Shown piece by piece: positions 1-37,425 of a stretch of 37,425 bases of DNA; position 1 is the first letter of the stretch; each line of letters opens with the position of its first letter. The notes below the pieces were generated by a model. The model worked only from the letters and a program-made list of their open reading frames with translations, was not told the origin of the DNA and searched no databases. The DNA lies in IMG/VR virus record IMGVR_UViG_3300028920_000017, positions 1-37,425 of that record; one strand, 5' to 3'. Source of the stretch: a virus. A program made the position numbers and the translations under genes.

Positions 1-33
1 GGCCGTCGTGGCGGCGGCCGTCGTGGCGGCGGC
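1..33. repeat. Left copy of 33-bp terminal direct repeat, built of 15-bp tandem units
   Basis: These 33 bases are identical to the last 33 bases of the window. They consist of two copies of a 15-bp unit (ggccgtcgtggcggc) plus three bases. In the tape measure frame the unit reads Gly-Arg-Arg-Gly-Gly. The identity shows that the sequence is circular or circularly permuted and was cut at a low-complexity repeat. The real number of units could be larger than assembled. Confidence 0.93.
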
Positions 34-894
34 AAGAATAAAGGGGGCATGACTGTCCTTGAGGGCGGCGCGGAGTCGAAGGGCTTCTATGACATGCCCA
101 GCGGCGCCGAGATGGCGGAAGCCTATGGGATGGACACATACCAGGGGAGTCCTGTCGGAACACCTGACCCTTTCGGCTCTGCCATTGAAGAGATTCAAGC
201 CGAGATGGACGTTCAGGAGAAGGAACGACTCGAAGAACTTCGGGAAAAGGAACTCAAGACACGAGAAGAACTGCTCGAACTCGCCAGAGAGGAGCAAGCG
301 CAACGCGAAGAGGCACGCGAGCGCGAGATGGAACAGGTCCAGGAACTCGGGGCGACATGGGGGCGGACGTTCGACAAGATCTCCGTGGGCGCGGCGAAAC
401 AAAACAAGTGGCTGGGAGTTCTCGCGAAAGCGACGGGCTCTGCCATCGAGAACGCGACGAAAAAGGAGGCCTCCGCAGGCAAGGCCATCGCGAACGTTCT
501 CAGTGAAACGGGTAGCGCCATCTCCACCGAGGCGACTTGGCAGGCGGTCTTCGAGGCTGCGGCCGCTGTCGCTTCTCTCGCTGGCCAGGACTACGCTGGA
601 GCCGCGCTGCATACCGCTGCGGCAGCGATGTATGGGATCGCCGCTGCGACCGCTGGAGGCGGCAGTGGAGGCGGCGCTGCGGGTGCACAATCGAGATCGC
701 GAGTTGCGGCAACTGACAGGTTTACGGGCGGAGCGAACGCGACGGACTGGGGTGGGCGCGGTGGAGGCGATAACAGCGAAATGACAATCAACATCCAAAT
801 GAAAGAGGGCGCTGGCGGGTGGTTCGACGCGATTGTCGAGGAAAACGACCGCGCCTCGATCGACGGACGTCGAAACTTTACGGTGGGATCATGA
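1..894 (+). CDS. Tail tape measure protein, C-terminal part (gene starts at 36454 and crosses the window ends)
   Basis: This is the second half of the tape measure protein. The frame at base 1 is the frame in which the gene leaves the right end of the window, and the 33-bp overlap makes the join seamless; the joined protein is about 610 residues. After the Gly-Arg rich repeat comes a linker, then a long charged helix rich in Glu, Arg and Lys (near 190-350) that should form a coiled coil. An Ala/Gly-rich hydrophobic stretch (about 540-690) follows and could be a membrane-active segment, as in other tape measures. A Gly-rich linker and a short polar end close the protein. Tape measures set tail length and leave the tail at DNA ejection. 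At about 610 residues this one is short, so a short tail is expected. The stop overlaps the next start as ATGA at 891-894. An ATG at 49 is internal. Confidence 0.85.
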   Translation, partial: GRRGGGRRGGGKNKGGMTVLEGGAESKGFYDMPSGAEMAEAYGMDTYQGSPVGTPDPFGSAIEEIQAEMDVQEKERLEELREKELKTREELLELAREEQAQREEAREREMEQVQELGATWGRTFDKISVGAAKQNKWLGVLAKATGSAIENATKKEASAGKAIANVLSETGSAISTEATWQAVFEAAAAVASLAGQDYAGAALHTAAAAMYGIAAATAGGGSGGGAAGAQSRSRVAATDRFTGGANATDWGGRGGGDNSEMTINIQMKEGAGGWFDAIVEENDRASIDGRRNFTVGS

Positions 895-1826
895 CAGCCT
901 ACAAACCGATATTTCTTCGACCGATAGAAATCACGAGTTCGAACAATTCGTGTGAGATGAAACTTTACGATGTTGGCCTTGCTGGGGTGAAAACAGCTGC
1001 GGTGAGTGTCACGACTGGGGTTTATGGCTCCATTGTCAATCTCGCGAGCGCCATTGCTTCCGCCATCACGACCGAGTTCACCGACTGGACCGTGACGGCA
1101 GAGCTCGTCCAGGGGACAGGTTCGAAATCCGACGATCTGTTCATCAAGTGGAGCTTCGCAGACAATGAGGAGAGCGGAACGGAACCAGACACGAAATGGA
1201 ATGAGCTCTATGATATTGTGGGCAGCACGGCTTCGGGATATACCAACGAATCCTTTCTGGAGAATCCACAACACACCTATTCGCAGACGATGACATATCG
1301 CCCTTCCCACATATGGATTCCCACTTATCAGGTAGCGAATCAATCGCGCTTTTTCATATCGCAGCCGGAGTCATATGTTGGGGACATGGCGAAATCTGGA
1401 TTCCTTCATGGAAATCGAAGTGGGCCTACCATCTATTATCGAGATATGTATTTCGTGAATGAGAAAGCGGAGAACGTCTACGCAGAGGCCATAACGAACG
1501 CGCGTAAAGAAAACAGAACGTGGGAATATTTCGCTACGGAATGCAGAGCGGTCGGGATAACAGATGCCGGCAATCCATGTGCAAAGGGATTCTATTTCGT
1601 GCCAGACTGGAACGATATTATCGCAGAATGCGAAGAGACACACAGTGACAATGGAGATGTCAATTTCGATTTGACAGTGTCGCCGGATGAATATGTGTTT
1701 TGTCAGATGGGCGAGAAGGGCGGTCCCGAACCACAGGCTTCAACTCCGACAGGGAAAGCCTATTACTCGATATCCTTTCCGATGCACACCGTGGACTACT
1801 CTGTCTCGTGGACTTACCCAGAATAG
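891..1826 (+). CDS. Tail protein of unknown function downstream of the tape measure (distal-tail position)
   Basis: The protein has 311 residues and starts at 891, where its ATG overlaps the tape measure stop (ATGA). An in-frame start 72 bases upstream lies inside the tape measure gene and is not needed. I do not recognise a family. The sequence is rich in Ser, Thr, Tyr and Trp with no membrane segment or signal peptide, and looks like beta-rich virion protein. In long-tailed phages the gene after the tape measure usually encodes the distal tail protein joining tube to baseplate. That role is inferred from position only. It is followed seven bases later by a very large tail gene. Confidence 0.6.
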   Translation: MTAYKPIFLRPIEITSSNNSCEMKLYDVGLAGVKTAAVSVTTGVYGSIVNLASAIASAITTEFTDWTVTAELVQGTGSKSDDLFIKWSFADNEESGTEPDTKWNELYDIVGSTASGYTNESFLENPQHTYSQTMTYRPSHIWIPTYQVANQSRFFISQPESYVGDMAKSGFLHGNRSGPTIYYRDMYFVNEKAENVYAEAITNARKENRTWEYFATECRAVGITDAGNPCAKGFYFVPDWNDIIAECEETHSDNGDVNFDLTVSPDEYVFCQMGEKGGPEPQASTPTGKAYYSISFPMHTVDYSVSWTYPE

Positions 1827-1833
1827 GTGACTG

Positions 1834-4800
1834 ATGACTGCTCCGACGTTTCGAGAATACCTCCAGAAGGGCGGGGGGAATATTCATTATCTCTTCCATG
1901 TCTCAGGCTATCCATGGGCAGTGGCGACTTCTCAGGCGCTCGTGGATGCACTGGATGACGCAGGCAACCAGGCCGCGCGGAGAACGGTTTTTGGTGACGA
2001 AGAATACTTTAACGAGGTAAGTGTTTATTGGTCAGAAGACACATCACTTTGCCCGATTTTTCCCCTGCTCGAAGTGCCAGGCGCGCAAAAGTTTCAACTT
2101 CACGAAGGGCGGGGCCGACTGGACGGAGGAAACTGGAAAGTCGAGATTCGAGACAAAGAGCTCGGCCACACATGGGAGCACGGGGGTTCGACGATTTTCC
2201 GTGGGCTCCCTGGATTGCATCATGTTCTCGGTCCCGACTATGACTCCACTGTTGGCTGGGGATATCTCACGAGCAATCTGGAGATCGGAGAGGACAGTTT
2301 CACTGTTCAGGAACAGAGCGCTCTCCTGAAGACTGGTATCGACGACGCCTCGACTTTCCCCTTTCGCTTGCTCTGGATTGAGGGCGAGTGTGTCTGCGCA
2401 GACGCCACGGGGACGGAATCAGCACCGGCCTATACCATCGAGATTGCGAAGGATGGATCCGGCAACCTCGGCAGAGGGCTTTTTCGGTCGAAACATCAGA
2501 GCCACTACACCGAGCAACTGGGCGACACTGACCCCATCGTGTCGGATACTCCATTCAGTATAATTGACAAGCCCTGCTGGCTCTGGGCGGTAGTTCTAAA
2601 TGAGGACAACAGCGACATCCTGATCGACCCGGTGATTCTCCGCTCTGGCCAGGTGTCCCCTAATATTCAGACGCGCGACGGCAAGACGACCATCGGAATC
2701 AACGGGCCTTTGAAACAACTCGACCACGAAATCAGAGTGCCTAATTTTGCGGAGCACCTGGCGAAATATATTTTCACGAGACAGGAGTGGGACGGTTCGA
2801 ATTTATGGATGCAAAAGCAGCCGGCCGATCTCTACATTCGCGAGTTCGACAGCGATCACAATCCGACTCAGCACGAGATCTACCTCTGCCCGCGCCATGG
2901 CTCTGGAATGAGTGTTCGCACTTTCAACACGGTGGAAGAGGTGATGGCTGCACTCAATACCGAGTTGAACTATTGTACACTTGGCGACAGCGCACAGAAC
3001 AGCGGTAGCGTAAACCTAACGTATAAATATTCAGTTAGTGAGGGGTATATCTATCAAGAAGAGACGGGCGAAACGGACAATTTTATCTATTATCGCTCGT
3101 GGATTTCCGGACCGCTGGCATGGTTGTTTAACCTCGGAGAGGTGCACCACGGCATCGATTACGCGGTGGGCGACCTCATGGGGTATGCGTCGAACGCTCC
3201 CTGGTTTTTTAAACGTCGAAGCTTTACCGTTCCTCAGGGGACATTCAACGTCGACGGCTATCCGTGGATGTGTTGTGAGGTTTCAGACGCGCTAGTCGAC
3301 CTGCTCTATTTCCTGGAGAGTGAGGAAGACATAGGCATGTCAACTGCTCTAGTTCCGAGAGATGCGTGGATAACACCGTTCTATTATTCATATCCGTTCG
3401 ACGTCGACAAGTGGGAGAATAACGGAAACTGGAAACCGGGATTCGTGCGAAAGCATTACTTGCCAACAGACACTCTCTATTTCAAACAGGGGACGAACCT
3501 GGACAATATCAATGTCGGTGACAAGTTCATTCTCGGTCGCGATTCGGATTGGAAGAAACGCCCGCGAATTTTGAAACAGGAAGTCGACTCGAAGGACACA
3601 GATTCCGACGATTATCCCTACATCACCATACCAGAAGGTGATTATTTATACCCCGATGGAAATCTGGACGCGAGTTCTTCCTATTATGGCGTAGGCCTCT
3701 ATTACATCCCTGCGATGGAAACGGACATATCGGACAAAGATGGCGATGAGTACACCCCTAACATGGTCGGCCCCACCGAGTCGCTGAAGTTCGCGACACA
3801 GTGGAACTCTGTTCTCCCCTTCGAAAACACCGAGGACCCGTGGATATTGACTCAGACGACCAGGGGCGAATCGAATGTTATTTCCGACCCATTCCGCGCT
3901 GTCCTCGGAGACGACGGGGCAAGCTACACTTTCGCGCCATATCTGACTCTTTCAAACGTGATCGGCTTTTCGGACGAAAGCACGGAAGATGTCGATTCGT
4001 GGATTGATTGGGATTCACTCGACGACTTCAGCGGGAGCGTTCTCCCCGGGAAACAGATGTATAAAATCGCCCTGACCGGTGATTTCAATCTGTTGAGTCA
4101 ATTTTTCAACGAACTCGTGTTCCACGGAATCATGCCGACTTATGAATGGGACAGCAGTGTCGGTCACTACATGATTCGATTTCGTGAAATCGGACCGATC
4201 AACATCACCGAGGCGAATAATAGCGGGAGGGTTTTGACTGAAGATACAATCCTTAGAAACTCGCAGATGGTCGAAACGCACAATGACACATGGATGTTTA
4301 ATAAACTCGTCGCCCGCTGCAATGAAAAGCAAGGTGATTTTTACGGCAACATTGTCGTCGATTACAAAAGCGGGAACGTCGCGAATCGGAATGCAGCGCG
4401 CACACTGAAAACCGAATCTGGCCTTTCGTATATTCAGGGAATTAACAATCTCCCAGATTCAGACATCGAATACATCACGAAGCGCTACACGTCATTACTT
4501 CGACACCTTGCCGTTCCCAACATCCAATACTCAGTGAAGACGAATCTCGCAGCCATGGTCGACCTGGCGGTGGGGAGAGAGTGTCTGGTCACTGACTCGA
4601 CGGGGTACTATCCTTTCTCGCACGAACAAGGATTGTCCGAAGCTCCCGCGCTCGTCACTGCGATGTCGGTAGACCTGGCAAAGTGCGAATGCAAAATCAC
4701 CGCGCGATTGACGAAAAACCAGACGAAGGGATTCGCCCCCGCGTGCTATGTCACTGAGAGTGACAAGCAGACGGACGGAGTCACCATCGTTTGTACCTGC

Positions 4801-5199
4801 ACCGCGAATTACTTCAGCGCGAGTGGAGACCGCTGGGACTGCACCTATTTCGACTGTTACGAATACAATCCTAGCACCGGTGTTTATACTGCGAAAACTT
4901 GTTCATGTGGTGATTACAAGGTCATCGCGTTCGCCAGAAATAAAACTGGGTCAAGCTGGGAGCCCACCTTGATGAACTTTGATGTCACTGCCGTTGACAC
5001 AACTGACGGCAACTCGATCACTCTCGTCGACCAGGACACCGGTGCGGCAAATTATGACGCATGGAGCGAATCGGACGAGCACATTATCATTTTTGATACC
5101 TATGATAATTGTGAAGATTGTCAGCAGAAATATATTTTCTTCGCAGACGACAACAACAAAGTGGGAACATCGGATGAGCTCGGCACGAGGTGGGTATAA
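1834..5199 (+). CDS. Large tail tip or central hub protein (1121 aa)
   Basis: At 1121 residues this is the largest protein of the phage. It is the second gene after the tape measure, where siphoviruses encode the tail hub or baseplate protein that contacts the host. The start is preceded by AGGTGA three bases away. The body is acidic and aromatic, with many Asp, Tyr and Trp residues. No peptidase or lysozyme motif was recognised. The last 140 residues are cysteine-rich, with several CxC, CxxC and CxxxC groups near residues 985-1030 and again near 1095 (CEDCQQK). This suggests a disulphide-bonded or metal-binding terminal module. The assignment rests on size, position and composition. The stop overlaps the next start (TAATG at 5197-5201). 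Confidence 0.62.
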   Translation: MTAPTFREYLQKGGGNIHYLFHVSGYPWAVATSQALVDALDDAGNQAARRTVFGDEEYFNEVSVYWSEDTSLCPIFPLLEVPGAQKFQLHEGRGRLDGGNWKVEIRDKELGHTWEHGGSTIFRGLPGLHHVLGPDYDSTVGWGYLTSNLEIGEDSFTVQEQSALLKTGIDDASTFPFRLLWIEGECVCADATGTESAPAYTIEIAKDGSGNLGRGLFRSKHQSHYTEQLGDTDPIVSDTPFSIIDKPCWLWAVVLNEDNSDILIDPVILRSGQVSPNIQTRDGKTTIGINGPLKQLDHEIRVPNFAEHLAKYIFTRQEWDGSNLWMQKQPADLYIREFDSDHNPTQHEIYLCPRHGSGMSVRTFNTVEEVMAALNTELNYCTLGDSAQNSGSVNLTYKYSVSEGYIYQEETGETDNFIYYRSWISGPLAWLFNLGEVHHGIDYAVGDLMGYASNAPWFFKRRSFTVPQGTFNVDGYPWMCCEVSDALVDLLYFLESEEDIGMSTALVPRDAWITPFYYSYPFDVDKWENNGNWKPGFVRKHYLPTDTLYFKQGTNLDNINVGDKFILGRDSDWKKRPRILKQEVDSKDTDSDDYPYITIPEGDYLYPDGNLDASSSYYGVGLYYIPAMETDISDKDGDEYTPNMVGPTESLKFATQWNSVLPFENTEDPWILTQTTRGESNVISDPFRAVLGDDGASYTFAPYLTLSNVIGFSDESTEDVDSWIDWDSLDDFSGSVLPGKQMYKIALTGDFNLLSQFFNELVFHGIMPTYEWDSSVGHYMIRFREIGPINITEANNSGRVLTEDTILRNSQMVETHNDTWMFNKLVARCNEKQGDFYGNIVVDYKSGNVANRNAARTLKTESGLSYIQGINNLPDSDIEYITKRYTSLLRHLAVPNIQYSVKTNLAAMVDLAVGRECLVTDSTGYYPFSHEQGLSEAPALVTAMSVDLAKCECKITARLTKNQTKGFAPACYVTESDKQTDGVTIVCTCTANYFSASGDRWDCTYFDCYEYNPSTGVYTAKTCSCGDYKVIAFARNKTGSSWEPTLMNFDVTAVDTTDGNSITLVDQDTGAANYDAWSESDEHIIIFDTYDNCEDCQQKYIFFADDNNKVGTSDELGTRWV

Positions 5200-5810
5200 T
5201 GGCGAAACCAACGGGAGCGATCAGCACTAAAACAGTTTATTACAACATGGCAGAGGACAGCTATGGTCCCGATGCTGATTCACCACAGGAGATGTATTTC
5301 ATTTTTAGGGCGCAGTTGATACACCCAGATTTTGCAACGTCGAACGTGCCTGGACAATACATGTCTCACACAGTTGACAGAGAGGTAGAAATTACAAATA
5401 GCGGCAGCTACTCTGAATATTGGTACATCGGAGATTCTGTTTATGGTGCGTTTGCTGACCACCCACACACTGCTACTGCGAGTGGTACGCTTAGTGATTC
5501 CGAGATAGCCGAACCCAAACCCAAGACGTTAGAGAATGGTATCCACTATATTATTGCCAAGTGCAAGGCGTTCAGCACAGTTGCCGTCGGAGATGTGGTT
5601 GTCGAGCATATCACCTTCGAGGCGAAAAATGATACCGAATATTCTGGCGATGGCGTGGAGATGTTGAAACGCAGTGGAGATCGCCTTTACGCTCCAGACT
5701 ATCCGTGTTCCGCCTGGCATGTGATGAAAGCACTCGTCGCGACGCAGGAAAAAATGCTCTATGAAAGCCGCCCTTGTTTTTGTGTGCCTGTTTTTGGAGA
5801 CGCGACATAA
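5199..5810 (+). CDS. Tail-region protein of unknown function (203 aa)
   Basis: I do not recognise this protein. The start chosen is the ATG at 5199, which overlaps the previous stop and has GAGG eight bases upstream. A GTG nine bases earlier would add three residues and sits closer to that site. The protein is Ser/Thr/Tyr-rich with no membrane segment, and resembles neither a lytic enzyme nor a known fibre. Its place between the tail hub and the next structural gene suggests a tail tip or adhesin part. It ends with TAATG overlap into the next gene, so translation is probably coupled. Confidence 0.6.
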   Translation: MAKPTGAISTKTVYYNMAEDSYGPDADSPQEMYFIFRAQLIHPDFATSNVPGQYMSHTVDREVEITNSGSYSEYWYIGDSVYGAFADHPHTATASGTLSDSEIAEPKPKTLENGIHYIIAKCKAFSTVAVGDVVVEHITFEAKNDTEYSGDGVEMLKRSGDRLYAPDYPCSAWHVMKALVATQEKMLYESRPCFCVPVFGDAT

Positions 5811-7012
5811 TGCCTAAACACATCAAAAGTCCACGACTGGGCGAGCAAAAGCACGGATACATCGGGGAAAGTCCATCCATCACATACGTGGGAAATCCCA
5901 TTATGGAGGCGCACCAGTACCTGAACAACTTCAGTCAGTCCGGGCAGATTTTCAGTTACTCCGGGCCCCCAGATGACACGAAAAACGATACTCCGGGCGC
6001 GGGGCCAGGTGAGTCGGATTATGTCGAGGGGACGTTTTATGTGATTCTCGGAGGTGCGGATAAAAACGACACGAGTCGACCGAACCGAAATCTTGGCGGG
6101 GCTTTGCTCCCCTGGAAATTTGACGCCGACTGGGACGGGAGCGCGTGGGATGGCGAGGTCAGTGTGAAGTGGCTCCCGCCCGGTGGGAGTTCCCAGACGA
6201 TTGTCGGGCCGATTTATGCGGAGTCCTCTGGCTTGTCTAGCGTCGGATACCAGGTGGCGTATCAGCCGAAAACTCCGATTCCGTTCAAACTTCACAAACC
6301 ATATGATGGAACGAACGAAAATTTCAGCTACAATCCCGCTGCGAACTATTATAACGTGGGGGTTCTAACGACGAAGGGAATTCAAACGGCAGCGCTCGGG
6401 ATCTGGACCATGCCTGATTCATATCTCACGGAGGCGCAACATTATTGGTTCAGCGATGCCGCTCATTCCTATCTCGCGGCGGGGCGGTGTATCCGTGGCT
6501 ACACAGGCACCGGAGAGCCATCTCTGGGCGATTTAATCCACTACGTAGGTGATACACCAAAGAGCGATTCCCTGCTCTGGAATACACAGCGGTGCCTGTT
6601 TCAGTGGGGCCACCCCGTGGGAGTGTGGAGCGATGGCAACACCGCTGGCGATTATGAGGAGCTCTACACTGGCGCTCGATACGTGGTGCGCCCGCAGAAC
6701 TTCAGAGGGCAACCGAATACCGAGACGACCTATTGCGAGCCAGCCATCGTAGTGACGTCGACGGGGGCCAGCTCCGGAGACAAAGCTTATGTGAGAATCA
6801 CGAGCTACGATTCCACACCGAGCCAGATTGGGCAGTGGGAATGCGGTTTCTATGCGAACTCCGCAGAGTTGTGCAATCCGACAGACGGTAGCCCGAACGC
6901 GCTCGAAATCAATGCGAGCGATGAGAGCTATATCCAAATCGAAATGAAGCCATCCAGTAGCGGTGAGGTGCTTCTCCACACCGTCGCACTATGGCAAGCA
7001 CCGGAGTGGTAA
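5810..7012 (+). CDS. Putative tail tip or receptor-binding protein (400 aa)
   Basis: This is a 400-residue protein starting at the ATG that overlaps the previous stop, with GGAG about ten bases upstream. The sequence is rich in Gly, Ser, Thr, Tyr and Trp and poor in charge clusters, as expected for a beta-rich exposed virion protein. No collagen repeats, chaperone domain or enzyme motif are visible. It is the last sizeable structural gene before the holin-like gene, a usual place for receptor-binding proteins. The function is inferred from position and composition alone, and the N-terminal 100 residues give no homology that I recognise. Confidence 0.55.
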   Translation: MPKHIKSPRLGEQKHGYIGESPSITYVGNPIMEAHQYLNNFSQSGQIFSYSGPPDDTKNDTPGAGPGESDYVEGTFYVILGGADKNDTSRPNRNLGGALLPWKFDADWDGSAWDGEVSVKWLPPGGSSQTIVGPIYAESSGLSSVGYQVAYQPKTPIPFKLHKPYDGTNENFSYNPAANYYNVGVLTTKGIQTAALGIWTMPDSYLTEAQHYWFSDAAHSYLAAGRCIRGYTGTGEPSLGDLIHYVGDTPKSDSLLWNTQRCLFQWGHPVGVWSDGNTAGDYEELYTGARYVVRPQNFRGQPNTETTYCEPAIVVTSTGASSGDKAYVRITSYDSTPSQIGQWECGFYANSAELCNPTDGSPNALEINASDESYIQIEMKPSSSGEVLLHTVALWQAPEW

Positions 7013-7330
7013 ATGGGCGAGTTTACGGGGGTTCACAGAAAGATTGACGAGCTGTCGACGACTATGCAGCGACAGGTCCGGAAAGTCGGAGACGACGTCA
7101 GTTACATGAAAGGCAAACTCGATGCGACTCTGCCCACTCTCGCCAGAACAACGCAAGTCCAGACGATGATACATGATCACAAAAACGACTGTAGGAGAAG
7201 TATAATGCCGAAGTCAAATCAGGAGATTGGAAAGCAGATTGCGAAAATCGGGGCGCTAATCGGAACTCTTGCTGCGGCGATTTGGGCGCTTGTGGAGCTT
7301 CTCAGCGGGGGCGGGGTCGCCGGCCCGTAG
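7013..7330 (+). CDS. Holin-like membrane protein (XhlA-type layout)
   Basis: The protein has 105 residues: a charged, helical N-terminal 70 residues (many Lys, Arg, Asp) and one clear membrane segment at about 77-97 (rich in Ala, Ile, Leu, with one Trp), then a short Gly-rich tail. This matches the layout of XhlA-like lysis proteins. The start directly follows the previous stop. It is the last rightward late gene, where holins often sit. Its last 75 bases overlap the end of a convergent gene on the other strand. An anchor for a tail or lysis protein is an alternative. No endolysin follows on the same strand, but a candidate lies just across the convergent junction. Confidence 0.5.
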   Translation: MGEFTGVHRKIDELSTTMQRQVRKVGDDVSYMKGKLDATLPTLARTTQVQTMIHDHKNDCRRSIMPKSNQEIGKQIAKIGALIGTLAAAIWALVELLSGGGVAGP

Positions 7331-7603
7331 CACATAGATAGACACTTTATCGAGTTCAACTCGAATCGGTCCATGACAATGCGGGCAATATGCCACGTTC
7401 GAATCGTTAGAAGTTTTCTCCACTCCGTTTCCACCATTCTTCGGAGCGCCTCGCTTCAATTTCCTTTTGACCATGCAGTCCAGACAGTAACTAGAGATTC
7501 CCGACTTCGTTCTTTTGTCGGGTGGAAACTCCTTTAAATACTTCATTTCGCCGCATTCTTTGCATTCTTTTTTGAGCTTCGTTCCTTTTTTTAGACCTGC
7601 CAT
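7256..7603 (-). CDS. Small zinc-ribbon-like protein
   Basis: This 115-residue basic protein has two CxxC pairs in the N-terminal half (CKECGE near 14-19 and CLDCM near 40-44), spaced as in a zinc finger. A third pair (CPHCH) lies near residue 73. Such short treble-clef or zinc-ribbon proteins are common in phages, often near HNH nucleases, but no HNH triad is visible here. The start has AGGG upstream. It is the last gene of the leftward operon, and its 3' end overlaps the holin-like gene by 75 bases in convergent orientation. The function is unknown. Confidence 0.6.
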   Translation of the reverse strand: MAGLKKGTKLKKECKECGEMKYLKEFPPDKRTKSGISSYCLDCMVKRKLKRGAPKNGGNGVEKTSNDSNVAYCPHCHGPIRVELDKVSIYVLRAGDPAPAEKLHKRPNRRSKSSD

Positions 7604-7623
7604 TCTAAGTCCCTTTCGCCTTT

Positions 7624-8211
7624 CTAACCCCAGTAATCCACGACCACGTGTCCCGGAATTAGTCGTTTATTCTCGAAGAACCAATTACTTCTCTTTCCAA
7701 CATCAATAATCTTTATCCCCCAAGGAAACTTTTTTGGCAAGTTCTCATGACTTGCCCAGTCTGAAATCCGAGGTTTGCGAAGATTGAGAACCTCTGCGGG
7801 AGGTTCGAGAAGTCCAAGCTGGAAGTCTTCAATTGTTGTTCCCGCTTCTAGTCCGATTTGACTCCATGTCAGAGAACTGATTCTTTCGCGACGTCGGAAT
7901 TTCTGTTCAGTTGTGTATTCGGTGTTCGCGTATTTTCTCGCCAGATCCCCGTTTCGATACCACCTCGGATTGATGGGCTGGGAGAATCGCCGCACAAGAT
8001 ACTTAAACGACCTCCATTTCTCCCGCTGTCGGTGAAGAAAGAAACGATTCAGCATCGCCCAACACATGCAGGAAATCTCTTCTCCCGTGACGTTCTTCCC
8101 ACTTTCTCCCACCGCCATTCTCCCGAGCCACAGTGCCATGTCGTCGTCGATTTGGACCGACCTCTTCGAACTAAAGTTGTCGGGGCCGATATATCGATAG
8201 GTGGCTAACAT
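7624..8211 (-). CDS. Putative cell-wall hydrolase (endolysin candidate)
   Basis: The 195-residue protein begins with a segment resembling the start of lysozyme-fold or SleB-type cell-wall hydrolases. It has LGRMAVGES around residue 28-37, with a Glu in the usual catalytic place, followed by a helix ending in a LNR motif near 53-55. A basic middle part (RFSQPINPRW near 74) and an RISDWAS stretch near 147 recall phage cell-wall enzymes of unstudied families that I have seen in deltaproteobacterial phages; this is memory, not a search. It sits just across from the holin-like gene, at the far end of the leftward operon. The start overlaps the previous gene by seven bases. A second enzyme candidate lies at 9993-10571. 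Confidence 0.45.
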   Translation of the reverse strand: MLATYRYIGPDNFSSKRSVQIDDDMALWLGRMAVGESGKNVTGEEISCMCWAMLNRFFLHRQREKWRSFKYLVRRFSQPINPRWYRNGDLARKYANTEYTTEQKFRRRERISSLTWSQIGLEAGTTIEDFQLGLLEPPAEVLNLRKPRISDWASHENLPKKFPWGIKIIDVGKRSNWFFENKRLIPGHVVVDYWG

Positions 8212-8414
8212 TTTCTCATATAGGGGCGGTATATGATTTCCATGTTGTCAGAACGCCTGTAAACTAACTTCGTCGTTCCCTCCACTGTTTCGCAGCTGCG
8301 ATAGACGGAGAAGTCTTTTTCGTCGCAATACCAGCGCTCCATGATGTCGGCCTTTCTCCATGTCCCCCCGAGTTCATCCCCGAGTATGTTGTGAACTTTC
8401 TTATGTCTGCTCAT
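8205..8414 (-). CDS. Small hypothetical protein (69 aa)
   Basis: The start chosen is the ATG at 8414 (MSRHKKV), which overlaps the previous stop as ATGA and has GGAG seven bases upstream. A longer reading from 8513 would bury it in the neighbouring gene. The protein is basic and aromatic (Trp, Tyr) with no recognised family. It is one of a chain of tiny genes linked by four-base overlaps in the leftward operon. Such genes in phages often affect host functions, but nothing in the sequence says which. Confidence 0.5.
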   Translation of the reverse strand: MSRHKKVHNILGDELGGTWRKADIMERWYCDEKDFSVYRSCETVEGTTKLVYRRSDNMEIIYRPYMRKC

Positions 8415-8584
8415 CTCTGCTCCTTCGCGCTGGGCCACTTCGGGTGTTCCCTTACTGCGTGATAAAGCTCCGTAGCCCTGTCGTGCGTGGAGGCCCGGTC
8501 TCCCATGAACCACGACGCCACGTAGCGAATAGCCGCTTCTATGATTCTGTCTTCAATCCTTTTTCGTTTTTTGGAACCCCACAT
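8411..8584 (-). CDS. Small basic hypothetical protein (57 aa)
   Basis: The start is probably the ATG at 8584 (MWGSKKRKR), with AAGGG six bases upstream; two earlier ATGs (8596, 8608) lack a ribosome-binding site. The protein opens with a basic cluster followed by helical sequence and ends KEQR. It overlaps the end of the preceding gene by 32 bases and is linked to the next by ATGA. No family recognised. Confidence 0.45.
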   Translation of the reverse strand: MWGSKKRKRIEDRIIEAAIRYVASWFMGDRASTHDRATELYHAVREHPKWPSAKEQR

Positions 8585-8876
8585 ATCGCCCTTCATTTCG
8601 TTTCGCATTCATTAGCATACCGAGAACCTGTCTGCGCGCAATATCGTAAACCTCATGTGCACTTTCGTTCTTAAGCAGATTGGCCCGGTGAACGATTTCA
8701 ATTGCGATTGCCCCGAGGGTGTCTTTCAAATGGGAACGTTTGATGTCGTGGATTCGTGCGAACCTGGCTAGGTATATCTCATCATAACGTTTGTCCCAGT
8801 CGAAAACACCCTCCCAAATCAGCGGGGCGAGTCGTGCTCCTATCTCTCTGTACATCTTTGTTTTGTATGGTGTCAT
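8553..8876 (-). CDS. Hypothetical helical protein (107 aa)
   Basis: The start is the ATG at 8876 (MTPYKTKM), preceded by AGAGG and overlapping the previous stop as ATGA. The protein is mostly alpha-helical and basic, with no Cys pairs and no membrane segment. I do not recognise it. It lies in the chain of small leftward genes between the two cell-wall enzyme candidates. Confidence 0.5.
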   Translation of the reverse strand: MTPYKTKMYREIGARLAPLIWEGVFDWDKRYDEIYLARFARIHDIKRSHLKDTLGAIAIEIVHRANLLKNESAHEVYDIARRQVLGMLMNAKRNEGRYVGFQKTKKD

Positions 8877-9064
8877 TTCTTTGCCTCTGAAATTATTCGA
8901 TTGAGTTTGAGATTGCAATTGAAAATCAGTTTGTATATTTCTTCGTGGCTTTGCAGGTTCCAATGTATGGCCCAGCCTTCGACGAGTGCCGTTATCGCCT
9001 CAAGTGTTTCGAGTTGATCGACTATCTCGCCATCTTTGGTGTCAATTTCGAATGTTGCTTTCAC
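8873..9064 (-). CDS. Small acidic hypothetical protein (63 aa)
   Basis: A GTG start at 9064 overlaps the previous stop as GTGA, with AAGGGG five bases before it. The protein is acidic at the N-terminus (DTKDGEIVDQLETLE), with a helical C-terminal half that could form a short coiled coil. No family recognised. Confidence 0.48.
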   Translation of the reverse strand: MKATFEIDTKDGEIVDQLETLEAITALVEGWAIHWNLQSHEEIYKLIFNCNLKLNRIISEAKK

Positions 9065-9270
9065 TTTGCCCCCTTATAGCTCGGGTGATTCATAATCGAG
9101 AGTGTTAGCTGTTCGATGCTATGCATGGACCCGTCTGTGTGGAACCAATCCAGCGCGGCCTTGATAATAGCTGCGTCTGCGTTGATTCTGGATTCTGTTC
9201 TGAACATCTCTCCGCAAACCTCACATCGTGGTATCGTGATGAATCCTTTCTGACAGTCCACGCACTTCAT
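9061..9270 (-). CDS. Small zinc-ribbon protein (69 aa)
   Basis: The ATG at 9270 is chosen because it overlaps the previous stop (ATGA) and follows GGGGGAAG. A longer upstream reading is a shadow of the neighbour. The N-terminus carries CVDC and CEVC pairs about ten residues apart, a compact zinc knuckle. A helical segment with Asp and His residues follows. The function is unknown; the fold suggests nucleic acid or protein binding. Confidence 0.5.
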   Translation of the reverse strand: MKCVDCQKGFITIPRCEVCGEMFRTESRINADAAIIKAALDWFHTDGSMHSIEQLTLSIMNHPSYKGAK

Positions 9271-9518
9271 TTCTTCCCCCAGTCTGGGTGATCCGTAACA
9301 ACGTCGCAGAGCTTTTTCATTATCTCGGTGCGCGCCCAGTTTGATTCCTCTGTCTGGTGCGGATTTAAATAGTGCTTCACCAGCTTCTTTGCAGCGAAGA
9401 ATACCCGCCTGTCGTGGAGCTGTTTCTCTGTTAGCGAAACGACTGCGCCTGTCTTTCCGCACCCGCGCCCGGCGACAAAGTCGCAATTCATATCAACCAC
9501 TCTCTTGTGTCTCCCCAT
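9267..9518 (-). CDS. Hypothetical basic protein (83 aa)
   Basis: Two ATGs lie at 9524 and 9518. AGGAG abuts the first and is six bases from the second, so 9518 (MGRHKRVV) is the likely start. The protein has a Gly/Cys segment (GRGCGKTG) that superficially recalls a P-loop but lacks the rest of an ATPase, then a helical basic half ending in HPDWGKK. The ending resembles that of the neighbouring 57-residue protein (HPKWPSAKEQR). The function is unknown. Confidence 0.48.
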   Translation of the reverse strand: MGRHKRVVDMNCDFVAGRGCGKTGAVVSLTEKQLHDRRVFFAAKKLVKHYLNPHQTEESNWARTEIMKKLCDVVTDHPDWGKK

Positions 9519-9738
9519 CGTCATCTCCTTTTGCTTTTATAAACTGTAAAAAATCCATCCCGCTTTCATGTGTCCACTCGCCGCACCAGTATTGATTACA
9601 CACCTGTGACCACCAGTGGGGCGGGCGCGGGGCGTGTCTGCGGCACACTCCCTCCTGATAATCTCCCATGTCCATTCGCGGCGAATCCATGTGAAAATAG
9701 ATGCAGTCATCACACCGTGGTTTTCGTACCATCGTCAT
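9493..9738 (-). CDS. Small Cys/His/Trp-rich protein (81 aa)
   Basis: The start is the ATG at 9738, eight bases after AGGA. Cysteines are arranged as CDDC near residue 8, a CRRH element near 31 and a CNQYWCGEW element near 47-55, with His and Trp between. This is a type of small Cys-rich protein seen in many environmental phages and some bacterial genomes without known function. Metal binding is likely. It overlaps both neighbours by 26-29 bases. Confidence 0.55.
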   Translation of the reverse strand: MTMVRKPRCDDCIYFHMDSPRMDMGDYQEGVCRRHAPRPPHWWSQVCNQYWCGEWTHESGMDFLQFIKAKGDDDGETQESG

Positions 9739-10009
9739 TGCATTTTCCTTTTGGGACAAATCCCGAAAACATACTATTTGCTATTGCACGATCTGTCATT
9801 TCAGCGAATGCATTTTTCAGACAGTTGTTTTTGAGTTCGGGCGGGTAGTCTGCGGGATATAGTTCCATCACCTCGACGATCCCCTTCTTTTGCCCCGGCG
9901 AATACAGGTCGAGAACATAGCGAAGATAGTCGTCTCCATGCTCGTCAACCATGCGGTATTCTTTGAGTTGAAATCTCCCCTCGAATATTGTCCTAGTCGC
10001 TAGTGCCAC
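9710..10009 (-). CDS. Hypothetical protein (99 aa)
   Basis: A GTG at 10009 with GGAGG seven bases upstream is the best start. An upstream GTG at 10063 has no clear ribosome site. The protein is mixed alpha/beta by eye, with acidic and aromatic patches (DDYLRYVLDLY), and has no recognised motif. The first 17 bases overlap the end of the putative lytic enzyme gene, so the two are probably translated together. Confidence 0.5.
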   Translation of the reverse strand: MALATRTIFEGRFQLKEYRMVDEHGDDYLRYVLDLYSPGQKKGIVEVMELYPADYPPELKNNCLKNAFAEMTDRAIANSMFSGFVPKGKCNDDGTKTTV

Positions 10010-10571
10010 GTGATTGCCTCCGTTTCCTGGTGAGTATCGATTCACTGATGATTGTTTCGTCACTGAGTGCTTTTTTAGACAAGATACCTTTCCCCGCGTT
10101 TATTCTCTCGTGTGGCTCTCGCAATGCCCAGTACCATTGCAGAGTGTTGTCCACACACCAGACCCGTTTCATGGTGCTTGCCTGTCTGGGGTATTCCTGC
10201 GGGGCTCCGTAATCCAGCGCACCGGGGCAAATCTCCTTTCGTCTGTGTTTGTTCGCAAGGAATACTCGGGCGGCGCGGACGTATCGAATCCACATGCGTT
10301 TGTGGACTCCCCAGCGGATTGTTTTCGGCCAGTGTTTGGGTTCCTCTTCGCCCTCAAGGTATCGAATCCATGGGCGCCTGGAGCGCTGTTCCTTCGACTT
10401 CCAATAGCTGTTGAACAGTAGCGTCTGCTTTTTGAGAGAGCGATTTCTCGCCTCTGCATTGCGCTCGTTTATCTCCCACATGAGCTGGCATTCTTCAGTC
10501 GACTTGTGGAAACCGACCTCGGCAACGCAGGTCATCGCGAGTAGCAGGTGCAGTGGAATCTGTTCAAACAT
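9993..10571 (-). CDS. Putative peptidoglycan-degrading enzyme
   Basis: This 192-residue protein starts with a short hydrophobic stretch and MTCVAEVGF, which could place a catalytic Glu as in lysozyme-fold enzymes. It continues with a Trp-rich basic middle (RPWIRYLEG near 67, WPKTIRW near 81) and an ICPGALDYGAP block near 113. The combination of an early Glu helix, repeated Trp and a late CP-A--YG block resembles putative lytic transglycosylases of deltaproteobacterial phages and plasmids, as I remember them. No search was possible. The start has AGGGGG seven bases upstream. A 39-residue membrane peptide is encoded just before it, giving a holin-plus-enzyme layout. Confidence 0.4.
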   Translation of the reverse strand: MFEQIPLHLLLAMTCVAEVGFHKSTEECQLMWEINERNAEARNRSLKKQTLLFNSYWKSKEQRSRRPWIRYLEGEEEPKHWPKTIRWGVHKRMWIRYVRAARVFLANKHRRKEICPGALDYGAPQEYPRQASTMKRVWCVDNTLQWYWALREPHERINAGKGILSKKALSDETIISESILTRKRRQSRGTSD

Positions 10572-10583
10572 TTTTTACCCCCT

Positions 10584-10703
10584 TCACCTTACGATGTACT
10601 CTGCGACTGCGAGCGCGAGAAGCACCAACAGACAACACACGACCACAAACCAAGAATCAAAAATTCGTTCCTTTTTCCGCACCTGCTTGATTTCGAGTTT
10701 CAA
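10584..10703 (-). CDS. 39-residue single-span membrane peptide (TTG start)
   Basis: A TTG at 10703 overlaps the stop of the preceding gene as TTGA and has GGGAG seven bases upstream. From there a 39-residue peptide is read: a basic N-terminal part (KQVRKKER) and one hydrophobic span (FVVVCCLLVLLALAVAEY, about residues 19-36). The layout is that of a small holin or membrane anchor with an N-in orientation. The longer reading frame that contains it, extending into the preceding gene, is a shadow. It lies 12 bases ahead of the putative cell-wall enzyme. A GTG eight codons in is a weaker start. Confidence 0.5.
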   Translation of the reverse strand: MKLEIKQVRKKERIFDSWFVVVCCLLVLLALAVAEYIVR

Positions 10704-11347
10704 AACTTGACTCCCATTTCCTTTTTCAGTTTTTCGATGTATGCTTTCATGTCCGCCGCTTCTGGTCGTCGCGTCGAGCCTTGATTCGGCGGATCCCTTT
10801 TGCTGGTCGGCTCCGGCAGAGCTCGCGTGTACCCCCGTGCTTGATCTGCCGTGAGTCGACCCTTTTCTCTCGCCTCTTTGATTGCTGATTCCCGGCTGGC
10901 TGCGTCCGTCCCGAGCGATACCTCCCAGACGGGCTCGACGCCCCGCAGCTCCGCCTCCGCGCAGAGTCGACTGTAGGTTTCGCGGAAAGCCATCCTGGCG
11001 GCGACCTCGTCGCTGTTCAGCAGGTGACTGCATGTGCCCCAGGCCTCCGCCATCTCTCGCGTCCAGACAGTCGTCTCGTACTCCGAGCGGGGCAGCATCG
11101 CCCACGCCTCTTCGGGAGAGGGCCGCGCGTTCGCTGGTTTCGGGATTCTATTCACAATATCAGCAATTGTCATTTTTCCACGCACATGTTTCATGCATGA
11201 CTGTAGTGCTGTTGAAATATCACCCTCGCTGTAATCAGTCAGCGCCGCCTCGATGACTGCGAAGTGTTCCTTCGTCAACCTGGCCCCGCCACACAGCTCG
11301 AACGTCACTGTGATTTGTTGCATCATTTTCGGACTCAGCTTGCCCAT
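10700..11347 (-). CDS. Putative helicase loader / replication accessory protein
   Basis: The 215-residue protein begins with a helical domain that has the feel of G39P-type helicase loaders. It contains an ELCGG element near 17 and a GDISTALQ-CMKH-R--MTIADIVNRIP pattern near 42-68. A linker and a region of the type PEEAWAMLP---YE-TVWT--M (near 78-98) follow, often seen in phage replication modules. It directly follows the initiator gene with no gap and has GGGGGAT before its ATG. A role in loading host DnaB on the origin is inferred from position and N-terminal pattern. A general replication accessory protein is the fallback. Confidence 0.5.
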   Translation of the reverse strand: MGKLSPKMMQQITVTFELCGGARLTKEHFAVIEAALTDYSEGDISTALQSCMKHVRGKMTIADIVNRIPKPANARPSPEEAWAMLPRSEYETTVWTREMAEAWGTCSHLLNSDEVAARMAFRETYSRLCAEAELRGVEPVWEVSLGTDAASRESAIKEAREKGRLTADQARGYTRALPEPTSKRDPPNQGSTRRPEAADMKAYIEKLKKEMGVKF

Positions 11348-12283
11348 CTATCCCCCGTCCCTTTCTGCGAGGTATTCCTCCAGCGCGCTCCGTGTTGTTT
11401 CTCTCCTGTCGTCGTCAATCGCCTTCGCTCGCGTGATATGGTGTCCCGTCACCATCGCAGTGTAAATGGTTTCGCAATCCTTCAGGAGACACTCCAGGGG
11501 GTGCCCACGCTGCCCGTGGTACGCGTTTCTGTAGAAGGGGTACCATTCTGCTAGGGCGGCCGCCTCCGACTCTCCCAGGCGCTTCACGAGGTCCTTACAG
11601 TGTCTGTAATTTTTCGCATTGCTTCGAGGCGGGATTCCGTACTTGTCTTCATAGCCCATCGTGTAGGCTTTCCACACTCGAGACCCGGGCGTTTTTCCCA
11701 CCGGATCCACAGAAGTAAGAGAGGGAGAAGCTAATAAGAACGATTCTTTCTCCCCTACTACTTCCTGAGAAGGTAATATCTTCTTACTAGTAGCTGATTC
11801 TGACCGAAGGGAAGAATCAGGAAGATCCTTCTTATTCTTATTCTTATTCTTATTGTGCGTGACCTGCGTGATGTCACGTGACGTCACGTGACTGGGCGTG
11901 ACTGGCGTGACATCTGCTGATTCGCGCTCGCGTTGTTTCCGCTTTCGTTCGCGAGCCTGTCTCCTCATTTTCTCTTCTTTATCTTCACCTCGGATTTTCT
12001 TTGAATTCAATATTAGCCAACCGCGATCTACTTTTTCTATTCGTCTTCCTTCATTGTCTGGGTCTCTACTCCACGGGTCGGGAGCTTCTAGCGTCTCAAT
12101 AGCGTGCTTTGCTTCGTCGACTGACACACGAGCTTCGTGGGCTATTCCAGGAACTGATGCACCGACATAGCCATCTTTGTCCTGCAAGGCGAGCAGTGTT
12201 ATCCAAACTATTCGAACGTGATTCGGCTCATCCCAGATCGAGGACTGCAATATTGTTTTTTCAAGCTTCGTCCATCCCGCCAT
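11348..12283 (-). CDS. Replication initiator, O-like with N-terminal winged helix
   Basis: The protein has 311 residues. The first 85 (MAGWTKLEKTILQSSIW onward) look like the winged-helix domain of phage initiators: a short helix, WITLLALQDKDGYV, then a segment typical of DNA-binding helices (VSVDEAKHAIETLE). A charged Lys/Arg/Glu region follows, then a low-complexity Val-Thr and Asn-Lys linker whose DNA holds the candidate origin, and a C-terminal domain with TMGYEDKYG and HPLECLLKDCE. ATG 12283 follows GGAGGGG. The gene-internal origin recalls lambda O. It should bind the iterons and recruit the host helicase with the next gene product. Confidence 0.68.
   Translation of the reverse strand: MAGWTKLEKTILQSSIWDEPNHVRIVWITLLALQDKDGYVGASVPGIAHEARVSVDEAKHAIETLEAPDPWSRDPDNEGRRIEKVDRGWLILNSKKIRGEDKEEKMRRQARERKRKQRERESADVTPVTPSHVTSRDITQVTHNKNKNKNKKDLPDSSLRSESATSKKILPSQEVVGEKESFLLASPSLTSVDPVGKTPGSRVWKAYTMGYEDKYGIPPRSNAKNYRHCKDLVKRLGESEAAALAEWYPFYRNAYHGQRGHPLECLLKDCETIYTAMVTGHHITRAKAIDDDRRETTRSALEEYLAERDGG
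11829..11911. other. Candidate replication origin: six CGTGAY iterons plus AT-rich unwinding tract
   Basis: Six copies of CGTGAC or CGTGAT begin at 11858, 11867, 11877, 11887, 11897 and 11906, spaced 9, 10, 10, 10 and 9 bases, about one helical turn. The middle ones form two adjacent palindromes gtcacgtgac (11873-11882 and 11883-11892). Directly beside them, 11829-11854 is a 6-bp microsatellite (cttatt units) that is mostly A/T. Iterons next to an AT-rich repeat inside the initiator gene is the layout of the lambda origin. In protein the tract reads as a Val-Thr linker followed by alternating Asn-Lys. Confidence 0.65.
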
Positions 12284-12479
12284 CTTTCCCCTCCCCAATC
12301 AATTTCAATTTGCGATACTTTCGGAGTTCCGATGGCGTGACTCTGTAATGTCCACCGAATCGGTTTGCTTTCAACTCTCCCGCGTTGATCAGCAAAAACA
12401 CCCCGTACGCATCTGTCCCTAATTCTGCTGCTACTTCCCTGATTGTGAGTTCTCTTTCCCTTCCCCTGTGTTTTTCCAT
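12261..12479 (-). CDS. Small helix-turn-helix DNA-binding protein (excisionase/MerR-like)
   Basis: The 72-residue protein has LTIREVAAELGTDAYGVFLLI at its N-terminus, the usual start of excisionase or MerR-like helix-turn-helix modules. It continues with GGHYRVTPSELRKY, which fits the wing and following helix. The ATG at 12479 has GGAGAG seven bases upstream. It may regulate the divergent promoters or assist the initiator, whose gene it overlaps by 23 bases. There is no integrase, so an excisionase role is unlikely. Confidence 0.62.
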   Translation of the reverse strand: MEKHRGRERELTIREVAAELGTDAYGVFLLINAGELKANRFGGHYRVTPSELRKYRKLKLIGEGKDGGMDEA

Positions 12480-12482
12480 GTA

Positions 12483-12686
12483 TCAACTCTCCAGATTTGA
12501 AGTTCGAAACATGTACCGCTCCAGACTGATGCGAGAGATTCGCCAGTGTCCGAGAACACGATGCGCTTCGATGATTGATTGATTGCATAGAGACCGCACG
12601 ATGTGAGGGGTCAGACCCGTTACTCTCGCAGCCTCGCCAACAGTGATAAGACGTGGAACACCCATAGCCGTTTTGGATTCGCCCAT
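12483..12686 (-). CDS. Small helix-turn-helix protein, first gene of the leftward operon
   Basis: This 67-residue protein carries LITVGEAARVTGLTPHIVRSL followed by a GHWRISRISLERY element, a helix-turn-helix with a wing of the MerR/excisionase type. The start is the ATG at 12686, six bases after GGAGG; an earlier start at 12710 would lie inside that ribosome site. It resembles the next gene product in layout. As the first gene after the divergent promoter region it is the best candidate for binding the inverted repeat at 12771-12792. Confidence 0.62.
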   Translation of the reverse strand: MGESKTAMGVPRLITVGEAARVTGLTPHIVRSLCNQSIIEAHRVLGHWRISRISLERYMFRTSNLES

Positions 12687-12713
12687 ACTAAACCTCCATA
12701 TTGAATACATTTA

Positions 12714-12719
12714 ATTATG
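12714..12719 (-). promoter_or_regulatory. Possible -10 element for the leftward operon
   Basis: On the minus strand CATAAT lies 28 bases upstream of the first leftward start codon and is followed by AT-rich DNA. No good -35 box is seen at the usual distance, so this is only a weak candidate. Confidence 0.25.
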
Positions 12720-12770
12720 CACTTTTAACATATCGCAGAGCTGGAGTAAACGTCCCGGGCGAAAAAAGTC

Positions 12771-12792
12771 ACTATGACATTTTTGTCATAGT
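12771..12792. promoter_or_regulatory. Perfect 9-4-9 inverted repeat, probable operator
   Basis: actatgaca, four T, then tgtcatagt: a perfect 9-bp inverted repeat in the 176-bp gap between the two divergent early operons. There is no run of T after it, so it is not a terminator. A dimeric helix-turn-helix protein binding here could control both directions. The extended -10 site lies 19 bases to the right. Confidence 0.5.
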
Positions 12793-12810
12793 AATCAATT
12801 AGTTAGTCTG

Positions 12811-12819
12811 TGATATGAT
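12811..12819 (+). promoter_or_regulatory. Candidate extended -10 promoter for the rightward early operon
   Basis: TGATATGAT reads as TG-N-TATGAT, an extended -10 element, about 44 bases upstream of the first rightward start. The -35 region at the proper distance is poor, which is normal for extended -10 promoters. The operator-like inverted repeat sits just upstream. Confidence 0.4.
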
Positions 12820-12862
12820 AGTTAATATCGTCAATATCGACGAATAGCGAAAGGGGAAAAAC

Positions 12863-13132
12863 ATGTCGAATTTACCTGATGACTGGGGCCGGTTTTATCG
12901 CGTCTGCGATGCCTGCGGAAAACGGTATCACTTGAGTGGGGCCGAGAGCTGCGATTGCGAGCATTGCTCAGAGTGCGGTGAGATGTATCCACCAGACGAG
13001 TTCACACACGACCAGGACGTGGAGATTTGTGATGATTGTTGGGAGAGGGAAGATCATAAACCAGACAAGTGGGATTTGGCCGACCAGGCCTACGCGGAAT
13101 GGAAAGACAATCCGGAGGATAGAAAACGATGA
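12863..13132 (+). CDS. Small zinc-finger-like protein (89 aa), first rightward early gene
   Basis: Cysteines are arranged as CDAC near 15-18, CDCEHCSEC near 30-38 and CDDC near 56-59, with many Asp and Glu residues. This looks like a double zinc-binding module. AAAGGGG precedes the ATG. The protein is strongly acidic, so protein binding is at least as likely as DNA binding. Being first in the early operon, it may act on the host soon after infection; that is inference. Confidence 0.6.
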   Translation: MSNLPDDWGRFYRVCDACGKRYHLSGAESCDCEHCSECGEMYPPDEFTHDQDVEICDDCWEREDHKPDKWDLADQAYAEWKDNPEDRKR

Positions 13133-13362
13133 AACTAGTCACATTAAGAAACGGTTTTCACGGCACTGAAACAAAAGTGAACGTCCCGGAAACAATCACC
13201 AACACTATGGATGTCATCGACTGGCTCTGGCGAGAGGGGGAATCGGAGAAGCGCATCAAGGGGCACTATGCATTGAAGAGAAAACGCTATCTGGAGCACG
13301 TTCGAAAACTGTGCAACGCGAAAAATTGCAACTGCGGTTTGGTGAAGGATGAGGAGTGTTAA
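13129..13362 (+). CDS. Hypothetical protein (77 aa) with C-terminal cysteines
   Basis: Starts by ATGA overlap with the previous gene. It resembles small phage proteins with an N-terminal beta pair (KLVTLRNGFHGTETKV) followed by helices and a C-terminal Cys group (CNAKNCNCG and a final Cys). The N-terminal -LRN-FH-T pattern is widespread in phage proteins of unknown function. No role can be given. Confidence 0.55.
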   Translation: MKLVTLRNGFHGTETKVNVPETITNTMDVIDWLWREGESEKRIKGHYALKRKRYLEHVRKLCNAKNCNCGLVKDEEC

Positions 13363-13626
13363 ATGATAAACCAAATCATAAAAGACAACATCGATCGGTA
13401 TGTAAAGACAGGCGAGGTGCATTCAAACTTCGTGTTCGCCCTGCTCACAAACAACTTGCGTGATGCCTTTGTTTTTGCAGACAATGACAACATTGAAAAC
13501 ATGCATAGCATCGTGACGTATCTGTATAACGAGATCCCTGCCAATTGTTGGGGCAGTGAGCGACAAGTCGAAAAATACATCGACAGAATGACGCGCCTCC
13601 GACTTCTGGAGAGTGGCCATGACTAA
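13363..13626 (+). CDS. Small hypothetical phage protein (87 aa)
   Basis: It starts immediately after the previous stop. It has a pattern I have seen in many phage proteins: FVFALLTNNLRDAFVFAD, then a short loop and IVTYLYNEIPANCWGS. Helical, with a conserved-looking Cys-Trp-Gly-Ser near residue 66. The function is unknown. Overlaps the next start by eight bases. Confidence 0.6.
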   Translation: MINQIIKDNIDRYVKTGEVHSNFVFALLTNNLRDAFVFADNDNIENMHSIVTYLYNEIPANCWGSERQVEKYIDRMTRLRLLESGHD

Positions 13627-13834
13627 GCAGCTCGATAGACTGAAAGCGATTCTCCGAGCAATAGACAATGCATATCTCGTGGTGAATGAACAGGAACTCC
13701 ATACAGTGCTAAACTGTGATCACTACATGAGGCTGGAGGTCGGAGAAATCAGGAAAACGCTGTGTGACTGCTTGGCCAAAACTACGGAATTGATTAGAAT
13801 GGAAGCGCGATTTCCACAACGAAAAGAGGGGTAA
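13619..13834 (+). CDS. Small helical hypothetical protein (71 aa)
   Basis: ATG 13619 has GGAG seven bases upstream; a GTG two codons earlier is less well placed. The protein is helical, Lys/Arg/Glu-rich and has no recognised motif. It is part of the coupled early gene chain. Confidence 0.5.
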   Translation: MTKQLDRLKAILRAIDNAYLVVNEQELHTVLNCDHYMRLEVGEIRKTLCDCLAKTTELIRMEARFPQRKEG

Positions 13835-13835
13835 A

Positions 13836-14048
13836 ATGTCACGGATAGCTATTGCGATTTTTGTCATCGTCATGGGCTGTGAAAACGGTACAAGATTCGA
13901 GACGAAAATAAATGACACAGAATATGATGCGGGAGAGGAGGAAACCGATTCAGCATGTTGGGAGATGCACGGTGATGAAAAATACATCGATTATGACTGT
14001 GATGGTTGGGTTGATGAGATAGTAAAGGAGGATACTGATGACAACTGA
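13836..14048 (+). CDS. Small phage lipoprotein with DxDCDGxxDE motif
   Basis: A 70-residue protein with a classic lipoprotein signal: MSR, then a hydrophobic IAIAIFVIVMG stretch and Cys15 (lipobox VMGC). The mature part is acidic and ends with DYDCDGWVDE near residue 53-62, like the Asp-rich DNDCDGxxDE units of putative metal-binding repeats frequent in Myxococcota proteins. AGAGGGG precedes the ATG. An early-expressed lipoprotein in a phage suggests a superinfection-exclusion factor acting at the host envelope, as known for other phage lipoproteins; this is inference. The last 11 bases overlap the exonuclease gene. Confidence 0.65.
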   Translation: MSRIAIAIFVIVMGCENGTRFETKINDTEYDAGEEETDSACWEMHGDEKYIDYDCDGWVDEIVKEDTDDN

Positions 14049-14976
14049 AAAAGACTGGCTAGAAGAAAAACGAACTTGCATCGGTGCATCGGAGTGGGCG
14101 CCTGTGCTGGGACTGGACCCGTTCTCCGGCCCGCTGCATGTCTACGCGAGCAAGGTGCTAGGCTACGCAAACGAAACCACCCCGGCAATGGAGCAGGGAA
14201 AAATTATGGAACGGCCCATCGCTGAGATGTACCAGCGGCGGACTGGGCGCGTGGTCGTGAAAAACGCACAGCTCGATAGGACAATTCAGCGACACCCCGA
14301 CCTCTCCTGGCTCGGTGCGACTCTCGACGGGATGACCGTGTCCAGCGATGCCTACCCCGCTCCGAACGACTATCCCGAGCCGGCCCCGCTAGAAATCAAA
14401 AACACGAGAGGTTTCGTCTATGCCGACGGGCGGTGGAAGTATATCAAGCCCGAGGACTGGGCGAAACGCCCTCCCCGATACAATCGAATCCAGGTGCAAG
14501 CTCAAATGTCGTGCACGACGGCGAAGTGGGGATCGCTCTGCGCATTGATAAACGGCACCGATCTAGTCTGGTCTGACCAAGAGAGAAACAATCGTTTCAT
14601 TCTCGCCGCCATCCCCGTGCTGGAAAGATTCTGGCAGCGGGTTTTGGACAAACGACCACCGTCGGTGAACGACTTGCCGCGCTCCCTCGAAGTAGTGAAA
14701 CGCATGTATCCAGACGAGACGGGCGAGGTTGTAACGTTTAGCGATGAGGCGAACGCAGACGCTCTCAGATGGCTCGAATTGCGAAGCGAGTGCTCTGCTA
14801 TGGAGAAGGAAAAGAAAGCGCTGGAGGCTAAATTGCGCTTCGCTATGGCGGATAACACGTTCGCAAAATTGTCCAATGGGACATATCTTTCTCTAAAAAA
14901 ATCGTATAGAAAAGGATACACGAAAGTGGTGGAGCCGTCCGAATATCGAACGCTGCGACCATGTAAAAAGATCTAA
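14038..14976 (+). CDS. YqaJ-type viral exonuclease (lambda-exo-like recombination nuclease)
   Basis: The 312-residue protein has all marks of YqaJ/lambda exonuclease: IGASE near 15-19, GKIMERPIAE near 54-63, LGATLDG near 92-98 with the metal-binding Asp, LEIKN near 118-122 (Glu and Lys of the PD-(D/E)XK site) and QVQAQM near 152-157. It degrades one strand of dsDNA ends to give single-stranded tails for the RecT-type annealer encoded at 15899. The start has AAAGGAGG upstream. The C-terminal third (from about 245) is helical and Lys-rich, possibly the contact to RecT. Together they form a phage recombination system. Confidence 0.88.
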   Translation: MTTEKDWLEEKRTCIGASEWAPVLGLDPFSGPLHVYASKVLGYANETTPAMEQGKIMERPIAEMYQRRTGRVVVKNAQLDRTIQRHPDLSWLGATLDGMTVSSDAYPAPNDYPEPAPLEIKNTRGFVYADGRWKYIKPEDWAKRPPRYNRIQVQAQMSCTTAKWGSLCALINGTDLVWSDQERNNRFILAAIPVLERFWQRVLDKRPPSVNDLPRSLEVVKRMYPDETGEVVTFSDEANADALRWLELRSECSAMEKEKKALEAKLRFAMADNTFAKLSNGTYLSLKKSYRKGYTKVVEPSEYRTLRPCKKI

Positions 14977-14991
14977 GCAAAAGGGGACACT

Positions 14992-15186
14992 ATGACAGAG
15001 CCAGTGGAACTAAAGCCGGGCTGGTATCGCGTCAAACATCGCGACTATGTTCTGTTTCGAGAGAAGCGAAAGGGCGACGCACATTTTTACAATCAACGCG
15101 GATACAAACAGTTTTATGTGTACGAATATGAAATACTGGACAGAGTGTTTTTTATCTCAGTCCAGAAAGGGGTCAACTATGTCTAG
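14992..15186 (+). CDS. Small aromatic hypothetical protein (64 aa)
   Basis: The protein is rich in Tyr, Phe and Lys, with beta-strand character and an N-terminal LKPGWYRVKHRDYVLFREK stretch. AGGGGA lies before the ATG. No family recognised. The last eight bases overlap the next start. Confidence 0.52.
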   Translation: MTEPVELKPGWYRVKHRDYVLFREKRKGDAHFYNQRGYKQFYVYEYEILDRVFFISVQKGVNYV

Positions 15187-15550
15187 TGAAAAGCCTTCCA
15201 ATTTTAAGATGTTTGACGACAACAGAGAAGTAAAAAATTTCGACATAAGTTATGATTATTGCAAAGAGGGATTGTGTAATGTTCATTATATGGAATACAG
15301 TAAAAGCGAACACTATGGCAGTTTTTCTTTTGATGTTTCAGAGCTAAGAAATAAAACCTTTTCTTTAGGATATACGATGTTCATCAGGACAAACAGAAAT
15401 GAGCCTGACGAGCTTTTTGAAAAAGGCGGTGGGCCATATTTTTCCGATTATCAAGAACTAGATTTAAATGAAGCAAAGCATCTTGTGACTATTTTGGCTA
15501 GATGGATAAAAGAACACGAGGATTATTTGGAAGAAAGTAGCGAACAATGA
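15179..15550 (+). CDS. Hypothetical protein (123 aa), AT-rich gene
   Basis: Start at 15179 (MSSEKPS), where AAAGGGG lies seven bases upstream. The acidic and aromatic protein has no recognised motif. Its gene is clearly more AT-rich than those around it, together with the next gene, which hints at later acquisition. Linked to the next gene by ATGA. Confidence 0.5.
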   Translation: MSSEKPSNFKMFDDNREVKNFDISYDYCKEGLCNVHYMEYSKSEHYGSFSFDVSELRNKTFSLGYTMFIRTNRNEPDELFEKGGGPYFSDYQELDLNEAKHLVTILARWIKEHEDYLEESSEQ

Positions 15551-15906
15551 TCATAAGTGAATTAATAAAAATATTGGAAAGAGCCGAGGATGACAATGGC
15601 GATCTTGAGGTTTGGTTCTCTATCGAAGATGAGAACGGCACCTTTCTTCAATCTCAATTTTGGGAGCATGATACTAGCTGGGGTAAGCTGTTTGCATGGT
15701 CATCGATGGACATAAAAGTAAAAGGTGACAAGTTGATATTTTGTCAATATCCACCTTTTAAAAATCAAGAAAAACCGATACAACCAGAACCGGGTTCTTT
15801 GATTTACGATGAAAGAAATCGGGCTGTTCAGAGGCATGTTGAGAGTTTTTATAGTGATGCAACAGCTATTCACAAAACATTCAGCAAAGGGGAAAACAAT
15901 GAGTGA
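15547..15906 (+). CDS. Hypothetical protein (119 aa), AT-rich gene
   Basis: Starts by ATGA overlap. The N-terminal ISELIKILERAEDDNGDLEV followed by a strand is the pattern of small phage proteins that begin with a helix and a D-GD--V turn; their role is not known. The rest is beta-rich and ends with a Lys/Asn-rich tail. AT-rich like its upstream neighbour. Overlaps the RecT start by eight bases. Confidence 0.52.
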   Translation: MIISELIKILERAEDDNGDLEVWFSIEDENGTFLQSQFWEHDTSWGKLFAWSSMDIKVKGDKLIFCQYPPFKNQEKPIQPEPGSLIYDERNRAVQRHVESFYSDATAIHKTFSKGENNE

Positions 15907-16573
15907 AGACAAGTTAGCAAAAATCGAAAGTCGTTCCATCTATAACGACATAGGAACATTTGAGACAGCGCAGCGAATGGCAAAAGCACTGAGTGCATCG
16001 GATTTCGTGCCCGACCGATTCCGGGGCAATATCCCGAATACTCTCATCGCGATTGACATCGCACTGAGTTTCGGCAACTGGAGAAACCCGCCGAAAGTTC
16101 TCGCCGTTATGCAGAATCTTTATGTAGTTCACGGCAAGCCTGGGTTCGAGGCGAAATTCGTTATCGGGCTCGTAAATACTTGTGGCAAATTTGGTGCAAT
16201 GGAATGGGAGTTCATCGGGGAAAAGGGCTCGACCAATTACGGTGCTTATGCAGTCGTGAAGGAATTGAAGACGGGGAAGGTGCTTAAGGGTTCGACAATA
16301 GATATGGAAATGGCAGCAAAAGAAGGCTGGCTTTTTAAGAAGGACAAGAAGGGGAACGACATCACCACTAAGTGGCAATCGATGCCAGAGCAAATGCTCA
16401 AATATCGCTCGGCCAGCTTCTGGGTTCGCACCCATGCCCCGGAACTACTTCTCGGAATGCACACAGCCGATGAACTCGAGGACGTCGAGGAAGTTGTCAC
16501 CGCAGAGGTTCTGGGCGATACTAGGGACGACCTGGAGGTGATCGCTGACAAGCTCGAAGACAACGAATTTTAA
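15899..16573 (+). CDS. recT: RecT-family single-strand annealing protein
   Basis: The 224-residue protein is preceded by AAAGGGG. FETAQRMAKALSASDFVP near 20-37, PNTLIAIDIALSFG near 46-59, a KVLAVMQNLYVVHGKPGFEAKF stretch near 66-87 and a PEQMLKYRSASFWVRTHAPE stretch near 160-180 are typical of RecT/RedB-like annealing proteins. It coats single strands made by the YqaJ exonuclease and anneals them to homologous DNA, probably at replication forks. The acidic C-terminal tail (many Glu and Asp) is usual. The three small genes between exonuclease and RecT are transcribed with them. Confidence 0.85.
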   Translation: MSEDKLAKIESRSIYNDIGTFETAQRMAKALSASDFVPDRFRGNIPNTLIAIDIALSFGNWRNPPKVLAVMQNLYVVHGKPGFEAKFVIGLVNTCGKFGAMEWEFIGEKGSTNYGAYAVVKELKTGKVLKGSTIDMEMAAKEGWLFKKDKKGNDITTKWQSMPEQMLKYRSASFWVRTHAPELLLGMHTADELEDVEEVVTAEVLGDTRDDLEVIADKLEDNEF

Positions 16574-16606
16574 TTCACACCACGTTCCATCACAAAAAGT
16601 AAGATC

Positions 16607-17290
16607 ATGAATCCATATTATGAACACGCAGGGATAACAATATACCATGGAGATTGCCTGGATGTATTGCCGCAATTGGAACCCGTGGACCTTGTTTTGA
16701 CCGATCCACCATATGGAATGAATAAGTTCAAACATGATATTGAGGTTTGGCATTTTTTAAAGCTTATAAACAGCAAAAAAGATTGTTCTCTATATATGTT
16801 TTGTGGGGATAATTCATACATGGAAGCACGAAGACAAACTGAAATCCTTTTTGATTTTCACAGAACAATAATATGGGAAAAAGAAAATGTATATGGTGGC
16901 GGCGATTATTTGCTTGCACATGAATATATTTTATACGCAAAAAAAGGAGATCCAGTATTTAATAATATCGGCCGAGTTGCAACAAGCGCAGCACTTAAGA
17001 ATATCGGAAAATCGGTGGCCAAGGAAAAGAGTGTTTGGAAAACAAGGGGGTTCAATAATACGTGCAGTGAGTATGTTGGCCACCCAACACAAAAGCCACT
17101 GAAGATAATTCGCAGAATAATCGAAAACTCAAGTTTAGAAAATTATTCAATACTTGACCCCTTTATTGGCTCAGGCACAACACTAGTTGCTGCAAAGGAG
17201 TTAGGCCGCAAGGCAATCGGTATTGAAATCGAGGAGAAATATTGCGAGATAGCTGCTAAGCGGCTTAGCCAGGAGGTTCTACCATTGTGA
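16607..17290 (+). CDS. DNA adenine-N6/cytosine-N4 methyltransferase, beta class
   Basis: The 227-residue protein has the methyltransferase motifs in beta order: TDPPYG near 32-37 (catalytic motif IV) first, and DPFIGSGTT near 183-191 (SAM-binding motif I) near the end, followed by GIEIEEKYCEIAAKRL. GHPTQKP near 157 is typical too. It transfers a methyl group to A-N6 or C-N4 in DNA. No matching restriction gene is near, so it is a solitary methyltransferase, probably protecting phage DNA. The gene is markedly AT-rich compared with RecT before and the nuclease after, suggesting recent transfer. Its stop overlaps the next start (GTGA). Confidence 0.88.
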   Translation: MNPYYEHAGITIYHGDCLDVLPQLEPVDLVLTDPPYGMNKFKHDIEVWHFLKLINSKKDCSLYMFCGDNSYMEARRQTEILFDFHRTIIWEKENVYGGGDYLLAHEYILYAKKGDPVFNNIGRVATSAALKNIGKSVAKEKSVWKTRGFNNTCSEYVGHPTQKPLKIIRRIIENSSLENYSILDPFIGSGTTLVAAKELGRKAIGIEIEEKYCEIAAKRLSQEVLPL

Positions 17291-17733
17291 CTGGAATCCC
17301 ACGTTCTAAACCCCGCCTGATTGAATCCAAATTACAATCCGACATCGTTCAAGACGTACGTTCTTTGTACCTCCGCTGGCCATGCGTGACCTGGCTCCAC
17401 GCAGTTCCGAACGGTGGCTCCAGACATTATCTGGAGGCCGTTAGGCTCAAGCGGGAGGGCGTCAAGCCAGGCATAGCTGATCTCTTTCTCCCCGCACCTG
17501 CTTTTGACGCAGACGGTCACATCAGGTATTGTGGACTGTATCTGGAGGTGAAAACGGCAAAGGGGAGATTGTCGACTCCACAAAAGGCCTTTCGAGACTA
17601 TTGTGAGAAATCGCATTATAAATATGTAGTGGTCAGAACTCGGCGCGAGGGGTTCCTTGCCGTCGTCGAATACCTCGGAGGGCAACATGGGGAAAAGAGA
17701 ACGACAAGTCAAAATCTTCCTGAACATCGGTAG
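17287..17733 (+). CDS. VRR-NUC domain nuclease
   Basis: The 148-residue protein is a stand-alone VRR-NUC enzyme. HAVPNGGSR near 38-46, an RLKREGVKPGIADLFLP element near 53-69 with the metal-binding Asp, a LYLEVKTAKGRLS element near 84-96 with the E-x-K pair, and PQKAF near 98 match this PD-(D/E)XK family. Members cut structured or branched DNA and often sit in phage replication modules as resolvase-like enzymes. The GTG start overlaps the methyltransferase stop. The basic C-terminus overlaps the next gene by 47 bases. Confidence 0.85.
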   Translation: MTGIPRSKPRLIESKLQSDIVQDVRSLYLRWPCVTWLHAVPNGGSRHYLEAVRLKREGVKPGIADLFLPAPAFDADGHIRYCGLYLEVKTAKGRLSTPQKAFRDYCEKSHYKYVVVRTRREGFLAVVEYLGGQHGEKRTTSQNLPEHR

Positions 17734-17893
17734 CTGGATAACACAGATTATCACTTCCATTGCAGACGCAGTCAAAGAGCGCCGTCGAGAAAGGCGAGAA
17801 GCCAAAGCCCGGCGAGCCGCGCAAAGAGCATGGAGGCCTCCGAATGGATCATCGAATTCAAGTGCTGATGACAATAAAGAGATTCGACTCTGA
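17687..17893 (+). CDS. Small basic protein (68 aa)
   Basis: ATG 17687 (MGKRERQ) follows GGAGGG. A short amphipathic stretch (KIFLNIGSWITQIITSIADAV) is followed by an Arg/Ala-rich segment (RRRERREAKARRAAQRA) that should bind nucleic acid or membranes. The function is unknown. Lies wholly between and partly inside its neighbours' ends, as usual in this gene-dense region. Confidence 0.5.
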   Translation: MGKRERQVKIFLNIGSWITQIITSIADAVKERRRERREAKARRAAQRAWRPPNGSSNSSADDNKEIRL

Positions 17894-18485
17894 CAACTTC
17901 GGTGAAGAGGCAATCGCCTCGGTAGCTCGGGTGGATTTCCTCAAGGGGCTCGAGGCGATCGGCTGGCTTTTGAAAAAGCAGCTTATCTTCCATCATAAAG
18001 GGTCGTACCACATCACGACCGTGGGAGTCGAGTTCCTAGAGCGCGTCGGTCTGTTCTCCAGGCGCCCCCAGAACCCGAGTAAGTGGAAGGACGAAGCTCT
18101 CACTGGGGTCAGGGAAAAGACCAGCCAGGCGAGCGGACACGTGGTCTCGGAGCAGAGCAAAATCGACCGCGCGGTGTTGTCCACCAGCACGATGGACGCA
18201 GACGAAGGCATCCGACCGGATAAAGTTCTCGCGGAAATCCAGAACCTCGAGCGGTGCCGCAGCTCTGTCTGCCGGCAACTCGGAATCGACTCCGACGAAT
18301 ATAGATCTCTGCTCAAAGAGGGACGTCTCCGCATCTGCCAAAACGGGCACCCACACATCGGGGTTTTTGACCGGAACGGTCCAAATCGCTGGAAGTCTAT
18401 CTGCCGGCGATGTAGAAAAGAGAAAAGGAAAAAATCTCATGGACGACAAACTCAAGAAGACAGTCGAAATCCCAACCCGTGTTAG
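17844..18485 (+). CDS. Winged-helix plus zinc-ribbon protein, possible late regulator
   Basis: The protein has 213 residues from the ATG at 17844, seven bases after GGAGG. The first 70 residues read as a winged helix (SVARVDFLKGLEAIGWLL, then a wing with HKGSYHITTVGVEFLERVGL). After a charged linker comes a helix (VLAEIQNLERCRSSVCRQLG) and a C-terminal element with CQNGHPHIGVFD and CRRCRKEKRKK, likely a zinc ribbon with a basic tail. The domain mix suggests a transcription factor. As the second-last early gene it could switch on the late region starting at 19.4 kb. A small terminase is an alternative. Confidence 0.55.
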   Translation: MDHRIQVLMTIKRFDSDNFGEEAIASVARVDFLKGLEAIGWLLKKQLIFHHKGSYHITTVGVEFLERVGLFSRRPQNPSKWKDEALTGVREKTSQASGHVVSEQSKIDRAVLSTSTMDADEGIRPDKVLAEIQNLERCRSSVCRQLGIDSDEYRSLLKEGRLRICQNGHPHIGVFDRNGPNRWKSICRRCRKEKRKKSHGRQTQEDSRNPNPC

Positions 18486-18819
18486 CCAGCAACTCCACGA
18501 AACCAAAGTCCAGTATGAAAGTATTATCTCCGATCTCAAGGCCGAGGTGACTCGCCTCAACCAGGAGATTTCTGCTTTGCGCGACAAGACAGCCAACCAG
18601 CTCTCGATGAACTGGGCAAAAACAGACGAGGTCGAAGGCGATTTCGCGGACGTCTTTCAGTCGATGATAATGGAGCACGAAAAGAAACTCGATGACACTC
18701 TGGACGAACTCCAAAAGATGTGCGTGCAAGCAATCGACACATCCACGAAATTCATTCTCCGACTTCTAGTCATGAAAAAAGACCGCTCCAAGCTTCTCAA
18801 ACCTATGACAAAGGGTTAA
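18439..18819 (+). CDS. Coiled-coil protein, last rightward early gene (126 aa)
   Basis: The start at 18439 has AAGG ten bases upstream. A coiled coil is evident around residues 17-50 (heptad-like Leu/Ile/Val with Glu and Lys: ESIISDLKAEVTRLNQEISALR), then a helical acidic part and a basic tail (MKKDRSKLLKPMTKG). No enzymatic motif. A small terminase subunit (oligomeric, coiled coil) or a regulator are possibilities, neither shown. The stop lies eight bases before the first tRNA-like element. Confidence 0.52.
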   Translation: MDDKLKKTVEIPTRVSQQLHETKVQYESIISDLKAEVTRLNQEISALRDKTANQLSMNWAKTDEVEGDFADVFQSMIMEHEKKLDDTLDELQKMCVQAIDTSTKFILRLLVMKKDRSKLLKPMTKG

Positions 18820-18827
18820 GATGCAAT

Positions 18828-18932
18828 CGGGCGGCGCTGGTGCGCGGAACCATGAACAAAACCAGGTAAACCACACGACGTCCATATTTTTCGTTTTGAC
18901 AAAAAACCCCGGTTCGATTCCGGGTCGCCCGA
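18828..18932 (+). ncRNA. tRNA-like element 1 (acceptor and T arm present, anticodon arm abnormal)
   Basis: A seven-pair acceptor stem (cgggcgg at 18828-18834 with tcgcccg at 18925-18931, one G-T pair) and a perfect T arm (cccgg, ttcgatt, ccggg at 18908-18924) are clear. The whole is 105 bases, longer than any normal tRNA. Inside, a tggt/acca hairpin could serve as D arm. The sequences caaaac (18857-18862) and gttttg (18893-18898) can pair as an anticodon-like stem, but enclose a loop of 30 instead of seven bases. It is either a tRNA interrupted or enlarged in the anticodon loop, a decayed tRNA, or a tRNA-like structure with another role. Confidence 0.5.
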
Positions 18933-18935
18933 CTG

Positions 18936-19039
18936 GGAACGGTGGTCGGCACAGAAAGGATAACAACAGAGCAGTCCCCAGAAAACTCGGTTGTATTCAT
19001 TGCCCGTAAATCCAGGTTCGACTCCTGGTCGTTCCCCCA
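18936..19039 (+). ncRNA. tRNA-like element 2 with encoded CCA end and enlarged anticodon loop
   Basis: It starts three bases after element 1. The acceptor stem ggaacgg (18936-18942) pairs with tcgttcc (19029-19035), followed by C and an encoded CCA (19037-19039). The T arm (ccagg, ttcgact, cctgg) is perfect. T at position 8, a three-pair D stem (gtc/gat at 18945-18947 and 18959-18961) and a five-pair anticodon stem acaac/gttgt (18963-18967 with 18990-18994) are placed as in a tRNA. The loop, however, has 22 bases and the variable region 17. No anticodon can be assigned. An insertion in the anticodon loop or pseudogenisation would explain it. Confidence 0.5.
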
Positions 19040-19122
19040 TGATGGATGAGATTCAATTCGTGCAACTCTGCTTTGTCGTCGTTCTGGCAATTTCCCTGCT
19101 GATGCTGGCAAACAGAAGATAG
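19039..19122 (+). CDS. Possible 27-residue membrane peptide
   Basis: A short frame from the ATG that shares the last base of tRNA-like element 2 encodes 27 residues with one hydrophobic span (VQLCFVVVLAISLLMLA) and a basic end (NRR). No ribosome-binding site is visible upstream, so translation is doubtful. It may be only part of the structured non-coding region. Confidence 0.25.
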   Translation: MMDEIQFVQLCFVVVLAISLLMLANRR

Positions 19123-19173
19123 CGCCCTCGCCTCCGGGGGAGGAAAAGCGAGAGCGCGGGTCCGTGATGGACC
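19122..19173. other. Two strong hairpins in the gene-free stretch 19123-19474
   Basis: Hairpin one spans 19122-19157: gcgccctcgc pairs with gcgagagcgc (one mismatch), with an inner ctcc/ggag stem. Hairpin two spans 19159-19173: ggtcc/ggacc around gtgat. Neither is followed by a T-run, so they are not typical intrinsic terminators. They could end the rightward early transcript with help of a protein, protect the 3' end of the tRNA-like transcript, or be part of a structured RNA. The rest of the 350-base gap up to 19350 is AT-richer and I see no gene in it. Confidence 0.45.
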
Positions 19174-19350
19174 GCGCATTCTAGCACGTTAATTTGCAGA
19201 AAAAAACCTGAATCAGGAACCCTTGGCTGTTTCAGAATAAAATAAGCTACCGCAATGATTCCGCGCATTTACGAATAACTAGAGGCCTGAAAGCATATAA
19301 CACTTAAATGACTCGCGCAAAGAAATCCTCCATTTTCAGGAGAATCTTTC

Positions 19351-19379
19351 TTGCTATGGGCCCGAAATCACCCTATATT
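19351..19379 (+). promoter_or_regulatory. Candidate sigma70-type promoter for the late/packaging operon
   Basis: TTGCTA at 19351-19356 (four of six consensus bases) and TATATT at 19374-19379 (five of six) are separated by exactly 17 bases, just upstream of the first late-region gene. A transcript would begin near 19386 and run directly into the intrinsic terminator at 19420-19460. This is the best-scoring promoter I found by eye in the window. Confidence 0.5.
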
Positions 19380-19419
19380 CAGCTTGGATAGTTGACTCAA
19401 AAAACTGTTTTTCGCCTCG

Positions 19420-19460
19420 CCCTCCCGGCTCCCGTTCCCGATGTCGGGAGGGTATTTTTT
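19420..19460 (+). terminator. Intrinsic terminator in the leader of the late operon
   Basis: ccctcccg (19420-19427) pairs perfectly with cgggaggg (19445-19452) and is followed by tattttttc. This is a strong rho-independent terminator. It could end transcripts coming from the early operon, and it also lies between the promoter candidate at 19351-19379 and the first late gene at 19475, so late expression may need antitermination or a promoter inside the leader. Confidence 0.72.
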
Positions 19461-19474
19461 CAGGGGGTACTCTT

Positions 19475-19975
19475 GTGACGGATGGAATTCCTGTAAAATG
19501 TGAACACTCTGATCTCATCGACCCGAAGACACTCAATCCACACCCCAAAAACCCCAATAAGCACCCGTCATCACAAATAAAATTGCTCGCTAAGTCCATC
19601 GGGCGATTCGGCTGGAGACACCCCATCGTCGTCTCAAGACGATCTGGTCTCATCGTCGCCGGCCATGCCAGGCGCCAGGCCGCAATTGAACTCAAGTGCA
19701 AAGCACCGATAGATATCCAGGATTTCGACTCCGAAGCCGATGAGGTCGCCGTCTTGCTCGCAGACAACATTCTCCCCGAGCTGTCCGAGATGGACCATCA
19801 GCTCTTCATGCATGGAAAAGAACTCCTGGAATTGCAGGATATTCCGCTCGATATGATTGGTATTCCTGTCCTCGATGTTCCAGAATTCAACGAAGAATCA
19901 GAGGACAGTCAACCAGAACTCGACAAGAAAAAAGAGGTAACTTGCCCCAATTGTGATCATGTCTTCGAACCTTAG
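19475..19975 (+). CDS. ParB-like nuclease/ParB-fold domain protein
   Basis: The 166-residue protein starts at a GTG, seven bases after AGGGGG. LNPHPKNPNKHPSSQIKLLAKSI near 20-42, GWRHPIVVSR near 46-55 and a LIVAGHARRQAAIEL element near 59-73 are the ParB/Srx-like core (GHxR motif). LLADNILPELSEMD follows near 94-107. The C-terminus ends with a zinc knuckle (CPNCDHVF). Phage proteins of this type often neighbour DNA modification genes and may bind or nick DNA, or act as a CTP/ATP-dependent clamp. Here it directly precedes, and overlaps by 17 bases, a Mom-like modification gene, so joint action is likely. Confidence 0.78.
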   Translation: MTDGIPVKCEHSDLIDPKTLNPHPKNPNKHPSSQIKLLAKSIGRFGWRHPIVVSRRSGLIVAGHARRQAAIELKCKAPIDIQDFDSEADEVAVLLADNILPELSEMDHQLFMHGKELLELQDIPLDMIGIPVLDVPEFNEESEDSQPELDKKKEVTCPNCDHVFEP

Positions 19976-20534
19976 ACTTGGCTGGTGCTCCCATGAGGCA
20001 GCGAAATACGCTGTGATGAACTGGCATTACTCCCGCGCGATGCCCGCCGGCAAGCTTGTGAAAATCGGAGTCTGGGAAAATGACAGATTCGTGGGCGCAG
20101 TCATTTTCAGCAGAGGGGCAAACAACAATATTGGGAAGCCCTTCGGACTCAAACAAACCGAAATCTGCGAACTGGTCCGAGTCGCTCTGTCGAAGCATGA
20201 AACGCCAGTGACCAGAATCGTGGCCATCGCCATTAAGATGCTTCGCAAGAAGGCGCCAGGGATACAAATGTTAATCTCATATGCCGACCCGAGACAAGGG
20301 CACAAAGGTGTCATCTATCAGGCTGGCAATTGGGTTTATCTGGGCAAAAACAAGTCATGGAAAGGTTCTCATTACATCGTTAACGGAAAGAAAATGCACG
20401 GTCGATCCGTTAGAGCAAAGTGGGGTAGCGAAAAAAACATCCCCTATGAATGGGAATACGATCTGGACGGTGAAAAACATAAGTACATCTATCCTTTGAG
20501 CAAGGAAATGAAGGAAAAGTTTGCGCGTTCCTAG
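19959..20534 (+). CDS. mom: Mom-like DNA adenine modification protein (GNAT fold)
   Basis: The protein has 191 residues. NWHYSRAMPAGKLVKIGVWE near 22-41, FVGAVIFSRGANNNIGKPFG near 44-63, ELVRVALSKHETPVTRIVA near 70-88 and LISYADPRQGHKGVIYQAGN near 105-124 correspond to the conserved blocks of the phage Mu Mom family: the His-Ser-Pro-Gly block, the GA---G-PFGL block, the RVAL--H block and the DP--GH-G-IYQA block. Mom converts DNA adenine to N6-(carboxamidomethyl) adenine and so blocks many restriction enzymes. The ATG at 19959 has no strong ribosome site, consistent with coupling to the ParB-like gene. The TAG stop is also positions 8-10 of tRNA-like element 3. Confidence 0.85.
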   Translation: MSSNLRLGWCSHEAAKYAVMNWHYSRAMPAGKLVKIGVWENDRFVGAVIFSRGANNNIGKPFGLKQTEICELVRVALSKHETPVTRIVAIAIKMLRKKAPGIQMLISYADPRQGHKGVIYQAGNWVYLGKNKSWKGSHYIVNGKKMHGRSVRAKWGSEKNIPYEWEYDLDGEKHKYIYPLSKEMKEKFARS

Positions 20535-20597
20535 TGTATTGGTCGCACGCGTGGTACACCAGCTGCGAAGTGGCGGTTCGACTCCGACCGGGACGCT
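20525..20597 (+). ncRNA. tRNA-like element 3 (normal length, unpaired anticodon arm)
   Basis: It is 73 bases, exactly tRNA length. The acceptor gcgttcc (20525-20531) pairs with gggacgc (20590-20596). T8-A9 and a four-pair D arm with a ggtc loop (gtgt, attggtc, gcac at 20534-20548) are canonical. The T arm (ggcgg, ttcgact) has one bulged A. The anticodon stem would be cgtgg against gctgc and cannot pair, and position 33 is not T. A shorter hairpin (tgg-taca-cca flanked by gc/gc) can form instead. So it is a tRNA-like element or decayed tRNA. It begins inside the Mom-like gene, using its stop codon as positions 8-10. Confidence 0.5.
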
Positions 20598-20630
20598 CTA
20601 AGGTAGTGGATTTCAACGCACGAATTCGAA

Positions 20631-20939
20631 ATGGATAACTCCCAAGCAAGGCGGAAACGCCTAACAGAACTCGAAGACCTCGTGGCAAGAAGAGACAAGC
20701 TCTCCGACCAGGAGTATCTTGACCTCCTACATGAGATTCGAAAGAACTACACGGTCAAGCTCGCGATGCTTTCAGTCAGACTGGACAATCGGGAGACAGG
20801 CGGGACTGTTAATGTAATTGATAAAGTCCACTGGCTCATCGACAACATGGAAACGAAGCACATAGAGAAACAGGATGGCGACGACCATGTTGTTCACGTC
20901 CACTTTACACCTTATGAGCCCGATGATAAGAAGGGCTGA
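20631..20939 (+). CDS. Hypothetical helical protein (102 aa) near the terminase gene
   Basis: The protein is helical with a charged N-terminal half (SQARRKRLTELEDLVARRDKLS), a second helical region and an acidic, His-rich end (DGDDHVVHVHFTPYEPDDKKG). No ribosome site is obvious. It lies in the stretch between the modification genes and the large terminase where a small terminase subunit might be expected, but no helix-turn-helix is evident, so this role is only a possibility. Confidence 0.48.
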   Translation: MDNSQARRKRLTELEDLVARRDKLSDQEYLDLLHEIRKNYTVKLAMLSVRLDNRETGGTVNVIDKVHWLIDNMETKHIEKQDGDDHVVHVHFTPYEPDDKKG

Positions 20940-21006
20940 TGCAAGAGATTAAGTCCCTCGCCGCTGAACGATGCCGGGCGGTGGGGGCAACCGTTTCACG
21001 TGGAAC

Positions 21007-21822
21007 ATGAAAATTGTGGAAGATAGCGAGACTGGTTTCGCCCGACTCGACACGATCCCCGAAGAGGCGACCGTCAATTCGTATTATCGCGATCTCTACT
21101 TCGCAGACAAACCAGAACTAGCACGAGACAGGGCATGGAGAACAGTCCGCGCCTATCGATTGTTCCGCCTCCTGAATAGAGCTTGCCCAGATGGACAGTC
21201 GTTTCTCGACATCGGGGCGGGAGATGGGCTCACCTGCAAACTGGCGCACGAGCTCTATGATGTGACAGTGGGCGTCGAGCCGAATGCCAAGCTCTGCGCG
21301 GAGGCCAAGTTCCCACTCGTCGAATCGACGTGGTGTGAACAGACAGCGCGACAGCTCCCAACCTTCTCACACATCGACCTCCAGAACGTTCTGGAACACG
21401 TTGTCGACCCGGTCGGTATGCTGCGACTCGCCGCTTCCAAGCTGAACCCAAACGGCGCCCTGGCGATCACAGTGCCGAGAGATGGAAGCATCCTCCAGGC
21501 GGAGGCGAGCAAGGTCATCGGACGGCCAGAATATTGGGTTCACCCGACCCATCTGAATTACTTCACCTCTGCGACATTGCAGAAAGTGGTTAGTGGTGTT
21601 GGGCTCGAAGTCGTATGGGAGACAACCAATTTCGCGATGGAATTGTTTCTCATCGCGGGCATAAATTACGTGAAGAGTCCCAAGAAAGGGAAACTCTGTC
21701 ACGACATCAGATGCAAGTTCGAGATGAATCTTTCCCCGGATGTCCTGGAAAAATTCTACGCCGCAATGGCGCGGGTGGGATTCGGCAGAGAGATTATTCT
21801 CATCGCAATCAAGCCATCATAG
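21007..21822 (+). CDS. Class I SAM-dependent methyltransferase
   Basis: The protein has 271 residues from the ATG at 21007; an upstream ATG at 20971 has no ribosome site. FLDIGAGDGLTCKLA near 63-77 is the SAM-binding motif I, followed by an acidic end of the second strand (VTVGVEPN), a HIDLQNVLEHVVDP element near 121-134 (motif IV region with the NVLEH signature of the Methyltransf_23 group) and LNPNGALAITVP near 145. Substrate unknown: a modified nucleobase, lipid, sugar or protein are all possible. Its place after the Mom-like gene allows a part in DNA modification; an origin as cargo is also possible. The stop TAG overlaps the tRNA-Thr gene. Confidence 0.72.
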   Translation: MKIVEDSETGFARLDTIPEEATVNSYYRDLYFADKPELARDRAWRTVRAYRLFRLLNRACPDGQSFLDIGAGDGLTCKLAHELYDVTVGVEPNAKLCAEAKFPLVESTWCEQTARQLPTFSHIDLQNVLEHVVDPVGMLRLAASKLNPNGALAITVPRDGSILQAEASKVIGRPEYWVHPTHLNYFTSATLQKVVSGVGLEVVWETTNFAMELFLIAGINYVKSPKKGKLCHDIRCKFEMNLSPDVLEKFYAAMARVGFGREIILIAIKPS

Positions 21823-21885
21823 CTCAACAGGCAGAGCAGCGGTTTTGTAAACCGCAGGTTCTCGGTTCGACTCCGAGTGTTGGCT
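21813..21885 (+). tRNA. tRNA-Thr (anticodon TGT)
   Basis: A standard 73-base cloverleaf: acceptor gccatca with tgttggc (one T-T mismatch), D arm gctc/gagc with aacaggca loop, anticodon stem gcggt/accgc with loop tttgtaa and anticodon TGT at 21846-21848, five-base variable loop, and T arm ctcgg, ttcgact, ccgag. Discriminator T, and no encoded CCA. It reads ACA and by wobble ACN-type codons. The TAG stop of the methyltransferase gene is used as T8-A9-G10. Confidence 0.9.
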
Positions 21886-22051
21886 CAAGCCGAGGATATT
21901 CGTGGGGCTTGTCCGACGAGGGTCCTCGCACCCTTTTATCCCGCGCCACCTTCTGTTCATCGCAGGCAACCGGCAGAGGGTGGCCGGGTCCCTATTTCGG
22001 GGTGGGTCTGAACTGAACTGGCGAGAACGGTTTGGGCCGCCCCACCACTCC

Positions 22052-23422
22052 ATGGATATCACTCTCAATATCATATCGCCGCTGGACAAGCTTAGGCCGT
22101 TTGCCAAACAGATGGAATTCCTGTCGCTGGACTGCTCTGGTACCGACAAGACCTACAACCACTACGTGGGAGGCCGCGGCAGCTCGAAGACGACGACCGG
22201 GGTTCTCAAATGCTGGACTGCGCTCACCCAGTGGCATCGCGGCAAGTCGGGAATCTGGACAGAGCCGACCTCGACACTGTGCAAGGATGTCTTCCTGCGA
22301 GAGTGGCGCAAAATCGTCCCAAGCGATTGCTACAAAGCGACGCTGAACCCGCTCACTATTACGATGTGTCGCGAGCTCGGAGGGGGCACCCTCGACGTTC
22401 GCTCCCACAACGCGGACAACCCGAATAAGGAGATCGCCAAGGGCCCAAACTACGCCTTCGGATTCATCGACGAGGCAGCCTACAAGTTCCGCCCCGATTG
22501 GTTCGACGATATCGACAACGCGATTCGAGATGGGTCGCGCTATTTGTTCCTCGACACAATGAGCACTCCCAAGCTCAACGGATACAAAAAGTTGTGTTTT
22601 TCCGAGGGACACCGGCTCGTAAAGGCCAGCAGTTTCGATAATCCTCATCTCCCCCCGGGCTGGGCAGAGAAGAAACGCTCCCAGATGGGCGAGAAGCGAT
22701 TCGCGCAAGAAATCATGGGCGAATGGGTCGCTCTTACCGGACAGATTTGGGATAATTTTTCGGAGGATGAATGGCCAGCAGGGAACATCATAGATTATGA
22801 GCACGACCATAGCAAGCCCTATTATCTCTTTTTTGATTTGGGCGTGGCGAGCTCTGCCTGGCTCATCGTGCAACCGCTGGGATTTCACGAACTTGGCTAT
22901 GATCCGTTCCCGCACAATGACCCCGTCTGGTGCGTGACTGCTCAATACATGCCGACGAGAGATGGCAATGCTTCGAGGATGCTTCAGCAGATTAAGAACG
23001 AATTCGGCACTCCTGTTCGAGTTTGCTGCGGGCATGATCTCGGACGTCGTTCGGATGCTGATTCAGCGACTTCAGAGTATTTTCTGGCGAATATCATGGG
23101 AAGTGTACCAACGATCACCATAGGCGCGGAGACGTTTCTGAGAGACAAGGTCGTCCAACAGGACACACTCAGCTACCTAATCCACAACACGAAAAACGAG
23201 CGACGTCTGGCGATATCCAAAAATCTGATTTCTCACGATCCCGATGAGCGCGGCATCCTCCAAATGATGCGCGAGGATGAATGGGACGACGGCACATCCC
23301 GAACGGCAAACTACCTCCCCAAGGAGGGGCGCCTGGAGCACGTGAGAGACGCGATACTCTATGGAGCAGTCGGTGCAATGAAACCCCCAAGCTACACACT
23401 GAAAACGGCCTACGCGGCTTAG
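22052..23422 (+). CDS. terL: Terminase large subunit
   Basis: The protein has 456 residues from the ATG at 22052. Walker A GGRGSSKTT is at 40-48, Walker B AFGFIDEA at 135-142 and the coupling motif DTMST at 168-172. The nuclease domain shows FFDLG at 260-264, CGHDLG at 326-331 and HVRDAILYG at 430-438, giving the three Asp residues of an RNase-H-like site. It cuts concatemeric DNA and pumps it into proheads. In-frame GTG starts further upstream (21902) would extend it into the tRNA leader region with no supporting ribosome site. No clear small subunit precedes it. The 166 bases between the tRNA-Thr and this start hold no gene and are a possible place for a packaging site. Confidence 0.92.
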   Translation: MDITLNIISPLDKLRPFAKQMEFLSLDCSGTDKTYNHYVGGRGSSKTTTGVLKCWTALTQWHRGKSGIWTEPTSTLCKDVFLREWRKIVPSDCYKATLNPLTITMCRELGGGTLDVRSHNADNPNKEIAKGPNYAFGFIDEAAYKFRPDWFDDIDNAIRDGSRYLFLDTMSTPKLNGYKKLCFSEGHRLVKASSFDNPHLPPGWAEKKRSQMGEKRFAQEIMGEWVALTGQIWDNFSEDEWPAGNIIDYEHDHSKPYYLFFDLGVASSAWLIVQPLGFHELGYDPFPHNDPVWCVTAQYMPTRDGNASRMLQQIKNEFGTPVRVCCGHDLGRRSDADSATSEYFLANIMGSVPTITIGAETFLRDKVVQQDTLSYLIHNTKNERRLAISKNLISHDPDERGILQMMREDEWDDGTSRTANYLPKEGRLEHVRDAILYGAVGAMKPPSYTLKTAYAA

Positions 23423-23432
23423 GAGATTTTGA

Positions 23433-25148
23433 ATGCAATTCGTCTATGGCGAAAACAGAACTAAGGAACTCATTCGACAGACGTCTCTTAAGTTGCGCGA
23501 TGTGTCATATCAAATCGACCATGCCAACATCGACGACGCACTCAGTTACTTCGAGCGCCGCACAGACAACGCAGCAATTCGCGAGGCGTACAAAGAGCGG
23601 TATGCAACCAGCATCCGAAAGACAGAGGGTGAGGGTGGCTATGAGACTTTCATAAGGGGCGCCGAGGCTGAACTGGTCGATAACGGTGGATACGAAATTA
23701 TCACAGTGGGTCTCGGGCCCAGAATCAACGGCGCGAGGGCAACACTTTTCACGAATAAAACGCAGAGCTGGGACTGGGTGACAGGCAAGGGCGACCAGCA
23801 GGACAGCGACGAAGAGACAGCCAAGATCATCGAAGAACAGCGCCGGCTGGGTGGATTTCGAACACAGCTCCCGAACGCCGATTTCATCTCATGCGGAATT
23901 GAGAGCGGTCCCCTTTATGTTGGCTATGTCGGAGGGCATCTGCATTATAAGGCGTTCTCACCCTCATGCCTGTTTGCAAAATTCGGAGATAGTATCATCG
24001 ATGACGGGGTGGAGCGCGGTGTTCATTTCGACAAAATCGAGGACGCTTATTGTATAGTTATTCTCCTTTCCACTCAGCGGGATGCGAATAATACTTCACC
24101 TCATTTGAATAATTATATCGCCTATTTTGGACGCTCTGAGGAATACCCGATGGGACGCATGGTTCAGTACACCTCACAGCGGTGGGATGCGATTCCGAAG
24201 GTCGACACAGACGCGACCGCCATTGAGTATCGGCTCACATCAGGCGAAGTTGCCAACCCGCTTTCCTACATGGCAAAGCAAAAGGCATCGGACGGATTTC
24301 AAGTTCCGGAATACCCCGTCTGCATTTTCCGTGGTGGTCTATCCATGACGGACGATTCCCTCTTGCCCATCTCGACGAGTCTTTACGAGAGCTGCATTGA
24401 AATCGACGTCGCTATGTCTCGGATTCTCAAGGCGGGGATTTCGAGCGCGACAGGAAAGGACGTTCTCATTAACGAGCTGGGCCACGACCTCCCCCGCTCT
24501 CTCGAGGGCGCTGTCTTGCTCCACAAGGGCCAGACACTTCAAATCATGGGCCAGCCAGTGAGCAATGCGACCGGGGCGATGGACATTACCAAGGACATGA
24601 TGAGAGCGATTGCAGAAGGATTCTCGGTGCCGGGATACATGGTCATTCAGGAACCAGGCGGAAACCCCGAGGCTGGTGTCGCCCTCGTGGTGCGCACCCA
24701 GTCGCTGATATCCGAGAGAGACAAGAGAATAGAGCTCAATTCGACAGAGGTCAATCGACTCTGGGGCATCGAACGAAACCTATTTGAATTCGCTACCGGG
24801 AAACCCTTGGGGAGCAAGGACACGAAGCAAGTCTGGAACGCCGGCCGCTATGTCGTGCCTGAATCCGAGACAGAGAAAACGGCCCGACTGGGCGAGGCTC
24901 TGGACAAGGGCGGAATCGACTATGTCCGCTATATCCGCGATCTCCATATGCTCCCGACTGACAAGGACGCAATGGACTTTATAGACAAAATGCAAGACCC
25001 GGAGCGAATGAAATACCAGGCGCCAAAGGCAACTGGAGCCCAGCGCACCGGGCTACCACTCAACTTAGCTACCACCTTATCGAAACCACCAAACAAGGAG
25101 GGGGCGGCTGGGCAGGGTCCACCTGTCCCAAGGAAGCCGCCTGGATAG
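23433..25148 (+). CDS. Portal protein
   Basis: The 571-residue protein directly follows the large terminase. Blocks such as GPLYVGYVGGHLHYKAFSP near 155-173, a basic/acidic core, and a long helical C-terminal part with IERNLFEFATG near 445 fit phage portals of the SPP1-like class with a Pro/Gly-rich end. Twelve copies should form the DNA channel of the capsid. AGGAG precedes the ATG by seven bases. Identification is from position, size and general pattern. The last 35 residues, with many Pro and Gly, look flexible. Confidence 0.75.
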   Translation: MQFVYGENRTKELIRQTSLKLRDVSYQIDHANIDDALSYFERRTDNAAIREAYKERYATSIRKTEGEGGYETFIRGAEAELVDNGGYEIITVGLGPRINGARATLFTNKTQSWDWVTGKGDQQDSDEETAKIIEEQRRLGGFRTQLPNADFISCGIESGPLYVGYVGGHLHYKAFSPSCLFAKFGDSIIDDGVERGVHFDKIEDAYCIVILLSTQRDANNTSPHLNNYIAYFGRSEEYPMGRMVQYTSQRWDAIPKVDTDATAIEYRLTSGEVANPLSYMAKQKASDGFQVPEYPVCIFRGGLSMTDDSLLPISTSLYESCIEIDVAMSRILKAGISSATGKDVLINELGHDLPRSLEGAVLLHKGQTLQIMGQPVSNATGAMDITKDMMRAIAEGFSVPGYMVIQEPGGNPEAGVALVVRTQSLISERDKRIELNSTEVNRLWGIERNLFEFATGKPLGSKDTKQVWNAGRYVVPESETEKTARLGEALDKGGIDYVRYIRDLHMLPTDKDAMDFIDKMQDPERMKYQAPKATGAQRTGLPLNLATTLSKPPNKEGAAGQGPPVPRKPPG

Positions 25149-25150
25149 CA

Positions 25151-25363
25151 ATGACACACGACAACATTCTGGACGAGTACGAAGAGACCATGAAAGTTTT
25201 GACTGATTTCTTCGGAGACGAGGAAAAAGCGCGCCTATGGATGTTGTCGAGCAATCGAATGTTAGGGAACGTCCGCCCGGTGGACATGGTTATCCACGGA
25301 AGAACACACAAACTCCACAAATTTATCCATAATGCAATCGAAGAAAATAGAGGAGCTGCTTGA
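25151..25363 (+). CDS. Stand-alone antitoxin MbcA/ParS/Xre toxin-binding domain (DUF2384-like)
   Basis: The 70-residue protein matches the C-terminal toxin-binding domain of Xre/ParS-type antitoxins. KARLWMLSSNRMLGNVRPVD near 26-45 carries the Trp, the LG and the P-D spacing of DUF2384, followed by a Gly (VIHG near 47-50) and a final helix. The N-terminal DNA-binding helix-turn-helix of full antitoxins is missing, and no RES-type toxin is encoded next to it. It sits between portal and MuF genes. Such a free domain could bind and silence a host RES toxin, or be a reused adaptor of the head. Both are inference. Confidence 0.62.
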   Translation: MTHDNILDEYEETMKVLTDFFGDEEKARLWMLSSNRMLGNVRPVDMVIHGRTHKLHKFIHNAIEENRGAA

Positions 25364-25781
25364 TGCCGAAGCGAGCGCCCAAGCCGACATCGACGATCAG
25401 CATGAAGCACTACAGGAACGTGCTGCCGACCGAATAGACGAGATACTCCGATTTCCTGAACAGAGAGATCCCGAAATATTCGAACTGATGGGCGGCAGTG
25501 CGGAGGACATGTTTGAGGATTATTTCGAAGTGCCTTTACTGGAGCGGGATATGTTGTGGCAGGGCGCTCTATCAGCCATGGTCGTGGCTGCGAGAATGCA
25601 AACGTGGATTGAGCTCTTCGGCCTCGAGGCGCTCGCCATGTTCCATGCGAACGGTCGCAAGATAGACCGGATTCGCAAAACGATGAGCAAGGCGGAAATC
25701 AAAGAGGCGGCCTTCAAGGGAATCGGCAAGGCGAGAATCAATGGCGAAAAAGATAGAAGACGCACAGCGGCAGCTAATTGA
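25332..25781 (+). CDS. Hypothetical head-region protein (149 aa), N-terminal partner of MuF protein
   Basis: Begins inside the preceding gene and overlaps the following by 41 bases. An N-terminal Glu/Ala/Asp-rich helix is followed by WQGALSAMVVAARMQTWIELFGLEAL, a hydrophobic helical segment, and a basic end. No known family. Between portal and MuF-type genes, probably a head protein. The two overlapping frames suggest that it and the next gene arose from one larger MuF polypeptide. Confidence 0.5.
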   Translation: MQSKKIEELLDAEASAQADIDDQHEALQERAADRIDEILRFPEQRDPEIFELMGGSAEDMFEDYFEVPLLERDMLWQGALSAMVVAARMQTWIELFGLEALAMFHANGRKIDRIRKTMSKAEIKEAAFKGIGKARINGEKDRRRTAAAN

Positions 25782-26304
25782 ACGCGACCGCCTGGCCCCC
25801 GCTGGCTATCTGGACGACGAAACCTATGTCACGCCTGGACTGCGCGAGGGAGATGCCCCGCGATATGTCGCGCTCCCCGAGTTGGCCGACATGAAGGATA
25901 TGAGCAATGCAGATTTGCTCCGGATGTTGAATCACTATGGCATCACCGAACCCTATGCGATGCTCCAAACACAGTCGATGGAATACGTTCGCAGAATGAT
26001 GCCTCTCCGCTCCGACGAGGACATTAATAGAGCCTATTCGGAACTGATAAACAACGAACGTAGACAGCTTCTGGGCGTCTCCAGGCGTGTTGCCCAGCAG
26101 TGGAGCACACTCGATGCAATCCAGGGCAACATGTACCAGGAAATGATTTGGATTGCCGAAGACGACGAGGCGACCTGCGACAGCTGTGCACCACGGTCAG
26201 GCGAGATCGACACATGGGTTGGATGGAAACAGCGCGGGATGCCAGGGAGCGAAGTCTGTCGGGGCGGGAATTACTGCCGCTGCGATCTGATTCCGATTGA
26301 CTGA
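25741..26304 (+). CDS. MuF-type minor head protein
   Basis: The C-terminal half has the MuF domain pattern: WSTLDAIQGNMYQEMIWIAED near 120-140, then ATCDSCAPRSGE near 143-154 and a closing GGNYCRCDLIP near 175-185. The Cys pairs suggest zinc binding. In other phages MuF proteins are present in a few copies in the head and are ejected with DNA or needed for head assembly. The N-terminal 100 residues are helical. Overlaps the previous gene, and its TGA stop overlaps the next start (TGATG). Confidence 0.75.
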   Translation: MAKKIEDAQRQLIERDRLAPAGYLDDETYVTPGLREGDAPRYVALPELADMKDMSNADLLRMLNHYGITEPYAMLQTQSMEYVRRMMPLRSDEDINRAYSELINNERRQLLGVSRRVAQQWSTLDAIQGNMYQEMIWIAEDDEATCDSCAPRSGEIDTWVGWKQRGMPGSEVCRGGNYCRCDLIPID

Positions 26305-26861
26305 TGATCGAGATTGAAGCGCAAGGCCTCCAGGCCGCCATGGAGCTCATGCAGACGCTCCAGACGCAACCACAGGTTAAGGGGATTGTCGTCAATACAA
26401 AGGAGCGCGCCGAGGGCACCGGAATCAATAACAAACAGATTATGGAATGGTTATCTGATTCTGGTAGAGATTTCTTCTCAGCTAATCAGATTGTCGTCAA
26501 GGAACTCGATCAGGTCATGGTCGAAGCCATGGAGAAAGAGCTCAAGAAACAACTCAACATGGCGCAGAAGCGGGAGAAGGCACGACGGCGAGGGACGTTC
26601 TTCAAGCGCAGCAAAAAGAAGGAGGCCAACGTCGTCGCGACAAAGGGTTTCCGTGCTGCTATGAAGCGACTTCTCCAGATTGTGACTGAACGCATCGAGC
26701 AACAAATAACAGCGAGTGGGGCGCCCCCTGCGGCGCTTTCAGAGTCATACCAGGTAGAGAAAGAGTTTAAGCACGGGTTCACAATTCCCATCGGTGTTGC
26801 AACTGGCCAGTTGTTAGACAACATCACACCGGGGAACCGAAACATAAAACTTACGAGATAA
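26304..26861 (+). CDS. Probable virion morphogenesis protein (185 aa)
   Basis: Starts by TGATG overlap with the MuF-type gene. The protein is basic with a helical centre (ANQIVVKELDQVMVEAMEKEL near 62-82), a Lys/Arg-rich loop (KREKARRRGTFFKRSKKKEA) and a C-terminal half with GATGQLLDNITPG-like sequence. The order MuF protein then a small head-completion protein, as Mu gpF and gpG, suggests a tail-connector or morphogenesis factor; sequence similarity is not strong enough to be sure. Confidence 0.48.
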   Translation: MIEIEAQGLQAAMELMQTLQTQPQVKGIVVNTKERAEGTGINNKQIMEWLSDSGRDFFSANQIVVKELDQVMVEAMEKELKKQLNMAQKREKARRRGTFFKRSKKKEANVVATKGFRAAMKRLLQIVTERIEQQITASGAPPAALSESYQVEKEFKHGFTIPIGVATGQLLDNITPGNRNIKLTR

Positions 26862-26863
26862 CT

Positions 26864-26904
26864 CGGGCCGTCGATTCGTGGCGTAACCACTGAGGCCCGT
26901 TTTA
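26864..26904 (+). terminator. Candidate intrinsic terminator before scaffold and capsid genes
   Basis: cgggcc (26864-26869) pairs with ggcccg (26894-26899) followed by tttta; an inner gtgg/ccac hairpin lies between. It is a modest terminator inside the late operon, and may reduce read-through between head-assembly and capsid genes. Confidence 0.5.
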
Positions 26905-26934
26905 TGCGAGTCGCGACGTAATCGCAGAGGAGAC

Positions 26935-27546
26935 ATGGAAGAAACAGGAAGTGTTCAGAGCGTAGAAGAGAATCAAGCAGACGAGGGGATTTCGGCATCT
27001 GATGTTAGGAATCACAAGGTGTTTAAATCGGCACTGGGTTCACTGACAGAGGAGAATCAGACGCTGAAAATGCAGCTGACCGAGATTCAGAACAAACTGG
27101 CGGAGGATGCCAAGGCGAAGGATATTCGAGCCAAGGAAGAGCAAGGCCGATACGAAGAGGTAACTGCCCAACTCAAGGCGGAGAATGAATCCCTGATGAC
27201 AAAATATCAGAGAGACATTAATGAATTGAAGCTGGAGAACGCCCTCGTGATGGCTGGAGCCGATGAGTATTTCGCCGCATGGGCCAAACAGAATTATTCT
27301 GGCGAGGACATAAGTGATTATGTCAACGGGCTCAAGTCGGACGAAAAACACTCGCAGCGTTTCAACCTCGGAGCGAATGTTCAAGAGTCGCATCCCCAAC
27401 CTTTTGGCGCCTCGCCTGCCGGTTCGAACTCGACGAACTGGGCACAAGTGAAACAGGACCTACAAAGCCGCGATCCGGCTGTGCGCGATACCGCAGATCG
27501 AAAGGTGCTCGCGTATATGGAAAAGCATAACAAGTCTCCATTCTAG
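26935..27546 (+). CDS. Scaffolding protein
   Basis: The 203-residue protein is placed directly before the major capsid gene. After an acidic N-terminus it has a long coiled coil (about residues 35-105, with Glu/Lys/Leu heptads such as EENQTLKMQLTEIQNKLAED), a short helical domain and a basic, Pro/Asn-containing end (YMEKHNKSPF). This order of acidic head, coiled coil and short basic tail is typical for phage scaffolds that contact the capsid by their C-terminus. GAGGAG precedes the ATG. Confidence 0.75.
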   Translation: MEETGSVQSVEENQADEGISASDVRNHKVFKSALGSLTEENQTLKMQLTEIQNKLAEDAKAKDIRAKEEQGRYEEVTAQLKAENESLMTKYQRDINELKLENALVMAGADEYFAAWAKQNYSGEDISDYVNGLKSDEKHSQRFNLGANVQESHPQPFGASPAGSNSTNWAQVKQDLQSRDPAVRDTADRKVLAYMEKHNKSPF

Positions 27547-27572
27547 CCGGACGCTAAACGGAGAAAAACACA

Positions 27573-28520
27573 ATGGCAATCAGTGGAAATCTCTATTCGA
27601 CGTACCTCAACACGACGTACATCCCGAAAGAGACATCGACAATTTTCTGGAACCAATGGTGGGTCAACCAACCATTTTTCGAGATTGTTCAGCCGGGGAA
27701 TCCCCTGAACTGTCCCGGTGGTTCAACAATCAACATCGCGCTGGATTACGCGGTTTCGACGAACGCCGAGGCCTATGTCCAGGGCGCACCTATGCCCGTC
27801 GCCCACACCCTGAGTGATGTCAGGGCGTATGTGACGAAGGACTACTTCCAGGAGGGCGGGAAGGTGCACGGGGACACCATCTCCCAACTCGGAGGCGGTG
27901 GCGGAAACGTCCCCATCGACCCGGTCCAAAAGGCAATCAGAACCTCGATTCTGAACGCCACGGACCTCGCCAGCACTACGATGCTGACTGACCTCGCAAG
28001 TTTCGTCGACTCGACGACAGCGTATTCTGATGCGTCTCTCAATAGGACGACGTATTCCATCGCGGCATATGAAGACGCACACAGCGGCGCCCTCACGAGG
28101 GCAGCACTCACTGACATGATCGAAGCTGTTCAGAACACGACCTATGGTTTCGTGCCTCTGGACGATCTCGTGTTTCTCATGCCTCCCAACCAGCACACCA
28201 ATCTGGCCAATCTCGGTGGGGCACAGTATGGAGAGTTCAACTTCAATGTGGACGCGCAATCCATGCTGCCGTTTGACTCGGGTACGAAGTTTCGGTGTCA
28301 GACTTACGAGTCTGTGCCGATTCTCCAGGTTCCGGATATGACCTCGACGGAGATCTACCTCGTCCGGAAATCCGCGACGAAGTTCCATCTCCACGAGGGG
28401 ATCAAGACAGTGCCGAAGGACGTCGCAGAGTGGGCGGACTATTGGCTCACAACCATGGGTGTCAACCTGGTCATTTCTGACCCCAAACGATGCGGCAAGC
28501 TCACCGCTGTGACCGCATAA
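27573..28520 (+). CDS. Major capsid protein
   Basis: The 315-residue protein directly follows the scaffold gene. Mixed alpha/beta, with few Cys, and with patterns seen in HK97-fold capsids: a long N-terminal arm, NAEAYVQGAPMPVAHTLSD near 65-83, AYVTKDYFQEGGKVHGD near 86-102 and a LVFLMPPNQHTNLANL segment near 198-213 (P-domain/spine region). It has no protease or Delta domain, so cleavage is not needed. Position, size and composition support the call; the HK97 fold is inferred. Confidence 0.78.
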   Translation: MAISGNLYSTYLNTTYIPKETSTIFWNQWWVNQPFFEIVQPGNPLNCPGGSTINIALDYAVSTNAEAYVQGAPMPVAHTLSDVRAYVTKDYFQEGGKVHGDTISQLGGGGGNVPIDPVQKAIRTSILNATDLASTTMLTDLASFVDSTTAYSDASLNRTTYSIAAYEDAHSGALTRAALTDMIEAVQNTTYGFVPLDDLVFLMPPNQHTNLANLGGAQYGEFNFNVDAQSMLPFDSGTKFRCQTYESVPILQVPDMTSTEIYLVRKSATKFHLHEGIKTVPKDVAEWADYWLTTMGVNLVISDPKRCGKLTAVTA

Positions 28521-28535
28521 GGAAGGAGGTCAAAC

Positions 28536-28892
28536 ATGGCTGCGACACTAGAACTGACAAACGGCCCTGCCAGTATTGGTGAGGGAATGAAAATGGCGAC
28601 CTATGAGGTCACAATGGATACATCGGTAACTTCGGGAGGTGAGGTTCTCAACTTCACAAACGAGTTTACCTACATCCATGCTGGTTGGCCGGCAGGAAAC
28701 GACACTGCGGCGGACAACGCCTACAAGTATTCGCTCGTCCTGCCCGACCACGATACCGCCGCGACTTCGTCCAATTGCAAGGTGCAGATGCACTGGAACG
28801 AGGCGGACGTCACCACAGCGGAGGACTTCGCGGAGTTCACCGGGGATGCCTCTTCGGTGGGCAATCTCAAGATCGTCATTATCGGCAAGTAA
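28536..28892 (+). CDS. Probable capsid decoration or head protein (118 aa)
   Basis: A strong ribosome site (ggaaggaggtcaaac) precedes the ATG, indicating high expression, as expected for a protein present in many copies. The sequence is beta-rich, Thr/Ala-rich, with no Cys pair of known type. Its place right after the major capsid gene suggests a decoration protein. This is inferred from context. Confidence 0.5.
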   Translation: MAATLELTNGPASIGEGMKMATYEVTMDTSVTSGGEVLNFTNEFTYIHAGWPAGNDTAADNAYKYSLVLPDHDTAATSSNCKVQMHWNEADVTTAEDFAEFTGDASSVGNLKIVIIGK

Positions 28893-28904
28893 CAACCAAC
28901 CATC

Positions 28905-28922
28905 GGGCGGAAACGCCCTTTC
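28905..28922 (+). terminator. Intrinsic terminator after the capsid genes
   Basis: gggcg, a gaaa tetraloop, then cgccc (28905-28918) followed by tttct. A second hairpin, cccg/cggg followed by ttt, lies at 28941-28960. They lie in the gap after the decoration gene and may set high levels of capsid messenger compared with genes behind them. Confidence 0.55.
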
Positions 28923-28989
28923 TGCTCTCGCTCTGGGGTGCCCGTCGACTCGGCGGGTTTCCCCTTGAGCAGATAAACACGAGGATAAA

Positions 28990-29658
28990 ATGGGAATTAA
29001 TTTCGACAAGATTTCGACGACGACTGGGCGTGATTACAAGATGATGGCGATTACCGACGAGATAAAACGCGTCGGGTTTCCGAACATCACCATCACGGAG
29101 TGTCTGGCGAATCGGCAGCGCGACGGGCTTTTGATTCTGAAGGCTCTGGAGAACTACGCAAACCGAAACGAACAGACATGCCGCTACAAAATCAGAGTGC
29201 ACTGCGACCGCTGGGGAAAGCCTGTGTTGCCAGGCGATAAAGTCCAGTGGAAATTTGAACGACTTAAACGCGATATGTTCGGACGGAAAATCACGAATCG
29301 TCAATACAAAGAGGCGAAGATGCGCGGGGAAGAGCGCGAAATAGAAATTTGGCACGACGCGATTGTGGACAAGAAGGGATGTATCGATGTGCCGTTTGAG
29401 GATGCCACGCGACTTCTGAACACTCGCGGGATTCATTACCATTCTGGGATGCCACTCATGGAGGGATACCAGAAGACCGCGCGCATGGTCACGAGGGATA
29501 TTCCCGACCCCGACTATGCCGTGGTGATAGGGCGGAAACACTACTGGCGTTATTCCGAGGCGCCACCGGATGTCTACAAATCGCTGCCGACAATCAAGAA
29601 AAAAATCGATGTGTCAGACGAGGTTTTGCCCGAGTTTGAGCACAAGACAACGGAGTAA
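28990..29658 (+). CDS. Hypothetical head/connector-region protein (222 aa)
   Basis: A basic, helical protein with scattered aromatic residues, two Cys near the middle and a beta-like C-terminal half (YAVVIGRKHYWRY). GAGG lies seven bases before the ATG. No family recognised. It lies in the head completion cluster. Confidence 0.5.
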   Translation: MGINFDKISTTTGRDYKMMAITDEIKRVGFPNITITECLANRQRDGLLILKALENYANRNEQTCRYKIRVHCDRWGKPVLPGDKVQWKFERLKRDMFGRKITNRQYKEAKMRGEEREIEIWHDAIVDKKGCIDVPFEDATRLLNTRGIHYHSGMPLMEGYQKTARMVTRDIPDPDYAVVIGRKHYWRYSEAPPDVYKSLPTIKKKIDVSDEVLPEFEHKTTE

Positions 29659-29660
29659 AA

Positions 29661-30020
29661 ATGATAAAGCCAATCCGACACACGACTGACAGCTGCACCC
29701 TATCTGGAGGGGAAACCATCAGCGCCACCACAGATGAGACAGTAGAGGGCAAGGAGCTCGACTTCGTTCTGTGCACCTGGACAGCCGGGAGCGCTCCGAC
29801 GACGAACGAAAACTTTGTGGTGACTCTGGATAGCTCTCTGGGGGCCGATTACGATGTGCCACTGTACACAGTGGACCCCGCAGCGGCGAGCGCCGCAGAC
29901 ATCTTCTGGCGCCCGGACGACGGCCCCATTAGACTGGGGAAGAACGATCAAATTAAAGTCACCTATGCGAATAGTGACGACCTCGCGATTGTGTGCGCGA
30001 TCGGACTGGCGGTGCAATAA
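29661..30020 (+). CDS. Small beta-rich virion protein (119 aa)
   Basis: Thr/Asp/Ala-rich protein with short strands and no enzyme motif. Content resembles small head-surface or fibre-base proteins. The stop overlaps the next start (TAATG), linking it to the repeat-bearing protein that follows. Function unknown. Confidence 0.45.
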   Translation: MIKPIRHTTDSCTLSGGETISATTDETVEGKELDFVLCTWTAGSAPTTNENFVVTLDSSLGADYDVPLYTVDPAAASAADIFWRPDDGPIRLGKNDQIKVTYANSDDLAIVCAIGLAVQ

Positions 30021-31282
30021 TGGGCGCGATAATCAACGGAGTCTATCAACAGAGAGCGACCGGGACTCTCACTGCTGAGGATGTGACGGCAACCGACGAT
30101 GTGACGGCTGGGGACGATCTCACCGTAGCTGGATTCACTGTCACGGGTGGGGCAAGTACGAGTCATTCCCTCGGGGCAAATGGGGACGTGGTAGTTGGCG
30201 GCAAGCTGGAAGTAAATAACACCGCCTACTTCGATTCGTCTTCGGAGTTCGATTCGGCAGCGACTTTCAACGATGACATGCAGATTCAACTGGGATCGAA
30301 TTCAGATTCGATCCTAATATACGAGACTGCGAATCAGGACAATGACTCACTGATGATTGGCGTTTCTGATTCTGGGAGTGCGGGGGACTTCTCCCGGGCA
30401 TTGATTATTTGTGAGAAAGACGATCACACTTTCAACTTCGCTCACCCCCAGCAGACGAACCCCACACTATTCATCCACTCAGCCAATCAGGCAACCGACG
30501 AGTGGATCTCCGCAACTCACGATGGGACTCGTGGGGTTTTGGATAGCGGCAAAGGAGGTGTGCGCTGCGCAAAAGATTTACGAGTTGATGCTGATATAAT
30601 TGGTTCCAGTGATATTTTTGTCGATGGTGCTGCGTCCAGAATGGGAGCGTCGTCCTTTGATACGAGCGGTGGCTTTATTTTCGGCACCGCCGCGCAGACC
30701 GTCTCCTCCCCAATTGTCGCGACAGGGACGACCGCTAATTTCTTTCTGTTCTGCGAATATGCGGACCGGAATTTCGACTTTGCCCATGCGCAGCAGACGA
30801 ACCCCACTCTATTCATCCACAGCGCCAACCAGGCTACTGTAGAGTATGCTACTGTCGCATATAATAACGTGTCAATATCTGGAAACTATGGCGCCTTCGC
30901 AGGAATGAAATCGATCACCGAGGAGGTGACTATTTCAGTCGGAAACGGTTCTGGGGGTATCGAAACAAGTGGGAACCTCGCGCCCGCAAACAGTATTATA
31001 CTGGGCGCCGTTGCGAGAGTCACGGACGCCCCCGGCGGCGGAGCGACGACTGTCGACATTGGCGTGACTGGTAGCGGAAACCTGGACTCGCTGATCGATG
31101 GTATGTCAACCGCTTTAGATACGACGGGTACAACTCCCGCCGATGGCGACGGGACACAACTACCGCTCACGAATGGATCGGCGACGACACTCACGCTCAC
31201 GACCGACTTAGATGTCACAGGCGACGAAATGAAAGTAAGAGTTGGTGTGTTTTACATCGACTTCACTCCGTTCACAGCATAG
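30020..31282 (+). CDS. Repeat-containing beta-rich virion protein, possible head fibre (420 aa)
   Basis: Start is the ATG overlapping the previous stop (TAATG). Short N-terminal repeats of the type DVTA-DD (near 21-34) lead to a Ser/Asp/Thr/Gly-rich beta body. A longer unit is present twice: NFAHPQQTNPTLFIHSANQ near 139-157 and DFAHAQQTNPTLFIHSANQ near 253-271. The phrase NPTLFIHSA recurs in fibre-like proteins of many environmental phages, as I recall. The C-terminus is again beta-rich (DMTSTE-like strands absent, but TTVDIGVTGSGN). It is probably a fibre on the head or tail surface. Confidence 0.55.
   Translation: MGAIINGVYQQRATGTLTAEDVTATDDVTAGDDLTVAGFTVTGGASTSHSLGANGDVVVGGKLEVNNTAYFDSSSEFDSAATFNDDMQIQLGSNSDSILIYETANQDNDSLMIGVSDSGSAGDFSRALIICEKDDHTFNFAHPQQTNPTLFIHSANQATDEWISATHDGTRGVLDSGKGGVRCAKDLRVDADIIGSSDIFVDGAASRMGASSFDTSGGFIFGTAAQTVSSPIVATGTTANFFLFCEYADRNFDFAHAQQTNPTLFIHSANQATVEYATVAYNNVSISGNYGAFAGMKSITEEVTISVGNGSGGIETSGNLAPANSIILGAVARVTDAPGGGATTVDIGVTGSGNLDSLIDGMSTALDTTGTTPADGDGTQLPLTNGSATTLTLTTDLDVTGDEMKVRVGVFYIDFTPFTA
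30431..30494 (+). repeat. First copy of in-frame 64-bp internal repeat
   Basis: This stretch is repeated at 30773-30836 with scattered changes, most of them at third positions of codons; 17 consecutive bases (cagcagacgaaccccac) are identical. The distance, 342 bases or 114 codons, keeps the frame. Confidence 0.85.
30773..30836 (+). repeat. Second copy of in-frame 64-bp internal repeat
   Basis: Partner of 30431-30494. Both encode the same 16-residue phrase QQTNPTLFIHSANQAT. The mainly synonymous differences indicate an old duplication kept by selection on protein sequence. Confidence 0.85.
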
Positions 31283-31290
31283 GAGAAATC

Positions 31291-31521
31291 ATGGCAGACG
31301 AACAAATCACGATTGAAGAAATGACTAACCCCCAGCGCATCACATACGCAGCGGGCAAAATGAATCTGATGCATTCGCTCGTCCAGCTGTACGAGCGCGG
31401 TGTTGTCGAACACCAGGGGCTGACTTTCCAGCTGTCGGCGGGGCAGATCACGCAACTGAAACAGGCGTTCGCCGCAGCACGCACCGAGTGCATTAACGCG
31501 CTCCAGGCTATCACCGGATGA
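31291..31521 (+). CDS. Small helical protein (76 aa) of the head-tail region
   Basis: Preceded by AGGAG. All-helical by eye (ITIEEMTNPQRITYAAGKMNLMHSL, then QITQLKQAFAAARTECINAL). No family recognised. The stop overlaps the start of the first DUF115-like gene as ATGA, so the three genes are translated together. Confidence 0.5.
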   Translation: MADEQITIEEMTNPQRITYAAGKMNLMHSLVQLYERGVVEHQGLTFQLSAGQITQLKQAFAAARTECINALQAITG

Positions 31522-32114
31522 CGGAGGTCGGTTTCGCAATCGGCAACGGGATGAGCCGAGAGGGCTGGGATCTAGAACAGCTGCGCGGGCATGGAACTAT
31601 CGTGGGGTGCAACTGGTTGTATCGAGATTTCAGCCCTGATATTATCGTCGCACTGGACGCAGAACCAAGAAGAGAAATCGCAAAGATTCCCTATCCAGAA
31701 CAGCGCACCTGGAAATGGATGACATGGGAGAAGAACAAAGCCCATCTCCAGCTTGAGGGCGAGCGCGCTTTTCCGGTGATAGAAATCAATCGCCGCACAG
31801 GGAAAAACAGCGGGATTGTGGCGGTTTCCTATCTGTCGAAGAAACTGCGATGTGACAAGGTCTATCTCGTCGGGTTTGATTTCTTTCGCATCCATCCCGG
31901 GGACAAACAGAACGACATTTATCACTCTATGTGTCTGTGCCGTTATCGAAAATTCGATTTGGTATTCAACCAGCTTTTCAACGATTGCCCACACACGGAG
32001 TTCACACGAGTCGGGCCAGTTCACCCACTGGACGAAAAGTGTTTTGCTGCGATGAACTGCGACTTTATCGACTTCCCCGAATTCGAAAGACGTTTAAAAA
32101 GTGGCCTACTCTGA
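31518..32114 (+). CDS. DUF115-like Rossmann-type protein, copy 1 (198 aa)
   Basis: AIGNGMSREGW near 7-17, IVGCNWLYRDFSPDIIVALD near 28-47 and KVYLVGFDFFRIHPG near 115-129 match the conserved blocks of DUF115-like proteins: GNG-S, GCN---RD--PD---A-D and YLVG-D. Members include motility accessory factors and 6-hydroxymethylpterin-pyrophosphokinase-like folds, but phage members have no assigned reaction. The next gene is a clear paralogue. A soluble enzyme-like protein between capsid and connector genes is out of place for a virion structure and may be internal cargo or act on the host surface or nucleotides. Inference only. Confidence 0.58.
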   Translation: MTEVGFAIGNGMSREGWDLEQLRGHGTIVGCNWLYRDFSPDIIVALDAEPRREIAKIPYPEQRTWKWMTWEKNKAHLQLEGERAFPVIEINRRTGKNSGIVAVSYLSKKLRCDKVYLVGFDFFRIHPGDKQNDIYHSMCLCRYRKFDLVFNQLFNDCPHTEFTRVGPVHPLDEKCFAAMNCDFIDFPEFERRLKSGLL

Positions 32115-32739
32115 AGTCGGTTTCGCCATCGGGAACGGGACATCTCGTCGTCATTTCAACATAAAGAACCTGCGTGAACACGGGCTCATCGTCGGATGCA
32201 ATTGGCTGTTTCGAGAATATCCACCTGACATTCTCGTATCGATTGACAAGGGGCCACACGACTCGATCAGCGAAATCCCAGAAGACAAGCGCGGGTTCAA
32301 GTGGCTAACCTATCCCGAACCAAGAGGCGAAACACGGAGATCCCTTCGTATCAAACAGAATCTAATTCTCGACGGTGAGCCCGTCATGGAGTTCAAGGAT
32401 ATTCTCCGTGACACTGGGCGATCTCATAATTCAGGGATAATCGCTTGCTCATATCTGGCCAAGGTAGTGAAGGTCAAGCGACTCTACATGATAGGTTTTG
32501 ATTTCTTTCGTGTCCACGAGGGCATGAAGCAAAACGACATTTATCATCATACTGTTTTGAGAAGGCGGGATTTCGAAAAGCTGTTTGTCCTCCTGTCGAA
32601 AGATTGTCCACAAACAGAATTCATCAGAGTGGGAATGATTCACCCTCATGACGTCCCGATTTTCAAAGAGATGAGATCACAAATCAGATTCATGGATTTT
32701 CTAACCTTCGAGGTATTGCGTGAGACAAATCGATTATAA
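32101..32739 (+). CDS. DUF115-like Rossmann-type protein, copy 2 (212 aa)
   Basis: Paralogue of the previous gene, sharing the blocks GFAIGNG-SR, IVGCNWL-R---PDI-V--D, NSGI-A-SYL-K and GFDFFR-H-G-KQNDIYH. It starts at a GTG that overlaps the end of copy 1 by 14 bases, without a good ribosome site, so coupled translation is expected. Compared with copy 1 it has extra residues between about 75 and 105. Divergence is large outside the blocks, so the duplication is old and the two may have different roles or form a heteromer. Confidence 0.58.
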   Translation: MAYSEVGFAIGNGTSRRHFNIKNLREHGLIVGCNWLFREYPPDILVSIDKGPHDSISEIPEDKRGFKWLTYPEPRGETRRSLRIKQNLILDGEPVMEFKDILRDTGRSHNSGIIACSYLAKVVKVKRLYMIGFDFFRVHEGMKQNDIYHHTVLRRRDFEKLFVLLSKDCPQTEFIRVGMIHPHDVPIFKEMRSQIRFMDFLTFEVLRETNRL

Positions 32740-33610
32740 TAACAGCGCGTTTACTCTGCGATTCGAGTTTCCACTGGAATGGGATCTCGACAGTCTAACC
32801 GGAGTGAATATCGACATCACAAACCTCGACGGGGAATCCCTGCTCGATGCAACTGCGGCGACGCTCTACACCGCGACCACGACGAACGCTGCGGGGGCCG
32901 TGGGCGACTCCACTGTCACTCTGGCGAACGATGCCAGCGCACCATCACCGGGCGACAGACTGCGCATCTCTGCGTCTGCGGGCGGTCCCTCCGAGGAAAT
33001 CGAAGTCGAGAGCTACAACAGTTCGACCAAAGTCGCGACACTGAGACGAGAGCTCCGATTCGCCCACACGACGGGCACAGCGGTCAAGGGACTGTTCTGC
33101 ACCTACAACTTGGACACTTCCACCGTGGCAACCTGGACGAAGGCGCTTCAGGTCGTTCTGCGCTGGTCGCCTGGGGGCTCCGACGACCTCCCCGTCAAGG
33201 AGCGCGGGGAAGTGTCCGCCTCTTATTTCGCCTTCCCTGATTTCTCCCAGCGCTTCGAGGTGAGATACCCGAGGGAGCATAGAATCGCTCTGCCCCGGCT
33301 GAAATCGGTTCTCGAAGAGGCGAAGCTCGAAGTCGAGCACGACCTCTCGACCCCCGAATTTCACATCCATCGTGTCGCTGATTCCGAGAAAGTTCGTCTC
33401 CTGGTTTTGAAAAAAGCGCGGCTCATCGTCCTGGAGGGCACGGGCGACAAGTGGGAATCAGAGCGCACCGCAGCAATCGACGAATACAACCGAATCAGGG
33501 AAATCATTCTCAATCAACCCGTCTGGCAAGACGAGAATCAGGACGATGTTAAGGACGATGAGGAGATGCTGGTCGGTAACTCATTTTGGGGCAAGGAGCG
33601 CGGCCTATGA
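32720..33610 (+). CDS. Probable head-tail connector or neck protein (296 aa)
   Basis: GTG 32720 follows GAGG by eight bases and overlaps the previous gene by 20 bases. The N-terminal 170 residues are beta-rich with a GDSTVTLANDASAPSPGD stretch and a turn-rich domain. The C-terminal part is helical and acidic, with LPRLKSVLEEAKLEVEHDL and ERTAAIDEYNRIREIIL. The C-terminal helix pattern suggests a head-tail connector, and the beta domain a decoration-like or carbohydrate-binding module. The role is inferred from place before the tail terminator. Confidence 0.45.
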   Translation: MRQIDYNNSAFTLRFEFPLEWDLDSLTGVNIDITNLDGESLLDATAATLYTATTTNAAGAVGDSTVTLANDASAPSPGDRLRISASAGGPSEEIEVESYNSSTKVATLRRELRFAHTTGTAVKGLFCTYNLDTSTVATWTKALQVVLRWSPGGSDDLPVKERGEVSASYFAFPDFSQRFEVRYPREHRIALPRLKSVLEEAKLEVEHDLSTPEFHIHRVADSEKVRLLVLKKARLIVLEGTGDKWESERTAAIDEYNRIREIILNQPVWQDENQDDVKDDEEMLVGNSFWGKERGL

Positions 33611-34089
33611 CAACCATGTATGAAGCCCAAAAGGCTCTCATCGCGGAAGTCAAGGGGCGCATCCTCGCGCTCGCCCCCGAGTATGAAGAGCAGATACGAT
33701 TCACCGTTCGCGACGACGTCGATAGGGCGATTGCAGACATGGATGAGGACACGGGGCTCCCTCGTGTTTTCGAGATAGGGGAAGGGCGATACGACAAGGC
33801 GACGTTGATCGGAGCGGGGACGAGAGGGCTTCGATTCATCCACCAGATAAGTATTTGGTACCCGGTCGATGAAACATGGTCCATGGGAATGATGAGCGAC
33901 TTCGAGCTCATTCGCTATGACCTGATAAACAACGCGACATCCGTTTCCGGAGTTCAACAGAGACACCTAGATCCCACCGCTGAAACCATCGTCGAAAAAG
34001 ACGACGAGGACCCGTGGCAGCGATTGATTATGGACATGGTTGTCTATTACGAAATCACGAACGCGGCCAATCCACAAGAGTTGGTTTAA
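33607..34089 (+). CDS. Probable tail terminator or neck protein (160 aa)
   Basis: ATG 33607 overlaps the previous stop as ATGA, with AAGGAG eight bases before. Mixed alpha/beta with IRFTVRDDVDRAIADMD, a beta region and a C-terminal strand IMDMVVYYEITN. A gene of this size directly before the major tail protein is usually the tail terminator. Sequence alone does not prove it. Confidence 0.5.
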   Translation: MTTMYEAQKALIAEVKGRILALAPEYEEQIRFTVRDDVDRAIADMDEDTGLPRVFEIGEGRYDKATLIGAGTRGLRFIHQISIWYPVDETWSMGMMSDFELIRYDLINNATSVSGVQQRHLDPTAETIVEKDDEDPWQRLIMDMVVYYEITNAANPQELV

Positions 34090-34101
34090 TAGGAGAAAAA
34101 A

Positions 34102-35352
34102 ATGGTACAACCTTCAAAAGGTTTCGTCTGGGGGTATGCGGTGGAAAGCGCTCTGGGAACACCGGGGACCTATTACGAGATTCGACCGAACGACTTCCCC
34201 GCCTTTCCGACGTCGACGAGGCAACTGATTGCCAATCCAAACATGGGCCACGCCCATGCCTACAATCAGAGCGATAAACCGATTGCCATCGAGCAATATC
34301 AGGAGGGCGCTGGGACGTTTGCCCAGAATATTCGCAGGGCGAGTGCGAACAACGCAGCTGCTCCCATTGCGGCAATATTCGAATCGGCTGGGTGCAACGT
34401 CACGACCAGCACAGGAGACCAGACGATCACTTATTCATCGACGACTGCATGGGACGTCTCCGACGCTGCCCACGGCCAGTGTGGTCTTCTGGAGCTCAAT
34501 AGTGGGGTTTATTACCCGGTCCTGGTAGCAGACTACACCACAGGCACGGTCACGCCAAGTATGGCCATCCCCAGCGTATCGAGCACGGGGAAAGCCTGGC
34601 AACTCATGACGACAATTTGGCCACGGTCGCGACAGGTCGCTACTGATGCGACACTGGCCTTTGAACACCATTCCAGGGCGACACACACGAGCGGTGAGGA
34701 CCTCCACTACATTTACACCGGCTGCGCACTCTCGGCCGTGGGCGATATGACTATCGAGCCTTTCGGCACACCAGCGCTCGAATTCACTTTCCATGTGGGC
34801 GACGTCGACCAGGCGAACGAGGCGATTGCGGCAGAGTCGTTTGTCGACGGAGAGAAGTTCGCCATCATTAACGACGATTTCCGATTCGAATATGCGAACG
34901 CAGATTCAGCAGGTGGCATCACTCGTGGCGACGGGATACTGACAAGCGCAGTCATCACATGGGGATTCGAGACTGCCGTGATACCGGGCGAGGGGAGCGG
35001 AACTTTCAACGGTGCACAGGGATACATGCATCGAGTGGCAGTTCCGAAAGTCGCGATCACACAGACCTTCACGAAGGATTACTGGACGCAGCTCGAAGGG
35101 GACAACACATCGAAGTACATCGGCTTGGTTCAGCCGACGAGATCGCTTTCAACTCCAGCCTTCGGGTTCTGGATGCCAAACGCGCACATCGACCCGGAGA
35201 CCCCTCCGACAGTCGACTGGGCGACAAATGATTTCGTAACTGCCACCGTGACGTATATCGCGGACAGCGCGGGGTACGAAAGTGCCACAACGAACGCCGA
35301 TGCGGGCGCGGCGCCATGGTACTTCGCAATCAGCGGACAGTATTCCGCGTAG
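34102..35352 (+). CDS. Major tail tube protein
   Basis: The 416-residue protein starts seven bases after AGGAG, with ample Ala, Thr, Gly and Tyr and few Lys, as usual for abundant tube proteins. VWGYAVESALGTPGTYYEIR near 9-28 is the kind of N-terminal motif found in phage tail tube proteins (ESA-GT). The order terminator, tube, chaperones, tape measure is normal for siphoviruses. It is longer than typical tube proteins, so it probably carries an extra surface domain. Confidence 0.7.
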   Translation: MVQPSKGFVWGYAVESALGTPGTYYEIRPNDFPAFPTSTRQLIANPNMGHAHAYNQSDKPIAIEQYQEGAGTFAQNIRRASANNAAAPIAAIFESAGCNVTTSTGDQTITYSSTTAWDVSDAAHGQCGLLELNSGVYYPVLVADYTTGTVTPSMAIPSVSSTGKAWQLMTTIWPRSRQVATDATLAFEHHSRATHTSGEDLHYIYTGCALSAVGDMTIEPFGTPALEFTFHVGDVDQANEAIAAESFVDGEKFAIINDDFRFEYANADSAGGITRGDGILTSAVITWGFETAVIPGEGSGTFNGAQGYMHRVAVPKVAITQTFTKDYWTQLEGDNTSKYIGLVQPTRSLSTPAFGFWMPNAHIDPETPPTVDWATNDFVTATVTYIADSAGYESATTNADAGAAPWYFAISGQYSA

Positions 35353-35359
35353 GAGACAT

Positions 35360-35878
35360 ATGTTATCACAGCGATTAACTGCACAGTTCAAAGTCGTTTC
35401 GATTAATGACGAGGCGACTTTGGACATTAAAGATAAGCTTATGGCGCTCTACGTCCAGACCCGTGATTTCTCTTTGATAGAAAAGGAGATTGAGCAACTA
35501 ACGACAAAGCCGACGGTGTTCTATTGTGAACCTCTCAAGGCGGAAATGGAATACATGGCGGACAGTATTTTAACAAACGGGTCTGGCGCCGCCTGGTCGA
35601 TATTTCGGAATCACATAAAAGGCGCGGACAACTTCACACGAGCGGACGGAGAGCCAATTTTGAAGTTCGACGAAGACGGGCTAGTCTCCAGCGATTGCCG
35701 TGATTCTATCCCTCGCGACGTTTACCAGGAACTTGCTGGTGTTGTGGTGCACAAGGCGAATGAGAGCACTCGCCCTTTTATGATGCCGGATACCTGGTTG
35801 CGTTCGCGGATTCGATCCCAGACCCTCCGTGTCGCGATTGCAAACGAAAAGAATGCAAAAAATCCCGATACACAGTAG
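35360..35878 (+). CDS. Tail assembly chaperone, short (zero-frame) form
   Basis: ATG 35360 has AGGAG six bases upstream. The 172-residue acidic protein is largely helical (INDEATLDIKDKLMALYVQT, FSLIEKEIEQLTTK) and lies directly between the tube and tape measure modules, the place of the lambda gpG-type chaperone. Near its end two -1 slippery heptamers occur and a second frame is open without a start codon, as for G/GT pairs. The zero-frame protein ends at TAG 35876-35878. Confidence 0.65.
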   Translation: MLSQRLTAQFKVVSINDEATLDIKDKLMALYVQTRDFSLIEKEIEQLTTKPTVFYCEPLKAEMEYMADSILTNGSGAAWSIFRNHIKGADNFTRADGEPILKFDEDGLVSSDCRDSIPRDVYQELAGVVVHKANESTRPFMMPDTWLRSRIRSQTLRVAIANEKNAKNPDTQ

Positions 35879-36174
35879 AGAAACACCCCCCGTACAATCC
35901 CCGTTTTGGGAAACTCCACTGGCTGGCGGAATCGCGAGGCCTCCGCTGGTTTCTCCATTCATGCCCATTCGCCTTGCTCAATTCTCCGGCCACCGATCAG
36001 GTCATGGAGGCCCATCTCTGGTGGGAAAAATCTCAATTGCAAGTCAGGTATCCGGCTGGCATCCCCACAATTCTAGCGAAAGCGATTCTCAACTATGACC
36101 ATGGAAAGCGCCGAGGCGAAATCGACAGCGCAAAAGAACGCGAGCGACGGCGAAAAGCAAAAACAGGTGGTTAA
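35764..36174 (+). CDS. Frameshift extension of the tail chaperone (-1 frame, T-like domain)
   Basis: This frame is open from 35764 to 36174 and has no ATG or GTG start before 35974, yet reads as protein: CRDCKRKEC near 35830-35856, then YNPRFGKLHWLAESRGLRWF, a helical region, and a Lys/Arg/Glu end. Entry by -1 slip from the chaperone frame at 35773-35779 or 35857-35863 would give a G-T fusion, as in lambda. Only a slip at the first site includes all three cysteines. An independent start at ATG 35974 would give a 66-residue protein with no ribosome site. Overlaps the next gene by 80 bases. Confidence 0.58.
   Translation, partial: EHSPFYDAGYLVAFADSIPDPPCRDCKRKECKKSRYTVEKHPPYNPRFGKLHWLAESRGLRWFLHSCPFALLNSPATDQVMEAHLWWEKSQLQVRYPAGIPTILAKAILNYDHGKRRGEIDSAKERERRRKAKTGG
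35773..35779 (+). promoter_or_regulatory. Candidate -1 frameshift site CCCTTTT
   Basis: In the chaperone frame this reads C-CCT-TTT, the X-XXY-YYZ form needed for tandem -1 slippage (Pro and Phe codons re-paired to CCC and TTT). It lies nine bases into the overlap with the extension frame. Confidence 0.4.
35857..35863 (+). promoter_or_regulatory. Candidate -1 frameshift site AAAAAAT
   Basis: In the chaperone frame this reads A-AAA-AAT (Lys, Asn), a common slippery heptamer. It lies 12 bases before the zero-frame stop, so a slip rescues translation just before termination. By base composition it is the stronger of the two sites. Confidence 0.55.
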
Positions 36175-36454
36175 AATTCCCGTCAGTGTGTCGATAGTCG
36201 TGCCCGTAGAAGTCGATGTTTTCATTCCCGAGGAAAAGAAGACACCAGACGAGAATCTTGATTGTTGCATTGTCGACCCCACCGAATGTCATGATGCTGC
36301 GAATGCTGCTATCATTGCGATGAACTCATCACAGGCTGCGTGCAAGGCGTTCGATGGGCTCACCTCTGCGGCGATGAGATTCAAAGAAGCGTTTCCTGAA
36401 GTCGACGTTTATCTAACACCGTTCGCTGGTCTGATACCGGAGCAAAAACTCTAA
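36095..36454 (+). CDS. Hypothetical protein between tail chaperones and tape measure (119 aa)
   Basis: Starts at ATG 36095 or 36101; neither has a strong ribosome site, and it overlaps the chaperone extension by up to 80 bases. Acidic, with beta strands (KIPVSVSIVVPVEVDVFIPEE near 27-47), two adjacent Cys and a helical C-terminal half (DAANAAIIAMNSSQAACKAFDGL). Not recognised. Ends by TAATG overlap into the tape measure gene. Confidence 0.5.
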   Translation: MTMESAEAKSTAQKNASDGEKQKQVVKIPVSVSIVVPVEVDVFIPEEKKTPDENLDCCIVDPTECHDAANAAIIAMNSSQAACKAFDGLTSAAMRFKEAFPEVDVYLTPFAGLIPEQKL

Positions 36455-37425
36455 TGACAATCGAATCGAATATCCTTTTTCGCGTCGGCTCGAAAGCGGT
36501 CGGTGGATTCACGGAATTGAAATCAGCTCTAGGCCTATTGTCGGGGATGCTCAACAAGGTCAAGGAAGTTTCTGTCGAACTGGATAGATTCGCGACGATG
36601 TGGCAGAAGACGAACAAGTCCGCTGTCATGGCGGCCGATGCTGCGGCCGGCGGACTCGTCGACACGACGCAGGTCATGAGAGGATACCAGAAGCTTATGG
36701 CGGCCGGTGTCCAGGTGACGGATGAGCAGTTTGCCACATTGACAGCGAGGGCTGCGGAACTCGCGCAGACGACCGGGACGGATGCGACAGAGGCCTTTAA
36801 CCGGCTGGCGAATTCGATTGCCAAGGGGAGTACTCGTGCTCTGAAGGAATACGGGGTCTACGTCAAGGAGGGCGGCGACCTTACGAAAATGCAAAAGGAT
36901 GCCGTCGAGGGATTGACCGAGGGATTCGAGGGGTTGAACGTCGGTGCGAAGACGACCACGGAACAACTCTACGTTCTCAACAACAACGTCGACACCATCG
37001 CTGGGCTAATGTACGAGGCGACGGGCGCATCCGAGGCATTCACCGGGGCCCTCGGGGAACTGAACAGCGGACTTTCCACTTTCGCGGGCTACATGGCAGA
37101 GGCCCCAAAATCGACAATGGCGTTCATCACCTCCGTCGACGGCATCGTGGGATATATGACAGAGGTCGCGGAGGTCATCGCAGAGCCGTTTATCCAGATC
37201 GAGCGACTCATTAACTGGGTGCAAGGAGTCGACAGCAAGGGGACGTTCGAGCAAGCCCTGGATAAGTACCTCGAAATCGCTCGCGAGTCGCGGGCACAGG
37301 CACTCGAGGATTTCCATATAGCGAGAGGCGAGGAGGAGCGCGAACGTGAAGCAGATGAGCGCCTGGCGGGGAAAAGTGCCCAGCCGGGCGGTGGCCGTCG
37401 TGGCGGCGGCCGTCGTGGCGGCGGC
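36454..37425 (+). CDS. Tail tape measure protein, N-terminal part (continues at base 1)
   Basis: From the ATG at 36454 (overlapping the previous stop) 324 codons run to the last base of the window and continue in frame at base 34, after the shared 33 bases. ATEAFNRLANSIAKGSTRAL near 115-134 and YGVYV directly after are typical tape measure phrases; Ala/Gly/Leu helices, an amphipathic stretch with GLMYEATGASEAF, and a charged coiled region (LARESRAQALEDF-type heptads with Glu/Arg) follow. The end is Gly/Arg-rich repeat. The protein determines tail length and occupies the tube until ejection. Confidence 0.85.
   Translation, partial: MTIESNILFRVGSKAVGGFTELKSALGLLSGMLNKVKEVSVELDRFATMWQKTNKSAVMAADAAAGGLVDTTQVMRGYQKLMAAGVQVTDEQFATLTARAAELAQTTGTDATEAFNRLANSIAKGSTRALKEYGVYVKEGGDLTKMQKDAVEGLTEGFEGLNVGAKTTTEQLYVLNNNVDTIAGLMYEATGASEAFTGALGELNSGLSTFAGYMAEAPKSTMAFITSVDGIVGYMTEVAEVIAEPFIQIERLINWVQGVDSKGTFEQALDKYLEIARESRAQALEDFHIARGEEEREREADERLAGKSAQPGGGRRGGGRRGGG
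37393..37425. repeat. Right copy of 33-bp terminal direct repeat
   Basis: Identical to bases 1-33; two 15-bp units plus three bases. Joining the two ends over this repeat restores a single tape measure gene and a circle of 37,392 bases. Confidence 0.93.

Follow-up and report, generated by a model that had tools for sequence, protein, structure and literature searches.

A tRNA-Gly-like RNA embedded in the 3' ends of phage mom genes may supply an amino acid for DNA modification

A tRNA-Gly-like RNA was found embedded in the 3' ends of phage mom genes, which suggests that the phages carrying it may modify their DNA with an amino acid delivered by a tRNA. One such RNA is present in the window, i.e. 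the whole stretch of viral DNA analyzed here (37,425 nucleotides, IMG/VR record IMGVR_UViG_3300028920_000017). An earlier note on this DNA covered two tandem tRNA-like elements, E1 and E2 (Table 1), and the nearby mom gene, together with the tRNA-Gly-like RNA belonging to it, had gone unseen. This third element was missed by ARAGORN and Rfam. We provisionally regard the large tRNA-Gly family to which it belongs as previously unrecognised; no description of a mom-linked tRNA was found in the open-access library searched.

Table 1. Features around the mom gene of the window.
Feature	Position	Strand	Remarks
Upstream ORF	18439..18819	+	Weak matches, likely coiled-coil; stop 8 nt before E1
E1	18828..18932	+	tRNA-like, Pro-type end, no CCA, 30-nt loop replacing the anticodon loop
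E2	18935..19039	+	tRNA-like, His-type end, encoded CCA, 22-nt loop replacing the anticodon loop
ParB-like gene	19475..19975	+	phrog_498, phrog_620; partner of mom in many phages
mom	19953..20534	+	GNAT-fold DNA-adenine modification enzyme; phrog_1384, E 7e-59
mom-embedded tRNA-Gly-like RNA	20525..20597	+	Begins in the last mom codons
tRNA-Thr(UGU)	21813..21886	+	Ordinary; ARAGORN, Rfam 64.3 bits

By sequence and by fold, the window protein belongs to the Mom family. Its AlphaFold2 model reached a pLDDT of 92.6, the best Foldseek match was phage Mu Mom (PDB 8bv8), and phmmer against 8bv8 gave 1e-10. The embedded element reads GCGTTCC TA GTGTATTGGTCGCAC ... GGCGG TTCGACT CCGACC GGGACGC T, and the UAG stop codon of mom provides its residues U8-A9-G10. 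It is a member of the mom-embedded tRNA-Gly family, being matched at 54.8 bits (E 4e-10) by covariance model R2, which had been built without the window. Its anticodon stem is weak (G-U rich in the model alignment) and CCA is not encoded. E1 and E2 were matched by neither R1 nor R2 and were rejected as members of this family. Among the other window genes, no second aminoacyl transferase was found, and a promoter and terminator scan of 18300-20700 gave no signals above shuffles. Elsewhere in the window, consecutive genes for a RecE-like exonuclease, a RecT-like protein, an N6/N4 DNA methylase and a VRR-NUC protein occupy 14038-17733, and the tRNA-Thr, which lies immediately ahead of the terminase, overlaps a Methyltransf_23 ORF (20971-21822) at its 3' end.

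In several loci, a tRNA-Gly was seen directly 3' of mom. A structural rule was defined as a GC... acceptor of 7 pairs plus U73, lying no more than 160 nt past the mom match. An element obeying this rule followed mom in 68 of 85 loci, and of 3827 segments drawn at random from these loci 99 (2.6%) contained one; with a looser rule and three elements placed by annotation, the number of loci rose to 72. The elements fall into a long class (70-75 nt) and a short class (64-68 nt). When a covariance model built from 29 long-class members was run over 864 kb of loci, the matches lay at mom, the sole exception down to E 0.03 being the tRNA-Thr of the window. In 46 whole records, of which 34 contain no tRNA above the Rfam cut-off, the hits away from mom were limited to two ordinary tRNAs. 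Covariation was strong: the long class scored 0.636 versus 0.155 after shuffling, and for the short class the acceptor and T stems gave 0.505 versus 0.144. One locus (L082) showed two equal-score model matches 711 nt apart (1312-1378 and 2023-2089), which may reflect duplication of a unit or an error of assembly.

The bacterial glycine identity set comprises U73, G1-C72, C2-G71, G3-C70, C35 and C36 (PMC9976931, Table 1). The mom elements keep this set: G1-C72, C2-G71 and U73 were present in all 67 distinct elements and G3-C70 in 66, the first two pairs and U73 being partly preset by the search rule, whereas the model hits and the free variation of acceptor pairs 4-7 were not. Furthermore, a pentaloop NNCCN (GACCA, TTCCA, TTCCG and others) closed by at least five pairs, which played no part in the search rule and supplies the CC of the set, was observed in 54/67 elements versus 7/1340 shuffles. 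CCA follows immediately in 46 of 65 elements. The TTCRA T-loop is retained in just 9 of 65, a G.A mismatch lies within a 6-nt T stem in 56 of 65, and D-arm features are mostly lost; most of the elements score under the Rfam tRNA cut-off, with a few above it.

The mom frame spans the entire element, with its stop codon beyond, in 51 of 69 loci; the stop lies inside the element in 17 and before it in one. Since the same RNA starts in each of the three possible phases of the mom frame, conservation acts at the RNA level, and the three phases together with the covarying stems rule out a protein-level cause. That this mom-linked tRNA-Gly family is real is, in our judgment, close to certain.

In a tree of Mom proteins, the element was confined to one clade, in which parB often precedes mom, and few losses were seen inside this clade, e.g. 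in phiEf11-type phages. The Mom proteins of Mu-like phages, ICP1, A511, Salmonella, Proteus, Corynebacterium and EFA1 fall outside it. The element was absent at the checked mom loci of Mu-like phages, ICP1, A511, Salmonella, Proteus, Paenibacillus, Vibrio, Corynebacterium and Enterococcus EFA1, which indicates that not every Mom enzyme requires a tRNA of its own. At three loci with a phiEf11-type mom and no tRNA-Gly (L007, L032, L089), a possible RNA hairpin with the loop CG[CG]TAA directly follows the stop codon, and a second possible hairpin downstream holds the palindrome CCACGCGTGG.

Mu Mom has been described to transfer a glycyl-type group to adenine N6, with an acyl-CoA such as glycyl-CoA assumed as donor (PMC7824862). 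From the sequence features described above, it is probable that in phages of the element clade a dedicated glycyl-tRNA is the glycine donor for Mom. The host would trim the mom-embedded RNA and finish its CCA, host GlyRS would charge it with glycine, and Mom, a GNAT enzyme, would move the glycyl group from the charged RNA onto the N6 of a DNA adenine. The lost D/T-loop contacts, the 5-nt anticodon loop and the T stem longer by 1 nt would keep the RNA away from EF-Tu and the ribosome. As a chemical speculation, N6-glycyl adenine could then be converted by rearrangement into the glycinamide form reported for Mu. Excision of the RNA would remove the end of the mom frame of that transcript and may in this way couple the output of enzyme and RNA. 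Such a mechanism would explain why the elements keep glycine identity and often carry CCA, why ribosomal features are lost, and why the RNA is linked exclusively to mom.

In another reading, which we consider unlikely, the element would not be a donor; it would either serve the mom mRNA as a structure for regulation or stability, or act as a decoy for GNAT toxins that acetylate Gly-tRNA. The overlap with the mom ORF in most loci is consistent with the former; as for the latter, TacT reads U73 and G71 (PMC9976931), both present in the mom elements. However, an invariant glycine identity set including the CC of the anticodon loop, an encoded CCA, and a linkage exclusive to a glycine-type modification enzyme argue against both and in favour of the glycyl donor.

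Upstream of parB, E1 and E2 were examined at the level of their arms. The acceptor stem of E1 consists of CGGGCGG (18828-18834) and TCGCCCG (18925-18931), 7 bp, followed by A73 (18932); its perfect T arm is CCCGG-TTCGATT-CCGGG (18908-18924), a D-like hairpin GCGC-TGGT-GCGC adjoins the acceptor, and the stem CAAAAC (18857-18862)/GTTTTG (18893-18898) encloses the large loop. In E2, G-1 (18935) precedes a 7-bp acceptor stem, GGAACGG (18936-18942)/TCGTTCC (19029-19035), which is followed by C73 (19036) and CCA (19037-19039); the T arm CCAGG-TTCGACT-CCTGG (19012-19028) is likewise perfect, and the stem ACAAC (18963-18967)/GTTGT (18990-18994) closes the loop. The coordinates thus bear out the earlier description of seven-pair acceptors, perfect T arms and loops of 30 and 22 bases in place of seven. 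For E2, the CCA, T8 and the five-pair anticodon-like stem also held; the D stem claimed for it amounts to GTC/GAT including one G-U. Both T-loops conform to TTCGANT, and a 13-layer acceptor/T stack is formed in both elements if the -1:73 pair is counted.

A 7-bp acceptor combined with a 5-bp T stem and a TTCRA loop occurred at two sites in the window, E1 and E2, and at none in 60 dinucleotide-preserving shuffles of it. The folding energy of the whole elements was unremarkable (z about -1.3 to -1.4), so the signal resides in the two arms and not in the middle. All 24 acceptor/T pairs are intact, and the D and anticodon domains are unrecognisable. With regard to the end bases, G72 (in a C1-G72 pair) and A73 of E1 are those listed for bacterial tRNA-Pro, and G-1 and C73 of E2 those listed for tRNA-His (PMC9976931); having no anticodon loop, E1 lacks the G35 G36 context of proline, and E2 lacks the GUG loop. 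The 3' half of E1 also matched tRNA-Pro genes of Streptomyces phages (84% over 37 nt, E 0.5).

ARAGORN made no call for E1 or E2, and neither was called by Rfam at the gathering score, RF00005 included; hence no ordinary tRNA fold was found for either element by these programs. The canonical 7-nt anticodon loop with U33 is absent, and E1 and E2 are real tRNA-like elements unable to read codons. They appear to be tRNA-derived and to retain just the end by which synthetases and processing enzymes recognise a tRNA, Pro-like in E1 and His-like in E2. The suggestion in the earlier note of tRNA mimics fits in a broad sense, the acceptor/T halves being intact in elements with no U33 and no decodable loop. 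Three other assignments were rejected: tRNA-Sec, for reasons given below with that family; tmRNA, as G3-U70 is absent and a tag reading frame has no room (inspection); and, for E1, an attB/tRNA end, since an exact search of the genome collection with its 25-nt 3' half found nothing.

Relatives of E1 and E2 were scarce. In the collections, IMGVR_UViG_3300028883_000163 was the sole contig sharing them, with complete identity over 12 kb; a 23-mer of E2 was found in this contig only, and searches via the neighbouring genes returned nothing else. The window terminase had no relative in reference phages or genomes, and no similar elements were seen near other mom genes in about 85 loci. No divergent relative, in which the middles might be compared or selection might show, was present in these collections. 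Tentatively, E1 and E2 may be functional non-decoding tRNA mimics under selection on the acceptor/T half, a reading that we favour over the others but to which we give somewhat less than an even chance. That a small phage genome has three tRNA-like RNAs, all of them non-canonical, in 1.8 kb around mom is suggestive of a shared use, without being evidence for it.

A serious competitor, itself of distinctly less than even probability, treats E1 and E2 as pseudogenes: a tRNA-Pro and a tRNA-His left over from an earlier tRNA array of the phage, decaying or recombined and functionless now. Phage tRNA genes turn over fast, the middles of E1 and E2 match nothing, E1 has no CCA and the elements were not found elsewhere. 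Against this stands the contrast between 24 of 24 intact acceptor/T pairs and unrecognisable D and anticodon domains, which uniform decay would rarely leave, as well as the retention of Pro-type and His-type end bases. The same end bases would be unnecessary if E1 and E2, placed as they are between the upstream ORF and a small ORF that follows, served as RNase P/RNase Z punctuation or to protect 3' ends, a role we find improbable. These enzymes need no more of a substrate than the acceptor/T stack, and the spacing is tight: E1 starts 8 nt past a stop codon, E1 and E2 are 2-3 nt apart, and the CCA of E2 overlaps the ATG of that ORF (MMDEIQFVQLCFVVVLAISLLMLANRR, membrane-like, 19039-19122). It is a little more doubtful still that they are decoys for host defence enzymes which cleave or modify tRNAs and would recognise the acceptor/T half; the half-tRNA structure and the phage setting agree with this, but the anticodon target is gone and no specific defence partner is known.

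The earlier suggestion of small insertions in the anticodon loop, i.e. functional tRNAs with removable inserts, fared worst. Every segment of 12-45 nt was deleted from E1 and E2 and ARAGORN was rerun, with shuffled middles as controls: calls were obtained for 1 of 1513 E1 variants (1 of 25 controls with calls) and for 17 of 1377 E2 variants (2 of 25). E2 was called in variants with about 15 nt removed, but the variants retaining the ACAAC/GTTGT stem restored a 7-nt loop lacking U33. Because E1 did no better than shuffled controls and the restored E2 loops lack U33, excision yields no canonical anticodon loop and the intron reading is unsupported; Rfam showed no self-splicing intron signature either, and we hold this explanation to be highly improbable.

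Returning to mom, we find it fairly likely that DNA base modification in these phages depends on an aminoacyl-tRNA, with a dedicated, translation-deficient tRNA-Gly residing inside the mom 3' end and Mom putting its glycine on adenine; E1 and E2 would then be additional amino acid carriers or mimics that do not decode. The explanation as a whole, a mom-linked glycyl-tRNA feeding Mom together with E1 and E2 as non-decoding RNAs, is favoured with modest confidence. A glycine tRNA specific to mom would indicate the donor of Mom, given merely as an assumed acyl-CoA in PMC7824862, and the question is directly testable in isolates that have the element, among them the Arthrobacter phages Zartrosa and Sicarius2 and the Salinibacter phage B2_17. 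The family further offers a case of a tRNA-like gene that sits within a protein-coding gene and does so in three different phases, and it adds phage tRNAs of a kind mostly overlooked by standard annotation. To our knowledge, no tRNA-dependent DNA modification has been known before; the mom system, if the proposal is true, would be the first.

Compared with known systems, E1 and E2 resemble tRNA-Sec (RF01852) in that it was their best sub-threshold Rfam match (21.5 and 18.0 bits) and in the 13-layer acceptor-T stack, possible if -1 pairs with 73; they differ from it by the absence of a UCA anticodon and of a 6-bp D stem, and by scores below half of the threshold of 47. The window Mom is related to phage Mu Mom by the Foldseek and phmmer matches given above, whereas the Mu-like locus L092 has no element and the window Mom belongs to a separate, often ParB-linked clade. 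The long-class mom elements share the cloverleaf of ordinary phage tRNA-Gly, and a few pass the Rfam tRNA cut-off; unlike ordinary tRNA-Gly, mom elements are tied to mom, their anticodon loop has 5 nt, their T stem is longer by 1 nt and has a conserved G.A mismatch, and the T-loop consensus is lost. The closest parallel in logic is provided by the non-proteinogenic tRNA-Gly isoacceptors of S. aureus that supply FemXAB (PMC4052509). There too glycine identity is kept and a non-ribosomal glycyl transferase is fed, as is proposed for the mom RNA, and translation is escaped through weakened GG18-19 and T-arm features. The S. aureus tRNAs are chromosomal, full-size and serve cell-wall bridges, whereas the mom RNAs are phage-encoded, often shorter and embedded in the gene of the enzyme, and their proposed target is DNA.
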